From Sphingobacterium multivorum (GTDB lineage: Bacteria > Bacteroidota > Bacteroidia > Sphingobacteriales > Sphingobacteriaceae): a stretch of DNA of 64,000 bases. Shown in pieces: positions 1 through 64,000 of the stretch. Under the pieces are notes generated by a model. That model was given only the letters and a program-made list of their open reading frames with translations. It did no database searches and was not told the origin of the DNA. The stretch lies in NCBI RefSeq assembly GCF_039511225.1, contig NZ_CP154261.1, positions 2,666,001 to 2,730,000 of the forward strand. The letters run 5' to 3'. Positions within the stretch are counted from its first letter, which is position 1, and every line of letters starts with the position of its first letter. The position numbers and the translations under genes are program-made.

Positions 1-1569
1 CTTTTTAATATCTTCAAGACTATCGATCTCTGCGGCGGTCTTGTCTTTTCGCCAGCGTAATATCCTCGGAAAACGTAGCGCTACACCAGATTTATGACGT
101 TTGCTGTATCCAATGCCTTCAAAGGCAATTTCAAAAACTAGTTCAGGTTTAACGGTTCTTACTGGGCCGAATTTCTCTAATGAATTCTGTTTCACAAAGC
201 GGCTAACTTCTAGAATTTCCTTGTCTGTAAGACCTGAATAGGCTTTTGCGATCGTTACAAGCTGATCATCATCCCTTATGGCAAAAGTATAATCGGTATA
301 ATGGGCACTTCGGCGGCCACTTCCTTTCTGTGCATAAATGAGGACAGCGTCTATGCTCATGGGGTTTACCTTCCATTTCCACCAGTCGCCTTTTTTGCGG
401 CCGGCATGATAAGCGGAGTCCTTTTTCTTGAGCATTAGTCCTTCGCTGTTTACCTCGCGCGAGTTTGCCTGTATGTCTTGGAGGGCTGGCCAGTTTTGCA
501 CCTGTATTAAGGGGGAAAGCTGTAGCGTGCTGTCTGAGTTTGCGGCTGAAAGCTGTTCCAGTTGTGTGCGTCTGTATGCAAGAGGCTTATCGCGCAGATC
601 GATACCATCCAGTTCGACAATATCATAAAGGTAGACTGAAATAGGTACTTCTTCACGCAGCGACTTTGGAATGGTCTTTCGGTTGATTCGTTTTTGCAGT
701 TCAGAGAAGTTGAGGACACGGCCGTCTCTGACGGCGAGGATCTCACCGTCAAGCACAAAGCTTCCTTTCCATTGTTTGAGGGCTTCGGTAATTTCAGGGA
801 ACTGCGCTGTCACGAGTTCCTCTCCGCGAGACCAGATATGTATTTCATCTTCGCGCTTGATGAGTTGGCCGCGTATACCGTCCCATTTGTATTCTGCCTG
901 CCATTCGGCTAGGGAGCCTAGCTCTTCGGGGCCCTTTTCTAAAGGATAGGCAAGGCAGAATGGATAAGGTTTGGAGCGGTTGGTATCGCTGTAAGCGCCA
1001 TTGACGAGTTTGTCGAATTCTACCGCATGCGGATTCCATTCGCCCATGATACTATGCGCTACTGCGCTTGCTTCGCTGTTGGTGTACTGCGCAATTGTAT
1101 TGATTAATCCCTTATCCGAAACACCTAACCTGAAGCTTCCGCCAAGCAGCTTATTGAAAATGAAACGCTCAACGGTATTTAGTGCATTCCAGGAACGAAG
1201 AACAAAAGCTTTTTTTTGGGCTATACTGTCATCCCGAATGGCAATGATCTCGTCCATCCATTCACTCAGACTTTTTTCGATCAGCTGTGACGGTGGTGGG
1301 AGCAGCAGCGACAAGGTCTCGGCCAGATCACCTACTGCAGCATACGATTCTATAAATAACCATTCGGGGATTCCTGTGATTTCCAAGGTCCATGTTTTGA
1401 GATCCTTGATCGCGATGCTGCGTTTTGGTCTTTTGCCAGTCATCAGGGCAAGAAACCAAAGTTTGTCTTTTTCGGAAGCCTGGTTGAAAAAGGTTAAAAT
1501 AGCTTCTTTCTTCGAGTTGGTCTTATTGCTGCTGTCAAGCGCATGGATCAATGTAGCAAATTCTTTCAT
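1..1569 (-). CDS. ATP-dependent DNA ligase (3' end beyond window)
   Basis: Reading the minus strand from the ATG at 1567-1569 gives 523 codons with no stop before the window edge, so only the last few residues can be missing. The adenylation motif K-W-D-G-I-R is at about residue 228, with the catalytic Lys forming the AMP adduct. An N-terminal ligase-type domain precedes it and an OB-fold region with a W-K-W-K motif follows. This is the family of bacterial ATP-dependent ligases encoded beside a beta-lactamase-fold exonuclease. It starts 3 bp after that gene's stop, so the two are surely cotranscribed. It probably seals nicks in repair, alongside the NAD-dependent replicative ligase expected elsewhere. 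Confidence 0.9.
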   Translation of the reverse strand, partial: MKEFATLIHALDSSNKTNSKKEAILTFFNQASEKDKLWFLALMTGKRPKRSIAIKDLKTWTLEITGIPEWLFIESYAAVGDLAETLSLLLPPPSQLIEKSLSEWMDEIIAIRDDSIAQKKAFVLRSWNALNTVERFIFNKLLGGSFRLGVSDKGLINTIAQYTNSEASAVAHSIMGEWNPHAVEFDKLVNGAYSDTNRSKPYPFCLAYPLEKGPEELGSLAEWQAEYKWDGIRGQLIKREDEIHIWSRGEELVTAQFPEITEALKQWKGSFVLDGEILAVRDGRVLNFSELQKRINRKTIPKSLREEVPISVYLYDIVELDGIDLRDKPLAYRRTQLEQLSAANSDSTLQLSPLIQVQNWPALQDIQANSREVNSEGLMLKKKDSAYHAGRKKGDWWKWKVNPMSIDAVLIYAQKGSGRRSAHYTDYTFAIRDDDQLVTIAKAYSGLTDKEILEVSRFVKQNSLEKFGPVRTVKPELVFEIAFEGIGYSKRHKSGVALRFPRILRWRKDKTAAEIDSLEDIKK

Positions 1570-1572
1570 ACG

Positions 1573-2574
1573 CTATTCTGTTGTTTGGGTTTGAGGGTCC
1601 TCTTCATCTCCGTATTGCGTCTTAACTTCTTCGGCCTCAATACCGATTTCATTCAGATATTTGGCAAATGTTGCCGTCTGTCCGTGTGTGACATATACTT
1701 TTTCGGCAGCACTACCACGTATCGCCTGCAATAAGCCCTGCCAGTCGGCATGATCGCTGATCGCAAAGCCGGCATCAGCGCTGCGCCATCGCCGTGCGCC
1801 ACGGATTTGCATCCATCCGGAGCAGATCGCATGGGCGACATGCGGTATTTTCTGTAGAAGTTGACTGTCCAGCAAAGCGGGCGGCAGCAGCACAATTTGA
1901 TTGTCAAGCTGCTTGAGCTCCGATTTTAAATCGGCGATGCGGTAATTTGGTAATTTTATACCTGCTTGACTATAGGCTTCGTTTAGCTTGGCAATGCTGT
2001 AATGAACGTATACGGGACCCATCTCATGAACAGCATTGAGAATGCGCTGTGATTTTCCAAGCGAATAGCCAATAAACACGGAGGTTTTTTTGTTGTTTTG
2101 GTTGTTTTTAATCCAGGCTTGTAAGCGTTCATTTTGCTGTTCGACAGACTCCCAGCGGTAAATGGGGAGCCCAAATGTACTTTCCGTAATAAGCTCATGG
2201 CACTTTATAGGTTCAAAAGGCGTGGACAAGCCATCATTCTGAATCTTGTAATCCCCCGTAAAAACCACAACTTTACCTTTATGTTCCAGGCGTATCTGTG
2301 CAGAGCCAATGATATGGCCAGCAGGATGTAAAGAGACTCTGACACCATTGATGTATATCGCTTCGTTGTAGGCAAGGCCCTGAACCTGGATGTCTGGACC
2401 TATGCGGCTGCGTAAGATATTGACTGTAAAATGATGACAGAGGTATTTCTTCATTCCCCAATGGGCATGATCTGCGTGACCATGAGAGATGACTGCCAAA
2501 TCAACTGGCTGCCATGGATCAAGATAAAACTTGCCCGGAACACAGTAAATACCTTTTGATGTAAAACTTATCAT
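1573..2574 (-). CDS. Ligase-associated DNA exonuclease (metallo-beta-lactamase fold)
   Basis: A 333-residue protein with the metal-binding H-G-H-A-D-H motif near residue 31, a later H-P-A-G-H motif, F-T-G-D-Y, and a C-terminal S-D-H-A-D segment. This arrangement is that of the beta-CASP/SNM1-like exonucleases annotated as ligase-associated DNA exonuclease. The family is thought to trim DNA ends before the partner ligase seals them. The ligase gene begins 3 bp downstream, matching the usual two-gene repair cassette. Bacteroidota versions often travel with a helicase gene as well; none is visible here, though the cassette may continue off the left edge. Confidence 0.9.
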   Translation of the reverse strand: MISFTSKGIYCVPGKFYLDPWQPVDLAVISHGHADHAHWGMKKYLCHHFTVNILRSRIGPDIQVQGLAYNEAIYINGVRVSLHPAGHIIGSAQIRLEHKGKVVVFTGDYKIQNDGLSTPFEPIKCHELITESTFGLPIYRWESVEQQNERLQAWIKNNQNNKKTSVFIGYSLGKSQRILNAVHEMGPVYVHYSIAKLNEAYSQAGIKLPNYRIADLKSELKQLDNQIVLLPPALLDSQLLQKIPHVAHAICSGWMQIRGARRWRSADAGFAISDHADWQGLLQAIRGSAAEKVYVTHGQTATFAKYLNEIGIEAEEVKTQYGDEEDPQTQTTE

Positions 2575-2615
2575 TATTCATTAAAACAGGGTTTCGTGGA
2601 CTAAAGTTTTACTTA

Positions 2616-2647
2616 TTTGCTGTGTTTTCAATTTACTGTTGTCTTTG
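2616..2647 (+). promoter_or_regulatory. Candidate Bacteroidota-type promoter for the signalling block
   Basis: TTTG at 2616-2619 is followed after 20 bases by TGTCTTTG at 2640-2647, close to the Bacteroidota consensus TTTG-N19..21-TAnnTTTG. The second base of the -7 box is G instead of A. It lies about 70 bases before the first kinase gene. Pattern match only. Confidence 0.35.
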
Positions 2648-2718
2648 CGTATTTATGTTGGGGGTATTCAGTTAATTTTTTTAGATTTGTTAACCTTGAT
2701 GCTAAGTTTTAATACACT

Positions 2719-4185
2719 ATGATATTAATTGTCGATGATAATCCGGATAATATATACTCTTTACAAAAATTGCTGGAATCCAAGAATTTTAAAGTTGACA
2801 CCGCTCAATCTGGGGAAGAAGCTTTAAAAAAGATCCTAAAAAATAATTATGCATTAATCATATTGGATGTTCAAATGCCGGATATGGACGGCTTTGAAGT
2901 CGCCGAAAATATTGCCGGATTTAGTAAGACAAAGGAAACACCGATCATATTTTTGTCTGCGGTCAATACAGATAAAAGATTTATTACGAAAGGCTATGAC
3001 TCCGGTGGTTTGGATTATGTTACCAAACCTGTTGATCCCGATATTCTGATGTTGAAAGTCAAGACGTTTTATCGGCTTTATGAGCAAACGCAGGCATTGA
3101 AAGATGTTCAGCAGACGCTGGAGCTGGAAGTGGAAAGACGAAAGCAGGCGCAGCAGGAGCTTCGATCGAAAGTAGACTATTTGCATACGCTCTTGGAATC
3201 GCTTCCTCAAATTGCATTTACTTGTGACAAGAGCGGCAATATTGATTTTGTTAATGGCCGCTGGTTTCAATTTTCTGACGACGCCACTATTTTTCCGCAG
3301 ACCTATCCTGGAGATCGGTCTATTGCTGCCGCGCTTCATGGTAGCCTTCAGTCAGGTGAACCTTTGGAGATGGAAGTTCGCTTGAAAAAGAGCATTTGCG
3401 GTGAATACTCGTACCAGTTGTTACGTGTATGGCCAATCCTGCAGAATAGCGAAAGTAACTGGATAGGGACTTTTACCGATATTGACGCACAGAAGCGGGC
3501 GGAAAAAGAGAAAGATGAATTTCTGAGCATTGCCAGTCATGAGTTGAAAACACCGTTGACAAGTATAAAGGCTTATATGCAGTTGCTTGACCGTAAGTTG
3601 AAATTGGAAGAGGAAAGTGCGGAAGCAAAGTATGTTCATCGGGTGCAAGGACAAATAGATAAACTCAACAGTCTTATATCGGATCTTTTAGATCTATCAA
3701 AAATTGATAACGGGAAGTTGCTTATCAATAAAAAAGTATTCTCACTTGAGCATATGGTGAAAAGTGCCGTCGACTCCATTGTTCAGACGCATGACCAAAG
3801 CAGCATGAAGCTTATTCGAACCGGTGATATCACAGCGGTACAAATATACGGTGATGAGATCCGTCTTGAGCAGGTATTGGTGAATTTCTTGACGAATGCA
3901 TACAAATATGCTGCAGGTACAGAAAAAGTCATCGTTGATTGTACGGTTGTCGATGACGCCGTGAAGATCAGTGTAATCGACTTCGGAATAGGGATACCTG
4001 CGGAGAAGCAAGCCGATGTTTTTGAGAAATTTTATCGTGTGGAAGAAACGTCATTTGACTTCCAGGGACTCGGGATAGGCCTTTACATCTGCGCCGAAAT
4101 TATACGAAGCCATCAGGGAACGATTGGTGTGGAGAGTTCGGGTGAGCGTGGTGCAACCTTCTATTTTACCTTACCATTAAATTAA
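2719..4185 (+). CDS. Response-regulator/PAS/histidine kinase hybrid
   Basis: A 488-residue soluble sensor kinase with an N-terminal receiver domain. The receiver (residues 1-120) has acidic pair D6-D7, phospho-acceptor D50 and K103. A coiled linker (about 125-150) leads to a PAS-like domain (about 150-260). The HisKA phospho-histidine is H274 in S-H-E-L-K-T-P, followed by a HATPase domain with N-box N-A-Y-K and G boxes D-F-G-I-G-I and G-L-G-I-G-L. There is no transmembrane segment. The receiver is at the N-terminus, so another kinase, perhaps the membrane kinase encoded 7 bp downstream, could phosphorylate it. The signal sensed is unknown. Confidence 0.9.
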   Translation: MILIVDDNPDNIYSLQKLLESKNFKVDTAQSGEEALKKILKNNYALIILDVQMPDMDGFEVAENIAGFSKTKETPIIFLSAVNTDKRFITKGYDSGGLDYVTKPVDPDILMLKVKTFYRLYEQTQALKDVQQTLELEVERRKQAQQELRSKVDYLHTLLESLPQIAFTCDKSGNIDFVNGRWFQFSDDATIFPQTYPGDRSIAAALHGSLQSGEPLEMEVRLKKSICGEYSYQLLRVWPILQNSESNWIGTFTDIDAQKRAEKEKDEFLSIASHELKTPLTSIKAYMQLLDRKLKLEEESAEAKYVHRVQGQIDKLNSLISDLLDLSKIDNGKLLINKKVFSLEHMVKSAVDSIVQTHDQSSMKLIRTGDITAVQIYGDEIRLEQVLVNFLTNAYKYAAGTEKVIVDCTVVDDAVKISVIDFGIGIPAEKQADVFEKFYRVEETSFDFQGLGIGLYICAEIIRSHQGTIGVESSGERGATFYFTLPLN

Positions 4186-4192
4186 CTTAGGA

Positions 4193-7100
4193 ATGCCAAA
4201 TAGTAAGACACTCAGTAATCTAACGTGGGGGATCGGTTTTTCATTGGTCGTGCTGCTTATTAGTTCTACAGCATCCTACATTGGTATACAGGAACAAAAT
4301 AGGCATCGCCAGGAGCTTGCGGTAACAAGAAAAATTATTAGCACTTCAACTAGTTTACTTGCTTCTTTACAAGGGGCTGAAACCGGAAACCGGGGCTTTC
4401 TTCTGACTGGGAAAGAAAGCTATTTAGAACCTTTTAATAATGCATTAGAAAGTTTGCCCAAAGAATTGCAGGAGATAGAAGCACTCACCAAGCAGGATCC
4501 GGTACAGAAGGTTCGGGTAGACAGTCTTGTAATTGCGGCAAAATGGCGGCTCGACATTTTAAAGCAATCAGTTGCAACGAAGAGAAAGGGTGGCGTGTTC
4601 GGCTTAGCGCAACTGGATGAGAGTAAAATGGCCATGGACAAGTGCCGCGCAATTATCAAGGATATTAATCAGTATGAGGAAGATAATATCGATAGGAAAT
4701 CGGCTAATCTGGATAATTCTTCGTTTATTACAACCTTGTTTATTGTTATCAGTGCCTTGCTTTCCCTTATTATTACCAGCTATTTTTATTTCAGATTACG
4801 TGCCGACTTTTTAAAACGTGCAGCACTCGAGAAATCATTACGTGAGAAGGACGAAGGTATTTCTAGACGACTAAATTTGGTTCAGAAGATCACAAACCGG
4901 ATCGCTTTGGGGGATTATGATGTCAAGGCAGAGGAGATCGGAGACGATGATCTCGGCGAAATTGCGAAAGCCGTCAATAGGATGTCCAAAGCGTTGAAAA
5001 AATCGTTTGAACAGCTAACAGAGAATGATTGGCTTCATGCGGGCTATGCTAAACTTTACACTGGATTAATGGGGAATAAGAGCGAGCAAACAATTGCTGC
5101 GGATTCCATCAAAAGCCTTGTCGGCTATACCGGTGCTATCAGTGGTGCGATCTATATTTTTAACGATGACAAGTTGGAACTTTCTGGGACATACGGTTTG
5201 GATATGCAGACACAGCAGTATTTTTTACCAGGCGAAGGCTACATCGGACAGGTATTTGTGGACCGGGAATCTAAGATACTTCAAAACCTGCATGCTACGG
5301 ATTACGTGGTTAGCTTTGCCAATGGAAAGATCCATGTGCAGCATATTATTTTTTTACCGATGCTGGTTGATGATCAAGTGCTGGGTGTATTGGAAGTTGG
5401 CCAAATGGAGAGTTTTACTGCGGTAGAACAAGTATTTTTGACTGAATGTGCCCGACAGATTGGTATTGCACTAGTTTCAGCAAAAGGAAGGGCGAAAATC
5501 CAGACATTGTTGGAGGAAACACAGGTACAGTCTGAAGAGCTATTAACGCAACATGCCGAGCTTGAAAGCCTAAATACTGAATTGGAGGCGCAGACATTGC
5601 GTTTGCAGTCTTCAGAGGAAGAGCTCAAAGTGCAACACGAGGAACTGATGCAGTCCAATCAAGAACTAGAGGAACGCTCACGATTGCTTGAAGATAAGAA
5701 TTTGATGATTGCCGAACGAAATCAGGAAATTCAGCAGAAAGCAGAAGAATTGGCGCTGAGTACTAAATATAAATCTGAGTTTTTGGCTAATATGTCCCAT
5801 GAACTCCGTACACCACTCAATTCGATATTGCTGCTATCTCGTTTGCTATCGGAGAATGTAGAGAAAAACTTAAATTCAGATCAGATTGAATCAGCTAAAG
5901 TCATTCAAAGTTCAGGGACGAGTTTGTTAACCTTGATTGATGAGATTTTGGACCTATCGAAAATTGAGTCCGGTAAAATGACCTTAGATTATGCGTCGTT
6001 GGATCTGCATGATATTTTGTCCGATTTGAATAGCCTGTTTTTACCCATTGTAAAGGAGAAGGGTTTGGCTTTTAAGACGACTGTCAGTGCTAAGATCGCA
6101 CCTCGCTTTGAGGGAGATCGGCTTCGCATCGATCAGGTACTCCGTAATTTGATTTCAAATGCGATAAAATTTACCAAAGAAGGCGAAGTACGTCTGGAAA
6201 TCTATGAAGATCCAAGTGATCACGATCGATTGGTATTCGCTGTAGTCGATTCGGGTATTGGTATACCACTTGAAAAGCAGAAAATTATTTTTGAAGCCTT
6301 CCAACAAGCTGATGGCTCAACGAGGCGGAAGTTTGGCGGTACTGGCCTAGGACTTTCTATTAGCCGGGAGATTGCACGTTTGCTTGGTGGAGAGATCAGG
6401 TTGGAAAGCGAAGTGGGTAAAGGTAGTACCTTTTTGTTCATTATTCCGAAGTCCAAAGTTGAAGTTAAAGAGATATTGACGAAGGAGCAGCAATTGGTTG
6501 AGGAGATATCTTCGGAAGTAGAAGAGGTGATTGAGATTGTTAAAGAAGATACCTATAATCCGGTCACAATTAGGATCCCCGAGGAGATTCCAGATGATCG
6601 AGATACGGTTGCAGAGGGAGACAAGGTGATTTTGATTGTGGAGGATGATGTTAATTTTGCCAAGGCACTTTTGAAATATACACATACACAAAACTATAAA
6701 GGTGTAGTTGTTGTTCGTGGTGACCATGCACTTCCAGCTGCGCAGAAGTATCATCCAGTTGCTATTCTGCTCGATATTCAATTGCCAATTATGGATGGAT
6801 GGGCTGTCATGGATCAATTGAAAGGTAATAAGGCTACGCGGCATATTCCAGTGCATATCATGTCTTCGCTTGAGGTGAAGAAAGAAAGTTTATTAAAAGG
6901 GGCGATCGATTTTATTAATAAACCTGTTGCGTTGGAACAAATGACTTCGGTATTCCAAAAAATTGAATCGGCATTAAGCCGTTCGCCGAAGAAGGTGCTT
7001 ATTGTTGAAGAGAATCCAAAGCATGCAAGTGCATTGTCTTATTTTTTAAGTAGTTTTAATATATCACTTGAAGTAAAAGATAATGTTTCGGATAGTATCA

Positions 7101-7795
7101 CTGCTTTACGTACAGCAGATGTGGATTGTGTGATTTTGGATATGGGTGTGCCTGACGAAATGGGATATCATACGTTGGAAGCCATCAAGCAGCATGAAGG
7201 ACTGGAGAACCTGCCGATCATTATCTTTACAGGTAAGAATCTGTCCAAAGCTGAAGAATTGAAAATTAAGAAATACGCAGACTCCGTTGTTGTAAAGACG
7301 GCTCATTCTTATCAACGGATTTTGGATGAGGTCGGCTTATTTCTTCATTTGATTGAGGTTAATAATTCAGACGACGCAAGAAGGAAGAACAATGGACTTG
7401 GTGCGTTGACCGACGTGTTGAAGGGCAAGAGGGTCCTTGTTGCTGATGATGACGTCAGGAATATCTTCTCGATGACTAAAGCGTTGGAAAAATTTCAAGT
7501 GAAGGTAATTCCTGCAATGGACGGTAAGGAAGCGTTGGAAGTATTGACATCAGGAGAACCTATTGATATTGTATTGATGGACATGATGATGCCCGAGATG
7601 GATGGTTACGAAACTATTAAGAATATCAGACAACATGTAGATTATGCCAGACTACCAATCATCGCTGTTACGGCAAAGTCAATGATCGGGGACCGTGAAA
7701 AATGTATTCAGGCAGGCGCGTCGGACTACATCTCGAAGCCGGTGGATATTGATCAACTACTTTCTTTATTGCGTGTGTGGCTATATGAAAATTGA
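4193..7795 (+). CDS. CHASE3/HAMP/GAF hybrid histidine kinase with three receivers
   Basis: A 1200-residue membrane sensor. TM1 (about 10-30) and TM2 (about 180-200) flank a periplasmic CHASE3-type helical domain with the G-A-E-T-G-N-R-G-F-L signature. A HAMP region (about 215-275), a GAF domain (about 290-430) and a long coiled coil (about 440-525) follow. The HisKA histidine is H536 in S-H-E-L-R-T-P, and the HATPase carries D-S-G-I-G-I and G-T-G-L-G-L. Three receivers end the protein, with acceptors D861, D983 and D1130. The second receiver is diverged: E-E in place of the acidic D-D pair and K-T instead of K-P, so it may be poorly phosphorylated. A good AGGA lies before the start. Confidence 0.92.
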   Translation: MPNSKTLSNLTWGIGFSLVVLLISSTASYIGIQEQNRHRQELAVTRKIISTSTSLLASLQGAETGNRGFLLTGKESYLEPFNNALESLPKELQEIEALTKQDPVQKVRVDSLVIAAKWRLDILKQSVATKRKGGVFGLAQLDESKMAMDKCRAIIKDINQYEEDNIDRKSANLDNSSFITTLFIVISALLSLIITSYFYFRLRADFLKRAALEKSLREKDEGISRRLNLVQKITNRIALGDYDVKAEEIGDDDLGEIAKAVNRMSKALKKSFEQLTENDWLHAGYAKLYTGLMGNKSEQTIAADSIKSLVGYTGAISGAIYIFNDDKLELSGTYGLDMQTQQYFLPGEGYIGQVFVDRESKILQNLHATDYVVSFANGKIHVQHIIFLPMLVDDQVLGVLEVGQMESFTAVEQVFLTECARQIGIALVSAKGRAKIQTLLEETQVQSEELLTQHAELESLNTELEAQTLRLQSSEEELKVQHEELMQSNQELEERSRLLEDKNLMIAERNQEIQQKAEELALSTKYKSEFLANMSHELRTPLNSILLLSRLLSENVEKNLNSDQIESAKVIQSSGTSLLTLIDEILDLSKIESGKMTLDYASLDLHDILSDLNSLFLPIVKEKGLAFKTTVSAKIAPRFEGDRLRIDQVLRNLISNAIKFTKEGEVRLEIYEDPSDHDRLVFAVVDSGIGIPLEKQKIIFEAFQQADGSTRRKFGGTGLGLSISREIARLLGGEIRLESEVGKGSTFLFIIPKSKVEVKEILTKEQQLVEEISSEVEEVIEIVKEDTYNPVTIRIPEEIPDDRDTVAEGDKVILIVEDDVNFAKALLKYTHTQNYKGVVVVRGDHALPAAQKYHPVAILLDIQLPIMDGWAVMDQLKGNKATRHIPVHIMSSLEVKKESLLKGAIDFINKPVALEQMTSVFQKIESALSRSPKKVLIVEENPKHASALSYFLSSFNISLEVKDNVSDSITALRTADVDCVILDMGVPDEMGYHTLEAIKQHEGLENLPIIIFTGKNLSKAEELKIKKYADSVVVKTAHSYQRILDEVGLFLHLIEVNNSDDARRKNNGLGALTDVLKGKRVLVADDDVRNIFSMTKALEKFQVKVIPAMDGKEALEVLTSGEPIDIVLMDMMMPEMDGYETIKNIRQHVDYARLPIIAVTAKSMIGDREKCIQAGASDYISKPVDIDQLLSLLRVWLYEN

Positions 7796-7808
7796 GGATG
7801 AAGGATTT

Positions 7809-8180
7809 ATGGATCAGAATAAGGTAATATTAATTGTGGACGACGATCAACGCAATATTTTTGCATTGCGTTTGACGTTGAAAGCGAAGGGATATCAAGT
7901 GTTGAGCAGCACGAGTGCAAGCGAGGCTATCGAGATCTTGGAGACGAATAAAGGTGTAGCGCTGATATTGATGGATATGATGATGCCTGAAATCGATGGC
8001 TATGAGGCGATTCAGCTGATCCGAAATTCGAGTTTGCTGGGCAAAATTCCAGTTATTGCCGTGACAGCGCAGGCGATGAGTGGAGACCGGGAGAAATGCT
8101 TGGAAGCTGGAGCCCAGTCTTATGTCTCGAAGCCGATTGATGTTGATAAATTGATGGGTGAAATTGAACGGTTAATCTAA
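7809..8180 (+). CDS. Single-domain response regulator
   Basis: A 123-residue receiver with no output domain: D-D-D at residues 11-13, phospho-acceptor D56 in L-M-D-M-M-M-P, T/S switch region V-T-A-Q, and K-P near residue 106. The frame is open further upstream inside the kinase gene, but the ATG at 7809, preceded by AGGATGAAGGA, gives a normal receiver N-terminus. It lies between the hybrid kinase and a CheR-like gene and is very like the last receiver of the kinase (same M-D-M-M-M-P-E-x-D-G-Y-E pattern). It is probably a phosphotransfer intermediate or a protein-protein switch. Confidence 0.88.
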   Translation: MDQNKVILIVDDDQRNIFALRLTLKAKGYQVLSSTSASEAIEILETNKGVALILMDMMMPEIDGYEAIQLIRNSSLLGKIPVIAVTAQAMSGDREKCLEAGAQSYVSKPIDVDKLMGEIERLI

Positions 8181-9011
8181 ATGTTGGGCTATAGTATCAT
8201 AAAAGACCATGAAATAGATATTTTGCTTGAAGATATCTATCGCGACTACGGGTATGATTTTTTGCAGTATAGCCGTGCATCGATGAAGCGGAGGATTAAT
8301 CGGCTTATGACGAATGACCGTTTGGCAAGTTTTGCTGAACTTCGCTTTATGTTGAAGGACAACCCCGCATTTTTGCAGCACTTTGTTGAAGAGATTACTG
8401 TCAACTTAACCGAGATGTTTCGGGATCCCTTATTCTTTCGTCAACTGCGGGAGGAAATTTTGCCGCAATTGGGGACATACCCGTTGATCCGTGTATGGAT
8501 TGCTGGATGCTCCACAGGAGAGGAAGCTTATTCGATGTCCATTTTGCTAAAAGAGGCTAATCTGTATCACAAGTCATTGATCTATGCAACGGATATTAAT
8601 CCCCGGGTACTCGATATTGCCCGAAATGGTGTATATCCATTGAGCCAGATAAAATCTTTTTCCGAAAATTATATAGAATCTGGAGGAAAACAGGACTTTT
8701 CGAAATATTACACAGCAAATTATGAATGGGCAAAATTCGATGCCGATCTTAAGCAAAAAATGATTTTATCTACCCATAATCTGGTATCAGACACATCATT
8801 TAATAGCTTTCAATTAATCCTTTGTCGGAATGTGTTGATCTATTTTAATAAAGATTTGCAGGAGCGTGTTTTTAAATTATTTGACGCGAGTCTAGAAAAT
8901 TTAGGATATTTGGCATTAGGTAGTAAAGAAACCATACGATTTTCAGGTATTCAGCATAACTTTACAGCTGTTGGGGATCAAAAGATTTGGAAAAAACTTT
9001 ATACCTTATAG
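8181..9011 (+). CDS. CheR-type protein-glutamate methyltransferase
   Basis: A 276-residue protein with a CheR N-terminal helical domain and a SAM-dependent methyltransferase domain. The SAM loop reads A-G-C-S-T-G-E-E-A-Y-S near residue 110, and C-R-N-V-L-I-Y-F is the typical CheR motif near residue 215. CheR enzymes methylate glutamates on chemoreceptors. No chemoreceptor or CheB methylesterase gene is in view, so its substrate here may be a coiled-coil region of the neighbouring kinases, which is inference. Its ATG follows the stop of the receiver gene directly, with no spacer, which points to translational coupling. Confidence 0.88.
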   Translation: MLGYSIIKDHEIDILLEDIYRDYGYDFLQYSRASMKRRINRLMTNDRLASFAELRFMLKDNPAFLQHFVEEITVNLTEMFRDPLFFRQLREEILPQLGTYPLIRVWIAGCSTGEEAYSMSILLKEANLYHKSLIYATDINPRVLDIARNGVYPLSQIKSFSENYIESGGKQDFSKYYTANYEWAKFDADLKQKMILSTHNLVSDTSFNSFQLILCRNVLIYFNKDLQERVFKLFDASLENLGYLALGSKETIRFSGIQHNFTAVGDQKIWKKLYTL

Positions 9012-9081
9012 GGGATTGCAGGCAGGCATGAATCTTTTGTGCCTCATGTAAAACAATGACGGTATATATAAACTATTTTAT

Positions 9082-9447
9082 ATGAGTAAAACAAAAACTG
9101 TATTGATATTTGAGGACGATACCATTATTTTGGAGGTTATAACGGTTGTTTTGACTGATTTGGGGTTTCACGTTGAAGTTTCGGAAACTTCACATGATAT
9201 TATCCAAAAGGTGGAATCTGCAGAGCCCGATCTTGTTTTAATGGATAACTGGATTCCAAACATAGGTGGGGTTGAAGCAACCAGATTGCTTAAATCAGAT
9301 CAGCGTTTTAGCCATATTCCCGTAATTTACGTGTCGGCAAACAACGATATTCAATCCCTGGCAGATCGTGCCGGAGCAGATGATTTTCTATCTAAACCTT
9401 TTGATTTGGAAGATTTGGAAAATATTGTCAATAAATATATTGCATAG
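9082..9447 (+). CDS. Single-domain response regulator
   Basis: A 121-residue receiver protein with E-D-D at 11-13, acceptor D55 in L-V-L-M-D-N-W-I-P, Y-V-S-A switch region and the K-P-F motif near residue 105. It has no DNA-binding or enzymatic output. It is the last gene of the signalling block, 70 bp after cheR, and probably belongs to the same transcript. Its sequence is less close to the hybrid-kinase receivers than the 7809 protein, so it may take phosphate from a different kinase. Confidence 0.85.
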   Translation: MSKTKTVLIFEDDTIILEVITVVLTDLGFHVEVSETSHDIIQKVESAEPDLVLMDNWIPNIGGVEATRLLKSDQRFSHIPVIYVSANNDIQSLADRAGADDFLSKPFDLEDLENIVNKYIA

Positions 9448-9588
9448 ATCAATTTAAGGTTAGACTTAAAGGCTGCAAATCTCAGATTCTCGCAGGTTAG
9501 TTTAGTCGATGGAAGTATGCTGGTCTATGCCAGCAGCAATTAGCTTTTGATCTATTATGTATTTGGTAAAAATGTATCGGTGATCTGA

Positions 9589-10338
9589 CTACCAGGTATT
9601 TAGACCTTCCTGTAAAATAGTGTTATAGGTCTCCACGTTGAATTTATAGAGATCAGGAGCTTTATGGGCTCCGCCTTTCCGCTGTTCGTCAAGTTTTTGG
9701 AGGATACCCATATTTTTCATTTTTCGATAAAAATTGCCACGATTAAGTTTCTTACCAAGCACTGTTTCATAGAGTCCTTGCAGGTCGGTCAGTGTAAACT
9801 TGTCCGGTAGCAAATTGTATCCTATTGGTTTATAAGAAAGCCGCTCGCGAAGAGTCCGGAGAGCCTTGTTGATGATTTTGCGATGATCCATAGTGATATT
9901 GAGCTCAGTGATGTCTCTAAAGTCGATCCACTGACAAGTCTCACTTAAGGAATCAGGTTGAGGAATTACGTGTTTGTAGTTTACAAGCGCGTAATAACCA
10001 ATTGAAATAAATCGCTGTTTGTTCCACAATGTGTCTGGGTAATCTGCAAAGGATTGCTGGCTGCGCTGTGGGCATCCAAATACCGCAAATTCTTCCAAGA
10101 ATATATCCTTGACACCTGAGCGTTCGTAAAGTACGCGTTTGACCGCCTCGTCCGTATCTTCCTCTTTCCCTACATAGCCACCAGGCAGAAACCATTCTTT
10201 ATTATAATTCATTTTTAGCAAAAGGATTCTCAAGGAACCTTGATCGAAGCCAAAGACGACGGTATCCACAGAAATGTGAGGTAGAAATTTTTCATAGCTC
10301 TCTGCTGATGCGTTAATAAGCTGTGTTCTGAAATCCAT
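9589..10338 (-). CDS. NrtR-like transcriptional regulator with degenerate Nudix domain
   Basis: A 249-residue protein with an N-terminal Nudix-fold domain (about 20-150) and a C-terminal winged-helix region (about 160-235, with N-R-G-N-F-Y-R-K), the layout of NrtR/AraR-type regulators. The Nudix box runs from G54 to V76. Of the canonical R-E-U-x-E-E-x-G-U core it keeps R68, E72 and G75, but V69 and R73 replace metal-binding glutamates, so hydrolysis is unlikely. Such proteins use the domain to sense a nucleotide-sugar or sugar ligand. It is divergent from a GH3 gene, and a perfect palindrome lies between them, so control of that sugar-utilisation gene is the simplest reading. Confidence 0.88.
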   Translation of the reverse strand: MDFRTQLINASAESYEKFLPHISVDTVVFGFDQGSLRILLLKMNYNKEWFLPGGYVGKEEDTDEAVKRVLYERSGVKDIFLEEFAVFGCPQRSQQSFADYPDTLWNKQRFISIGYYALVNYKHVIPQPDSLSETCQWIDFRDITELNITMDHRKIINKALRTLRERLSYKPIGYNLLPDKFTLTDLQGLYETVLGKKLNRGNFYRKMKNMGILQKLDEQRKGGAHKAPDLYKFNVETYNTILQEGLNTW

Positions 10339-10376
10339 ATAACTGCTGTCTTTGGGTTAATATTACAAAAAAATAT

Positions 10377-10397
10377 CGCAACGAGAGGTAAGTTGCG
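10377..10397. promoter_or_regulatory. Inverted repeat upstream of the Nudix regulator
   Basis: CGCAAC (10377-10382) and GTTGCG (10392-10397) form a perfect 6-bp inverted repeat with a 9-base spacer, 38 bases before the regulator start. It could be an autoregulatory site or chance. Confidence 0.25.
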
Positions 10398-10532
10398 GGA
10401 TAAAACTCGAACAATTCCTTATGCAAAAATTACATTAGGTGCTTTTTTGATAAATCAATTTATTGGTAATTAGTTGTTTGTGTTATTTTGTTGATTTTAT
10501 TTTGTAATTGAACAAAAAGATTGTACACTTGT

Positions 10533-10553
10533 ATTGCTTCATTATGAAGCAAT
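10533..10553. promoter_or_regulatory. Perfect 21-bp palindrome, candidate operator
   Basis: ATTGCTTCAT, a central T, then ATGAAGCAAT: ten perfectly paired bases on each side. It sits in the shared upstream region, 195 bases from the Nudix regulator and 94 bases before the GH3 start. This geometry fits a dimeric regulator site for the divergent pair. It is not followed by a T-run, so it is not a terminator. Confidence 0.55.
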
Positions 10554-10647
10554 GTAAATAACTGATTATAACGTGTTAAGCCAAATGTTTTATTAGCCGT
10601 GAGGCGAATGTTTGACTACAAACTCATGTATTAAACTAACAGATTTT

Positions 10648-12960
10648 ATGAATGTAAGAAACCTACTATTCGCTTCATCTTTCAGTCTATTTTTAACTTT
10701 TTCAGCACACGGCCAGGTTTATCAAAAGATTGAGAATCAGTATGGCCCTGTTCTGGGGTACTCAACAGCTTCGGGCGTGAAGATCCTAAGTATTGCTGGA
10801 AATAAATTTAAGGATCTCAATCGAAATGGAAAATTAGACCGTTATGAAGACTGGCGTTTGACAGCAGAGGAGCGAGCTAGAGATCTCGCCTCAAAATTGT
10901 CTGTTGATCAGATTGCTGGGCTTATGTTGTATAGCAGGCATCAAGCTTTACCGGCACCGGCCTTTGGATTTATGGGAGGCACTTATCAAGGAAAAAACTA
11001 TCAGGAAGGTCTAGTTTCACCTTGGGCTCTGACCGATCAGCAGCGTGAGTTTCTGGAGAAAGATGGGCTGAGGCATGTCCTGTTGACAGCAGTAAAAGAT
11101 CCAGAGACCGCTGCCCGCTGGAATAATGAGTTACAAGGTTTTGTGGAAGGCTTGGGATGGGGGATTCCGGCGAATAATAGTTCCGACCCACGTCATAATG
11201 CTGTTGTCAGTGCAGAGTTCAACGCTGGGGCAGGGGGGCAAATTTCGATGTGGCCGGATGGGCTTGCGATGGCGGCGACATTCGATCCAGCTATCGTCAA
11301 ACGTTTTGGGCAAGTAGCGGCTACGGAATATCGATCCTTGGGCATCACGACGGCATTATCACCACAGATAGATTTGGGTACCGAACCGCGTTGGTATCGT
11401 ATCGGTATGACTTTTGGAGAGAGTCCCGAGTTGACAACAGCGATGGCTAGAGCTTATATCGATGGTTTTCAGACATCGAGTGGAAAAGACGAAATTGCCT
11501 TAGGCTGGGGCTATAAGAGTGTCAACGCTATGGTGAAACATTGGCCCAGTGGTGGGCCAGGGGAAGGTGGTCGGGACGGCCATTGGGCTATAGGAAAATT
11601 TGCGGTATATCCAGGTGATAACCTGAAGCAACATATTATGCCATTTGTCAATGGAGCTTTCCAATTGGCTGGAAAGACGAGCAAGGCAGCCGCAGTTATG
11701 CCGTACTATACGATTTCTTTTGGTCAGGACAAGAAAAATGGTGAAAATGTGGGAAATGGTTATAGCAAATATTTGCTTACAGACTTGCTGCGTGGCACTT
11801 ACGGTTACGATGGTGTGATCTGTTCGGACTGGTTGATTACGGGGGATGAAGCACCTAAGCCTGATGGATTTGCAGGCAAACCCTGGGGGGTAGAACAGTT
11901 GTCGGTGGCAGAGCGTCATTATAAGGCATTAATGGCAGGCGTAGATCAATTTGGTGGCAATAACGATAAGGCTCCTGTATTGGCCGCTTATGAATTGGGC
12001 GTGAAAGAGCACGGACAGAAATTTATGCGGCAACGGTTCGAGGCTTCTGCCAGAAGGCTTCTGTTGAATATTTTCCGAGTAGGACTCTTTGAAAATCCGT
12101 ATTTGGATGTCAAGGAGAGCCAAGCTACCGTTGGAAATCCGCTCTATATGAAGGAGGGATACGAGGCACAAGTAAAGTCAGTTGTTTTACTAAAGAATAG
12201 TGATCAGCAATTGCCTATTCGTGGACGGAAGAAAGTTTATGTTCCGAAGATGTATAGGGCAGCAATGAAAGATTGGTGGGGAAACTATACACCGGCACGA
12301 TTGGAATACCCTGTCAATATTGATCTCTTGCGGAAATATGCAGATTTAACCGATAACCCTAGTGAAGCTGACCTTGCAGTCGTGTTTATACAGAGCCCGA
12401 TCAGTGCCGAAGGTGGATATAGCGAAAGAGATCGCAAGAATGGTGGAAATGGCTATGTTCCGATTTCCTTGCAGTATGGCACTTATACAGCCTCAGATGC
12501 ACGAGCGGAGAGTATTGCCGCGGGTGATCCTGTAATCGATCCATCGATTAAGAATAGGTCTTATAAGAATAAAATGGTGACTGCTGCGAATGTGATGGAT
12601 CTTCAAACAATATTGGATACGAAGGATATGATGAAGGGTAAACCTATTTTGGTGTCTGTGACAGCAAACAAGCCCATGGTATTTGCTGAGTTTGAAAAGG
12701 AGGTATCAGGTATTATTCTAAATTTTGGAGTATCAACACAGGCTGTATTGGATGTTATGTTTGGAAAGTATGAACCTTCCGGTCTATTGCCTGTTCAAAT
12801 GCCCGCAAACATGGCTACAGTTGAGAAACAAGCTGAGGACGTGCCTTTTGACATGGAAGTGTATGTTGATCAAGCAGGACACGCTTACGATTTTGGTTAT
12901 GGTTTAAACTGGTCGGGAGTCATTAAAGATAAACGCGTAGGAGAGTTTGTGAGGAAATAA
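10648..12960 (+). CDS. Secreted glycoside hydrolase family 3 (beta-glucosidase-like)
   Basis: About 770 residues starting at the ATG at 10648, which places a clean signal peptide (ending F-S-A-H-G-Q) at the N-terminus; a TTG-initiated longer form would bury it. A calcium-like D-L-N-R-N-G-K-L-D-x-Y-E-D-W segment follows. The GH3 catalytic domain carries the nucleophile in C-S-D-W, Asp at about residue 394. A second alpha/beta domain and a C-terminal segment ending in F-G-Y-G-L complete the fold. GH3 enzymes release terminal beta-linked sugars from oligosaccharides in the periplasm. Divergent from the Nudix regulator, which probably controls it. Exact substrate is not readable from sequence. 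Confidence 0.9.
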   Translation: MNVRNLLFASSFSLFLTFSAHGQVYQKIENQYGPVLGYSTASGVKILSIAGNKFKDLNRNGKLDRYEDWRLTAEERARDLASKLSVDQIAGLMLYSRHQALPAPAFGFMGGTYQGKNYQEGLVSPWALTDQQREFLEKDGLRHVLLTAVKDPETAARWNNELQGFVEGLGWGIPANNSSDPRHNAVVSAEFNAGAGGQISMWPDGLAMAATFDPAIVKRFGQVAATEYRSLGITTALSPQIDLGTEPRWYRIGMTFGESPELTTAMARAYIDGFQTSSGKDEIALGWGYKSVNAMVKHWPSGGPGEGGRDGHWAIGKFAVYPGDNLKQHIMPFVNGAFQLAGKTSKAAAVMPYYTISFGQDKKNGENVGNGYSKYLLTDLLRGTYGYDGVICSDWLITGDEAPKPDGFAGKPWGVEQLSVAERHYKALMAGVDQFGGNNDKAPVLAAYELGVKEHGQKFMRQRFEASARRLLLNIFRVGLFENPYLDVKESQATVGNPLYMKEGYEAQVKSVVLLKNSDQQLPIRGRKKVYVPKMYRAAMKDWWGNYTPARLEYPVNIDLLRKYADLTDNPSEADLAVVFIQSPISAEGGYSERDRKNGGNGYVPISLQYGTYTASDARAESIAAGDPVIDPSIKNRSYKNKMVTAANVMDLQTILDTKDMMKGKPILVSVTANKPMVFAEFEKEVSGIILNFGVSTQAVLDVMFGKYEPSGLLPVQMPANMATVEKQAEDVPFDMEVYVDQAGHAYDFGYGLNWSGVIKDKRVGEFVRK

Positions 12961-13066
12961 TAGGGGCAATTTAAAAAGTGAGAAGGGGAGATAGGTGGAA
13001 GATCAGTACGACTTGTTATCATTTTCAAGCTTGCGTATCTATCGTGGATATTTTGAGATTGATGTA

Positions 13067-13101
13067 TAAAAAAAGCCCCTTTGTTATACAGAGGGGCTTT
13101 T
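13067..13101 (-). terminator. Terminator of tRNA-Arg
   Basis: AAAAGCCCCT (13071-13080) pairs with AGGGGCTTTT (13092-13101) around an 11-base loop. Read on the minus strand the stem is followed by a run of T, directly after the tRNA-Arg 3' end. It may also end the GH3 transcript from the other side. Confidence 0.8.
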
Positions 13102-13104
13102 AAG

Positions 13105-13178
13105 TACGCCAATCAGGATTCGAACCTGAGACCGTCGGTTTAGAAAACCGATGCTCTATCCAGCTGAGCTATTGGCGC
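13105..13178 (-). tRNA. tRNA-Arg (anticodon UCU)
   Basis: On the minus strand the sequence folds as a cloverleaf: acceptor GCGCCAA, D-arm with AGCTCAGCTGG, anticodon stem TCGGT/ACCGA around loop TTTCTAA (anticodon TCT at 13142-13144), and T-arm with GGTTCGAATCC. The first acceptor pair is G-U if the discriminator is A. No CCA is encoded. Confidence 0.95.
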
Positions 13179-13323
13179 GTCGTTTTCGGTAATGCAAAAG
13201 TAGACATTTGTGTTATATTTCCAAAATATCACTGACTTTTTTTTGTGGTTTTTCAATAACTGATTGCTTTTCAATAAGATTATTTTATTGATGTAGGTCA
13301 AACAAATTGAATAAAACTGCTGT

Positions 13324-13331
13324 TAACTTTG
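13324..13331 (+). promoter_or_regulatory. Candidate -7 box upstream of YceI gene
   Basis: TAACTTTG matches the Bacteroidota -7 consensus TAnnTTTG 32 bases before the start codon. No TTTG is seen at the usual -33 distance (nearest TTG leaves only 14 bases), so support is partial. Confidence 0.3.
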
Positions 13332-13363
13332 TGTTGTTAAACAAATAGAAAAAACATAAAATT

Positions 13364-13882
13364 ATGGCACAAGGAAAATGGGAACTAGACGCTGCACATA
13401 GCGAGATAGAATTCAAAGTAAAACACATGATGATTACAAACGTTAAAGGAAACTTTGACAGTTTTAAAATAGATGTTGACGCCGAGGGCGAAGATTTTAA
13501 AAATGCCCTTGCGAAAGTTGTTATTGACACGGCATCGATTAATACACGTAATGAGCAACGTGATGGTCATTTAAAAAGTGCAGATTTCTTTGATGTAGAG
13601 AAATATCCAGCAATTACATTTGAAGCAACGAGCTTGGAGAATAATGAAATTAAGGGAAATTTGACAATCCGTGACGTTTCTAGACCGGTGTCTTTCGACT
13701 TGGAATTTGCGGGTATCCAAAAAGATCCTTGGGGAAATACGAAAGCTGGATTTATTGTAGAAGGAAAAATCAAACGTTCAGAATTTGGCCTTAATTGGAA
13801 TGCGGCGTTGGAAACAGGAGGGGTAATGGTAAGTGACGAAGTAAAATTTAGTGCTGATATTCAGTTTATAAAAGCTCAATAA
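13364..13882 (+). CDS. YceI family protein
   Basis: A 172-residue single-domain protein beginning W-x-L-D-x-A-H-S-x-I-x-F-x-V-K-H-M, the hallmark of YceI lipocalin-like proteins, with later N-x-R-N-x-x-R-D-x-H-L and F-x-x-x-x-Y-P-x-I-x-F motifs. Family members bind isoprenoid or fatty-amide ligands in a beta-barrel. This version has no signal peptide, so it should stay in the cytoplasm, unlike the E. coli periplasmic form. It stands alone between two tRNA genes; ligand and role are unknown. Confidence 0.9.
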   Translation: MAQGKWELDAAHSEIEFKVKHMMITNVKGNFDSFKIDVDAEGEDFKNALAKVVIDTASINTRNEQRDGHLKSADFFDVEKYPAITFEATSLENNEIKGNLTIRDVSRPVSFDLEFAGIQKDPWGNTKAGFIVEGKIKRSEFGLNWNAALETGGVMVSDEVKFSADIQFIKAQ

Positions 13883-13937
13883 GCGCAATATATAAAATAA
13901 AATTTGGTGGGAGTGTGAAAATTCGTACTTTTGTCGC

Positions 13938-14022
13938 GGAGAGTTGGCAGAGTGGTCGAATGCGGCGGTCTTGAAAACCGTTAACTGTCACAGGTTCGGG
14001 GGTTCGAATCCCTCACTCTCCG
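13938..14022 (+). tRNA. tRNA-Ser (anticodon UGA)
   Basis: An 85-base class II tRNA: acceptor GGAGAGT pairs with ACTCTCC (14015-14021), discriminator G. The anticodon loop is CTTGAAA with TGA at 13972-13974, followed by a long variable arm and T-arm GGTTCGAATCC. No CCA is encoded. A serine-recombinase remnant on the opposite strand ends inside this gene, marking it as a likely integration site. Confidence 0.95.
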
Positions 14023-14462
14023 CTGAGAGGGTCTTTTTCTAAAAGACCCTCTTTTTTTTCGTAAATAAGTAATCCTTTCTCCTTCATTTTCAAGTGATTA
14101 TGCGACAAAAAGTCTAGCATTGTAGGTGTTCGATAGATACCTTTTTCATAGTAGAGGTTGCTGTCGAACACCAAGTTCACAAATTCCCTTTTTTGCATTG
14201 TATCTGCTGAATCATAAACATGGCATAGATCAGTTAAGAGTTCCAGTTTATTTTCAAGGATTTTAAAAACGTGTCCTTGATCCGTATTAAGACGTTCAAT
14301 AGTACTGTTCAAGGATTTTATATCTTTATTATAAGTGGAATGCCATCTATTGTATGTTTCTTGTGATATTTCATTTTTGATCCACTTTTCTTTCCGTTTT
14401 TCTGTGAATAAGCAGGTTACCGATACCTTCGAAATTATTCTTGGGCAGGTGGTCGGTACCAA
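14013..14462 (-). pseudogene. C-terminal remnant of a large serine recombinase
   Basis: Reading from about 14405 down to 14013 gives the C-terminal coiled region of a large serine recombinase: a K-W-I-K-N-E-I-S-x-E-T-Y segment, a leucine-rich helical stretch, then Q-K-R-E-F-V-N-L-V-F-D-S and Y-R-T-P-T, as in the Bacteroidota site-specific recombinases I recall. The catalytic resolvase domain and zinc ribbon are absent. The residues before about 14405 look unrelated, so a deletion joint lies there. The stop codon falls inside the tRNA-Ser gene, and the last residues are the antisense of its terminator and T-arm side. This is a dead element end, not a working enzyme. Confidence 0.7.
14026..14060 (+). 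terminator. Terminator of tRNA-Ser
   Basis: AGAGGGTCTTTT (14026-14037) pairs perfectly with AAAAGACCCTCT (14041-14052) over a 3-base loop, followed by TTTTTTTT. It starts 4 bases after the tRNA. The recombinase remnant on the other strand reads through it. Confidence 0.9.
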
Positions 14463-14472
14463 GAATGTACCA

Positions 14473-15216
14473 ATGATTTCTGGGCTGGTATATAAGACAG
14501 GTGACTTTTTAAAGGAAAAGGCAATTAATAAACTTCAAACTACTTCCCCCTACAATGAATTTGTTGGAATCTTGGTTCGTTATGCAAAGACAGCTATGTC
14601 GACCAACCGCGACTGCGTGCTATACATCGGTTCCCTTTGTCGGGAGCTCGCGCAGAAAGGAGTTTATGAACCTGAGACAGGAGAGAGGGAATCGTTTTTT
14701 AGCATACATCTTACCCATTTTGCCTATTATTTGACCAAGATAGGGCAAGAAGCGATCCTCCTAAAGGACTCAGATATTTTATATCGCTGTATCGAGGATT
14801 TAGGCTTTTTGGGATGTACGGCTGTCAAAAATAATCATTATCATCTCACTATTGAATGCCTGCAAGGGTTAGTTCAGCTGGGCCGTGAAGCCCGCGCCGC
14901 TGAAGTAAAATGTTTCTGGAGACACTGTGCGCTTGATATGACTGACCATGTGGACGAAAGGATCCAATGGATGGTGTCCTGGCTGCCGAAAGTTCCAGAA
15001 AATGACGCAAAATCACTGTGTGAGACTTTTAGTACAGCTTACTCTAGGCTATATGGTAAAAAGCTGACTGTCGAATTGGAAGATATAAATGGTGTAAAAG
15101 GAGTTGTATTTAAAAAGTCAGAGGAGAAGCACTTCGAAAGCTTTTCAAAAGACAAATATTACCAGACGGTAGATTATTCTGATTATAAGGAGATCAAAGA
15201 GTTTAAATTGTATTAA
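14473..15216 (+). CDS. Truncated hypothetical protein at a deletion joint
   Basis: A frame open from 14335 to 15216. The part before about 14405 is antisense to the recombinase remnant and is not protein-like, so the natural N-terminus seems lost; the first sensible internal ATG is at 14473 and gives 247 residues. The visible part is soluble and helical with many Cys residues (C-V-L-Y-I-G-S-L-C, F-L-G-C-T, L-T-I-E-C-L) and a charged Lys/Tyr-rich tail. I do not recognise the family. It is probably the C-terminal portion of a larger protein cut by the same event that truncated the recombinase. Confidence 0.5.
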   Translation: MISGLVYKTGDFLKEKAINKLQTTSPYNEFVGILVRYAKTAMSTNRDCVLYIGSLCRELAQKGVYEPETGERESFFSIHLTHFAYYLTKIGQEAILLKDSDILYRCIEDLGFLGCTAVKNNHYHLTIECLQGLVQLGREARAAEVKCFWRHCALDMTDHVDERIQWMVSWLPKVPENDAKSLCETFSTAYSRLYGKKLTVELEDINGVKGVVFKKSEEKHFESFSKDKYYQTVDYSDYKEIKEFKLY

Positions 15217-15262
15217 AAAAGATTATAATTATGTTATAAACTACGGTTAAAAATAATATAAA

Positions 15263-15298
15263 AAAAGAGACCGTTTTTTTTGAAATGGTCTCTTTTAA
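15263..15298 (+). terminator. Terminator after the truncated hypothetical gene
   Basis: AAAAGAGACC (15263-15272) pairs with GGTCTCTTTT (15287-15296); the loop is T-rich. It lies 47 bases after the stop at 15216. Confidence 0.7.
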
Positions 15299-15558
15299 AA
15301 TAAGTAATTTATCTCATTTAATATCCGCTCAAAAAAAATGCAATATGATCTTTAGCCCATATTTCTTTATGGCTCTAATGTGCAAAAGTATATTTAGTAC
15401 CAAAATTGGATTGATAGGATGGACTGGACAAATAATTCGGTTAAAAAACATTACTATTTCATTTACCCTACTTAATAAGTATCCGGAAATGAAATGTACA
15501 TCTGTAATATCTGTTACCTTATCTGCAATTTGTGTAATTTTCAGAAAGCAAAGAGTCT

Positions 15559-15566
15559 TAATTTTG
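15559..15566 (+). promoter_or_regulatory. Candidate -7 box for the AraC-family gene
   Basis: TAATTTTG fits TAnnTTTG, 17 bases before the ATG. The nearest upstream TTTG (15529-15532) leaves 26 bases, longer than usual, so the -33 element is uncertain. Confidence 0.3.
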
Positions 15567-15583
15567 TCATATAAATTTCCGAT

Positions 15584-16492
15584 ATGAAAAATCAAATTAT
15601 CACTATAAATTCAGTCAGCGAGCTATGCAGTGTTTTTGGATTTGATAAACCCAAGCATCCACTCATTGCTTTAATAGATGCTGCGCAAATCAATGTTCCG
15701 GAATCCCAGATCGGAACAAAGGTGGTGCTGGATCTTTACATGATTGCCCTGAAAGATAAAGATTGCGGTATTGAATACGGAAGAAATCACTTTGACTTCG
15801 AAGAAGGGGTAATGGCATTTTCGGGTCCGAAGCAGGTAAATACAATTGAAGAAGAAATGAAACCGGGAGAAGTAAAAGGCTGGATGCTTTATTTCCATCC
15901 TGATTTAATTAGAGGTACACATTTGGGCAGCATAATATCGGAATATTCATTTTTTGACTATAAAGTTGTGGAAGCACTGCATCTGTCCGAAGATGAAGAA
16001 GTCCTTATAACCGATACGGTTGCCAATATTAAAAATGAATTTTCTCAGCGAATCGATAGCCATAGCCAAAGGGTAATTGTTTCTAATATTGAATTGCTTT
16101 TAAATTATTGCCTGCGTTTTTATGATCGCCAGTTCTTTACCAGAACCAACCAAAATAAAGATATCTTTTCACGTTTTGAAAAGGAATTAAAATCATATTT
16201 CGATGCAGAAGAGCAGCTGAAAAACAGCCTTCCCACCATAAATTACTTTGCCGAAAAACTCAATCTCTCTTCTCATTATTTCAGTGATCTCCTTAAAAAA
16301 GAAACCGGACGTTCGGCCAAAGATCACATTAATGATTATATAATAGAACTGGCTAAAAACTACCTTTTGGGAACCAACCAGACTATTAATGAAATAGCCT
16401 ATTTCTTAGGATTTAATTATCCCCACTATTTCACAAGGCTCTTTAAATCCAAAACGGGCTATACGCCATTAGCTTATAAACAGCTCAACTAA
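15584..16492 (+). CDS. AraC family transcriptional regulator
   Basis: A 302-residue regulator. The N-terminal cupin-like sensing region (about 1-190) precedes a C-terminal pair of helix-turn-helix motifs (about 215-300): L-N-L-S-S-H-Y-F-S-D-L-L-K-K-E-T-G-R-S and I-A-Y-F-L-G-F-N-Y-P-H-Y-F-T-R-L-F-K. Bacteroidota regulators of this form often sit beside oxidoreductase genes. It is separated by its own terminator from the aldehyde dehydrogenase and SDR genes on the same strand and probably controls them. The ligand is unknown. Confidence 0.9.
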   Translation: MKNQIITINSVSELCSVFGFDKPKHPLIALIDAAQINVPESQIGTKVVLDLYMIALKDKDCGIEYGRNHFDFEEGVMAFSGPKQVNTIEEEMKPGEVKGWMLYFHPDLIRGTHLGSIISEYSFFDYKVVEALHLSEDEEVLITDTVANIKNEFSQRIDSHSQRVIVSNIELLLNYCLRFYDRQFFTRTNQNKDIFSRFEKELKSYFDAEEQLKNSLPTINYFAEKLNLSSHYFSDLLKKETGRSAKDHINDYIIELAKNYLLGTNQTINEIAYFLGFNYPHYFTRLFKSKTGYTPLAYKQLN

Positions 16493-16515
16493 GCTAAGGC
16501 TGAAAATCTAATGAG

Positions 16516-16553
16516 AAAAGCGATTCATAAAAATATATGAATCGCTTTTTATT
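16516..16553 (+). terminator. Terminator of the AraC-family gene
   Basis: AAAAGCGATTCATA (16516-16529) pairs perfectly with TATGAATCGCTTTT (16536-16549) over a 6-base loop, then T-rich. It lies 24 bases after the stop. Confidence 0.88.
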
Positions 16554-16594
16554 TTAGTTACATCTGCAAATAGTGTTTTAATATCAATAAAAAG

Positions 16595-16628
16595 TGTTAA
16601 CCCCCTCAAAATAGGCAGCCTACCTTTG
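16595..16628 (+). promoter_or_regulatory. Candidate promoter for the aldehyde dehydrogenase gene
   Basis: TACCTTTG at 16621-16628 matches TAnnTTTG and is 23 bases before the ATG. A TGTT at 16595-16598 is at roughly the right distance for a weak -33 element. Confidence 0.4.
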
Positions 16629-16651
16629 TCTTATAATTAAAACATAAAGTT

Positions 16652-18253
16652 ATGACAGCACAAGAAGCATTTGACTATTTACACCCGGAATCATGGGCAG
16701 CTACGTCAGCAGTAGAAAAACTTACCCTGCTTGAAGAGATTCAAAACAACTTAAATAAGTATTCTGAAAAGCTTGCTTTGGCAGATATAAAAATGAAAAA
16801 CGATTATATCGGCACTGAAATTTATACAAAAGCGTTTGGGCTGGCGGGAACAGCAGGACCTGTTGCAGGTGTACTTATGGCAAGTAGACATCTGTACGAA
16901 AAATTGGCAAATGGAGAGATGTTAGAGTCGGTTAGTATTCAAAAATTAGGGGATGGTAACACATCCATACAGACCTGGCCCATTTTTCCGAAAGATAAAA
17001 TTTTGGCAGGAAAGCAAAAAGGGTATCTGTATGTAGAAGGAGAACCAAAACAGATTAATCCACTTGATAAACCTTCCGGAATTATTGCTATTTCAGGAGC
17101 AGGAAACTATAGTTCATCAGTAGAAATGGTAAAAGCACTATTCTTTGAAAACAAGGCAGTAATCCATAAGCCACATCAAAACAATGTGGAAACGGATAAA
17201 ATTTGGGCAAAAATATTTCAGCCTCTTATTGACCGAAAAGGTCTGGTCTTCATTGAACCGGAAGAAGGAAGAGCGATGACAGGACTTGAGGGATTACATG
17301 CCATTTATTTTACAGGTTCTTCAGGAGTTGCCCACGCTATCCAGAAAAAAGCCAAAGCACCATTAATTTCAGAATGTGGCGGGAACAATCCATTATTGAT
17401 TATTCCAGGCGAAAAGCCATGGACAGCTAAGGAAATAGAACACCAGGCATTGCAAGTCGTTTCTGTGGGCAAGATGAACGGGGGAGCAGTCTGTGGAAGA
17501 GTACAGACCATTATAACTTCAAAAAAGTGGCCACAGAGAGAGCCGTTTTTGAATGCAGTCAAAAAAGCAATTTCAGAAGATACCTATGCAGTCGGAACGT
17601 ATTATCCTGGTGTAGAGGAAACAAAAAAAGCTTTTCTCGAAAATCAGCCGACAGCTGAAGTTTTAAAAGTTGAAAACGGTAAGTACCCCACAACCGATGT
17701 GGTCTTAATTCCCAATATTCACGAAGACGATTATGCGGTTAAAAATGAAGCGTTCTGCCAGATCTTTTCCGAAATAGCTTTGGACACTGAAAATAATGTG
17801 GATGATTACCTTACAAAAGCAACAACATTCTGCAATGAAAAGCTTTCAGGAACACTTGGCTGCATGATCGCAGTTGATAATGATACGATGAAAAAGCACG
17901 AAGGACGAATTCATCAGGCCATCAATGAACTCAATTACGGTGGGATTGCCATCAACACAATTCCTCCGAATATCTTTATGAATGCCTATTTAACATGGGG
18001 TGGCTGTAATGAAAACCAGGAGGATTTCATCTCAGGAGTAGGAAATTTTGGAAATGCCCATAATTATGAAAACGTTATAAAATCGGTTTTAATTGATGAT
18101 TTTAATGCCCAGGGAATGTTGATGACCAACAAAAGCATGATGGAGCATTTATTTACCAATTCAACTCAATTTGCGATCGATAACAGCTGGGGAAATTTTG
18201 CAAAAATGGCCGGACAAATGATCTACGACGGCTGTAAAAAGAAAGACTTTTAA
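16652..18253 (+). CDS. Aldehyde dehydrogenase family protein
   Basis: A 533-residue enzyme of the aldehyde dehydrogenase superfamily. The catalytic Cys is C281 in G-G-A-V-C-G-R and the general-base Glu is E241 in S-E-C-G-G-N-N-P. A cofactor loop F-T-G-S-S-G-V-A lies near residue 225. It oxidises an aldehyde with NAD(P); the Cys context (A-V-C-G rather than Q-x-C) puts it away from the classical betaine/acetaldehyde enzymes. It is 50 bp ahead of an SDR gene and downstream of an AraC regulator. The pair could act in sequence on an alcohol or aldehyde, perhaps in detoxification. Confidence 0.85.
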   Translation: MTAQEAFDYLHPESWAATSAVEKLTLLEEIQNNLNKYSEKLALADIKMKNDYIGTEIYTKAFGLAGTAGPVAGVLMASRHLYEKLANGEMLESVSIQKLGDGNTSIQTWPIFPKDKILAGKQKGYLYVEGEPKQINPLDKPSGIIAISGAGNYSSSVEMVKALFFENKAVIHKPHQNNVETDKIWAKIFQPLIDRKGLVFIEPEEGRAMTGLEGLHAIYFTGSSGVAHAIQKKAKAPLISECGGNNPLLIIPGEKPWTAKEIEHQALQVVSVGKMNGGAVCGRVQTIITSKKWPQREPFLNAVKKAISEDTYAVGTYYPGVEETKKAFLENQPTAEVLKVENGKYPTTDVVLIPNIHEDDYAVKNEAFCQIFSEIALDTENNVDDYLTKATTFCNEKLSGTLGCMIAVDNDTMKKHEGRIHQAINELNYGGIAINTIPPNIFMNAYLTWGGCNENQEDFISGVGNFGNAHNYENVIKSVLIDDFNAQGMLMTNKSMMEHLFTNSTQFAIDNSWGNFAKMAGQMIYDGCKKKDF

Positions 18254-18303
18254 ACATTATAAACACAGTATTTAGTATATAATTCAATAAAAAATTAAAA
18301 CAG

Positions 18304-19119
18304 ATGAACAAGACTATTTTAATAACAGGATGCAGCAGTGGCATTGGCCGGATGACCGCCAAATATTTTCAGGAAAAAGGCTGGAACGTCGTGGCAACTG
18401 TCCGTAAATTCTCTGACAGCGACGCAGAACTGACAGATTTAGGAAATGTATTGGTTACCGAGCTTGATGTTACCAAAGAAGATACGATCAAAACTACAGT
18501 AGCGCAGGCAATAGCAAAATTTGGTGCAATCGACGTCCTATTGAACAATGCCGGATACGGTTCTTACGGAATTTTGGAATCTACCCCGGAAAATAAAATC
18601 CGGATGCAGTTTGAGGTCAATGTTATTGGGCTGTTATTGGTAACCAAAAACATTATCCCTGTTATGCGTAAACAAGGGAATGGTATTATTATCAACATTT
18701 CGTCCATGGGTGGCAAAATAACCTTCCCAATGGGAACATTATATCACGGTTCAAAATTCGCAGTTGAAGGAATGAGTGAAGCTTTATCATATGAGCTTGC
18801 AGAAATTGGAATTCAGGTAAAAATGATAGAGCCCGGTGTTATCAATACGAACTTCGCTACCAGCTCTTTTGACTTAAATATAGACCCTGCAATAACCGAA
18901 TACAAAGAGTTTACCGATAAAGTTTTACAAGCTTTTGAAGCTGGTGCAAAAGGAAGTGAGCCTGTTTTAGTTGCCGAGACCATTTATAGAGCAGCTACAG
19001 ACGGTACCAGCCAATTGCGTTACATAGCCGGGCCGGATGCAGAACAGATTATTGCAGCCCGCAAACAAATGAACGATGAAGACTATCTGGCTCTTATCCG
19101 TTCGCAATATGGCCTATAG
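18304..19119 (+). CDS. SDR family oxidoreductase
   Basis: A 271-residue classical short-chain dehydrogenase/reductase. It shows T-G-C-S-S-G-I-G at residues 8-15 (cofactor loop), N-N-A-G, the catalytic Ser in I-N-I-S-S-M, and Y-H-G-S-K as the Y-x-x-x-K active site. R38 (V-R-K) after the second strand suggests NADP preference. It follows the aldehyde dehydrogenase by 50 bp on the same strand and is likely in its operon. Substrate not predictable. Confidence 0.9.
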   Translation: MNKTILITGCSSGIGRMTAKYFQEKGWNVVATVRKFSDSDAELTDLGNVLVTELDVTKEDTIKTTVAQAIAKFGAIDVLLNNAGYGSYGILESTPENKIRMQFEVNVIGLLLVTKNIIPVMRKQGNGIIINISSMGGKITFPMGTLYHGSKFAVEGMSEALSYELAEIGIQVKMIEPGVINTNFATSSFDLNIDPAITEYKEFTDKVLQAFEAGAKGSEPVLVAETIYRAATDGTSQLRYIAGPDAEQIIAARKQMNDEDYLALIRSQYGL

Positions 19120-19277
19120 AATGGACTTCATACAAGAATTGAATCTTTGTACAAAAGGTGGTGTTGTCATTCATGGAAAAATAATGGTAGGTTTAGAACT
19201 TCTTTTAGTTCTGGCCTTACCATCATTGTCCAAAGTTGCGACTATAAAAATCGGTTATATTTTTATGGGATAGGAAA

Positions 19278-19796
19278 CTAATTTAAGCTTTTACCCATTG
19301 TAAAAAAATTAAAAATTTGTGTGCCAATTTGAAATGTGTTTTCACCAATTTTTTGATATGCTTCTTTTTGATAAAACTTAACAGCTCTTTCATTTTCGTC
19401 CAACACCGATAACCAGATATATTGATATCCCAATGTTTTTGCTTCTTCAATCACTATATTTTGTAATCGATTTCCAACGCCGGCTGCAATAAAATCCTTA
19501 AGGACATAAATCTTTTGTAGCTGACATATTTTATTACAATCTACAAATTCGGAAGTCGAATTTAATTTAAGCTTTACATATCCCATCGGTAATTTGTTAT
19601 AAGATGCAATCCAGTACACATTCTCATCTTTCACAAGGCTTTCACGGATTTTTGCTACCAAAAATGTGTGATCTAAATAGTCTAGTAGATCTTCTTTCTG
19701 ATTAAAAAAGACCTCAAATGTATCGGAATAAGTAATTCGTCCTAATAGTGAAATGATTTCGGCGTCATTTTCATCCGCTTTTTTGATTTCTATCAT
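19278..19796 (-). CDS. GNAT family N-acetyltransferase
   Basis: A 172-residue GNAT-fold protein. The acetyl-CoA signature is seen in I-Y-V-L-K-D-F-I-A-A-G-V-G-N-R-L-Q (strand 4/helix 3 loop, Q/R-x-x-G-x-G/A-like), followed by the A-V-K-F-Y-Q-K-E-A-Y-Q motif near the C-terminus. It resembles the spermidine/diamine or general small-molecule acetyltransferases, but no substrate can be assigned. Its start overlaps the small membrane protein gene by 26 bases, so the two are translated from one message. Confidence 0.88.
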   Translation of the reverse strand: MIEIKKADENDAEIISLLGRITYSDTFEVFFNQKEDLLDYLDHTFLVAKIRESLVKDENVYWIASYNKLPMGYVKLKLNSTSEFVDCNKICQLQKIYVLKDFIAAGVGNRLQNIVIEEAKTLGYQYIWLSVLDENERAVKFYQKEAYQKIGENTFQIGTQIFNFFTMGKSLN

Positions 19797-20001
19797 ATAT
19801 AATTGTTTTTATTCTGACAGCATGAAGTAACACAGCAATAGAGCTTCCTATCAGTATCGGATACGCTTCAATTAAAACTCCGTAAACTATATATATGGAA
19901 TTCGCTAATAGCGAGAAAAGCCTGAGTTTAAACTCGCCTTTTAACGACATTGAATACAAATTCAATAGTAAACCAAAATATCCAACAACTGAATAGACCA
20001 T
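19771..20001 (-). CDS. Small membrane protein, YgjV/SemiSWEET-like
   Basis: A 76-residue protein if started at the ATG at 20001; a GTG one codon earlier is also possible. It has about two or three hydrophobic segments, with N-S-I-Y-I-V-Y-G-V-L-I-E-A-Y-P-I-L-I-G-S resembling the core of SemiSWEET sugar transporters and YgjV-type proteins. It overlaps the following GNAT gene. It is divergent from an HxlR regulator 97 bp away across a palindrome, which suggests HxlR control. A transport role is inference. Confidence 0.65.
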   Translation of the reverse strand: MVYSVVGYFGLLLNLYSMSLKGEFKLRLFSLLANSIYIVYGVLIEAYPILIGSSIAVLLHAVRIKTIIYDRNQKSG

Positions 20002-20067
20002 CACTTCAATTTAAAGCTATACTTTTTACAGTTCAAAAATAAAATGATTAACTTTACTAATCAATAA

Positions 20068-20083
20068 CTGTCAATTTTGACAG
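20068..20083. promoter_or_regulatory. Palindromic operator candidate for the HxlR regulator
   Basis: CTGTCAA-TT-TTGACAG is a perfect 7-bp inverted repeat, 15 bases before the HxlR start and 66 bases from the divergent membrane-protein start. HxlR proteins are dimeric winged-helix regulators that bind such sites between divergent genes. Confidence 0.5.
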
Positions 20084-20098
20084 GTTAAAAAATGAACA

Positions 20099-20473
20099 AT
20101 GATTATTGACGGGAAGGAAAATTTATACCAAATAGGTGAGAAAACGTTTCATTGTGGAACGCATGTTACAATGGAATTAATTGGGGGTAAATGGAAATGC
20201 ATTATACTTTGGTATTTACGTCACGGGGAAACCCGGTTTTCAGCATTGAAAAAATATATGCCGGATATTACAGAAAAAATGTTGAGCATTCAATTACATG
20301 CATTGGAGAATGATCAATTTATCAGCAAAAGTGTTATAGGTGAAAAACCACCGCTCAAAGTATATTATCAATTAACAAATCTTGGAATATCACTTTTGCC
20401 TATTATAGAGCTTATGACAAATTGGGGCGATAGTTACGGATTGAAAAACGGAAAATTAATAAATACAAAATAG
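20099..20473 (+). CDS. HxlR family transcriptional regulator
   Basis: A 124-residue winged-helix protein with the family pattern G-G-K-W-K-x-x-I-L-W-Y-L-x-x-G-x-x-R-F, then I-T-E-K-M-L-S-x-Q-L-x-x-L-E, and a wing with P-P-L-K-V-Y-Y-x-L-T. A cysteine at residue 19 could serve redox or electrophile sensing, as in some relatives. It faces the membrane protein/GNAT pair across a palindrome and probably represses both itself and them. Confidence 0.9.
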   Translation: MIIDGKENLYQIGEKTFHCGTHVTMELIGGKWKCIILWYLRHGETRFSALKKYMPDITEKMLSIQLHALENDQFISKSVIGEKPPLKVYYQLTNLGISLLPIIELMTNWGDSYGLKNGKLINTK

Positions 20474-20661
20474 CAAATAAGATGAATTTTTGGATTTGTA
20501 AATATTCACGAAAAATCTATGCTAACTACTAAATGATTCTTCTTTTAATTTTCGTAAGGATATATTACTCATGTGGAGGTTTCACCTCCTTATTGGCTTA
20601 TTGAAAATTGTATTATATTCGTTAGTGTTTATTTATCAATTAGATATAATAAGTAATTAAA

Positions 20662-21090
20662 GTGGAGAAAATTAAAAGTAGAACTATGTGGCAATATTAT
20701 TTAATTCTAGGGTTTGGGCTCGTTTTCCTTGTGTTGGCAATCTACAGCTTCCGTAATACAATGGTATTTCTAAAAAATGGTAATAAAGTTACTGCAACTG
20801 TTATTGACTTTCATAGATACGAATCTGATGGCGAGGTTTTTGCCCCAATCTTCACTTTTCGGACAAAAGATAATCAATTAGTAACATATGAACTAGCCGA
20901 AAGCTCCGATCCTCCAGCTTGGAAAATAGGAGAGACAACAACTGTCATCTATGATCCTGCGGATCCGTCGAAAGTAAGTTTATATAGCTATTTCAGAATG
21001 TTTATATGGACATTGGTACTTCTTTCAATAGCTCTACCCTTAATAGTAATTGGTGGAGGTTATTTTATTGCAGCGAGATTCATTCTCTAA
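20662..21090 (+). CDS. DUF3592 domain membrane protein
   Basis: A 142-residue protein starting with GTG at 20662 (an in-frame ATG lies at 20686). It has a TM segment near residues 12-30, an extracytoplasmic domain with G-x-x-V-x-A-T-V-I-D-F, Y-x-P-I-F-T-F and a Y-D-P-A-D-P-S-K motif, and a second TM near 115-138. That is the DUF3592 pattern. Function unknown. Confidence 0.8.
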   Translation: MEKIKSRTMWQYYLILGFGLVFLVLAIYSFRNTMVFLKNGNKVTATVIDFHRYESDGEVFAPIFTFRTKDNQLVTYELAESSDPPAWKIGETTTVIYDPADPSKVSLYSYFRMFIWTLVLLSIALPLIVIGGGYFIAARFIL

Positions 21091-21192
21091 TATTTTAACT
21101 ATTTTGATGGTTTTATTTAGGTAAGATGATGCTTCTCCGTCTGAAAGATTATGAACTTCTTTTACTTCCCCATTTGAGCAAGAAATACCATT

Positions 21193-21387
21193 CTAATTGT
21201 TTAATAACACTTCAACATTTTTTGCAAGTGTTTTGAACCTGATGCCGCTTTCTTGTACTACTGTTATTGTCAAATGATCAGTCTTGCTGATGTTTAGATC
21301 AGTTACAAAACCTGATTTGCCTTTATGCGTACCAGAAATTACCTTACATCGATCTCCATCTTTCAAGTTATTGGAATTATTGGTCAT
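21193..21387 (-). CDS. Small KOW-motif protein
   Basis: A 64-residue protein with a KOW-like segment: L-K-D-G-D-R-C-K-V-I-S-G-T-H-K-G-K-S-G-F-V. The KOW motif binds RNA in NusG and ribosomal L24, but the isolated domain has no assigned role. Its N-terminus is Asn-rich. It stands alone on the minus strand. Confidence 0.65.
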   Translation of the reverse strand: MTNNSNNLKDGDRCKVISGTHKGKSGFVTDLNISKTDHLTITVVQESGIRFKTLAKNVEVLLNN

Positions 21388-21557
21388 AATTATATTTGTT
21401 AAAATTGATTATTCAGCGTATAAATTTAGGAAATTAAATTGTGCATTAATCAATTGAACTTCCTTTGAGAATTGATTTTATGCTTGTATAACAGCAAAAT
21501 TTTATTTGGAATATTGATTCAAAATTTCCGTAAATTTAGTAGTATAAAAACTACGCC

Positions 21558-23108
21558 ATGAAAAACCCTATTTTGCACGCATTACGATGCTGCGCGCTCC
21601 TTAGTTTTCTTTTTAGTTTTACTTCTTATGCTCAAAATTCTAGGCCTTCTGCGCCGAAACAGAATGCGGGAAGTGGAAAAAGCAGCCCAAAACAGATCGA
21701 TATCTACGTAGCAGGATCCTGTTACAATGAAAATACACAAAAGCACACTGCTGTATACTGGAAAAACGGACAACCTGTAGCACTTACTGATGGGCAAAAT
21801 GACGCAGAAGCGACATCAATAGCTGTTTCAGGAAATAATATCTACGTAGCAGGAAATATAAGCGGACAGGCTGTATATTGGAAAAACGGGCAGGTGACGA
21901 GGTTTAATAAAGATGAAGGGGATTACAATACCGCTAATTCAATTGCTATTATAGATGGTGATGCCTATGTGGCCGGATATTATAGGGACTATAATGATGT
22001 CAGAACCAAATATGATGATTTAGCAATGTACTGGAAAAACGGGCAGCCTGTGAAATTGCCACTTCCCATCCACGATTATAGCTGTGCGAATTCGATAGCT
22101 GCAATAGCTGATGATATATACATTATCGGGAACAACCAGTCCGGACAGCTATACTGGAAAAACGGTCAATTAGTAGAGACTATCAATGACCTAAAGTATG
22201 TAACTGCCATTTCACAACTGAATGGTAATGCTTATGCTGTAGGTATAGCCAATAACGGGCAACCTGCATATTGGAAAAACGGGCGTACCGAAAGCCTATC
22301 CTCCATAGATGGTTTAGCTACTTGCATAGCTGTATCCGGCAGCGGCGATTTATATGTGGCTGGTGTCGATGATACTAATGGAAATGGATACCCTGAAGAT
22401 AATGATGTGGGAAAAGTTTGGAAGAACGGGCAGTTACTTATGAACCTTAAAGGTCCAGATTTTTATATCTATCGTCCTACTTCCATGGCCGTAACGGGTA
22501 ATGATGTATATATTATAGGGCGTGCCAGCATTGGCTCTTCTGGTTCGGGAACGAGATTATTGAAGAATGGCCAAATAATAGAATTAAGTAGGATAGAAGG
22601 AAGTTCTGGGTCTGTGGCAAATTTCGTAATATCTAGCGAGGCAGGTGATAATAGTCTATCAAAGCAAAATAAAGTTGCCACAAAAAATGAGAATACAGAT
22701 GCTTTCCCAAAGTTTGTAAAGGAAGAATTAAGTCCTAAAGAAAAAGAGGCTAACGATTTTTTTGAAGAAAATAAAAAGAAACCTGGCGTTATTACGCTAC
22801 CGAGTGGTTTACAGTATGAAGTTATTCGTCAGGGTACAGGATCTAAACCCAACTTATCGGATCAAGTGAAAATAACGCATACGAGAACGGTTATGGAAGG
22901 AAAAGAGATTATGGGAGTGATCAAAGGTGAATCAGCAGGTATTGTTCGCGTTGCTGATCTTATACAAGGTCAGGCACAAGGTCTCTTACAAATGAATGTA
23001 GGAAGCATTTATAAATTCTATATTCCTGCCAAACTTGGCCACCCTAAACAAACAAATAAGGCAGTAATACTTATCATAGAAAATGAACTTTTGGAAATTG
23101 TGAAATAA
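21558..23108 (+). CDS. Secreted 7-repeat 'YWKNGQ' propeller fused to FKBP-like domain, copy 1
   Basis: A 516-residue protein with a signal peptide ending S-Y-A-Q. Residues about 50-365 contain seven repeats of roughly 35-50 residues, each with Y-W-K-N-G-Q and a following I-x-V-S-G-N-x-x-Y-V-A-G strand, which suggests a seven-bladed beta-propeller. From about residue 394 an FKBP-N-type helix (F-F-E-E-N-K-K-K-P-G-V) leads into an FKBP-like fold (S-G-L-Q-Y-E-V). The domain lacks the usual active-site residues: no F-D-S-S, and Gln where V-I-x-G-W has its Trp. Catalysis is doubtful. First of three tandem paralogs. A small inverted repeat GTAGT/ACTAC sits just before the start. Confidence 0.85.
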   Translation: MKNPILHALRCCALLSFLFSFTSYAQNSRPSAPKQNAGSGKSSPKQIDIYVAGSCYNENTQKHTAVYWKNGQPVALTDGQNDAEATSIAVSGNNIYVAGNISGQAVYWKNGQVTRFNKDEGDYNTANSIAIIDGDAYVAGYYRDYNDVRTKYDDLAMYWKNGQPVKLPLPIHDYSCANSIAAIADDIYIIGNNQSGQLYWKNGQLVETINDLKYVTAISQLNGNAYAVGIANNGQPAYWKNGRTESLSSIDGLATCIAVSGSGDLYVAGVDDTNGNGYPEDNDVGKVWKNGQLLMNLKGPDFYIYRPTSMAVTGNDVYIIGRASIGSSGSGTRLLKNGQIIELSRIEGSSGSVANFVISSEAGDNSLSKQNKVATKNENTDAFPKFVKEELSPKEKEANDFFEENKKKPGVITLPSGLQYEVIRQGTGSKPNLSDQVKITHTRTVMEGKEIMGVIKGESAGIVRVADLIQGQAQGLLQMNVGSIYKFYIPAKLGHPKQTNKAVILIIENELLEIVK

Positions 23109-23175
23109 TGCTTTAATTAATCAGTATCTACAAGAGAATAGCTTAGATTAAGTTTAATAGTATAAAAACTACGCC

Positions 23176-24729
23176 GTGAAAAACCCTATTTTGCTAGCAT
23201 TACGATGCTGTGCGCTCCTTAGTTTTCTATTCAGTTTTGTTTCTTACGCCCAAAACGATAAAACTAACGCTCCAAAATCTAGTTCATCGATCAGTCAAAC
23301 GGATGTTTACATAGCTGGAAGCTGGTATGACAGAAAAACAGGGCAGACCTTTGCTGCTTACTATAAAAATGGCAAACCTGTAGTTCTTAAACAAGGGCAG
23401 GGACCAACCCAATTTTCAACTGTTTCATTAGGTAGATCTATAGTCATAAATAACAATGATATTTATGTTGCCGGGAATATACTGGACGCTGACGGCCATA
23501 GTTTAGCTGCTTATTGGAAAAATGAACAGTTTCAGCCAATACCGATTAAGATTGATCAATATGGGAATAAACAAACATCGTATTTAAACGGAATTGATAT
23601 TTCTAACGGAAATATTTTTATGTTTCCCTATCAACCCGGTACTTTAAATGAATACTATTATTTTAAAAATGGTGAGGAAACAAACTTTCCAAATGAAGTC
23701 CCATCTAGTGTGATAAATGATCGTGTGCATTTCGTGTCGGGAAATGATGTTTATGTGGCAAATGCTACAGACGAGGCGGCTTATTGGAAAAACGGTGCTA
23801 AAGTTACATTGGATAATACATTGCATCATCCCAACAGTGTGCAGGTTTCGTCTATATTTGTCTCAGGAAATGATGTTTATGTGTCAGGTTATAAATCTTA
23901 TGCGTCCAAAGGAGCAGATAATACAAATAAGCAGATGGCCCTCTATTGGAAAAACGGACAGGAAATTATACTCTCTACGGGTACCGGCCGCTATGCAACG
24001 AGATTAACCAGTTCTATCTTCGTGTCGGGAAATGATGTTTATGTTGCCGGAATGAGCAGGGATCCTAACACAGGTGAATCCATGGCCGTCTATTGGAAGA
24101 ACGGGCAGGAAGTTGTTTTAGCTAAGGGTCCAACTTTTACACAGGCATTGGCCATAGCAGTCTCAGGAAGTGATGTATATGTTGCTGGGGAGAATTCTAA
24201 TAGAAAAGTGTACTGGAAAAATGGGCAGGAAACCAATCTTACTGATTGTGCTGAAATAAGCTCTATGGTGGTATCGAAAGGGAGTGGGAATGTACCTAAT
24301 TCAACATTAAACAATGTTTCTGTAAATAATACTTCGGATTTAATTTTGAAAGAGAAAGCTGATCAGTACCTTGCACAGATGAGAAAAGTTCCCGGTATCA
24401 TCGAAACTCCAAGTGGTTTATTATATCAAGTGTTTAGAGAAGGGGCCGGACCGAAAGTAACTTTTGATCAAAGAATTGCAGTGAACTATAGAATAAGTTT
24501 TCCTGACGGTATTGAAAGAGGGCACTATCGAGGTGGAAATGGTGGGAATATGTCTGCCAGTACTTTTATAACCAAAGGAATGCAGGAAGCCGTTCAATTA
24601 ATGCGAGCCAGAGGAGTTTATAGGTTTATTATCCCGTATAATCTTGTGTATGGAAAAGAAGGAGCAAAAGATATTCCACCATATCAAGTATTTATTTATG
24701 ATGTTGAAACATTTGAAATTGAAAAATGA
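23176..24729 (+). CDS. Secreted 7-repeat 'YWKNGQ' propeller fused to FKBP-like domain, copy 2
   Basis: A 517-residue paralog of the preceding gene, starting with GTG at the position aligned to copy 1's ATG and preceded by the same AGTATAAAAACTACGCC leader. The signal peptide is nearly identical. Seven Y-[WYF]-[WFK]-[KN]-N-G-type repeats again precede an FKBP-like domain from about residue 392. Here the domain keeps N-Y-R and I-P-x-x-L-x-Y-G, closer to the canonical fold than copy 1, but still lacks the Trp of V-I-x-G-W (K-G-M-Q). Ligand or client unknown. A surface or periplasmic binding role is inference. Confidence 0.85.
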   Translation: MKNPILLALRCCALLSFLFSFVSYAQNDKTNAPKSSSSISQTDVYIAGSWYDRKTGQTFAAYYKNGKPVVLKQGQGPTQFSTVSLGRSIVINNNDIYVAGNILDADGHSLAAYWKNEQFQPIPIKIDQYGNKQTSYLNGIDISNGNIFMFPYQPGTLNEYYYFKNGEETNFPNEVPSSVINDRVHFVSGNDVYVANATDEAAYWKNGAKVTLDNTLHHPNSVQVSSIFVSGNDVYVSGYKSYASKGADNTNKQMALYWKNGQEIILSTGTGRYATRLTSSIFVSGNDVYVAGMSRDPNTGESMAVYWKNGQEVVLAKGPTFTQALAIAVSGSDVYVAGENSNRKVYWKNGQETNLTDCAEISSMVVSKGSGNVPNSTLNNVSVNNTSDLILKEKADQYLAQMRKVPGIIETPSGLLYQVFREGAGPKVTFDQRIAVNYRISFPDGIERGHYRGGNGGNMSASTFITKGMQEAVQLMRARGVYRFIIPYNLVYGKEGAKDIPPYQVFIYDVETFEIEK

Positions 24730-24735
24730 TACACC

Positions 24736-26231
24736 ATGAAAAGCCCTATTTTGCTAGCATTACGATGCTGTGCGCTCCTTAGTTTTCTATTTAGTTTTAC
24801 CTCCTATGCTCAAAACTCTAAGCATTCTGCTTCAAAGCAACATTCAACGATCTTTTACTTGGAAGCGAAAGGATAGCTGCCTATTATAAAAATGGCGTTC
24901 TTGTTGAACTAACGGATGGGCGATATGCTGCTGAAGTTCAGGTTGTCGCTTCTGATGGTGAGGACGTCGTTATGGCAGGATTTCATAATAAGAAATCTGT
25001 TTATTGGAAAGATGGTAAGGAATATGCATTAAATAGTCATTCGGAAGTGGTACAAATCAACGCAATAGCTGTAAAAAATGGTAATATTGCTCTTGCCGGA
25101 ATATTTTTAAAGTATAAGCCATTACCAGCCGCTTCAAGATATGTGGCCATTTATTGGAAAAATGGTCAACCTACGGAACTTACTGATGGCTCTAATGACG
25201 GCGGTGCAACAGGTGTTGCAATAGATGATAATGGCGATGTGTATGTTTCTGGTTATTATGATTGGAAGACGAAATATTGGAAAAATGGACAGTTGGTAGC
25301 TCCATTTGACGCTTCAGCAGGAGAGATTAGCCCCACACGTATGCTCGCTGTCGGACAAAAACTCTATATCTCCGGGGTAGGCCCTAAAACGAGAGTTGGT
25401 TATTGGGAAAGTGGAAAAGGACTCACCTCTTTTCCCTATACTGATGATCATGATAAGGCAACAGATATTGCAGTCTCAGGTGATGATGTGTATGTCATGG
25501 GGTATAATTCGAAATATCAGCCGTTTTACCTTAAAAATGGAGTAGAAACGATCGTTAGTGAAAAGGGGTATTCTAATTCATCTATTCCTGAGCCCTATCA
25601 TATCGCGGTTCATGGAAATGATGTTTATGTTGTAGGGTATGATGGATTTACAAATAATGGGCAATGCTGGAAAAATGGAGAACGTATTCTACCTAATGAT
25701 AATACCTTTGTTGCAAGATGTATCACGATTAATTCTACGGGAAATAGAAGTAATCCACCAAAACAATCTACAGTAAGTAAAAGAGAAAGTCGTGTAGAAT
25801 CTGAAGTTAATATACAGCCGCAAAAAACACTTACACCAAATACAGCAAAGATACTCACTGCCCCAGAAGAGGCTGATCTATTTTTTGAAGAAAATAGAAA
25901 AAAACCAGGCATTATAACAACTGCAAGTGGTTTACAATACGAAATATTGAAGCAAGGAAATGGCCCCAGAGTTTCGGCATCGGATAAAATCCAAGTTATC
26001 CATAAAAAAATATTAATGTTCGGAAAGGAAGTAAAAGAACAGGGAGGATATAGTCCTCCGAATACCTATGAAGTTCGAAATCTAATGAAGGGTTTGATCG
26101 AAGGGATTACTCTAATGAATGTAGGAAGTAATTATAAATTATTTATTCCAGCCAAACTTATTAGTTCCGAGGCAATAAAAAGCGGTGCGACAATGATTTT
26201 TGAAACCGAAATACTTGGAATCATAAAATAA
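24736..26231 (+). pseudogene. Propeller-FKBP paralog, copy 3, frameshifted near N-terminus
   Basis: The ATG at 24736 begins the same signal peptide as copies 1 and 2 (M-K-S-P-I-L-L-A-L-R-C-C-A-L-L) but reaches TAG at 24874-24876 after 46 codons. The propeller and FKBP-like domain continue in another frame, open from about 24855 with G-S-E-R-I-A-A-Y-Y-K-N-G, through to 26231. The first in-frame ATG there is 24972, giving 419 residues and losing one repeat and the signal. The frame change fits loss of one base (or gain of two) at about 24850-24865. Seven repeat motifs are still recognisable. Either a recent pseudogene or a sequencing error. Confidence 0.75.
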
Positions 26232-26637
26232 TGACAGGTTTTGGCGAATCGTGGGGTACAAAGTAAAACACTATGTTTAAAGTTACTTTACGCCAAAATA
26301 AGGTTTTTATTTTATACTTTCAATGAAGGATAATAGGGGTATAAAAAAAGATAAATCATCCAAAATCAATGATTGGCAGGATTTTTTTGTTATGGGAATT
26401 GCTAAAATTTTCAAAAACACGCTAAAAGTTTGTGGCAAATTCGTGGCAATATTTGTATTTTAAAAATCTTGCTACAGAATTTGGTGTAAACTATTGATAA
26501 TCAATATGTAAATCTGCTTAACGACTTGAATTAGAGAATCTTTGGTTCGATTAAATGTAAAAATATTGATTGTACGTCAGGAGCAAAGGGCATCATAGAA
26601 ATTTCATTTAAAGAAATGAATAGGTAGAAAAAAAATC

Positions 26638-26645
26638 TATCTTTG
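26638..26645 (+). promoter_or_regulatory. Candidate -7 box
   Basis: TATCTTTG matches TAnnTTTG. A transcript from here would start near 26651, just ahead of the predicted structured RNA and 215 bases before the methyltransferase start. No clear -33 TTTG. Confidence 0.35.
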
Positions 26646-26670
26646 TAGTCTGTTATACTATATCTAACAT

Positions 26671-26755
26671 ATTATCTGCGTCTTAACTAAAAAAGACATG
26701 CTCGAAAAAGAGCTATAACTGCGTGAAATCTTTTGACTTTCAGTGCACAGATAAT
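26671..26755 (+). ncRNA. Possible four-way-junction structured leader RNA
   Basis: ATTATCTG (26671-26678) pairs with CAGATAAT (26748-26755) and encloses three hairpins: GTCTT/AAGAC (26680-26684 with 26693-26697), GCTC/GAGC (26700-26703 with 26710-26713), and GCG-TGAAA with TTTCA-g-TGC (26721-26728 with 26738-26746, one bulge). It lacks the GGTTCGAATCC T-arm of a tRNA. It lies between a -7 box and the methyltransferase gene. Hand folding only. Confidence 0.35.
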
Positions 26756-26865
26756 TGTATCCCCTTATGTTATTAAATCACAACCGGAAAATTGATTATC
26801 AAATCGATTGGTTTATCATTTTACGATGTTATAGCATTTAAAATGCTTATTATACAAGGAATATA

Positions 26866-27705
26866 ATGAATAGTAAACAATTAATAAGTAGAGAAATAGA
26901 GTTGTTCTACGATAAAGTATCGGAAGAAACCAGACTTGATAAGGGAATGGGAGTATTTGAGTTTGAAAGAATAAAATCACTTATTGAAAAATACATCATC
27001 GCTTCACCATTAACCATAATTGATATCGGTGGTGGCACAGGGAAGTATTCGGAATGGCTTGCAAAGAAAGGACATCGAGTTCATTTGGTAGAGCCCGTTA
27101 CAAAACATTTAAAAATAGCCCGCGACAGAGCTAATAAATTGAAAAACAAATTTGCTGTGCACAAAGGAGAATCTCGAAAATTAGAGTTCTCAAATAATTA
27201 TGCCGACCTTATTATACTACACGGTCCACTTTATCATCTTCAAGAGAAAGAGGACCGGGATTTAACCATTTGTGAAGCCAAACGAGTTTTGAAAAACAAC
27301 GGCGTTATATTGGGGTTTGCCATTAATTATACTGCATCCACTTTGGTAGGTCTTTTAAATGGGTTAATCCACAAAAAGTCATTTTTTGAAATGTGTAAGG
27401 AAGAACTAACACTTGGCAAACATAATCCGCCCCCTGATTTCCCTTGGCTTTTAGCAGAAGCATTTTATCATAGGCCCGAACAATTAAAGAATGAATTTTT
27501 AAATCAACAATTAACCTATTTAAATACGTATGCAGTTGAAGGTTTGGCATGGTTGGACAAAGACTTTTTTGCCAATATGCAGAACTACCAACGGCGGAGA
27601 GTACTCATGGAGCTTATTCAAATTACTGAAAATGATAGCTACCTTCTTCCATTCAGTCCACATATGATGATAGCGGTACAAAAAACATATAACCATGGAA
27701 AATAA
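26866..27705 (+). CDS. Class I SAM-dependent methyltransferase
   Basis: A 279-residue protein. Motif I is I-I-D-I-G-G-G-T-G-K-Y near residue 55, followed by an acidic residue at the end of strand 2 (L-V-E-P) and the D-L-I-I-L-H-G-P-L-Y-H-L segment (motif IV region). It is a small-molecule methyltransferase of the UbiE/Methyltransf_11 type, substrate unknown. Its 3' end overlaps the next small gene by 11 bases. A long leader with possible RNA structure precedes it. Confidence 0.85.
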   Translation: MNSKQLISREIELFYDKVSEETRLDKGMGVFEFERIKSLIEKYIIASPLTIIDIGGGTGKYSEWLAKKGHRVHLVEPVTKHLKIARDRANKLKNKFAVHKGESRKLEFSNNYADLIILHGPLYHLQEKEDRDLTICEAKRVLKNNGVILGFAINYTASTLVGLLNGLIHKKSFFEMCKEELTLGKHNPPPDFPWLLAEAFYHRPEQLKNEFLNQQLTYLNTYAVEGLAWLDKDFFANMQNYQRRRVLMELIQITENDSYLLPFSPHMMIAVQKTYNHGK

Positions 27706-27904
27706 AGACAAATATTACTGGGCACTAATAGACAATGATGGTCAACTAAACGAAATTGATCTCGGAGAAAAAATAGGATTGAACGAAAACGAAACCAACG
27801 AAATAATTGGACAGCTTTTGTCTGAATATAAAATTGAATATACAGCAATCAGATGCTGCAATTACAGCCCGACGAAGAGAGCGAAGAGAATGAAGAAAAA
27901 TTAA
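27695..27904 (+). CDS. Small conserved-looking hypothetical protein (possibly frameshifted)
   Basis: A 69-residue acidic protein starting M-E-N-K-D-K-Y-Y-W-A-L-I-D-N-D-G with a short helix-turn-helix-like stretch (I-G-L-N-E-N-E-T-N-E-I-I-G-Q-L-L). It overlaps the methyltransferase end by 11 bases. After C-C-N-Y the frame becomes a Lys/Arg-rich tail, whereas the +2 frame at the same place reads P-D-E-E-S-E-E-N-E-E and runs on into a membrane segment. The natural product may therefore be a single protein joined to the next open frame. Function unknown. Confidence 0.55.
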   Translation: MENKDKYYWALIDNDGQLNEIDLGEKIGLNENETNEIIGQLLSEYKIEYTAIRCCNYSPTKRAKRMKKN

Positions 27905-28101
27905 CAGCTAATGTATTTTTCCTAGGAGCTGTTACTGCAATAGTCTGTGTTGCCTTTAGTCTGGAAAGGCTGGTCATGACGATAGTTGCGGCTTTGCTTA
28001 TTGGTGGGTTTTACGCTGAGATTGTGTTTCGAGGGATCGATTTGATACGTAAGGAATATAGCGATTGGGAGCACGAAATCCTAATAACTTTTGTAAATTA
28101 G
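27853..28101 (+). CDS. Small two-TM membrane protein, overlapping the previous frame
   Basis: An 82-residue frame overlapping 27695-27904 by 52 bases. It starts with an acidic linker (P-D-E-E-S-E-E-N-E-E) and has two hydrophobic segments (about 20-35 and 40-58) followed by a charged tail. I do not recognise it. It could be an independent small gene, or the C-terminal half of the upstream frame separated by a one-base shift near 27860. A terminator follows. Confidence 0.5.
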   Translation: MLQLQPDEESEENEEKLTANVFFLGAVTAIVCVAFSLERLVMTIVAALLIGGFYAEIVFRGIDLIRKEYSDWEHEILITFVN

Positions 28102-28110
28102 GAAAGCAGC

Positions 28111-28149
28111 AAAAGACGTTGTCTGTTGACAACAGATAACGCTTTTTTT
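28111..28149 (+). terminator. Terminator of the methyltransferase group
   Basis: AAAAGACGTTGTCTGTT (28111-28127) pairs with AACAGATAACGCTTTT (28131-28146) with one bulge and one G-T pair, then T-run. Ten bases after the small membrane gene. Confidence 0.8.
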
Positions 28150-28188
28150 GTTTGATTATTTACTTATTAACGTTTAAAGGAACAAGAT

Positions 28189-28683
28189 ATGGGCGGAAAA
28201 TTGATCCTACAGTTCTCACTTTTGGTCGGACAGCTATTCTTAGGAGAAAGCTGTACCCATAACTCACATCGGGTGACGGCAGAAAATACTAAAAATGAGA
28301 TTACAGCAGTGTCAATTTCTATGGTTGGCGGATTTACAGTAACACCTTCAAAAGGTTATACGATGAAGATAACAAGAGATAGTATTTATTGTCTGTTTTC
28401 TGCAATTGATACAGCGCAGAGTAGCCTAAAATCATATGTCAACACGGAAGATAAATGGAACTTGTTATTGGATAAAATTGATTTGGAAAAATTTATTGCC
28501 GCTAAAGAAGAGGAATCGCGTCAGCCATACGACGGAATAGATATAAAAATAAGCATTACAACAAAAAAGGGGCAATATGTAAAACTGAATGCTGACAATA
28601 ACCCTAGCTGGAATCGTGTATATAGACAATTGGAAGAATATTTTCCCCCACAATCATACGGAAACAAAAAGTTAGATAAGTGA
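28189..28683 (+). CDS. Hypothetical exported protein
   Basis: A 164-residue protein with an N-terminal hydrophobic stretch ending L-F-L-G-E-S-C, which resembles a lipoprotein signal but has Glu at -2, so lipidation is uncertain. The mature part is mixed alpha/beta with S-I-S-M-V-G-G-F and Y-D-G-I-D-I-K-I-S-I segments. A good AAAGGAACAAG lies before the ATG. No family recognised. Confidence 0.6.
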   Translation: MGGKLILQFSLLVGQLFLGESCTHNSHRVTAENTKNEITAVSISMVGGFTVTPSKGYTMKITRDSIYCLFSAIDTAQSSLKSYVNTEDKWNLLLDKIDLEKFIAAKEEESRQPYDGIDIKISITTKKGQYVKLNADNNPSWNRVYRQLEEYFPPQSYGNKKLDK

Positions 28684-28810
28684 ATCTATTAAAGACCGTA
28701 CTGTTTATAGTGGCTTTTTGTAACTTAGATTGCTTTCCATTTTTTGCTGTGGAAAAGGGAAAGAAAATTTTTTGACATAAATAAACACCATAAATAAAAT
28801 ATAAATTAAC

Positions 28811-29113
28811 ATGGATGAGCAATTCAAACAGCAGATATATGAGTTGGCCAAACTGATTCCGAATGGTAGAGTGACGACCTATGGGTCGATAGCAAAAGCC
28901 TTGGGCTATCCAAATCATTCGCGACATGTCGGAAAGGCTATGGGAGGATGTCCCAGCGATGTACCCGCCCACCGTGTTGTATCCAGTGGCGGCACGCTTG
29001 CAGTGCCTGAATTTCAAGAACGGCTTGAAGCCGAGGGGCTTGTTGTCAATAATTTACGGATCAAGGACTTTAGAAAGCTGTTTTGGGATCCGATGGACGA
29101 AATAATCGATTAA
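28811..29113 (+). CDS. Alkyltransferase-like protein (ATL), PAHR active site
   Basis: A 100-residue MGMT-family DNA-binding domain: N-G-R-V-T-T-Y-G-S-I-A-K-A-L-G, then S-R-H-V-G-K-A-M, and V-P-A-H-R-V-V at 51-57. In true O6-alkylguanine transferases the motif is P-C-H-R and the Cys takes the alkyl group. Here the Cys is Ala53, so the protein cannot accept a methyl group. ATL proteins bind O6-alkylguanine and direct nucleotide excision repair to it; the known ones usually have Trp at this place. The next gene follows 9 bases later. Confidence 0.88.
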   Translation: MDEQFKQQIYELAKLIPNGRVTTYGSIAKALGYPNHSRHVGKAMGGCPSDVPAHRVVSSGGTLAVPEFQERLEAEGLVVNNLRIKDFRKLFWDPMDEIID

Positions 29114-29122
29114 TGTAATACT

Positions 29123-29650
29123 ATGAAATACTGTGCTTTTCTACGCGGCGTCAATGTGAAGGGAACCAATATGAAGATGTCAGATGTCTGTCAGGTTTTT
29201 AAGGACGCCGGTGTAACGGACGTTACTTCGGTACTGGCTTCTGGAAATATTGTTTTTTCGTCGGACAAAGCGCCCGCCTCGCTCAAGCAGTTACTGGAGG
29301 ATTCCATGTCGGCATATTTTTCTTATGAAGCTTTTTTGTTCATCCGATCACAGGAAGAAGTGGAATTGCTGCAGGCAAATATTCCTTTTGAAATACATAC
29401 GGACTTCCATGTCTATGCTTTTGTAGGGACAACAGGTGTCGAAACAATACTGATGGATGAATTCAGCAATTCGACACATGTGCCGGGAGAGACGGGAGAA
29501 ATTGTCGATACGGTCTTTTATTGGCGAGTACCCAAGGGCAATACCTTGGATTCCAGCTTCGGAAAGGTGTTGGGGAAAAAGAATCTAAAAGATAAGATGA
29601 CAAGCCGGAATATCAACACCTTTGAAAAGATATTGAAAAAAATGGGTTAA
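29123..29650 (+). CDS. DUF1697 domain protein
   Basis: A 175-residue protein with the DUF1697 start pattern Y-C-A-F-L-R-G-V-N-V-K-G-T-N-M-K-M, then L-A-S-G-N-I-V-F-S-S and a C-terminal S-R-N-I-N-T-F-E-K-I-L. The family is widespread but has no proven activity. It follows the ATL gene by 9 bases, so the two are likely cotranscribed. Confidence 0.88.
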   Translation: MKYCAFLRGVNVKGTNMKMSDVCQVFKDAGVTDVTSVLASGNIVFSSDKAPASLKQLLEDSMSAYFSYEAFLFIRSQEEVELLQANIPFEIHTDFHVYAFVGTTGVETILMDEFSNSTHVPGETGEIVDTVFYWRVPKGNTLDSSFGKVLGKKNLKDKMTSRNINTFEKILKKMG

Positions 29651-29751
29651 TTATCGGAATGAGCCCGGTATTATCCAGGCTCATTTTTAGTTTATGGAAT
29701 TCAGCCATGCGCAAAGTAGTTACTTGGATGAAAACTTTTATGGCATTGATC

Positions 29752-30783
29752 TTAATCAATCTCAGCCGATTTAGCCCAGATATTAATATGGCCGTCTTTT
29801 GCATAAAGATCAATTTCGTGAACTTCTTCCGGACTAAACGTCAGATTCTTCAGCGCACCAACGCAATCAATGACCTGTTGTGGTCTTGAGGCGCCGATTA
29901 GCGCCGATGTAACTTGCTTCTTGCGTAAAACCCATGCTATAGCCATTTGTGCCAGTGATTGCCCTCTACGCTGTGCAATTGCATGTAAGGCCTGGATGTT
30001 CTTTTGATTTTCTTCATTCAGAAATTTTGTCTGAAGTGATTTGGATTGCGCCGCACGGCTATTCTCGGGGATATGCTTTAAATATTTATCGGTGAGCATG
30101 CCCTGTGCCAAAGGAGAGAAGACGATAGAACCAATGCCTATCTCATCCAAGGTATCGAGCAAGCCATCGGTTTCTACCCATCTGTTTAGCATAGAATAGC
30201 TAGGCTGATGAATAATAAAAGGTGTGCCCAATGATTTCAGGATTGCATGGGCTTCTTTTGTGCGTTGCGAATTATAGGATGAAATACCGACATAAAGCGC
30301 TTTTCCGCTACGGACAAGCTGATCTAGCGCCAGCATGGTCTCCTCCAAGGGGGTATTGGGGTCGAAACGATGTGAATAGAAAATATCGACGTAATCGATA
30401 CCCAGGCGTTTAAGTGATTGCTCACAGCTTGATATCACATATTTACGGCTTCCCCATTCTCCGTAAGGCCCGTCCCACATGTGATATCCCGCTTTTGATG
30501 AAATAATCATCTCATCGCGTAAACCGTAAAATTGTTCTTTTAATATTTGTCCGAAGGCCTTTTCGGCACTTCCAGCAGGCGGACCATAATTGTTTGCGAG
30601 ATCGAAATGGGTAATTCCCAGGTCAAACGCTGTTGTGCAAATATCAACTTTTGTTTGATGGGCTGTGTCGTCACCGAAATTATGCCACATTCCCAATGAG
30701 ATGGCAGGCAATAGAAGACCGGATTGACCACAACGATTATAGATCATATCTTGATATCGGTCTGGATTTGCTGTATACTGCAT
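29752..30783 (-). CDS. Aldo/keto reductase, YghZ (GAP reductase) type
   Basis: A 343-residue AKR14-like enzyme. The catalytic tetrad is visible as Asp and Tyr in F-D-L-A-N-N-Y-G-P, Lys in S-S-K-A-G-Y, and His in Y-S-H-R-F-D. The NADPH site appears in the C-terminal G-A-S-R-P-x-Q motif. The M-W-D-G-P-Y-G-E-W-G-S segment matches the YghZ subfamily, which reduces L-glyceraldehyde 3-phosphate and methylglyoxal. It is alone on the minus strand. Confidence 0.88.
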   Translation of the reverse strand: MQYTANPDRYQDMIYNRCGQSGLLLPAISLGMWHNFGDDTAHQTKVDICTTAFDLGITHFDLANNYGPPAGSAEKAFGQILKEQFYGLRDEMIISSKAGYHMWDGPYGEWGSRKYVISSCEQSLKRLGIDYVDIFYSHRFDPNTPLEETMLALDQLVRSGKALYVGISSYNSQRTKEAHAILKSLGTPFIIHQPSYSMLNRWVETDGLLDTLDEIGIGSIVFSPLAQGMLTDKYLKHIPENSRAAQSKSLQTKFLNEENQKNIQALHAIAQRRGQSLAQMAIAWVLRKKQVTSALIGASRPQQVIDCVGALKNLTFSPEEVHEIDLYAKDGHINIWAKSAEID

Positions 30784-31002
30784 AGTCTTGAATAGTTTTA
30801 ATCCAAACTAAGATAAATTTACGCTTATTTGCAAGTTTTAATTCCATACGATGGCTGTAATTTTTTAGTGCAGGAAAAGTTTTGGAAGTATCCTGTACAG
30901 ATATTCTTCGAGAGCATTTGGAAAACTGCCGCTCAATGTCTTTCAAAAATCGAAATTTAATGTATTTTTATATGAAATCTAAGAAAACGATTAATTCATA
31001 CG

Positions 31003-31644
31003 ATGAGGAAAATTCTAACCATCCTAAGCTTTGTTTTTATTGTATTGGGGAATTGTTATGCCCAATCAAAACATTTACTTTTCAAGACTGATTTTGGCGA
31101 TTTTAAAGTTGTACTTTATGATTATACCCCCAATCATCGCGATTTGATGTTGCGATCTATTCGGGATACTGTATATCAGGGAGCACTGTTTAATCGCATT
31201 ATCGAAAATTTTGTTGTGCAGGGCGGAGAGCATGATATCGATATTGAAAAACGTGAGGCGGCAGATCCTCTTCATAGAAAACCGCGATTGGCGGCAGAGT
31301 TCGATGACCGGGCGTATCATAAAATAGGTGCCTTGGGTGCAGGACGGGATGGAAACCCCGCAAAAGCATCTTTTTTAAATCAGATCTATTTCGTGGTCGG
31401 AAAGAAAATCACGGCAGCAGAACTGGATAGTCTGGAATTGAAGAAAGGGATAAAATATACTGCAGCTCAACGTCAGGAGTACTTGGCTCGTGGCGGACAG
31501 CCAAGACTTGATCACGATCTTACCGTTTTTGGCGAGATTTATGAGGGATTAGAAGTGATCATGAAAATCAGTCGGGTAAAGACGGATAAACAAGATTTTC
31601 CACTTCATAATGTGCCTTTTAAGATTGTCGAAATAAGTAAATAA
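31003..31644 (+). CDS. Secreted cyclophilin-type peptidyl-prolyl isomerase
   Basis: A 213-residue protein with a signal peptide ending N-C-Y-A-Q. The cyclophilin fold shows in T-D-F-G-D-F-K-V-V-L-Y-D, Y-Q-G-A-L-F-N-R-I-I-E-N-F-V-V-Q-G-G and V-F-G-E-I-Y-E-G-L-E-V-I. The R-x-x-x-x-F-x-x-Q-G core is kept as R-I-I-E-N-F-V-V-Q-G, so catalysis is plausible. An insertion of about 40 residues after the middle is longer than in minimal cyclophilins. It probably folds exported proteins. Confidence 0.88.
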   Translation: MRKILTILSFVFIVLGNCYAQSKHLLFKTDFGDFKVVLYDYTPNHRDLMLRSIRDTVYQGALFNRIIENFVVQGGEHDIDIEKREAADPLHRKPRLAAEFDDRAYHKIGALGAGRDGNPAKASFLNQIYFVVGKKITAAELDSLELKKGIKYTAAQRQEYLARGGQPRLDHDLTVFGEIYEGLEVIMKISRVKTDKQDFPLHNVPFKIVEISK

Positions 31645-31670
31645 ACTTAACAGTCGGAGCAATATTGATA

Positions 31671-31697
31671 AAAAAAGGGCAACTAAGCCCTTTTTTT
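31671..31697. terminator. Bidirectional terminator
   Basis: AAAAAAGGGC (31671-31680) pairs with GCCCTTTTTT (31687-31696), T-rich on both strands, between convergent cyclophilin and HdeD genes. Its right arm overlaps the HdeD stop codon. Confidence 0.85.
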
Positions 31698-32331
31698 ATT
31701 TGCGGTGTTGATCAAATTCTTCTTTAAGCTTCTGATAACGCTCTTTCCACTCGTCTGGCAGCTTGCTCGGGATGTCTTTGAGACTTTTCAGCTGAAATGC
31801 AAAGACACAGGCTGCAAAGCCCACCGTACTTATGGCCATTCCGGTCCATATGACCAGCGAAAAACCTGCAAATAGCGGATTCCAAAGTAAGATAAAGCTG
31901 AAAATAATGCCTAAAATGGCAAATAATAAATTCCAGCCCCAAGATTTACTGCCGTAATTTTTGAGGTCAAAAGAAAAGGATAGCAACTGAAAGGATTTAA
32001 AGAGCGCATAAAAGCCTACAATAAACGCCAACGTGCTGGCTGAAAGCAACGGGTTGGCAATCAGTAATATGCCGAATAGGGTATAAAGAATCCCTCCGGT
32101 GAGGTACCAACCCCAACCGTCCACTTCATCTTTGTTCTGCACGGCAAAGATAATTTCCAAAATACCGGAAATAATAAATGACCATGAAAATAGAATCGCT
32201 AATGTGAGAAATGCGGCAACAGGTGTGTAAATGGTATAGAACCCCAAAAGAATTAATAGAATGCCGATAATCAATGGAATATACCAGTGCTTGATGGATG
32301 ATCTGATCGTTTTAAAAAATGAATTTGCCAT
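31696..32331 (-). CDS. HdeD family membrane protein
   Basis: A 211-residue protein with six hydrophobic segments, the DUF308/HdeD pattern, including repeated G-I-L-x-I-L-L-G and W-x-x-x-G-I-x-Y-x-L-F-G-I-L motifs. It ends in a charged helical tail (K-E-R-Y-Q-K-L-K-E-E). HdeD in enterobacteria supports acid resistance at high cell density; the role here is not shown. Confidence 0.88.
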   Translation of the reverse strand: MANSFFKTIRSSIKHWYIPLIIGILLILLGFYTIYTPVAAFLTLAILFSWSFIISGILEIIFAVQNKDEVDGWGWYLTGGILYTLFGILLIANPLLSASTLAFIVGFYALFKSFQLLSFSFDLKNYGSKSWGWNLLFAILGIIFSFILLWNPLFAGFSLVIWTGMAISTVGFAACVFAFQLKSLKDIPSKLPDEWKERYQKLKEEFDQHRK

Positions 32332-32363
32332 AATAATGAGTTAAGATAATGCAGTATTGCCGA

Positions 32364-32394
32364 TAAAAAAGCCCCATTAATTACTTAATGAGGC
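32364..32394 (-). terminator. Terminator of the TolC-type gene
   Basis: Reading the minus strand, GCCTCATTAA (32394-32385) pairs with TTAATGGGGC (32380-32371) with one G-T pair, then TTTTTT. It follows the TolC stop at 32439. Confidence 0.75.
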
Positions 32395-32438
32395 CTTACA
32401 TATATAAAACTGATTAAATTAGGCAAAAGGAAAATGTA

Positions 32439-33779
32439 CTAGATCTTTCCAGTCTCTTTTAAAAGTTTGTAATATGCATACACAATATTGATTTCAGCAT
32501 TTGTGTATTTCAATTCCGCTTCAAGTTTTGAGTTTGAAGCATCCATGATATCGACGATCAACGCCAATTGGTTCAAATACTTTTTCTCAATAATACGATA
32601 GTTCTCATCTGCAAGGGCTTTATTGTATTCCAGCGTCTTGCGTTGTGAGTAGGCCTCATTGTATTTAATGTATGCAGTATTAACAGCGACGCTGGTTTTT
32701 TGTTTCAGAGCACTTGTGTATTTTTCGTTCTTTTCAATTTGTAGATCATTTAGTTTAAGCTTTTTTCCTGTCGTGTAGAGTGAAGAAATCGTATAATTCA
32801 GGGAGATACCGGTATTCCAGGTATTCATATACTTGTCGATGACCGGCATCACATTGGTGATAGGTTTCACAAGACTGTTTCCCGCGAATAGGCTGAGGGC
32901 AGGGGATCGCTCTGATTTTGTAATAGCTTTTTCTGTCTGCAAAAGTTCGGCTTCCTTGGCCGCGAGCTGAAGGCCCGGGCTGAATACATACGCGTCTTGT
33001 TTTAAGCTCGCGAGGTCTGTCAGCTGAAAACTGCTGTTTAATAGTTTGTCATCCGGCTCAATTACTGTGCCCTCCGGTAGCCCTAATGCGACTATAAGCT
33101 CGTCATTCAGGATTTTCCGATTGTTCTGAATCACCTCTTTGGCTAACTCCAACTCGGATATTTGCAATTGGTTGCGGATAACATCATTTTTGGTGATCAT
33201 GCCCTGTTTATATAATTTTTCCGTCAGGTCCAGTCTCTTGTGCGCAAGCTCAATATTTTGATTGTAGACAGCTTCTTGATTTTTCAGTTTAAATAGATCA
33301 AGGTAATAGCCTAAAACCAAAATTTTAATGTTCTGTTCTTCATTTTTATGGTCCAATTCAGCCAGTTCTTCGCCCAGCGAGGATGCTTTGATGCTATTTT
33401 TTACGACACCGCCCTTCCAGATAAGTTCTTTCGCTTCCAATGCATAGTTGTTACCGAAATGGGGTAAGGGGACTTTTTCCGACCCCGAAAGGTCTTTGTC
33501 GATCAACGCAGCGTTGCCGAGGTAAAAAGCCGATGCTGAAGCACTGATTTCGGGAAGCCTTCTTAATTTTGCAACTTCCGTTTTTTGTTGGGCGATACTT
33601 ACGGCCGACGCCGAAACAATAAGATTTGGGTGATTATGGATAGCAAGTTCGAACAGTTTTTCAATTGATATTTTTCGGCTGTTTATGCTGTCTTGACCGT
33701 ATGTTTGATTGCAAAATAATGTAAAGAAGCATAACGTCAAGTAAAAACCTATTTTTCGGGCTCTTGACTTTGTATTCAT
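32439..33779 (-). CDS. TolC family outer-membrane efflux protein
   Basis: A 446-residue protein with a signal peptide (ending around Y-G-Q), the two internal TolC repeats of long alpha-helices, and beta segments near residues 90 and 310. Outer-membrane channel for a tripartite efflux or secretion system. The gene downstream of an AraC regulator (84 bp gap, same strand) suggests that regulator controls it. No adaptor or pump gene adjoins it, so partners must be elsewhere. Confidence 0.85.
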   Translation of the reverse strand: MNTKSRARKIGFYLTLCFFTLFCNQTYGQDSINSRKISIEKLFELAIHNHPNLIVSASAVSIAQQKTEVAKLRRLPEISASASAFYLGNAALIDKDLSGSEKVPLPHFGNNYALEAKELIWKGGVVKNSIKASSLGEELAELDHKNEEQNIKILVLGYYLDLFKLKNQEAVYNQNIELAHKRLDLTEKLYKQGMITKNDVIRNQLQISELELAKEVIQNNRKILNDELIVALGLPEGTVIEPDDKLLNSSFQLTDLASLKQDAYVFSPGLQLAAKEAELLQTEKAITKSERSPALSLFAGNSLVKPITNVMPVIDKYMNTWNTGISLNYTISSLYTTGKKLKLNDLQIEKNEKYTSALKQKTSVAVNTAYIKYNEAYSQRKTLEYNKALADENYRIIEKKYLNQLALIVDIMDASNSKLEAELKYTNAEINIVYAYYKLLKETGKI

Positions 33780-33863
33780 GGTATTTAACTTTGTTTATAT
33801 ATGTGATACAAAGTTAGTATGCCCTGGGGTGACAAGAAATGTTTGATTACTGCTTTATGATGT

Positions 33864-34712
33864 TCAATTGGTAACAAGATTTGCCTGTTGTTCACGAAAT
33901 AGCTTAGGTGTTATGCCGACATGTTTTTTGAAAAACTTGCTAAAAGCATATTGATCTGAAAAATTAAACTCTTGTGAGATCTGGTTGATTGTTTTGGTAG
34001 AAATGGTGAGCTGCGCTCTAGCTTCTGTGACTAGCCAGTTACTGATAATTTCCGAGGGCGATTCTTGTGTAATCTCCTTGACGCTGATCGAAAGGTATTT
34101 GATGGAGATGTGGAGGCGGTCGGCGTAGAATGCGAGATCGCGCTGCGTTTTGTAGTGATCGGCGATAAGCTGTAAAAAATGGACGGTAATTTCTTCCTTT
34201 CTCTTGTTGCGTGCCTTTCCGGAGCTTTCACCAGCGGTATAGATCACATCGGCCAAAAGGTAGATAATCGCCATAAAAATATTGATATTGGCTTTTTGGA
34301 GGAAATCCTTCTTCGGATCGATTGGTTTTTTACGGTTGCTATGTAAAGTGGTTAACAATGTCCAAATAGCTTCAAAATCGTTGGCGGCAGGAGTAAAGGG
34401 TGTGGAGCGGTTGGAATTAATTAATCGATAAGCATCGTACCGACTGATTGACAAGCGTATTCTATTGGAAAAATTCCGGTCATAATGGAGTATTTTAAAA
34501 ACAGCATTGGTACTGATTGTCGTAAAGCTATAGTACTTATTGTATCCGATAAACAGGATGTTACCGGCTTGAAGGTCGGTGGGCGTACCATTGCTATTGA
34601 CCTGCATAGAGCCTCTATACAGCAGTATACAAGTCGTCCATAAGGGGTGATAGTAGTAGTCTTCTCCCTTCGCAGGAAATTCCGATTGATCTATAAGTTC
34701 TATTTCATTCAT
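33864..34712 (-). CDS. AraC family transcriptional regulator
   Basis: A 282-residue regulator with an N-terminal cupin-like domain (D-L-Q-A-G-N-I-L-F-I-G) and a C-terminal AraC helix-turn-helix pair (about 185-275) with L-H-I-S-I-K-Y-L-S and I-S-Q-E-F-N-F-S-D-Q-Y-A-F-S-K-F-F-K. It lies 84 bp ahead of the TolC-family gene on the same strand, making efflux control a reasonable inference. Confidence 0.88.
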   Translation of the reverse strand: MNEIELIDQSEFPAKGEDYYYHPLWTTCILLYRGSMQVNSNGTPTDLQAGNILFIGYNKYYSFTTISTNAVFKILHYDRNFSNRIRLSISRYDAYRLINSNRSTPFTPAANDFEAIWTLLTTLHSNRKKPIDPKKDFLQKANINIFMAIIYLLADVIYTAGESSGKARNKRKEEITVHFLQLIADHYKTQRDLAFYADRLHISIKYLSISVKEITQESPSEIISNWLVTEARAQLTISTKTINQISQEFNFSDQYAFSKFFKKHVGITPKLFREQQANLVTN

Positions 34713-34835
34713 TTTTTCAATGAAAAGGTACGGAATATTTTAGGCAACTTGGTCACTACGGTAGTAAAATATGTTAAATGTATTCAGGAAAGTGAGAATC
34801 AGTTTCTTTTGTGCTGGAAGCTCTGCAATATAGGA

Positions 34836-34871
34836 TTTATGGAGTAGCCTTAGAGCGACTCCATAAATTTT
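34836..34871. terminator. Terminator of the downstream aldo/keto reductase
   Basis: TTTATGGAGT (34836-34845) pairs perfectly with ACTCCATAAA (34858-34867), 12-base loop. It lies 16 bases after the reductase stop on the minus strand. T content beyond the stem is modest on both sides. Confidence 0.55.
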
Positions 34872-34883
34872 GTATTACCGCTC

Positions 34884-35723
34884 TTAAAAAGCGACTTTTT
34901 TAGGGTCCGATCCGGAAAACCCCATTTCAGGTAAATCGAGGATAGTTTTGATATCGCTTGCTGTCAGCTCAAAATCGTCGATCGCTAAATTTCTTTTAAT
35001 ATTATCGGGATTGGTTGATTTTGGCAGCGGCAAGATACCCTGAGATAAAGCAAATTTGATACAGAGTTGTCCAACACTAGTATTCTTTTCCTTAGCCAGT
35101 GCAACGAGGGTTTCATCCTGTAATATTCTGCCCGAACCCAGGGGTGACCAAGCCTGAACAAGGATGTCATTGGATTGGCAGAGTGCCACAGTATCTTGCT
35201 GAAGGTAACCCGGATGAAATTCAATTTGGTTCACTGCAGGGATGATTGTCGCTGACTCCAGTAATTTGGCGAGGTAGTCTTTGGGGAAATTACTCACGCC
35301 GATCGCTCTAACTTTCCCCTCTTTGTAGAGCTGCTCAAAAGCCCGCCAGGTATCGGCGTTGATGTCAGACCAGTTTGCAAATTGCGTTTCGTTGGCAGGC
35401 CAATGAATCAGGTAAAGATCGAGGTAATCCAATTGTAGATCGCTGAGTGATTTTTCGAATGCAGCAATTGTCTTATCGTATCCACGCTCGGTATTCCAGA
35501 GTTTTGTTGTGATAAACAGCGAATTACGATCGATACCACTGTCTTTTATCGCTTTTCCAACACTCTTTTCGTTGCCATATATGGCCGCAGTATCAATATG
35601 TGTATATCCAGCGGCAAGTGCTTCTTTAACTGCCTGATAAGCTTCGTCGCCCTCAGGAATTTGCCAGGTTCCAAATCCAATTGCCGGAATTTCAACTCCA
35701 TTGTTCAATTTGAATGTTTTCAT
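34884..35723 (-). CDS. Aldo/keto reductase (2,5-diketo-gluconate reductase-like)
   Basis: A 279-residue AKR5-type enzyme. Tetrad residues: Asp and Tyr in H-I-D-T-A-A-I-Y-G-N-E, Lys in T-T-K-L-W-N, and His in Y-L-I-H-W-P. The C-terminal I-P-x-S-type NADPH motif is P-L-P-K-S-T-N-P-D-N-I. These enzymes reduce aldehydes and ketones of small sugars or methylglyoxal. It is a single gene divergent from icd. Confidence 0.88.
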   Translation of the reverse strand: MKTFKLNNGVEIPAIGFGTWQIPEGDEAYQAVKEALAAGYTHIDTAAIYGNEKSVGKAIKDSGIDRNSLFITTKLWNTERGYDKTIAAFEKSLSDLQLDYLDLYLIHWPANETQFANWSDINADTWRAFEQLYKEGKVRAIGVSNFPKDYLAKLLESATIIPAVNQIEFHPGYLQQDTVALCQSNDILVQAWSPLGSGRILQDETLVALAKEKNTSVGQLCIKFALSQGILPLPKSTNPDNIKRNLAIDDFELTASDIKTILDLPEMGFSGSDPKKVAF

Positions 35724-35990
35724 TGTAAGTCGTGTTTTTATGTTGAGCTAAAATAGGATTTCGCCTGTAGTATCTGGTCACTGAAATGTCAAGAGGAAAT
35801 ACTTTTGGGTAGAGGAGGGGCGACTTATTCTGTATTGCCAAAATATATTTATTTTCACAATTTTATTGTCAAAAGGGGTGCAATTCCTCGTTAATTATGG
35901 CATTTATTCTTATCTTTAGGCGAATTTTTGAGAAATTCAGATTTTTCAATGATTTCACATAGCATTAAAAATTAAACATATTTCTAATAG

Positions 35991-38216
<2,226 letters not shown>

Positions 38217-38241
38217 GCGGTAATTGTTTTCATAAAAAAAG

Positions 38242-38274
38242 AAGCCCAGTTCGATTGATCTGGGCTTTTTTTGT
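38242..38274 (+). terminator. Terminator of icd
   Basis: AAGCCCAG (38242-38249) pairs with CTGGGCTT (38260-38267) and is followed by TTTTTTG. It is 25 bases after the icd stop. Confidence 0.88.
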
Positions 38275-38297
38275 TGTTTACAAAAACGAGTATTTTG

Positions 38298-39251
38298 CTA
38301 TTTTAATGGATATTTTACACCTGTAAAGGTCATCTTAACAGGTATGATATGTCCATTTTTGTCAAATTTCATTTCCTCGATACAGGTGACGCGCTCATTG
38401 GCTCCATCTTTGCCAAGCGGTCTACGGTGGTAGACGATAAAATACTTGTCTTTGTTGGGCACTTTGATGACTGAATGATGTCCGGCGCCAACAGCGACTT
38501 CCGGATCTCGTTCTAATATTGTCCCGATGCGCTCAAAAGGCCCAAATGGCGAATCGGCGATGGCATAAGCGACTTTGTAGTCGGGGCCTGTCCAGCCGCC
38601 TTCCGACCACATGAAATAATATTTTCCATCTTTTATAAACATAAATGGTCCTTCAACGTAATCTTTAGGGGTGATTTCTTTGTAAAAGCTACCATCATCA
38701 AAAGGGAGCAAGCCGGTGAAATCTGGCTTGAGCTTCACCATATTGCAATGCTTCCAACCGCCGTAGTACATATAGAAAGTTCCGTCTTTATCTTTAAAAA
38801 TAAACTGATCTATCGGTTGAGCGCCATTGATAATATCGTTGATTAAGGGTCTGCCCAATAGGTCACTATAGGGACCTTCTGGCTTGTCGGCCACAGCCAC
38901 CCCGATGCCTCCGATCTCGCCTTGATGTACATCATTGGCACCGAAAAATAGGTAATATTTGCCTTTGTTTTCCAATACCGCCGGTGCCCACATAGCTTTT
39001 TTCGCCCATTTGACATTGCTGTTTTCCAAGATGCGGCTGTGTTTTGTCCAGGTGGCCAAGTCGGAAGATGAAAACGCGTCGAAGAATATCTGCTCTTCAT
39101 AAGGTGCCGAATAGGTCGGGAATATCCAGTATTTATTGCCATAGATAATACCTTCAGGATCGGCATAGTTTCCCTTGATGACAGGGTTCTTCTGGGCAAA
39201 AAGTGTCGCGGTTAAAAGTAAGGCTGTTGATGTTAAAAATGTTTTAATCAT
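38298..39251 (-). CDS. Glycoside hydrolase family 43
   Basis: A 317-residue secreted enzyme; signal peptide ends around L-F-A-Q. The five-bladed GH43 propeller shows general base D31 in N-Y-A-D-P-E-G, the pKa-modulating Asp in P-I-D-Q-F, and the general acid Glu in Y-V-E-G-P-F-M-F. GH43 members remove arabinose or xylose from plant polysaccharides. It is convergent with icd and is not part of a visible polysaccharide locus. Confidence 0.9.
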   Translation of the reverse strand: MIKTFLTSTALLLTATLFAQKNPVIKGNYADPEGIIYGNKYWIFPTYSAPYEEQIFFDAFSSSDLATWTKHSRILENSNVKWAKKAMWAPAVLENKGKYYLFFGANDVHQGEIGGIGVAVADKPEGPYSDLLGRPLINDIINGAQPIDQFIFKDKDGTFYMYYGGWKHCNMVKLKPDFTGLLPFDDGSFYKEITPKDYVEGPFMFIKDGKYYFMWSEGGWTGPDYKVAYAIADSPFGPFERIGTILERDPEVAVGAGHHSVIKVPNKDKYFIVYHRRPLGKDGANERVTCIEEMKFDKNGHIIPVKMTFTGVKYPLK

Positions 39252-39384
39252 TGTATCGGTTTAAACCTGTAAGATACAGGATAAATATGGATCGGAATGA
39301 GTCAAAATGAATCATTTTTATGCTCATTTATCTCATTATTTTTTGAAATGTTAAAATTTTGTTAAAATATTATTGCGCTTTCGA

Positions 39385-39506
39385 TTGTTTCCGATTTATT
39401 TCACATATTTGTTTATGTCATTTCCAAATGGCATAAATACTTTTCATAAAATAGGTTAATAATATGGCTAAGATACCCAAAGTCTCCCAGACTTTGGGTG
39501 TTTTTT
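39385..39506 (+). ncRNA. Possible small RNA with orphan terminator
   Basis: A gene-free stretch on the plus strand ends in a strong intrinsic terminator that no plus-strand gene needs. Upstream are a hairpin ATGTCAT/ATGGCAT (39415-39421 with 39427-39433, one G-U) and a possible promoter TTG (39385-39387) with a TATTTG-type box (39406-39411), spaced slightly short. Would be about 90 nt. Weak evidence. Confidence 0.25.
39475..39506 (+). terminator. Strong hairpin with T-tail
   Basis: ACCCAAAGTCT (39475-39485) pairs perfectly with AGACTTTGGGT (39489-39499), loop CCC, then GTTTTTTATT. It also lies just past the stop of the convergent META-domain gene, but the T-run is only on the plus strand. 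Confidence 0.8.
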
Positions 39507-40398
39507 ATTCCCGCTCCAATCCAAAAATCATGACTAGTTTTCTGTCGTTGTATAAATTTAAGGTTTGCTCGGCTATGTCAAATTGAATTTGTTTTTGTTC
39601 AAAAATTTGGAAAAAGTCATTTTCGATATTTTGGCCATTGCAGGCACGCATGGTGCTTGCTAGGTGTATAAAGCTGATTTTGTCCCCTTTAATAGTGAAA
39701 TTTCCCCAAAAATTGTTGCATCCCGTTGTTCCGGTAATCGTGCCATTTCGGGCATCGAACCCGATGCTTGCTTTGCTGTCGGTGACATCCTTTCCATTTA
39801 ACTGAAGTAAATTCCATTTAAAACGAGCCAGAAATGCGGCCACACTGGGCAGTTCATTTGTACGTTCTTTTGAGACAATTTCAATTAAGCTGTACCTGAT
39901 GGTGTCTGTATTTTTTTGTTTCGTTTGTTTTACCCGAATGCGGTAACGGTAGCCCTCTTGGTAATCGAAACCCTGAATGGTTGCAGCGAGGTATTCCCAT
40001 TTATTTTTTTTATCAGATTTTATCTGCAGACACTTCAATTTACCAAGGTTCTGAGCATTTACATAGTTTTCTCCAACTTCCCATGTGTCCACGGCCGTCT
40101 CTTCCGATAATGATTTTGTGATCGTTTTGGCTAAGCTGTATGTTGGACGCGAACCGTTTTGACGTTTGAGGATCTTGATGTCATATTCAAATTTGGGATC
40201 ATAATCAAATTGGCGTATCTCGGTATTGAATTTCTCCCAATCTTTGCTGTTGTAGTACTTGACAAGATAGGGGGGTGTTTGTCGAAGACCTGATTTTACT
40301 TTTACACGAAATGAAGAATTCTGCGCGAGTAGGCTGTGACAAGGAAATAAGAGTGTTAAAAGAAGGAGTAATGAACTGTATGTGGAAAGCTTCTTCAT
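39505..40398 (-). CDS. Secreted META/HslJ-domain protein
   Basis: A 297-residue protein with a signal peptide ending L-L-A-Q. The C-terminal ~110 residues match the META (HslJ-like) domain: W-N-L-L-Q-L-N-G-K-D-V, G-T-T-G-C-N-N-F-W-G-N-F and S-T-M-R-A-C. The N-terminal ~180 residues contain two related stretches of about 60 (F-R-V-K-V-K-S-G and Y-R-I-R-V-K-Q-T), probably duplicated beta domains of the DUF4377 kind. HslJ is linked to heat and novobiocin resistance; role here unknown. Confidence 0.82.
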   Translation of the reverse strand: MKKLSTYSSLLLLLTLLFPCHSLLAQNSSFRVKVKSGLRQTPPYLVKYYNSKDWEKFNTEIRQFDYDPKFEYDIKILKRQNGSRPTYSLAKTITKSLSEETAVDTWEVGENYVNAQNLGKLKCLQIKSDKKNKWEYLAATIQGFDYQEGYRYRIRVKQTKQKNTDTIRYSLIEIVSKERTNELPSVAAFLARFKWNLLQLNGKDVTDSKASIGFDARNGTITGTTGCNNFWGNFTIKGDKISFIHLASTMRACNGQNIENDFFQIFEQKQIQFDIAEQTLNLYNDRKLVMIFGLERE

Positions 40399-40437
40399 AA
40401 TTGGAATGTAAATATCAATAAAAACGTATCTTTAAAC

Positions 40438-41337
40438 ATGAATATTGCACGATTGAATCTGTGCCTGCTGTTTACATTTTCTCTGTTAAGTTTGCAGGTG
40501 TACAGCCAAAATAGGAAGGATTATTTTAAAACGCAAATTGCTCTTGGGGAACTGACTGATCCACAATTGAAGGAAGTGTCGGGTATTACACCGGCATATC
40601 AGGAGGGTAATTTTTGGGTACACAATGATAGTGGTGACGGTGCAACTATTTATTTAATTGATCGTCAGGCCAAACTACTGAAAAAATTTTCACTTGAAGG
40701 GGTCTCTGTCGTCGACTGTGAGGATATCGATCGGGTGAAAATTGGAGATACCTATTTTCTCGTCCTCGCGGACATCGGAAACAACGCCGGGAAAAGAACC
40801 TGGACATGCCTGTATGTATTTCCTGAGCCTCAGGCCGATGATCCTGGGCTTATTTCGAAGAAGTCCATTCGGGCTATCTTTCTTAAATTTCCTGGCCAGC
40901 AACGGTTAGATGCCGAATCGATTATGATTGATCCAATTGACAACATGTTGTATGTTATATCTAAACGTGAATTTCGATCGACTGTTTATAGTGCCGCTGT
41001 ATTTACAACTGTTAAACAGCAATATTTTACCTTAAATAGGATAGCAGAGCTGCCATTTACTTTTGCTACGGCTTCTGCTATAGATCAGACAGGTACACAA
41101 CTGCTTGTAAAGAATATTACTCATATTTTCTATTGGCAGAGAAACCGAAGTGAGTCCTGGAAGCAGGTATTGCAACGAAAGCCAGCTATTCTGCCTTATC
41201 AGGTAGAGCCGCAGGGGGAAGCAATAGCTTTCGATAGCAATGGGACTGGATTTTATACAATTAGCGAGCGTCCATTTGGTTTAAAATCCTATCTTTATTT
41301 CTTTGAAAGAAATCAATACATTTATGATAAACACTAG
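40438..41337 (+). CDS. Secreted beta-propeller-like hypothetical protein
   Basis: A 299-residue protein with a signal peptide ending V-Y-S-Q. Repeating strand motifs (E-V-S-G-I-T-P-A, F-W-V-H-N-D-S-G-D, Y-V-I-S-K-R-E, G-E-A-I-A-F-D-S-N-G-T-G-F-Y-T-I-S-E) suggest a propeller akin to SdiA-regulated or phytase-like proteins. No catalytic residues are assigned. The next gene overlaps its end by 14 bases, so both are likely from one transcript. Confidence 0.7.
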   Translation: MNIARLNLCLLFTFSLLSLQVYSQNRKDYFKTQIALGELTDPQLKEVSGITPAYQEGNFWVHNDSGDGATIYLIDRQAKLLKKFSLEGVSVVDCEDIDRVKIGDTYFLVLADIGNNAGKRTWTCLYVFPEPQADDPGLISKKSIRAIFLKFPGQQRLDAESIMIDPIDNMLYVISKREFRSTVYSAAVFTTVKQQYFTLNRIAELPFTFATASAIDQTGTQLLVKNITHIFYWQRNRSESWKQVLQRKPAILPYQVEPQGEAIAFDSNGTGFYTISERPFGLKSYLYFFERNQYIYDKH

Positions 41338-42250
41338 ACCTATTTTCAGTTATTCGATGCATAATTTTCATCAAACCGATCCTATCAAAAGCGGCCTATT
41401 TTGTTTGGCCGGTATTAGACAGCTGTTAATTGCATTCACTTTATTTTTATGCACCCTCACGAACTCCTATGCTGCCAAAGTGGATACCCTGTCCATTCAG
41501 AGCCCGTCTATGGGTAAAGCAATTAAGACAGTCGTAATTCTTCCGCAAAATTACTCGAGCAAAATCAATTATCCCGTCCTTTACCTATTGCATGGATATT
41601 CTGGTAATTATAGCAATTGGGTTAAAAATTCAAGTGTAAGCGCATTGGCAGATCAGTATGGTTATATGGTGGTTTGTCCCGATGGCGGTTTTGGAAGCTG
41701 GTATTGGGACATCGCGAACGATAAAAACTACCAATATGAAACTTTTGTATCCAAAGAGCTGATCGATTATGTAGATCAGCATTATTCAACGATCAAAGAT
41801 CGGAGCGGAAGGGCTATTACGGGTTTAAGTATGGGTGGGCATGGCGCGCTCTCGCTGGCCATAAAACATCAGGATAGCTATGGCGCTGCAGGAAGTACAG
41901 CCGGTGGGGTAGATTTTAGACCTTTCCCCCTAAATTGGGAAATTAAAGATCGCATAGGGAATTATGCTGATGTACCGCAAGAATGGGACGATCGTGTTGT
42001 TATGAATATGGTTCCCAAATTAATCAATAATAGACTTCGCTTAATCATCGATTGCGGTAAGGAAGATTTTTTCTACACGGTGAACGTTGCGCTGCATGAT
42101 AAATTGATGTACCATAATATAAATCATACCTTTGTTACAAGTGAAGGTGGGCACAATTGGGAGTACTGGTCTCGGTCAATTGTTTATCAAATGGCTTTTT
42201 TTAAGGGATATTTTGATCAAACGAAGAAAAGTGAAAAGAAAAATGGATAA
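41324..42250 (+). CDS. Secreted esterase (alpha/beta hydrolase, esterase D-like)
   Basis: About 308 residues from the ATG at 41324, chosen over a TTG at 41303; an ATG at 41357 is also possible. A signal peptide ends S-Y-A-A. The nucleophile elbow is G-L-S-M-G-G-H-G, an oxyanion region H-G-Y-S-G-N, and the His in G-H-N-W. This matches the esterase/acetyl-xylan-esterase and antigen-85-like family. It overlaps the preceding gene by 14 bases. Confidence 0.88.
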   Translation: MINTRPIFSYSMHNFHQTDPIKSGLFCLAGIRQLLIAFTLFLCTLTNSYAAKVDTLSIQSPSMGKAIKTVVILPQNYSSKINYPVLYLLHGYSGNYSNWVKNSSVSALADQYGYMVVCPDGGFGSWYWDIANDKNYQYETFVSKELIDYVDQHYSTIKDRSGRAITGLSMGGHGALSLAIKHQDSYGAAGSTAGGVDFRPFPLNWEIKDRIGNYADVPQEWDDRVVMNMVPKLINNRLRLIIDCGKEDFFYTVNVALHDKLMYHNINHTFVTSEGGHNWEYWSRSIVYQMAFFKGYFDQTKKSEKKNG

Positions 42251-42325
42251 ATATTTGGCATAAATGAATAAAATGCTATTTTTGTTAAACAGAGACCTTA
42301 ACTAACAAATTATAAACTTATTATT

Positions 42326-42354
42326 AAGCCTTACAAATTGTAAGGCTTTTTTAT
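42326..42354 (+). terminator. Terminator of the esterase operon
   Basis: AAGCCTTACAA (42326-42336) and TTGTAAGGCTT (42338-42348) form a perfect inverted repeat; read as RNA, AAGCCTTAC and GTAAGGCTT pair over a 5-base loop, then TTTT. 76 bases after the esterase stop. Confidence 0.85.
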
Positions 42355-42386
42355 TATTTTCAGCAAAATTTTGACTTCACTTGATT

Positions 42387-44711
42387 ATGTTTAAACCTAT
42401 AAAGGTTGTTTTTTGTCTTTCTTCCATTTTGTTCTGCGCGCAGCAAGCGTATAGTCAACAGTCTAAATCTATTTCGGGGTTTGTTAGGGACAGTATCAGC
42501 GGTGAGAATATTATTGGTGCCGTGATACGAAACGATGCGGAGAAAAAATCCACTGCGTCAAATAAATATGGTTTTTTTAGCTTGTCTGTCCGTGATGGCA
42601 GCAAAGGGATAGAAGTATCGTCGGTAGGCTATCGAACAAAAGGATTTTCTGTCCATTTGGATAAGGACTCCACTTATATTATTCAGTTGGTACCTGAGGA
42701 AAATCAGCTCGCCGAGGTGACGGTGACCGGAAATAGGCGCAAATCAATAAAGGATCTAACGCCTGGGCTTACGCAGTTTAGCCCCAAAGAAATCGAAAAA
42801 GTCCCTGTACTATTTGGAGAAAAGGATATTCTCAAGACCATACAGCTATTTCCAGGAGTAACCAGTGGTGGGGAAGGAAGCAGCAATTTTTATGTGCGTG
42901 GTGGTGGTGGCGACCAAAACCTGATTTTGCTGGATGAGGCTCCTGTCTATAACAGTTCCCATCTGTTCGGTTTTTTCTCGACCTTTAATTCCGATGCGAT
43001 CAAAGACGTGAATTTCTACAAGGGTGGGGTTCCGGCTCAATATGGGGGTAAAATTTCGTCGGTTATGGAAATAACCACCTTAGATGGAAACAATCAGCAT
43101 TTCAACGTAGAAGGTGGCTTGGGACTTATCGCCTCGCGTCTTAAATTGGAAGGACCTATTCAAAAAGGCAAGAGCTCATTTATGATCTCCGGCAGACGTA
43201 CCTATGCCGATCTTTTCTTAAAGCTTTCAAGTGATGAGAATATTAAGAAGAGTGCGCTCTTTTTTTATGACCTCAATGCAAAGTTAAATTATCGTATCAA
43301 TGATAAGAATACACTTTACTTGTCTGGATATTTCGGTAAGGATGCAATGGCTTATCATGATCTGTTTGATTTCAATTGGGGAAATGCGACTGGAACCATG
43401 CGTTGGAACCATGTCTGGAGCAATAGGTTGTTTAGCAATACAACGTTAATTTTTAGTAAATTCAATTATCAGGTTAAGATTGAGGATGATAATAACTTTA
43501 AGATCCGCTCAGATATCTTTAATTACAATTTTAAACAAGATTTTCAGTACAATCTTTCGGACCGTCACAATCTAAAATTTGGATTGCAGGCAGCCCTGCA
43601 GGAAATCCGACCGGCAAGTATCGAAGCGGGGGAAGATTCGAAGGTGAATTCATTGCAAATTCAACATCGTAAGGGTGCTGATGTTGCTGCATATCTAACC
43701 GATGACTGGTCTGTTACCGACCGTTTAAAATTAAACTTTGGACTGAGAGCATCCGCTTACGCAGCATTGGGACCGGGAACATTTTATACTTTCGATCCTG
43801 CTGGCGAGGCCGTGGATTCTACCTATGTAGGAAATGGCAAGTTGGGTAAAAAGTACGTCTATCTGGAGCCTCGCGTTTCCTTAAACTACGCGATCAATGA
43901 TTTGACAACGGTAAAGGCTTCGTTTAATACCAATGTTCAGTATTTGCATCAACTGAGTAATACGACCAGCAGTCTTCCTACCGATCAATATGTATTGAGC
44001 AATAATACAATTAAGCCGCAGTTATCCAATCAGTATTCGCTGGGCTACTTTCGAAATTTTGCATCTAATAGGTACGAATTTTCAGTCGAAGGTTATTATC
44101 GGGACTTAAAGAACCAGATTGATTATAGGAATGGTGCCGATCTACAGGCAAATGAATTACTGGAAGGGGAATTGCTGTTTGGGAAAGGTAGGGCATACGG
44201 AATTGAATGGTTTCTAAAAAAGAGACTTGGGCGATTTAGCGGCTGGTTGAGTTATACTTTGTCCAAAAGTGAGCGGCAATTTGAACAAATCAATGATGGT
44301 GCGTGGTTTAGTGCACGGCAGGACAAAACCCATAATATAGCCATCGTAGCGCAGTATCAGTTAAATCCGAAGTGGAATTTGAGCGCCAATTTTGTCTACT
44401 ATACAGGAGATGCTGTAACGATGCCCGCGGGGAAATATTTTGTTGACGATCGTACGATCTTCTATTACGATAAAAGAAATGGGCAGCGGATGCCTGCTTA
44501 TCACCGCCTGGATTTGGCAGCAACTTATGATATTAAACGCACCAAGAATAGCTACTCGAGCTTGTCGTTTGGTCTCTATAATGCCTATAACCGAAAAAAT
44601 GCGTATTTGATAGACTTTAGAGAAAAAGAAGGACAATCCAATGTCACCGAGATTTATCGGATAGCATTATTTGGGGCGATACCATCGATTACGTGGAATT
44701 TTAAATTTTAG
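42387..44711 (+). CDS. TonB-dependent receptor with carboxypeptidase-like regulatory domain
   Basis: About 774 residues from the ATG at 42387; a TTG two codons upstream is possible but less likely. Signal peptide, then a carboxypeptidase-like beta-sandwich (S-G-F-V-R-D-S-I-S-G-E-N-I-I-G-A), a plug domain (Y-V-R-G-G-G-G-D-Q-N-L-I-L-L-D-E-A-P-V-Y), and a long beta-barrel ending in an aromatic residue (T-W-N-F-K-F). It imports a ligand in a TonB-dependent way. The adjacent DUF4249 lipoprotein gene, 6 bp downstream, is the usual partner in Bacteroidota. The substrate is unknown; neither protein is a SusC/SusD. Confidence 0.92.
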   Translation: MFKPIKVVFCLSSILFCAQQAYSQQSKSISGFVRDSISGENIIGAVIRNDAEKKSTASNKYGFFSLSVRDGSKGIEVSSVGYRTKGFSVHLDKDSTYIIQLVPEENQLAEVTVTGNRRKSIKDLTPGLTQFSPKEIEKVPVLFGEKDILKTIQLFPGVTSGGEGSSNFYVRGGGGDQNLILLDEAPVYNSSHLFGFFSTFNSDAIKDVNFYKGGVPAQYGGKISSVMEITTLDGNNQHFNVEGGLGLIASRLKLEGPIQKGKSSFMISGRRTYADLFLKLSSDENIKKSALFFYDLNAKLNYRINDKNTLYLSGYFGKDAMAYHDLFDFNWGNATGTMRWNHVWSNRLFSNTTLIFSKFNYQVKIEDDNNFKIRSDIFNYNFKQDFQYNLSDRHNLKFGLQAALQEIRPASIEAGEDSKVNSLQIQHRKGADVAAYLTDDWSVTDRLKLNFGLRASAYAALGPGTFYTFDPAGEAVDSTYVGNGKLGKKYVYLEPRVSLNYAINDLTTVKASFNTNVQYLHQLSNTTSSLPTDQYVLSNNTIKPQLSNQYSLGYFRNFASNRYEFSVEGYYRDLKNQIDYRNGADLQANELLEGELLFGKGRAYGIEWFLKKRLGRFSGWLSYTLSKSERQFEQINDGAWFSARQDKTHNIAIVAQYQLNPKWNLSANFVYYTGDAVTMPAGKYFVDDRTIFYYDKRNGQRMPAYHRLDLAATYDIKRTKNSYSSLSFGLYNAYNRKNAYLIDFREKEGQSNVTEIYRIALFGAIPSITWNFKF

Positions 44712-44717
44712 CAAAGA

Positions 44718-45515
44718 ATGAAGAAGATATTAGGAGTTATAGCTGTTGCATTATTTACTTTAGGGAGCTGCGAAGACAAAATAGATTTGGAACTGCCCGA
44801 AAATACAGGTCAATTGGTTATCACCGCAGATTTGATGGTTTCGGATCAACAGCATGAGATTAGTATACAGCAGGTTGTAAGTATTAAAGACTCGCTGTTT
44901 TCTCCGATAACAGATGCAGAGGTGATCGTTAAGAATATGCAAAATAATCGCACTTATACGTTTCAAGCGGGGGCTGACGGGCTGTATACCAATAAGACAT
45001 TACGCTTACAGGAGAAGGCCACTTATCAGTTACAGGTAAAGACCGCTGATGGGAGGGAGATTCAAGGGGTATCAAAGGTTCCCAGCTATGTGGATGTGGA
45101 TTCTATAGGACTTTCGCAGCGCATTATTTTTACTGATACCATTTACTATCCAACTCTCGTATTTGTTGACCCCCCGGAAAAAGGTAATTATTATAAGTAT
45201 AAGATGTCGGTGAATGGAGGTAAATTACGTTTTATTGATGTCTTTAACGATAAGTATAACAATGGCTTAGAGGTGCAGCATGATATTGTCGACCGCGATA
45301 GAGATTTGAAAGTTGGTGACCGCGTGCGTATTCTTCGTCAATGTATCGATGTGGGGGCCTACAATTATTGGAATAGTTTTCAAATGATTAACCCAGGTTC
45401 GGCTTCGCCATCTAATCCGATTTCAAATTTAAGTAACAATGCATTGGGGTATTTCAGTGTCAGTGTAGGTAAATATTATGAATCTGAGGTGACGTTTGCT
45501 AGAAGTAAACCTTAA
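44718..45515 (+). CDS. DUF4249 outer-membrane lipoprotein
   Basis: A 265-residue protein with a lipoprotein signal: L-F-T-L-G-S-C-E at residues 12-19, lipobox Cys near 18. The mature part has D-L-E-L-P-E-N-T-G-Q-L-V-I and V-S-K-V-P-S-Y-V, typical DUF4249 features. Members almost always follow a TonB receptor and are thought to be its surface-exposed partner. It starts 6 bases after the receptor. Its 3' end overlaps the convergent deacetylase gene by 4 bases. Confidence 0.88.
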   Translation: MKKILGVIAVALFTLGSCEDKIDLELPENTGQLVITADLMVSDQQHEISIQQVVSIKDSLFSPITDAEVIVKNMQNNRTYTFQAGADGLYTNKTLRLQEKATYQLQVKTADGREIQGVSKVPSYVDVDSIGLSQRIIFTDTIYYPTLVFVDPPEKGNYYKYKMSVNGGKLRFIDVFNDKYNNGLEVQHDIVDRDRDLKVGDRVRILRQCIDVGAYNYWNSFQMINPGSASPSNPISNLSNNALGYFSVSVGKYYESEVTFARSKP

Positions 45516-46123
45516 TCTATTCTCGAAAGCTGATAGTGATTTTTTAATAGAAACTCTATTGTTTTAGGGAGAACATATTCGACACGGGGAATGGCTTTGA
45601 TATTATCATGAAAAATAATAACAGAGCCATTTTTAATGTTAGGCAAAACGTTTTCGAGGCATTTCTGTGGACTTAAATTCGGATCAAAATCACCCGACAT
45701 AATATCCCACATGATCACACGGTATTTTTTATAGAGTTGACGGAGTTGGGATTTTGTTGCTCGGGCATAAGGCGGGCGAAAAAGGTCGGTTTGGGTCAGT
45801 TCCTGGCATTTTGCAACATTTGCCAAATACTGCTCATCATTTGTCTCCCAGCCTTTAAGGTGATTGTAAGTATGGTTGCCCACCTGATGTCCTTCCGCTA
45901 AAATTCGTTGAAACAAATGTGGATTTTTTTTAATATTTTCACCAACACAAAAAAATGTTGCCTTCACCTGATATTTTTTTAGGATATCGAGTATAAAAGG
46001 TGTAATTTCAGGAATTGGACCATCGTCAAAAGTAAGATAGACTTTTTTTTCATGACGTGGCATGTTCCATATTGATTTGGGATATAGCCATCTAAGGAAA
46101 AATGGAGATTTGACAAAATACAT
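45512..46123 (-). CDS. Polysaccharide deacetylase (NodB homology)
   Basis: A 203-residue protein. NodB motifs: T-F-D-D-G-P with D33-D34 (base and metal), H-T-Y-N-H with H84/H88 (metal), R-P-P-Y-A (motif 3), and I-I-F-H-D near the C-terminus (motif 5). It has no signal peptide, unlike many exported chitin or peptidoglycan deacetylases, though the N-terminus could be short-membrane-associated. It would deacetylate an N-acetylated glycan. Confidence 0.9.
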   Translation of the reverse strand: MYFVKSPFFLRWLYPKSIWNMPRHEKKVYLTFDDGPIPEITPFILDILKKYQVKATFFCVGENIKKNPHLFQRILAEGHQVGNHTYNHLKGWETNDEQYLANVAKCQELTQTDLFRPPYARATKSQLRQLYKKYRVIMWDIMSGDFDPNLSPQKCLENVLPNIKNGSVIIFHDNIKAIPRVEYVLPKTIEFLLKNHYQLSRID

Positions 46124-46177
46124 AACCGATAAATGAAGTTCAAATCTAAAAAAAAATGTATGGTTCTACATATGGAC

Positions 46178-47557
46178 ATGAAAAGATTTTATTATTCTGC
46201 AGTAGTATTTACTGGGTTATTTCTTGGAACTAATGTTTTGGTTCAAGCCCAACAGGTTGTGGGGGTGGCCGAGGCCATTCGTATGACATTGGAACGGAAC
46301 GTACAGATAAAGCAAGCGGCCCTGAACAAAGATCTTGCTGAGCAGGACCTGTTTCAGGCAAAAAGTAATTTGTTGCCAAACCTCAGTGCTACTGTGGATC
46401 AAAGTTTCCGTTATGGTTTTGGTTTCGATTTAACTTCTGGACGAATCGTTAATAACACTTGGACAAAAGGAACCAGTGGCTCCGTGGGATCTAGTGTCAA
46501 CTTATTTCAGGGTTTTCAGCAGGTCAATCAGATCAAAGCGAATAAATTGCAACTGGAGTCCACAGCGACTCAGGTAGATAAGATCAAGAATGATCTCGTG
46601 CTCAATGTGTTGGTGAATTATTTGGAAGCAATTACCAATCATGAGATGATGGTTGCCAGTGAAGATCAGATTGCTTTATCAAAGCAACAATTTTCTTTAG
46701 ACTCCATCCAATTTGCAGTTGGTAATAAAACAATTGCCGATCTTGCCAAATCAAAAAATCAGGTTGCCACAAATGAGCTGAATAAAGTTAATCTAAAAAA
46801 TTCATACGAAATGTCTTTGTTAACCTTGAAGCAGTTGATGGAAATGCCTCCTGAAACCGTTATTTCTTTGGAACGCCCGAGTCTGGAAGCCATATTGGTT
46901 CATGCAGTGGATAAGAATGCCGTGGATGTTTACGAAAAAGCGCTCACCTTACAGCCCGATATTCACAAATCTGCATTGGATAAAGAGGTGGCATTGAAAC
47001 AAATCGATATCGCGAAGGGAGGCTATTATCCCACGCTTAATCTGAATGTGAGCTATGGAACGAATTACTCCTCCGCAACGACAAGACAAACCGATCCCTT
47101 AGATCCTACAACTCTTTTTAGAGTGCCGTTTGGCCAACAAATCTCCGATAATAAGTCCTTTTTTACCGGTTTATCACTGGCCATTCCAATTTTTTCGAGA
47201 AATCAGAATAAAGTGAATGTGGCGAAGGCAAAGATTGGTTTGAAACAGGCGGAAGCATCCGAGCAGTTGGCAAAAAATAACTTAAACAAGGCCGTTAATC
47301 AGGCTGTATTGGATGTGAATGCGGCCAAACAACGCTATAGCTCGGCTACTGTAGCATTTGAAAGTGCTGAAACAGCATTTAAGGCAACAAAGGAGCGTTA
47401 TGATATTGGTATGGCGAATTCACTGGAATTGTTTACAGCTCAAACAGAACGAAATAAGGCCGAATTTGACCTTATTCAAGCAAAATATAACGTAATATTC
47501 AGATCGAAGATCATCGATTATTACCTTGGAAATCCAATTCAATTCGATAACAATTAA
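46178..47557 (+). CDS. TolC family outer-membrane channel
   Basis: About 459 residues from the ATG at 46178, which gives a signal peptide ending L-V-Q-A-Q; ATGs at 46133 and 46172 are also in frame. Two helical TolC repeats are visible (A-A-L-N-K-D-L-A-E-Q-D-L-F and N-L-N-K-A-V-N-Q-A-V-L-D-V-N), and L-S-A-T-V-D-Q and L-N-V-S-Y-G beta-strands. The adaptor gene begins 22 bases downstream, so it forms the outer part of a type I or RND/ABC-like efflux system. Confidence 0.88.
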   Translation: MKRFYYSAVVFTGLFLGTNVLVQAQQVVGVAEAIRMTLERNVQIKQAALNKDLAEQDLFQAKSNLLPNLSATVDQSFRYGFGFDLTSGRIVNNTWTKGTSGSVGSSVNLFQGFQQVNQIKANKLQLESTATQVDKIKNDLVLNVLVNYLEAITNHEMMVASEDQIALSKQQFSLDSIQFAVGNKTIADLAKSKNQVATNELNKVNLKNSYEMSLLTLKQLMEMPPETVISLERPSLEAILVHAVDKNAVDVYEKALTLQPDIHKSALDKEVALKQIDIAKGGYYPTLNLNVSYGTNYSSATTRQTDPLDPTTLFRVPFGQQISDNKSFFTGLSLAIPIFSRNQNKVNVAKAKIGLKQAEASEQLAKNNLNKAVNQAVLDVNAAKQRYSSATVAFESAETAFKATKERYDIGMANSLELFTAQTERNKAEFDLIQAKYNVIFRSKIIDYYLGNPIQFDNN

Positions 47558-47579
47558 TCTATTTGAACTAACAAAAGAA

Positions 47580-48884
47580 ATGGCAAAGAAAAAACGTAGC
47601 ATTGGAAAAATTATACTGATCATCGTAGTGCTCTTGGTGGTCCTTGGCTTCATAGGTTTTAAAGCTGGCTGGTTTGGAAAGGGAGAGATTACTAAAGTCG
47701 CTGTGGATGTCGTAAAGGAGACTGATGTCGATGAATTAGTTTCTGCAAGTGGGAAGATTCAGCCTGAGGTGGAGGTTAAGTTGAGTTCGGAGGTATCTGG
47801 AGAGGTTGTTGAGCTTAACATTAAAGAAGGTGATTTTGTTAAAAAAGGACAGGTACTCTGTCGCATCAAACCAGATATTTTGCAGTCGGGTTATGATCGT
47901 TCGGTTGCGGCAATGAATTCACAGCGGGCCAATCTCGCAGCTGCACAACAGCAATTAAAACAACAAGAAGAAAACTTCAAAAATGTTGCAGCTACCTATA
48001 AACGGAATCAGGAGCTTTTCGAAAAACGTGTTATTTCTGCTTCAGAAATGGATAAAAGTTCTGCCGAATATTTTGCTGCACAGGCTTCTATCCAAGCACA
48101 AAGGGAAACGGTACGTTCGACAAAATATGGCATTGACCAATCACAAGCGTCAGTAAAAGAAGCACAGGATAATTTGAATCGGACGACAATCTACGCACCC
48201 TCAGATGGTATCATCTCGCTCTTGTCTATCGAAAAAGGAGAGCGTGTTGTTGGAACGGCTCAGATGGCGGGTACAGAAATTATGCGTATAGCCAACATGA
48301 GCTCGATGGAGGTTAATGTCGATGTAAATGAAAATGATATCAACAATGTAAGGGTAGGGAATCAAGCTGAGATCGAAGTCGATGCTTTTAAGGATAGGAA
48401 GTTTAAAGGTGTTGTGACGGAAATTGCTAGCTCGTCTAAAAATATAGCAACAACAACGACGACGACATCATCGACAGATCAGGTTACAAATTTTAATGTA
48501 AAAGTTCGAATCAGTGCAGAATCGTATCAGGACTTGATGAAAGAGAATGTGGCATCGCCATTTAAGCCGGGACTTTCAGCAACCGTTCAGATATTTACAA
48601 AACATGATAAAGGACTGGTTGTTCCGATTCAATCGGTAACTGTGCGTTCTGATGATAAAGATTCTACCAATACAAATAAGAAAGTAGATGAGTATGTATT
48701 TGTCCTAAAAGATAAAACTGTTAAGCAAGTGTTGGTAAAGACCGGTATTCAGGATGATAAAAATATCATCGTTACCTCAGGGCTGAAAAAAGGAGATGAA
48801 GTGGTCTCACGGCCATTTGATGCTATTTCAAAAACTTTAAAGGATGGTAGCCAAGTTGAAAAAGTGGATAAGTCGAAATTATAA
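47580..48884 (+). CDS. HlyD/MacA-type periplasmic efflux adaptor
   Basis: About 434 residues from the ATG at 47580 (the frame is open upstream to 47526 within the tolC gene). An N-terminal TM anchor (K-I-I-L-I-I-V-V-L-L-V-V-L-G-F) precedes a lipoyl-like domain (V-K-L-S-S-E-V-S-G-E-V-V-E), a long alpha-hairpin, the second lipoyl half (I-Y-A-P-S-D-G-I-I-S-L) and a beta-barrel. The Ser/Thr run T-T-T-T-T-T-S-S-T-D is unusual but fits a flexible linker. Next come unrelated genes, so the inner-membrane pump, normally MacB-like, is not adjacent. Confidence 0.88.
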   Translation: MAKKKRSIGKIILIIVVLLVVLGFIGFKAGWFGKGEITKVAVDVVKETDVDELVSASGKIQPEVEVKLSSEVSGEVVELNIKEGDFVKKGQVLCRIKPDILQSGYDRSVAAMNSQRANLAAAQQQLKQQEENFKNVAATYKRNQELFEKRVISASEMDKSSAEYFAAQASIQAQRETVRSTKYGIDQSQASVKEAQDNLNRTTIYAPSDGIISLLSIEKGERVVGTAQMAGTEIMRIANMSSMEVNVDVNENDINNVRVGNQAEIEVDAFKDRKFKGVVTEIASSSKNIATTTTTTSSTDQVTNFNVKVRISAESYQDLMKENVASPFKPGLSATVQIFTKHDKGLVVPIQSVTVRSDDKDSTNTNKKVDEYVFVLKDKTVKQVLVKTGIQDDKNIIVTSGLKKGDEVVSRPFDAISKTLKDGSQVEKVDKSKL

Positions 48885-48909
48885 ATCTCTTTGTAGATAA
48901 TAATTAATA

Positions 48910-48945
48910 AAAAGGGAATTGTTTTTAATAATTCCCTTTTTATTT
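48910..48945 (+). terminator. Terminator of the tolC-adaptor operon
   Basis: AAAAGGGAATT (48910-48920) pairs with AATTCCCTTTT (48930-48940), then T-rich. 25 bases after the adaptor stop, so transcription ends here without a pump gene. Confidence 0.85.
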
Positions 48946-48990
48946 TCCTTATAATTTATTAAATTTAGATATTCCAACTATTAGCGGCTT

Positions 48991-49953
48991 ATGAAGAGGC
49001 TATTGGCTTATTTTAAATTTAATAAAACAGAACAAAATGGGTTTTTCATTATTTTGGTAATCATTGTGCTGTTTGTGACGATCTATGCTTTGATTAAAAG
49101 CAATACGCGCGATCCAATTCCCAATCAGGCCAAATTATTTGAACAATCCTTTCATGACTCTCTTGAGGTCTCTGGTTCGGTAAACAAACAGGAGGTCGAG
49201 GCAACCTATTCGACTAAAGACAAAAGCGCGGGGGCAATATCTGAACATTCGGTTTTGGAAGAGACCAAACTATTCTATTTTGATCCAAACAATTTACCAC
49301 ACGCTGATTGGCATAAGTTGGGGCTTTCTGATAAACAAATTACGGTCGTGAAAAACTATGAAAAAAAAGGTGGAAGGTTTAGAGTAAAAACCGATCTGAA
49401 GAAAATTTACTCGATCAATGGCCGACTTTACAACAGATTAGAGCCCTACATTCAAATCAAAACAATGCCTGATTCAGCGCGAACAAAACAACAAAATAAA
49501 GCGCCTTTGCTTTACGATAAGTTTGAAAGAAATAAAGCCGAGCTTATCGATATTAATACCTGTGATACGACAGCATTAATCAGTCTTAAAGGGATAGGTT
49601 CGGTTCTATCCAAACGCATTTTGAAATATAAAGAGGTTCTTGGTGGGTTCTACCGCATAGAACAATTAAAGGAGGTTTATGGAGTTACAGCCGAGACCTA
49701 TGACCAGATTAAAGACTATATTGTTGTAGCCAATTTAGATGGAATCAAAAAAATCAATATTAATAAGCTTGATGCAAATTCATTGGCCAAACATCCGTAT
49801 CTTAGCCCTAAAGATGCGAAACTAATCGTCAATTATAGGGATCAGCATGGAAGTTATGTCAATATTGAGGACTTGACAAAAATAGGAACACTTTCAGATC
49901 TTGCGATTGCGAAGATTGCGCCTTATTTAATATTTGAGAATGATTCAAGATAA
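48991..49953 (+). CDS. Membrane-anchored helix-hairpin-helix (ComEA-like) protein
   Basis: A 320-residue protein with a single TM segment near residues 20-38, then a soluble region with tandem helix-hairpin-helix motifs: I-D-I-N-T-C-D-T-T-A-L-I-S-L-K-G-I-G and I-N-I-N-K-L-D-A-N-S-L-A-K-H-P-Y-L. HhH units bind the DNA backbone. ComEA-like proteins in transformable bacteria receive DNA at the membrane, but related Bacteroidota proteins are uncharacterised. Its end overlaps apt by 14 bases. Confidence 0.82.
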   Translation: MKRLLAYFKFNKTEQNGFFIILVIIVLFVTIYALIKSNTRDPIPNQAKLFEQSFHDSLEVSGSVNKQEVEATYSTKDKSAGAISEHSVLEETKLFYFDPNNLPHADWHKLGLSDKQITVVKNYEKKGGRFRVKTDLKKIYSINGRLYNRLEPYIQIKTMPDSARTKQQNKAPLLYDKFERNKAELIDINTCDTTALISLKGIGSVLSKRILKYKEVLGGFYRIEQLKEVYGVTAETYDQIKDYIVVANLDGIKKININKLDANSLAKHPYLSPKDAKLIVNYRDQHGSYVNIEDLTKIGTLSDLAIAKIAPYLIFENDSR

Positions 49954-50467
49954 ATTGAAACTGGAAATCCGGGATATTGTGGATTTTCCTAAACCTGGTA
50001 TTGTCTTTAAAGATATTACCCCTTTGTTGAAAGATGCGGCATTGTGTAGCGAAATGGTTGATGCGATTATTGATCAATTGCAAGGCATAGAGATAGATGC
50101 TATTGCTGGAATTGAGAGTCGGGGTTTTCTATTTGGATTTTTACTTGCCAATAGGCTGGGCTTGCCTTTTATTCCAATCCGAAAACAAGGTAAATTGCCT
50201 TTTAAAACCGTATCTGAATCCTATGCACTGGAATACGGCCAGGCAACCATTGAAATCCATGAAGATGCTTTTGAAAAAGGAAGCCGTATATTGGTTCACG
50301 ACGACCTTTTAGCGACAGGGGGTACCGTCGTTGCCGCCAGTAAACTTATTGAACGACTTGGTGGGGAAATTGTCGCCTACAGTTTTATTATCTCTTTGGA
50401 TTTCCTTAAAGCGAAAGGGCGGTTATCTAGGTTCAGTGATAATATCTTTTCATTGGTAAGTTATTAA
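49940..50467 (+). CDS. apt: Adenine phosphoribosyltransferase
   Basis: A 175-residue enzyme from the ATG at 49940 (a TTG two codons earlier is less likely). It has the family start F-P-K-P-G-I-V-F-K-D-I-T-P-L, G-I-E-S-R-G-F-x-F-G, P-I-R-K-Q-G-K-L-P and the PRPP loop V-H-D-D-L-L-A-T-G-G-T. It converts adenine and PRPP to AMP in purine salvage. Overlaps the HhH gene by 14 bases. Confidence 0.95.
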   Translation: MIQDKLKLEIRDIVDFPKPGIVFKDITPLLKDAALCSEMVDAIIDQLQGIEIDAIAGIESRGFLFGFLLANRLGLPFIPIRKQGKLPFKTVSESYALEYGQATIEIHEDAFEKGSRILVHDDLLATGGTVVAASKLIERLGGEIVAYSFIISLDFLKAKGRLSRFSDNIFSLVSY

Positions 50468-50497
50468 TTTTGAAATATACGATTTAGAGCAATTCAC

Positions 50498-51313
50498 ATG
50501 ATACTTTTTGCAAACGCTAAACTAAATATTGGGCTGCAAGTCATTGCCAAGCGTACGGATGGTTATCATGAACTGAATAGCGTTTTCTATCCACTTCCGA
50601 TTTACGATATTATCGAATTATTGGAAACGACTGCTGCGGAGACAACACTAAACACTCAAGGGGAACGTATCCCAGGGAATCTCCATGATAACCTTTGTAT
50701 AAGAGCTTTTGAATTGTTGAAAAAAGATTATGGAATTCCACCCGTTTCCATTGATTTGATCAAACAAATTCCGATTGGAGCAGGATTAGGCGGCGGTTCT
50801 GCGGACGCGTCTTTTGTTTTGAAAGGACTCAATACGCTCTTTCAATTGAATCTTACTGAAGAGCAGCTGGCGGGATACGCCGAAAAGCTAGGTGCCGATT
50901 GTCCTTTTTTTATCGCAAATAATCCTGTTTTTGCAACAGGTATTGGGACAGATTTTAAAGACTTAGATCTAAATCTGGATGGCTACCATCTTGTGGTAAT
51001 TATGCCTAATATTCATATTTCTACGGCTGAAGCTTTTGCTGCTGTGCAACCTAAGGTACCCGAAGTTAGTTTGGAAGAAGCGATTCGTTTACCTATCCAA
51101 GAGTGGAAATTTCATATTCGAAATGATTTTGAGGATGGTATTTTCGAAAGTTACCCCTTGTTGAAAGAAATCAAAGAAACTTTATACCAAAAAGGAGCAA
51201 TTTACGCATCTATGTCGGGGTCCGGAGCAGCCATTTATGGTATATTTTGGGAAAAGACGGATTTAAGCGAACTTGCGAAATATGGCAAGATCTATCATCC
51301 GACCAAGCTTTAG
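50498..51313 (+). CDS. ispE: 4-diphosphocytidyl-2-C-methyl-D-erythritol kinase
   Basis: A 271-residue GHMP kinase. It starts A-N-A-K-L-N-I-G-L, with R-T-D-G-Y-H-E-L near residue 20, the ATP-binding P-I-G-A-G-L-G-G-G-S-A-D-A near residue 92, and C-terminal S-G-S-G-A-A-I-Y-G. It phosphorylates CDP-methylerythritol in the MEP pathway of isoprenoid synthesis. It follows apt by 30 bp on the same strand. Confidence 0.95.
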   Translation: MILFANAKLNIGLQVIAKRTDGYHELNSVFYPLPIYDIIELLETTAAETTLNTQGERIPGNLHDNLCIRAFELLKKDYGIPPVSIDLIKQIPIGAGLGGGSADASFVLKGLNTLFQLNLTEEQLAGYAEKLGADCPFFIANNPVFATGIGTDFKDLDLNLDGYHLVVIMPNIHISTAEAFAAVQPKVPEVSLEEAIRLPIQEWKFHIRNDFEDGIFESYPLLKEIKETLYQKGAIYASMSGSGAAIYGIFWEKTDLSELAKYGKIYHPTKL

Positions 51314-51331
51314 AAGTAATATCGACTACTG

Positions 51332-51383
51332 AAAAAGGTGTTATGTATAGCTGTCCAAACAGGTATACATAACACCTTTTTTT
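51332..51383. terminator. Bidirectional terminator
   Basis: An 18-bp perfect stem: AAAAAGGTGTTATGTATA (51332-51349) with TATACATAACACCTTTTT (51364-51381), T-rich on both strands, between convergent ispE and the ATP-cone nuclease gene. Confidence 0.92.
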
Positions 51384-51387
51384 ATAA

Positions 51388-52233
51388 TTAATACTCTTCT
51401 TCCACCTGATAGTTGATGAGTTCGCGAGCCTCGTTTAAGACCTTTTCTTTCCGTTCTTTTGTTAAGTTTAGGAGATCCAATTTTTCGGGATTACTCACGA
51501 TATCTTTTACCAAAATAAGTTGATTTTTGAGCAGTTGCTGTTCCTCAAGGTCGGAAAGAGTTGTGAGACAAGTGACCGGATAGAAAACAGCTTTGTCTAC
51601 TCTCTTTTTGATGCTATTTTCTTTTGGATAATCCCAAGAAAGCAAGTTGATATGATAGTATTTGGCAAAATCAATCGAATCGGAGGTGAAGTATGCGTTG
51701 GTAATCAGCCAGCCTTCTTGAAACTGCAGCTGTTTTCCAAAAAACTGATAATTGATATTGCTGATATCTTTGAATCTTGAAAGATAATACATGGGCGTCG
51801 TTACGGATATTTTTGCGTCAATATCGTTTCGAAATTTGCATTCGGCGGTGATCAGTTTACCGTCCTTATAGGCTACAACATCCAATTCATGGGAAACGGC
51901 ATGTCCCTGTACGGTCTGTCCGGTGGTGCTTTCATATCCGATGGATCGCAGAAGGTGGGCAATGTATTTTTCGAAGTAGAAACCTTCGGGGCCAAGTTCA
52001 CGCAGGGCTTTCTTAAGGCTGTAGCGAGCGGCGTAAGAATTTCGTACTGTTTTTAACGTATCAAAGGCCAGCTGATAGAGTTCTCTTGTTGAAATCCCAT
52101 CATATATTTCGTTGAGTACCTTATCGTAGACCTGATTGACCTGGTCAGCATTGGCACCGGAACGAGAAAGCGAATGGCGTAGCGATTCACCATTAAAGGG
52201 TACCAATTCACCAGAATATTTTTTGATTTGCAT
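51388..52233 (-). CDS. ATP-cone domain fused to a PD-(D/E)XK nuclease-like domain
   Basis: A 281-residue protein. The N-terminal ~90 residues look like an ATP-cone (V-P-F-N-G-E-S-L-R-x-S-L, as in NrdR and ribonucleotide reductase). From about residue 85 an Mrr-like restriction-endonuclease fold follows, with H-E-L-D-V-V (D118) and I-T-A-E-C-K (E131-C132-K133), the PD-(D/E)XK signature. The rest is helical. The combination suggests a DNA nuclease whose activity depends on nucleotide binding; restriction or repair are both possible. No methyltransferase partner adjoins. Confidence 0.82.
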   Translation of the reverse strand: MQIKKYSGELVPFNGESLRHSLSRSGANADQVNQVYDKVLNEIYDGISTRELYQLAFDTLKTVRNSYAARYSLKKALRELGPEGFYFEKYIAHLLRSIGYESTTGQTVQGHAVSHELDVVAYKDGKLITAECKFRNDIDAKISVTTPMYYLSRFKDISNINYQFFGKQLQFQEGWLITNAYFTSDSIDFAKYYHINLLSWDYPKENSIKKRVDKAVFYPVTCLTTLSDLEEQQLLKNQLILVKDIVSNPEKLDLLNLTKERKEKVLNEARELINYQVEEEY

Positions 52234-52368
52234 GTAATTCTAATTTGTTAAATACGAATATAAGAGATGTCGTCGGAGAAACAACATAAAAAACTATTAT
52301 TCTATTCCTAAACTTTTTTAGGACACCATTTGTTTATAACATGTACGATAAATAAAATAGAGATAATT

Positions 52369-52665
52369 ATGAGTAACCTACTAAACTTTGCATTTGATAA
52401 GATAAAAACAAAGATCGAAGACGATTGTATCGAAGAAAATATTGGCACCTCTGAGCGTGTTCTGTCGGTGATTGCCGGCGGATTCATATTGGGCTTGGGT
52501 GTTAAAAAACTGTTTAAGTCACCACTTACTGGATTGTCTGGACTAACCCTTGGTGGAGCCTTGATCTATCGTGGCGTAACCGGCCATTGTGATGTTAAGA
52601 AAGTATTGGAAGATAAGGATATCAAAAAAGTAGAGGTGATTGAGCATCGCTATTTTGTTAAATAG
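52369..52665 (+). CDS. DUF2892 membrane protein
   Basis: A 98-residue protein from the ATG at 52369 (an upstream TTG gives 13 extra residues). It has a N-I-G-T-S-E-R-V-L-S-V-I-A-G-G-F segment and two TM helices, the DUF2892/YgaP-like rhodanese-associated membrane unit, followed by G-A-L-I-Y-R-G-V-T-G-H-C. The C-terminal ~25 residues are charged. No attached rhodanese domain. Function unknown. Confidence 0.85.
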   Translation: MSNLLNFAFDKIKTKIEDDCIEENIGTSERVLSVIAGGFILGLGVKKLFKSPLTGLSGLTLGGALIYRGVTGHCDVKKVLEDKDIKKVEVIEHRYFVK

Positions 52666-52772
52666 CAAGCCTTGTATCCCTAGCTTAATGTAAAAGTGTT
52701 TTTAGTAGAGGCTTCTACAGGTCTGCCTGACAACAATGCGGTATTTACTTCGCCCTGTGAGTGAGGTTCGAC

Positions 52773-52794
52773 CACGGTGAGAGCACGGTGACTA
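52773..52794. repeat. Two 11-bp tandem units (CACGGTGA core)
   Basis: CACGGTGAGAG (52773-52783) and CACGGTGACTA (52784-52794) are head-to-tail copies sharing the first eight bases. They precede the GTGGACTCA triplet by 12 bases. Confidence 0.7.
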
Positions 52795-52806
52795 TACAAT
52801 AAAAAG

Positions 52807-52839
52807 GTGGACTCAACGTGGACTCATGGTGGACTCACT
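52807..52839. repeat. Three 11-bp tandem units (GTGGACTCA core)
   Basis: GTGGACTCAAC (52807-52817), GTGGACTCATG (52818-52828) and GTGGACTCACT (52829-52839): nine constant bases and two variable per unit. On the minus strand the core is GTCC, as in the array at 61850-61893. Confidence 0.85.
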
Positions 52840-52915
52840 GTGCTTACAAGGCGAATTTGATAATAGCCCGTCCGCTAGGTGGGGCATAGTTTTGACAATA
52901 AAAAAGGAGATGATA

Positions 52916-52968
52916 AAGCATAAAAAAGAGGCGAATACTTCAAAAGTGTTCGCCTCTTTTTTATGCTT
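52916..52968. terminator. Long bidirectional terminator
   Basis: AAGCATAAAAAAGAGGCGAA (52916-52935) pairs with TTCGCCTCTTTTTTATGCTT (52949-52968), extended inward with one mismatch. It separates the convergent DUF2892 and ychF genes. Confidence 0.9.
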
Positions 52969-52991
52969 ACCTGTTTGAACAGGCGGGATGG

Positions 52992-54092
52992 TTATACGTT
53001 AAAACGGAAGTGCATGATATCGCCATCTTGGACAATATATGTTTTTCCTTCCACTGATAATTTTCCAGCTTCTTTTACTGCATTTTCGGAGCCAAACGTG
53101 ACGAAATCGTCATACTTAATTACTTCAGCGCGGATAAATCCTTTTTCGAAATCTGTGTGAATTACACCTGCAGCCTGAGGTGCTGTAAATCCATTCTCAA
53201 TCGTCCAAGCGCGAACTTCTTGTACACCAGCGGTAAAATAAGTCGCCAAATTTAAAAGCGAATATGCCGCGCGGATCAGCTTGTGTACGCCAGATTCTTC
53301 AAGGCCAAGGTCATCCAAAAACATTTTGCGCTCATCGTAGCTTTCCAGTTGGGCAATTTCAGATTCGATCTGTGCTGAGATAATCAATACCTCGGCTTTT
53401 TCATCCTTTACAGCTTCCTTAACACGTTCTACGTAAGCGTTACCTGTATTAACAGAACCTTCGTCTACATTACATACATAAAGTACTGGTTTGGCTGTCA
53501 ACAAGGCTAAATCCTGGATGAACTCAAAATCTTCCGCTTCAATCGCTGCTGTACGTGCAGATTTTCCAGCTTCAAGATGATCTTTGACGATTGATAGGAT
53601 GTCAAACGTTCTTTTTGCATCTTTATCGCCGCCTGTTTTAGCCATTTTTTCTACCTTCTGGATACGTTTTACAACAGTGTCCAAATCTTTAAGCTGCAAT
53701 TCGGTGTCAATGATTTCTTTATCTCTGATGGGGTCTACCGAACCATCGACGTGGATCACGTTCCCATCGTCAAAACATCTTAAAACGTGAATAATAGCAT
53801 TTGTTGTACGAATATTTCCTAAGAATTGATTGCCTAAGCCTTCACCTTTTGAAGCTCCTTTCACAAGACCGGCGATGTCGACAATCTCGATGGTGTTTGG
53901 AACAATTCGTTGCGGGTTGACTAATTCAGCTAATTTATTGAGACGGGCATCCGGTACGGTAATTACCCCAACATTTGGTTCAATTGTACAAAATGGAAAG
54001 TTAGCCGCTTGCGCTTTCGCGTTCGACAAACAGTTAAATAATGTTGATTTACCGACGTTTGGTAAACCTACGATACCGCATTGTAAAGCCAT
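52992..54092 (-). CDS. ychF: Redox-responsive GTPase/ATPase YchF
   Basis: 366 residues from the ATG at 54092 (MALQ); the frame is open 9 codons further up. G1 P-loop G-L-P-N-V-G-K-S-T near residue 8, the G3-region D-I-A-G-L-V-K-G-A-S-K-G-E-G-L-G, then N-V-D-E (in place of NKxD, typical of YchF, which prefers ATP). A C-terminal TGS domain ends V-Q-D-G-D-I-M-H-F-R-F. YchF associates with ribosomes and oxidative stress control. Confidence 0.96.
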   Translation of the reverse strand: MALQCGIVGLPNVGKSTLFNCLSNAKAQAANFPFCTIEPNVGVITVPDARLNKLAELVNPQRIVPNTIEIVDIAGLVKGASKGEGLGNQFLGNIRTTNAIIHVLRCFDDGNVIHVDGSVDPIRDKEIIDTELQLKDLDTVVKRIQKVEKMAKTGGDKDAKRTFDILSIVKDHLEAGKSARTAAIEAEDFEFIQDLALLTAKPVLYVCNVDEGSVNTGNAYVERVKEAVKDEKAEVLIISAQIESEIAQLESYDERKMFLDDLGLEESGVHKLIRAAYSLLNLATYFTAGVQEVRAWTIENGFTAPQAAGVIHTDFEKGFIRAEVIKYDDFVTFGSENAVKEAGKLSVEGKTYIVQDGDIMHFRFNV

Positions 54093-54160
54093 ATATAGTG
54101 CAAATTTTTGAAATTGCACAAAGATAGAAAATTCACTGTAATTTTTAGCTATCTTGTCGA

Positions 54161-54496
54161 ATGGTTCATTGGCACAAAATTGAACATGCCGATTTTCTTA
54201 AAAATCAGGGCATCAGCGAACATAAATTCGGTAGAAAAATTATTTGTATTACCTGGTACGAAGACCAACTCTATGCTTTCTCGCCTAAATGTCCACATGC
54301 TGGGGCACCATTGAAAAATGGCTGGTGTGAACGTGGAAAAGTAATCTGTCCTTTTCATCGCCATGAATTCGATCTGGTGTCGGGGAGAGGTAATCCCGAA
54401 CAGCATGATTTTATTCGCGTTTACCCCATAAAATTCGAAAACAACGATTATTATGTTGGCTTGGAATTAGGCTTCTGGGAGCGTTTATTTGCTTAA
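54161..54496 (+). CDS. Rieske-type [2Fe-2S] ferredoxin-like protein
   Basis: A 111-residue Rieske domain: C44-P-H46-A-G and C63-P-F-H66-R-H-E-F provide the two Cys and two His cluster ligands. The N-terminus I-C-I-T-W-Y-E-D-Q-L-Y-A-F and the C-terminal short W-E-R-L-F complete a stand-alone ferredoxin of the type that feeds oxygenases or nitrite reductases. No such enzyme is next to it. Divergent from ychF by 68 bases. Confidence 0.9.
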   Translation: MVHWHKIEHADFLKNQGISEHKFGRKIICITWYEDQLYAFSPKCPHAGAPLKNGWCERGKVICPFHRHEFDLVSGRGNPEQHDFIRVYPIKFENNDYYVGLELGFWERLFA

Positions 54497-54554
54497 AAAG
54501 TAACGAAAGTATCATATCTCACTGCGTGAATCGTATATCTCGTTAGTAAATAAG

Positions 54555-54562
54555 TATATTTG
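54555..54562 (+). promoter_or_regulatory. Candidate -7 box for gpsA operon
   Basis: TATATTTG matches TAnnTTTG 22 bases before the gpsA ATG. No convincing -33 TTTG at standard spacing. Confidence 0.35.
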
Positions 54563-54584
54563 CTGTCGAAAACAAATTAAAGAC

Positions 54585-55589
54585 ATGCAGGGGAAAAAGA
54601 TTGGTATAATTGGTAGCGGAAGTTGGGCTACTGCTATGATCAAGATGCTATGTGAAAATGACCAAGACAAGCATATTTTTTGGTGGGTAAGAAAGGAAGA
54701 GGATGCAGAATATATTCAAAAATTCAAACATAACCCGACTTACCTGAGCAGTGTTTCGGTTGATCTTAGTATTACGACGATTGATACCGATGCTAAAAAC
54801 GTAATTACTAATTCAGATATTGTCATTTTAAATACGCCTGCGGCCTATTTGAAGGATGCACTGGCCAATGTGACGAAGGAAGATTTTAGAAATAAAATTG
54901 TTGTTTCCGCCATCAAGGGGATTATTCCCAAAGATAATTTGATTATCGGTGAGTTTTTGGAGCAACGGTATGAGGTCGATATTGAACAGATCTGTGTGGT
55001 TGGTGGTCCCTGCCATGCGGAGGAAGTTGCCTTAGGCAAATTGTCTTATTTAACTTTCGGCTGTAAGAACCTGGATAGTGCAGCATTGGTTGCTTCCTTT
55101 CTGTCGTCAAGGGTTATCAAGACGATTCTGTCGGAAGATGTACTCGGAATAGAATTTGGTGCAGTATTGAAAAACATCTATGCGTTAGCTGGAGGTATCT
55201 GTCACGGCTTAGGTTACGGTGATAATTTTCAGGCTGTGCTGGTCTCCAATGCAATTCGCGAAATGCGCCGGTTTGTAGGTAAAGTAGATGGTGATACGTC
55301 AAGGGATGTGAATACTTCGGCTTATTTAGGGGATCTTTTGGTAACAGCCTATTCCCAATTTAGCCGAAATAGAACCTTTGGTAATATGATCGGAAAGGGC
55401 TATAGTGTACAATCTGCGCAATTGGAAATGAATATGGTGGCTGAAGGGTATTACGCATCGGCATGTATTCAAGAGTATGCGAAAAAATATGCAGTGGAAT
55501 TGCCTATATGCGATGCCGTGCATCAAATTTTGTATGAACACCTCCCTGCATCTAAAATTATTCAAGCATTGAGCGAAAAATTAACATAA
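54585..55589 (+). CDS. gpsA: Glycerol-3-phosphate dehydrogenase [NAD(P)+]
   Basis: A 334-residue enzyme. Nucleotide loop G-I-I-G-S-G-S-W-A-T-A near residue 7, G-P-C-H-A-E-E-V (GPxHAxE motif), F-G-A-V-L-K-N-I-Y-A-L-A-G-G-I with catalytic Lys, then G-L-G-Y-G-D-N-F-Q-A. Reduces dihydroxyacetone phosphate to glycerol-3-phosphate for phospholipid synthesis. It is followed by hemF after 19 bp. Confidence 0.95.
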   Translation: MQGKKIGIIGSGSWATAMIKMLCENDQDKHIFWWVRKEEDAEYIQKFKHNPTYLSSVSVDLSITTIDTDAKNVITNSDIVILNTPAAYLKDALANVTKEDFRNKIVVSAIKGIIPKDNLIIGEFLEQRYEVDIEQICVVGGPCHAEEVALGKLSYLTFGCKNLDSAALVASFLSSRVIKTILSEDVLGIEFGAVLKNIYALAGGICHGLGYGDNFQAVLVSNAIREMRRFVGKVDGDTSRDVNTSAYLGDLLVTAYSQFSRNRTFGNMIGKGYSVQSAQLEMNMVAEGYYASACIQEYAKKYAVELPICDAVHQILYEHLPASKIIQALSEKLT

Positions 55590-55608
55590 TAAAGTAGCAA
55601 TAGAGTAG

Positions 55609-56505
55609 ATGATAACAAAAGAAGCGATTGCTTTAGCTTATAAAGAAATTCAGGACGAAATATGTCAGGCGCTGGAGAAATTAGACGGATCGGCACGCTT
55701 TGAAGAAGAATTGTGGGAGCGTGAAGGCGGTGGTGGCGGTCGCACCAGGATCATTCAAAATGGTCAGATTTTTGAAAAAGGAGGCGTTAACTTTTCGTCT
55801 GTGTATGGCAAATTACCTGAAGCGATCAAAAAGTCATTTGCGGTGGAAGAAGATGATTTTTTTGCGACAGGAGTTTCCATTGTAATCCATCCAAACAATC
55901 CCTTCGTACCTATTATACACATGAATATCCGCTATTTTGAACTGAACGATCAGATTCGTTGGTTTGGCGGCGGTATTGATTTAACGCCGCATTATATCGA
56001 TGAAGAGGATGCCCGTTATTTTCATCAGCAGCTGAAAGATGTCTGTGATAGACATGATTCATCCTATTATGAAAAATTTAAAAATTGGGCGGATGATTAT
56101 TTTTATATCAGACATCGCCAGGAAACACGCGGCATAGGAGGTGTATTTTACGATAAGTTGAATACTGAAAAAACAGGGGTGAGCATGGAAGATATTTTTG
56201 CTTTTTCCTGTGACCTTGGACGCACGTTTGCACCAACATACACTGCTTTGGTGGAGAAAAATCGACATAAAAACTTTACTGATCAACAAAAAAATTGGCA
56301 ATTGATCCGTCGCGGACGCTATGTCGAATTTAACCTCGTATGGGACTCGGGGACTAAATTTGGACTTGAAACGAATGGTCGGATTGAGTCGATATTGATG
56401 AGTCTACCAGCCCAAGCCAATTGGGCATATGATTATCGTCCTGAAGAAGGCTCCGAAGAAGCCAAAACCTTATCTTTATTGCGAAAAGGTATTAACTGGA
56501 TTTAA
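55609..56505 (+). CDS. hemF: Oxygen-dependent coproporphyrinogen III oxidase
   Basis: A 298-residue enzyme with the hemF signature: G-G-G-G-G-R-T-R near residue 41, W-F-G-G-G-I-D-L-T-P near 125, and R-G-R-Y-V-E-F-N-L-V-W-D-S-G-T near 240. It uses O2 to convert coproporphyrinogen III to protoporphyrinogen IX in haem synthesis, fitting an aerobic host. The next gene is an M16 peptidase 20 bp away. Confidence 0.96.
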   Translation: MITKEAIALAYKEIQDEICQALEKLDGSARFEEELWEREGGGGGRTRIIQNGQIFEKGGVNFSSVYGKLPEAIKKSFAVEEDDFFATGVSIVIHPNNPFVPIIHMNIRYFELNDQIRWFGGGIDLTPHYIDEEDARYFHQQLKDVCDRHDSSYYEKFKNWADDYFYIRHRQETRGIGGVFYDKLNTEKTGVSMEDIFAFSCDLGRTFAPTYTALVEKNRHKNFTDQQKNWQLIRRGRYVEFNLVWDSGTKFGLETNGRIESILMSLPAQANWAYDYRPEEGSEEAKTLSLLRKGINWI

Positions 56506-56525
56506 AAACATCGAAGAAAAAATAG

Positions 56526-57785
56526 ATGGTTTCTTATCGAAAATTTACGTTGGAAAACGGCCTACGTGTATTGGTACACGAGGATCATAATACAGCCATG
56601 GCCTGCGTCAATATCTTGTACGATGTGGGGGCAAGGGATGAATCTCCGGAACAGACCGGATTTGCGCACTTATTTGAACACCTGATGTTTGGTGGAAGTA
56701 TCAATATTCCTAATTTCGATACCGAATTACAAAAAGTGGGTGGCGAGAATAATGCATTCACCAGCAACGATATTACAAATTATTACATCACTTTACCCTC
56801 TTCAAATCTAGAAACGGCATTGTGGTTGGAGTCGGACCGGATGTTAAGTTTGGCTTTTTCCGAACAAAGCCTCGAAGTGCAGCGGAATGTCGTGAGTGAA
56901 GAATTCAAACAGCGTTATTTGAATCAGCCTTATGGTGACGCTTGGCTAAAATTACGTCCATTGGCCTATCAGGTGCACCCTTATCGTTGGGCAACCATCG
57001 GAAAAGAACTGAGCCATATTGAAGAGGCTACAATGGAAGATGTTAAAGCATTTTTCAAATTACATTATAATCCGCAGAGTGCAATTATGGTTGTTTCTGG
57101 GGATGTTCATTTTGAGGAAGTAAAAGCTTTGACTGAAAAATGGTTTGGCGATATTGAGGCGGGCGAAAAATACAATCGCCAATTGCCTAAAGAACCCGCG
57201 CAAGATAAGATTAGACGGGAAACGACTTGGGCAGATGTGCCTTTGGATGCGCTTTATATGGCATTTCATGGCCCTGCTCGATTGGAAGAGGGGTATTTTG
57301 CAATGGATCTTCTGTCGGACATTTTATCGAGGGGCTCTTCTTCACGTTTATATCGTCGATTGGTAAAAGAGGGGCAGTTATTTAGTGAAATAAATGCTTA
57401 TGTGATGGGAAGTATCGACAATAACCTCTTTGTTATTGAAGGAAAACCGTCGGAAGGCATCTCGCTAGAGGAAGCTGAACGCGCGGTGTGGGCAGAATTG
57501 GAGGTCATAAAATCCGAGTTGGTGCCTGCAGCTGAATTGGAAAAAGTGAAGAATAAGATCGAATCGACAAATGTTTTTGCAGAACTATCTATTTTGGATA
57601 AAGCCATGAATTTGGCTTTCCATGAGTTGCTGGGTGATGCAGACGGCATCAACACAGAGGTCTCAAAATATTTGTCGGTGAGTGCTGAGGAAGTTCAACA
57701 GCAAGCTCAGCTCATTTTTAGACCGGAGAATGCTTCTATATTAATGTATAAATCAAAACAAGAGGAGGCTGTACATGTTGGATAG
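56526..57785 (+). CDS. M16 family zinc peptidase, catalytic subunit
   Basis: A 419-residue insulinase-type peptidase. The inverted zinc motif H-L-F-E-H is at 48-52, with the third ligand Glu expected about 75 residues later. The N-terminal M16 domain pairs with a second domain (M16_C). Bacterial members form heterodimers with a partner lacking HxxEH, and the next gene fits this. The two overlap by 11 bases. Confidence 0.92.
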   Translation: MVSYRKFTLENGLRVLVHEDHNTAMACVNILYDVGARDESPEQTGFAHLFEHLMFGGSINIPNFDTELQKVGGENNAFTSNDITNYYITLPSSNLETALWLESDRMLSLAFSEQSLEVQRNVVSEEFKQRYLNQPYGDAWLKLRPLAYQVHPYRWATIGKELSHIEEATMEDVKAFFKLHYNPQSAIMVVSGDVHFEEVKALTEKWFGDIEAGEKYNRQLPKEPAQDKIRRETTWADVPLDALYMAFHGPARLEEGYFAMDLLSDILSRGSSSRLYRRLVKEGQLFSEINAYVMGSIDNNLFVIEGKPSEGISLEEAERAVWAELEVIKSELVPAAELEKVKNKIESTNVFAELSILDKAMNLAFHELLGDADGINTEVSKYLSVSAEEVQQQAQLIFRPENASILMYKSKQEEAVHVG

Positions 57786-59097
57786 GACAAAAGCACCCGA
57801 GTTCCGTGAAATTGGAAATATAAGTTTGAAAGAACCGATCAAGAAGCAGTTTGCAAACGGATTGCCTGTCTATGTATTCCAGTCGCCCGAGCAGGAGCTG
57901 GTACGGATAGAATGGATTTTTGAGAATACCTATCTTGACGGATCGGCTGAAAATCCGTTGTTAAATAGTACCCTAAGTGCATTGCTTAAGGAGGGGACAA
58001 AGACCATGTCGAGTGCAGAGATTGCAGATAAAGTGGATTTCTACGGAGCATTTCTTGTTCCTGAATATTCTTTTGACGTAACGTCTCTGTCGCTTTACAC
58101 ATTGAATAGACATAGTCAAGTACTCTTGCCGCTTGTAAAAGATATTCTAACGGAAGCATCGATTCCACAACAGGAATTGAATACCTATTTGCGCAATAAC
58201 AAACAAAAGTTTCAAGTCTCTATTCAGAAAAATGATTATCTGGCGAGACGCAAATTTTACAATTTGATCTTTGGTGAGAATAATCGTTATGGGCGTACAC
58301 CAAAACTAGCAGATTACGATGCAATTACGCGTGCGCAGCTGATCGAATTGTACCGTAGGGAAATTATTCCTGCGAATTGTACTTTAATTGTTTCGGGTAA
58401 TGTTTCTGAAGAGCTTTTGCAGGAGTTGGAGCAAATCTTCGGTGTCGAGTGGCAAGGAGCAGCTGCTGTCTCTCCTTCGGAAATTCCTGCTTTGGTGCAA
58501 GGTTCAAATAACCTGGCTTATGAGGAAAAAGATAATGCCTTGCAGTCTGCCATTCGGTTGGGCTGTCAGACGATTGGAAGGGAACATCCCGATTATCCGG
58601 CATTACAATTTGTCAACACATTATTAGGTGGTTTTTTCGGTTCCCGTCTAATGCGCAATATCCGAGAAGAAAAAGGGTATACCTATAGCATTGGTTCGGC
58701 CGTTGCTACCTTGAAACATACTGGTTTTATGACCATTGTAACTGAAGTTGGGGTAGATGTAACACAGGCCACGTTGACTGAAATAGAAAAGGAGATCAAT
58801 TTGTTGAAAACAACATTGGCCTCCGAGGATGAGGTCAATCTTGTGAAGACCTATATGGAAGGTTCTATGTTGGGTTCGTTGGAAAGTATCTTTTCGCATG
58901 CCGACAAGTTCAAAAGTGTTTTGTTAAATGGGATGACATTGAACTATTATTCCTATTATATGGAACAGATCAGAAATATGTCGCCCGAGAAGGTGCAGCA
59001 TCTTGCCAATAAATACTTGGACTACGATGCCATGGTGAAGGTTGTTGTTGGGAAAATCAGTCAAGTAGAACCAGTTCATCAAGCGGTTGTAAATTAA
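57775..59097 (+). CDS. M16 family peptidase-like protein, non-catalytic partner
   Basis: A 440-residue M16-fold protein whose motif region reads A-L-L-K-E-G-T instead of HxxEH, so it has no zinc site. The M16_C segment G-G-F-F-G-S-R-L-M-R-N-I-R-E-E-K-G-Y-T-Y-S-I is well conserved and contains the R/Y pair that helps the partner's substrate cleft. It overlaps the catalytic subunit gene by 11 bases and is almost surely its partner. Confidence 0.92.
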   Translation: MLDRTKAPEFREIGNISLKEPIKKQFANGLPVYVFQSPEQELVRIEWIFENTYLDGSAENPLLNSTLSALLKEGTKTMSSAEIADKVDFYGAFLVPEYSFDVTSLSLYTLNRHSQVLLPLVKDILTEASIPQQELNTYLRNNKQKFQVSIQKNDYLARRKFYNLIFGENNRYGRTPKLADYDAITRAQLIELYRREIIPANCTLIVSGNVSEELLQELEQIFGVEWQGAAAVSPSEIPALVQGSNNLAYEEKDNALQSAIRLGCQTIGREHPDYPALQFVNTLLGGFFGSRLMRNIREEKGYTYSIGSAVATLKHTGFMTIVTEVGVDVTQATLTEIEKEINLLKTTLASEDEVNLVKTYMEGSMLGSLESIFSHADKFKSVLLNGMTLNYYSYYMEQIRNMSPEKVQHLANKYLDYDAMVKVVVGKISQVEPVHQAVVN

Positions 59098-59168
59098 ATT
59101 TCTTAGACTACAAAAATCGAATACTACTTTGTATTTTTGGTTTTTGATAAAAAAGTGTATTATCCAGC

Positions 59169-60125
59169 ATGGAATTAAAATTAAAAAGACCATTGGTGTT
59201 TTTCGATTTGGAAACTACAGGTGTTAATGTGGCGACCGATCGTATTGTGGAAGTATCATTTCTGAAAGTGATGCCCAGTGGTGAAGAAACAGTCTATACA
59301 AAGAAGATCAATCCAGAAGTGCCTATTCCTGCGGAATCCTCTTTTTTTCACGGCATTTATGATGAAGATGTGAAGGATGCTCCTAATTTTAGAGCAATCG
59401 CAGTGGAACTTGCGGCGTTTATTGCCGATGGAGATCTCGCGGGATATAATTCCAATAAATTCGATGTCCCAATGCTTATGGAAGAGTTTTTACGGGCAGG
59501 TGTTGATTTTTCATTGGAGGGTAGAGCATTTGTTGATGTTCAAAATATCTTCCATCAGATGGAACAACGTACGCTGAAAGCTGCATACAAGTTTTATTGC
59601 AATGAAAATCTTGAAAATGCGCATACAGCGGAAGCGGATGTTCGTGCCACATATGAGGTCTTGAAAGCACAGCTGACAAAATATGAAGGCGCAGCATTCG
59701 AAGATAAACATGGGACAGTGTCCTATCCTGTCGTAAACGATGTTGAGGCGCTACATACGTTTACCAACCTAAGTAAGCCTGTAGATTTTGCCGGACGTCT
59801 CGTCTATAATGCCGAGGGATTGGAAACGATCAATTTTGGTAAACATAAAGGAAGACCTGTTATAGAAGTATTTGAGCAAGAGCCCAGTTACTACGCTTGG
59901 ATGCAGAACGGTGATTTTCCATTGTATACCAAGAAGGTCTTGGAGAATATCTGGAATCGGTATAAAAAGGAAAAGAGTGAGCAAAAGGCAAAAGCAGCTG
60001 CAGCCACCCATTCTGTAGAAGATAAAAAACTTGCGAAAAAGGAATTCAATCAGCAAAAAGAAGAAGCGCCGCAGAACATTTCTTTGGATATGCTGAAAGG
60101 ATTGCAAGATAAATTTAAAAAATAA
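59169..60125 (+). CDS. DEDDh 3'-5' exonuclease with ExoX-like C-terminal region
   Basis: A 318-residue protein. Exo I motif F-F-D-L-E-T-T-G near residue 10, Exo II G-Y-N-S-N-K-F-D near residue 92 and Exo III H-T-A-E-A-D near residue 150 (DEDDh type, like DnaQ). The part after about 215 (I-N-F-G-K-H-K-G-R-P and Y-A-W-M-Q-N-G-D-F-P) resembles the ExoX C-terminal region. Acts in DNA repair or proofreading. The tail is Lys/Gln-rich. Confidence 0.88.
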   Translation: MELKLKRPLVFFDLETTGVNVATDRIVEVSFLKVMPSGEETVYTKKINPEVPIPAESSFFHGIYDEDVKDAPNFRAIAVELAAFIADGDLAGYNSNKFDVPMLMEEFLRAGVDFSLEGRAFVDVQNIFHQMEQRTLKAAYKFYCNENLENAHTAEADVRATYEVLKAQLTKYEGAAFEDKHGTVSYPVVNDVEALHTFTNLSKPVDFAGRLVYNAEGLETINFGKHKGRPVIEVFEQEPSYYAWMQNGDFPLYTKKVLENIWNRYKKEKSEQKAKAAAATHSVEDKKLAKKEFNQQKEEAPQNISLDMLKGLQDKFKK

Positions 60126-60153
60126 CGTTAATTAATAGCTTAGAAAAAGGATT

Positions 60154-61110
60154 ATGGAATTCAAACAAGAAGTGGAACATGTACAGTGTTTGATTATTGG
60201 TTCGGGACCAGCAGGTTATACTGCCGCGATTTATGCAGCCCGTGCGGATATGAAACCAGTCGTTTATACCGGTATTGTGCCAGGGGGACAGTTGACTCAA
60301 ACAACTGAGGTGGACAATTTCCCTGGTTATCCAAAAGGTATCACTGGACCAGTGATGATGGAAGATTTGCGCGAGCAAGCTGAACGCTTCGGAACTTCAG
60401 TGCGTTTTGGATATGTGACTAAAGTGGATTTTACAGGTGAGGTACACCGTGTTGAGATCGATGGAACAGTACAAGTTACCGCAGATACAGTGATTATTGC
60501 GACAGGAGCCACAGCAAAATGGTTAGGCTTGGAATCTGAACAAAAATACAATGGTTTTGGTGTTTCAGCATGTGCTGTATGTGATGGGTTCTTCTTTAAA
60601 AACCAAGAGGTTGCTATTGTAGGTGCTGGGGATACAGCGGCAGAAGAAGCAACATATCTTGCAAAATTATGCTCAAAAGTACATATGTTGGTTCGCCGTG
60701 ACGAGTTTCGTGCTTCTAAAGCAATGGTACATCGTGTTATGAATACACCAAATATCGAAGTTCACTACAATTCTGAGGCAAAAGAGGTCCTAGGAGATGG
60801 TCAGGTAGTGACCGGAATCCGCGTTGTTAACAATAAAGACCAGTCTGAAAAAGATCTCGAAGTAACAGGTTTCTTCGTTGCTATTGGGCATAAGCCTAAT
60901 ACGGAGCTTTTCACAGGTGTATTGGATATGGATGAAACAGGTTATTTAATTACAAAACCAGATAGTACTGCAACAAATATCCCGGGTGTTTTTGCTTGTG
61001 GTGATGTTCAGGATAACATCTTCCGTCAGGCAATCACTGCTGCAGGTACAGGTTGTATGGCAGCTTTGGAAGCTGAAAGATACTTAGCAGCTAAAGAAAG
61101 CGGCGAATAA
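60154..61110 (+). CDS. trxB: Thioredoxin reductase
   Basis: A 318-residue flavoprotein. FAD motif G-S-G-P-A-G-Y-T-A near residue 17, redox pair C140-A-V-C143-D-G, NADPH motif G-A-G-D-T-A-A-E-E-A. Reduces thioredoxin with NADPH. It has the standard low-molecular-weight length. It follows the exonuclease by 28 bp. Confidence 0.96.
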   Translation: MEFKQEVEHVQCLIIGSGPAGYTAAIYAARADMKPVVYTGIVPGGQLTQTTEVDNFPGYPKGITGPVMMEDLREQAERFGTSVRFGYVTKVDFTGEVHRVEIDGTVQVTADTVIIATGATAKWLGLESEQKYNGFGVSACAVCDGFFFKNQEVAIVGAGDTAAEEATYLAKLCSKVHMLVRRDEFRASKAMVHRVMNTPNIEVHYNSEAKEVLGDGQVVTGIRVVNNKDQSEKDLEVTGFFVAIGHKPNTELFTGVLDMDETGYLITKPDSTATNIPGVFACGDVQDNIFRQAITAAGTGCMAALEAERYLAAKESGE

Positions 61111-61125
61111 TCGCATGGAAATAAT

Positions 61126-61157
61126 AAAAACGGGGCATTGTACAATGCCCCGTTTTT
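61126..61157. terminator. Bidirectional terminator of trxB
   Basis: AAAAACGGGGCATTG (61126-61140) pairs perfectly with CAATGCCCCGTTTTT (61143-61157) with a 2-base centre. T-rich on both strands. It overlaps the stop codon of the convergent rnhA. Confidence 0.9.
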
Positions 61158-61650
61158 ATTTGCCTTCTTCCATTTCAAAAACACTGTCGATTTTCCAATT
61201 TGCCTTATCTTTGGATGCCGCGACAGCCAAACGATCACAGCGCTCATTTAAGGGATGCCCAGCATGGCCTTTTACCCATACAAGGCGTACGGTATGGAGC
61301 TTATAGACGCTCATTAACCGCAACCAAAGATCTTTATTCTTTTTTCCCGCAAAACCTTTTTGTATCCAACCATATACCCATTTCTTATCAATGGCGTCAA
61401 TGACGTATTTGGAGTCAGAATACACGGTAACATGTTGCTGTAGATTTTTCAGTGCCTCGAGGCCGACGATCACAGCCATCAATTCCATCCTGTTGTTAGT
61501 CGTTTTGCGGTAACCGCCCGAAAACTCTTTTTCGATCAGTTTACCTTTAAAGGCTTCATTATCGCCTGTATAAATAGTTCTTAAGATGGTTCCGTAACCT
61601 CCAGGGCCCGGATTTCCACTTGAAGCCCCATCTGTATATAATTCGATCAT
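61156..61650 (-). CDS. rnhA: Ribonuclease HI
   Basis: 164 residues from the ATG at 61650; the frame is open 12 codons further up. D7 in [16 protein letters not shown], Glu in N-N-R-M-E-L-M-A-V, Asp in V-Y-S-D-S-K-Y-V and a C-terminal [11 protein letters not shown]: all catalytic carboxylates. Degrades RNA in RNA-DNA hybrids. Confidence 0.96.
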
Positions 61651-61849
61651 ACCGGCCAAATATACATGAAGTTTTTGTAAGCACATACAAACGGATAAAA
61701 ATGATCCAGACTAGTGCATATTTTGATGCTCGAGGTAGAAGAATTTGTACCGTTGCACCTTCAATAAATTGAACGACATGGCACACCGCTAGAGGCATCA
61801 AATTTAATAGGTACCCACAACTGATTTAATAGGGATTTTACACGGCTTT

Positions 61850-61893
61850 ATCCGAATGAGGTCCCTATAAAGTCCCTATGAGATCCGTTTAAG
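61850..61893. repeat. Four 11-bp tandem units (RTCC core)
   Basis: ATCCGAATGAG, GTCCCTATAAA, GTCCCTATGAG, ATCCGTTTAAG, consecutive and without gaps, consensus RTCCSWWTRAR. The core GTCC and 11-bp spacing also appear (minus strand) at 52807-52839. Confidence 0.8.
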
Positions 61894-61988
61894 TAATACG
61901 ACTATTCCCTGCGTGTTTTTAGTTTGAGCGAGAGAAAATACAATGTTAGATTTCAATTGCTCTCCAACGTAATTTATCCCTTACATAG

Positions 61989-62017
61989 TTGGATTGTGCT
62001 GATTTATGTGTATTTTG
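61989..62017 (+). promoter_or_regulatory. Candidate promoter for the fucosidase gene
   Basis: TTG (61989-61991), 19 bases, then TATTTTG (62011-62017), close to TAnnTTTG with one base fewer. The ATG follows 37 bases later. Confidence 0.4.
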
Positions 62018-62054
62018 CCGGCTTAAACTCGTTATGTAATCGATAAAATAGCTT

Positions 62055-63893
62055 ATGAAGTTTCGAAAGATTTCTCTTTTTGTTCTTTTGGCGTCCGCGT
62101 GCTTAAACGTTTCAGCGCAGAACAATGTATCACCGCAAAAAATGGATTGGTTTGAAGATGCCAAACTGGGTATTTTTATTCACTGGGGGATTTATTCTGT
62201 CGATGGAATATCAGAATCTTGGTCATTCTTCAATAATTACATCAATCATGACAATTATATCAAGCAACTGAATGGTTTTACAGCAAAGGATTATAGACCG
62301 AAGGAATGGGCCAAATTGATCAAAGAAGCTGGTGCGAAATACACGGTGATTACAACCAAACACCATGACGGGATCTCGATGTGGAATACGAAGGCTGATA
62401 AAGCGATCACGACATTACAAGACGCAGCTGCCAAACAGGATGTAATCACACCATTTGTGAAAGCCATACAAGAAGAAGGCTTGCATACTGGACTGTATTA
62501 TTCTTTGCCCGACTGGAGCCATCCTTATTACGATGTTTTTACGCGCAATCGAAAGCGTTATGAATTGAAAAGTGAGCCTTCTCGTTGGGATAATTATGTA
62601 AAATATTACCAGAGGCAATTGACTGAGCTATCCGAACAGTATAAGCCGGAATTACTTTGGTTTGACGGGGATTGGGAGCATAGTGCCGAGGAGTGGAAAG
62701 CTAAAGAGACCTTGAATCTTTTGCGGAAATATAATCCGAATATTATTATAAACTCGCGATTGAATCATCATGGAGATTACGATACACCTGAGCAAGGGAT
62801 TCCAGTAACCCGTCCTGATGCTAAATTTTGGGAACTCTGTTATACCATGAATGATTCTTGGGGTTATCAACCCTTCGATAAAAAGTACAAATCTCCCAAT
62901 ATGATCATTCGAACGTTGGTAGATTGTATTTCCATGGGTGGAAACCTATTGTTGGATATCGGTCCAAAGGCAGATGGAACAATCCCTGAGGAACAATTAA
63001 ATATTTTGAAACAGCTGGGGCGATGGACACATAAGCATGCGGCTGCGATCTACGGTACAAGAGCCGGTATTCCATTTGTGAACTACGGCGGGAAATCTGC
63101 TTTATCAAAGGACGGAAAGACACTTTATCTGTACGTGTATGAACAGAAACCCGAATTGCAGCTCAGAGGTTTGGTTAATCATACGGCCATTAAAGGAGTC
63201 TCAGTTGTCGGCGACGCATCCGCGAAAGTGAACGTTAAGTCGGAAAATGGAACCGTTCAAGTCGATTTAACGAAAGTAAACTTTGATCAGGACGTCACTG
63301 TGATTGCACTGAACTTTGCGGAGGCGCTTCGTTGGACTGCACCGCAAGATACTGAAGTTACGTTGAAATCTGTACTGGATAATAAGTTGACAGGTCGTGC
63401 TTTAGGTCAGATCGCTTCAACACTGCATGCCGGAAAAAATATCTTTGATAATTCCGGATTGACCGTGGATGGCTTAGAGACCAAATTGCCTAGTAGTAAT
63501 GCGACTAATCCAACGGTATTAAAGTGGATTAAGGATCATGCCGAAGCACTTTATGAGACTGGAAAAGGCTTACCTGAAGGACATTATGAAGGACTAAGCG
63601 CGCTCTCTAAAGATCGCCAGACATTGTATCTGTTTGTCGAGGGAAAACCTACGGGTCCTATTGCACTAAAAGGTGTTAAAAATGGAGTCGCCAGGATCCG
63701 CGTGGTCGGTGAGGGGTCCATGATAAATCATGAGGTTTTCAATAAGCTCTATTGGAGTAGCATCCCGGGTATTATCTACATTCAGGCACCAGCAGAGCGC
63801 TTGGATAAAAATATGACAGTTATTGCTGTTTTGTTGGATGCGCCAATACAACTATATCGCGAGAAAGTGGGCGCTATCGAAAATAACCTTTAA
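62055..63893 (+). CDS. Alpha-L-fucosidase (GH29), secreted
   Basis: A 612-residue protein with a signal peptide ending V-S-A-Q. The GH29 domain shows H-W-G-I-Y-S near residue 37, T-T-K-H-H-D-G near residue 97, and nucleophile D204 in W-F-D-G-D-W. The acid/base is not fixed in this family and cannot be read off. The C-terminal ~250 residues hold two related beta-sandwich units (K-S-A-L-S-K-D-G-K-T-L-Y-L-Y-V and L-S-A-L-S-K-D-R-Q-T-L-Y-L-F-V), so an accessory domain is duplicated. Releases alpha-L-fucose from glycans. Confidence 0.93.
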   Translation: MKFRKISLFVLLASACLNVSAQNNVSPQKMDWFEDAKLGIFIHWGIYSVDGISESWSFFNNYINHDNYIKQLNGFTAKDYRPKEWAKLIKEAGAKYTVITTKHHDGISMWNTKADKAITTLQDAAAKQDVITPFVKAIQEEGLHTGLYYSLPDWSHPYYDVFTRNRKRYELKSEPSRWDNYVKYYQRQLTELSEQYKPELLWFDGDWEHSAEEWKAKETLNLLRKYNPNIIINSRLNHHGDYDTPEQGIPVTRPDAKFWELCYTMNDSWGYQPFDKKYKSPNMIIRTLVDCISMGGNLLLDIGPKADGTIPEEQLNILKQLGRWTHKHAAAIYGTRAGIPFVNYGGKSALSKDGKTLYLYVYEQKPELQLRGLVNHTAIKGVSVVGDASAKVNVKSENGTVQVDLTKVNFDQDVTVIALNFAEALRWTAPQDTEVTLKSVLDNKLTGRALGQIASTLHAGKNIFDNSGLTVDGLETKLPSSNATNPTVLKWIKDHAEALYETGKGLPEGHYEGLSALSKDRQTLYLFVEGKPTGPIALKGVKNGVARIRVVGEGSMINHEVFNKLYWSSIPGIIYIQAPAERLDKNMTVIAVLLDAPIQLYREKVGAIENNL

Positions 63894-63918
63894 GAGGTCG
63901 GATAGCAATTAGCGTTGA

Positions 63919-63956
63919 AAAAAAGCCTGGGATAACAAAATATCCTGGGCTTTTTT
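63919..63956 (+). terminator. Terminator of the fucosidase gene
   Basis: AAAAAAGCCTGGGATA (63919-63934) pairs with TATCCTGGGCTTTTTT (63941-63956), two G-U pairs, 6-base loop. It is 25 bases after the stop. Nothing further is seen to the window end. Confidence 0.85.
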
Positions 63957-64000
63957 GCGAGATATAAACTATGCTGATTTATTAATTCTGATCCATTTTC

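Follow-up and report, generated by a model that had tools for sequence, protein, structure and literature searches.

Propeller-FKBP fusion proteins of Sphingobacterium with a dismantled isomerase pocket and an exchangeable C-terminal module

Three tandem genes and their products

We have analysed a stretch of 64,000 nucleotides (the window) of a Sphingobacterium genome that consists of a single contig of 5.95 Mb. The three tandem paralogs expected from the original prediction are present, all on the forward strand, and are termed here copies A, B and C. Copy A (21558..23108) is an open reading frame encoding a protein of 516 amino acids, with matches to Pfam FKBP_N and FKBP_C above the cut-off. 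It begins with a signal peptide, MKNPILHALRCCALLSFLFSFTSYA (21558..21632), that lacks a lipobox and is predicted to be cut by signal peptidase I before Gln according to the Bacteroidota Q-rule. This is followed by a propeller at residues 47-361 (21696..22640), seven-bladed in the AlphaFold2 model, and by a linker helix and degenerate FKBP domain at residues 391-516 (22728..23105) delimited by structure alignment. Copy B (23176..24729) has a GTG start and encodes a protein of 517 amino acids, identified from its reading frame, an FKBP_C match and an AlphaFold2 model; its propeller, similarly seven-bladed in the model, occupies residues 42-368 (23299..24279), and its linker helix and degenerate FKBP domain residues 386-517 (24331..24726).

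Copies A and B are intact. As assembled, copy C is frameshifted, as judged from its stop-to-stop frames. The frame carrying its signal peptide, MKSPILLALRCCALLSFLFSFTSYAQ..., ends in TAG (24736..24876), and the body, with seven repeats and the FKBP domain, lies in a different frame of 469 codons stop to stop (24822..26231); the linker helix and degenerate FKBP domain, placed by FKBP_N and FKBP_C matches, occupy 25839..26228, where the start is approximate. The first start codon of the body frame is the ATG at 24972, so that a product initiated there would miss both the signal and blade 1. Either the gene broke recently or the sequence contains an error. At the level of DNA all three copies do share a signal peptide, as predicted; in copy C, however, this signal is out of frame with the body.

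A conserved stretch of 33 nt with the character of a promoter or 5′ UTR (21525..21557), recognised from leader identity and a whole-genome leader search, immediately precedes the copy A start codon. A gap of just 6 bp (24729-24736) lies between copies B and C and the conserved upstream block is absent from C, and for these reasons the two are probably co-transcribed. Upstream of copy A is a gene encoding a DUF3592 membrane protein (20662..21090, forward strand). It is 89% identical to a counterpart near a further copy, E (L046 9677-10105), which suggests that this gene was duplicated together with a propeller-FKBP gene.

The family is in fact wider than the tandem array that had been described, since two more full-length copies lie elsewhere in the genome, both on the minus strand. 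Copy D (3458417-3459994) is about 0.77 Mb away and 62% identical to A, and copy E (2976392-2977990) is about 0.29 Mb away and 58% identical to A. The surroundings of copy D (L045, G000:C1:3452000-3468000) resemble a polymorphic toxin locus: here lie an RHS/DUF6443 protein that includes an M23 peptidase domain, a number of small unassigned ORFs and a WapI-type immunity gene. An IS21-type istA/istB pair adjoins copy E (L046 2661-4974; G000:C1:2970000-2986000), and is a possible vehicle for dispersal of the copies.

The signal peptides of copies A-E have no lipobox and end in ...AQ, as do those of the fusions examined. In Bacteroidetes, signal peptidase I substrates carry Gln after the cut (PMC5837995), and by this rule the ...AQ ends are of the signal peptidase I type. 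A lipobox is present in 68 of 78 stand-alone propeller relatives, 27 of which have at least two acidic residues soon after the Cys, in the manner of surface export signals. From their signals we infer that the fusions are exported and located in the envelope.

Exactly seven WKNG-type motifs were counted in each of copies A, B and C, in agreement with the earlier count; in copy A these start at residues 67, 107, 158, 199, 238, 287 and 334. None of 1400 composition shuffles contained three or more WKNG motifs, with a pattern that was itself derived from these same proteins. The AlphaFold2 models (pLDDT 85.4 and pTM 0.67 for A; 81.8 and 0.65 for B) each contain 28 propeller strands, which we read from the strand list as seven four-stranded blades, and fold comparison agrees with the seven-bladed propeller that had been anticipated. 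In the models the last blade is completed by a strand from the N-terminus, residues 47-57 of A and 42-52 of B. The linker of copy A at residues 364-387 has low model confidence, so the relative placement of propeller and FKBP domain is not fixed by the model.

The best structural matches of the propellers were to CylK (VIA Z of about 24, and 24 for copy A), followed by seven-bladed designs (Z of about 22), with values of 21.7 and 22.0 for copies A and B against the design WRAP-T. The propeller profile retrieved no significant match among PDB sequences, and searches of Pfam and NCBIfam yielded no family for the propeller. Matches to TruB-C_2, RIP and Kelch were discarded, being weak, confined to one repeat each, and nearly always without a stretch that passed alone.

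Loss of the pocket from the FKBP domain

The C-terminal FKBP-like domain of the original prediction is borne out by FKBP_N and FKBP_C matches in all three tandem copies, and by the FKBP fold in the models of A and B. Against the Pfam cut-off of 21.1 bits for FKBP_C, copies A and B score above (37.3 for B) and copy C below, at 18.5. The matches to FKBP_N extend over profile positions 41-97 in A, 70-97 in B and 66-97 in C, i.e., the end of the linker only. The full N-terminal dimerisation domain of PF01346 is missing from A, B and C, which have a propeller at this position instead. The FKBP domains are nearest in structure to L. pneumophila Mip, PaFkbA, TcMIP and FkpA, with best Z values of 18-19 and rmsd of about 2 Å. 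Copy A aligns with L. pneumophila Mip over 123 residues (VIA Z 19.2, rmsd 1.8 Å), and copy B with PaFkbA over 128 residues (VIA Z 18.7, rmsd 1.8 Å).

Is the catalytic pocket retained within this fold? We defined its core by eight positions of FKBP12: Tyr26, Phe36, Asp37, Phe46, Ile56, Trp59, Tyr82 and Phe99. Only one or two of these are kept in copies A-E. Over 11 fusions the number kept is 1-3, with a mean of 1.7, compared with 6-8 and a mean of 7.0 in 30 stand-alone Bacteroidota FKBPs. When five fusions read later are added to these 11, Asp37, the Asp of the FDSS motif, is missing from all 16, and the pocket Trp from 15, the exception (L187 of G763) having a GW motif. Tyr26, Phe36, Trp59 and Tyr82 are jointly missing from A, C, D and E; Tyr26 and Tyr82 are retained in B.

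The sequences of A, B and C confirm that the Trp and the FDSS motif are missing from all three. The argument that had been made from the Trp does not suffice, however; the loss of this residue alone is no proof, and what counts is the loss of nearly the whole pocket. On that basis the loss of catalysis that had been proposed is well supported, and the accompanying role in binding is inferred. A working but unusual prolyl isomerase would be consistent with an FKBP fold that is well preserved in the models, with the GW motif of the one exceptional fusion, and with the tolerance of Trp loss by SlyD-type enzymes, which have Leu at this position. Yet the absence of Asp37 from all 16 fusions, and of Tyr26, Phe36, Trp59 and Tyr82 together from four of the five host copies, makes such an activity very unlikely.

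In a tree of FKBP domains, 10 of the 11 fusion domains cluster (support 86/93), with copy B unplaced on a long branch. Two Mucilaginibacter domains, which keep the most pocket residues, form one branch, and the other clustered fusions a second. The simplest reading, though unproven, is a single fusion event followed by stepwise loss of the pocket.

The ratio dN/dS for the FKBP domain of copy C and its counterpart in Sphingobacterium sp. CZ-UAM (G027, a genus neighbour; copy G) is 0.21, and among propellers for which dS is unsaturated it is 0.18-0.4. A value of about 0.2 indicates that the degenerate FKBP domain is being kept, and is not decaying. It could be supposed that the genes are a functionless family in decay, with the degeneration of the FKBP domain, the frameshift of copy C and relics of the leader in other species (described below) as its signs. 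But six of the seven copies carried by the host and CZ-UAM have an open frame of about 500 codons, and the same degenerate domain is kept across several genera; with the dN/dS values, these observations lead us to give the idea hardly any credence.

A canonical FKBP is retained elsewhere in the host genome (L008 1180-1905, G000:C1:2397492). It scores 102.3 bits against the NCBIfam cut-off of 100 for BamJ, and is a candidate BamJ in Sphingobacterium on the strength of this match.

Spread of the family, constant leader and exchange of modules

It had been proposed that the fusion and its neighbours be sought in other genomes. Of 400 genomes from the order, 9 have a full-length propeller-FKBP fusion, the host being one of them, and no conserved neighbour was found around these genes; in a phylum sample of 395 genomes the fusion was found in the host only. 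The carriers include Mucilaginibacter oryzae, M. psychrotolerans, Pedobacter sp. Bi126 and a MAG labelled Cytophagales. By eye the fusion of this MAG (L066) is close to that of a genome of the host family (L186 of G814), a likeness to be explained by transfer or by mis-binning of the contig.

Without the FKBP domain, the propeller occurs widely in Bacteroidota, mostly in lipoproteins, with occasional matches in Treponema and Geothrix. Stand-alone WKNG propeller lipoproteins (L062-L122) are common in the phylum, at times in tandem, and no Pfam or NCBIfam model covers the examples scanned, so that these seven-bladed lipoproteins are apparently a widespread unnamed family. The fusion architecture had been called unfamiliar, and in the literature searched, with most subscription journals outside it, we found no description of the YWKNG motif, the fusion, a dead FKBP of this kind or the module exchange. 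Both folds are known; it is their combination that is new.

The 33-nt upstream stretch is common to copies A, B, D, E, F, G, H and I. Mean pairwise identity is 0.86 at positions -33..0, whereas it is 0.35 at -100..-50. Together with the signal peptide the stretch forms a block of about 110 bp with an identity of 0.81-0.90 across copies and species; on its upstream side identity falls to 0.35, and on its downstream side to about 0.65. At synonymous sites the leader has diverged by 0.1-0.7 and the propeller by 0.35 up to saturation, the leader value being several times the lower in most pairs. Recent gene conversion within the genome was not supported as the sole cause, as the leaders are about equally alike between species and within the genome. 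A hairpin in the 5′ leader was not supported either, there being no pair changed on both sides and pairing no better than in shuffled sequences, and a scan for promoters and terminators gave results at chance level. The constancy of the leader may result from recombination or from selection at the level of nucleotides.

Remnants of the leader without a propeller gene occur in other species (L131 of G044, L132 of G128 and L133 of G046). In G128 the leader precedes an unrelated protein that has an apparent signal peptide of its own.

Over the 1203 bp of the propeller, the DNA of copy D is 87% identical to that of a relative (L065), after which their C-terminal domains are unrelated; likewise A and F are alike in the propeller and have different C-terminal domains. 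The reverse is seen for C and E, which are 89% identical over 217 bp of the linker and start of the FKBP domain, with propellers that cannot be aligned as DNA. The FKBP domain of copy C is 80% identical in DNA to that of copy G over 396 bp. Within the genus the replacement domain is found only behind these propellers. By eye the replacement module of F, H and I had seemed FnIII-like, but Pfam and PDB profile searches did not confirm this and it is left unnamed. As read from these alignments, the family recombines, and the FKBP domain is swapped wholesale for another domain in close relatives. Neither this exchange nor the constancy of the leader figured in the original prediction; the tandem array is of lesser importance.

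A constant leader and propeller with exchangeable C-terminal modules might suggest inter-bacterial conflict, or another fast-diversifying recognition system. The wholesale exchange of C-termini, the leader relics, the turnover of copy number among species and the neighbours of copy D are all in keeping with this. However, none of the C-terminal modules is toxin-like, no immunity gene travels with the fusions and the RHS neighbourhood is found at one locus only; we regard such a role as improbable.

Possible function, and comparison with known systems

We think it probable that the fusions are exported, soluble and non-catalytic binding proteins with an exchangeable C-terminal module. The proteins would be exported by the Sec pathway and then cleaved by signal peptidase I, and might reside in the periplasm, at the surface or in the medium. 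The seven-bladed propeller would provide a scaffold for recognition, and the FKBP domain, its isomerase pocket dismantled, a second, non-catalytic module for protein contact or docking. This docking module would be exchangeable, as an unrelated domain stands behind the same propeller in close relatives, and the copies would diversify by duplication and recombination under a near-constant leader. Some FKBPs with altered pockets retain weak activity, and the domain could alternatively do no more than act as a structural spacer. The search for a ligand, a partner or a conserved neighbour of the fusions gave none, and the stand-alone propellers likewise had no conserved neighbour.

More tentatively, and with considerable doubt, we can go further than a binding role. 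The genes might encode a family of exported proteins that recombines under a constant leader, with a seven-bladed propeller as its head and a C-terminal module that can be swapped, and in which the dismantled FKBP domain has become dedicated to non-catalytic recognition or docking, a bacterial pseudo-isomerase evolving as an exchangeable binder. The fusions connect a large and apparently unnamed group of Bacteroidota propeller lipoproteins with FKBP-type folding factors, and offer a natural series of FKBP domains with partly to fully dismantled pockets under purifying selection. Two ideas become testable: that binding alone can be the task of an FKBP fold in the bacterial envelope, and that propeller-FKBP partnerships of the BamI-BamJ kind are fused elsewhere.

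The chaperone activity of FkpA is independent of isomerisation, and the fusions could be periplasmic folding helpers in which an FKBP chaperone lacking isomerase activity is docked by the propeller to an outer-membrane machine, the roles of BamI and BamJ being united in one soluble chain. The nearest FKBP structures are of Mip and FkpA type, and the PPI of the type 9 translocon (6h3i_B) was also matched. There is a precedent in the dome of the Bacteroidota BAM complex, where the propeller lipoprotein BamI touches the FKBP BamJ (PMC12578637). But the BamJ model (NF053689) gives just 41.4, 36.5 and 22.9 bits for A, B and C against its cut-off of 100, and BamI comprises an N-terminal Ig domain and six blades (PMC12578637), in contrast to seven blades and no Ig domain in the fusions. 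Moreover the sporadic occurrence of the fusions is unlike that of a core folding factor, and their FKBP domain is swapped out in relatives. On balance we consider a folding role unlikely, and continue to favour a non-catalytic binding protein.

How does such a protein compare with known systems? The propeller fold is common to BtuG, CylK and the designed WRAP-T, but the fused propellers have no detectable sequence relation to these and no function is implied; a common fold says nothing on function. There is by contrast clear sequence homology to the stand-alone WKNG lipoproteins, which have the same repeat, usually seven times. Some of these have an N-terminal Ig- or PKD-like domain, where the fusions have instead a C-terminal module and a signal peptidase I signal. 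With isomerases of the FkpA, Mip and FklB type the fusions share the end of the FKBP_N linker helix and the C-terminal FKBP fold, where the structure alignment gives an identity of about 30% with L. pneumophila Mip and PaFkbA. They differ in having a seven-bladed propeller for the dimerisation domain, and a dismantled catalytic pocket. The closest functional analogy in the phylum is with BamI and BamJ, where likewise a propeller lies beside an FKBP in the envelope; BamI is not among the structural matches listed, which carries no weight against a likeness to it. BamI and BamJ are nevertheless two separate lipoproteins, BamJ with a conserved putative active site (PMC12578637), whereas the fusions are one chain, with neither a lipobox nor a domain before the propeller.
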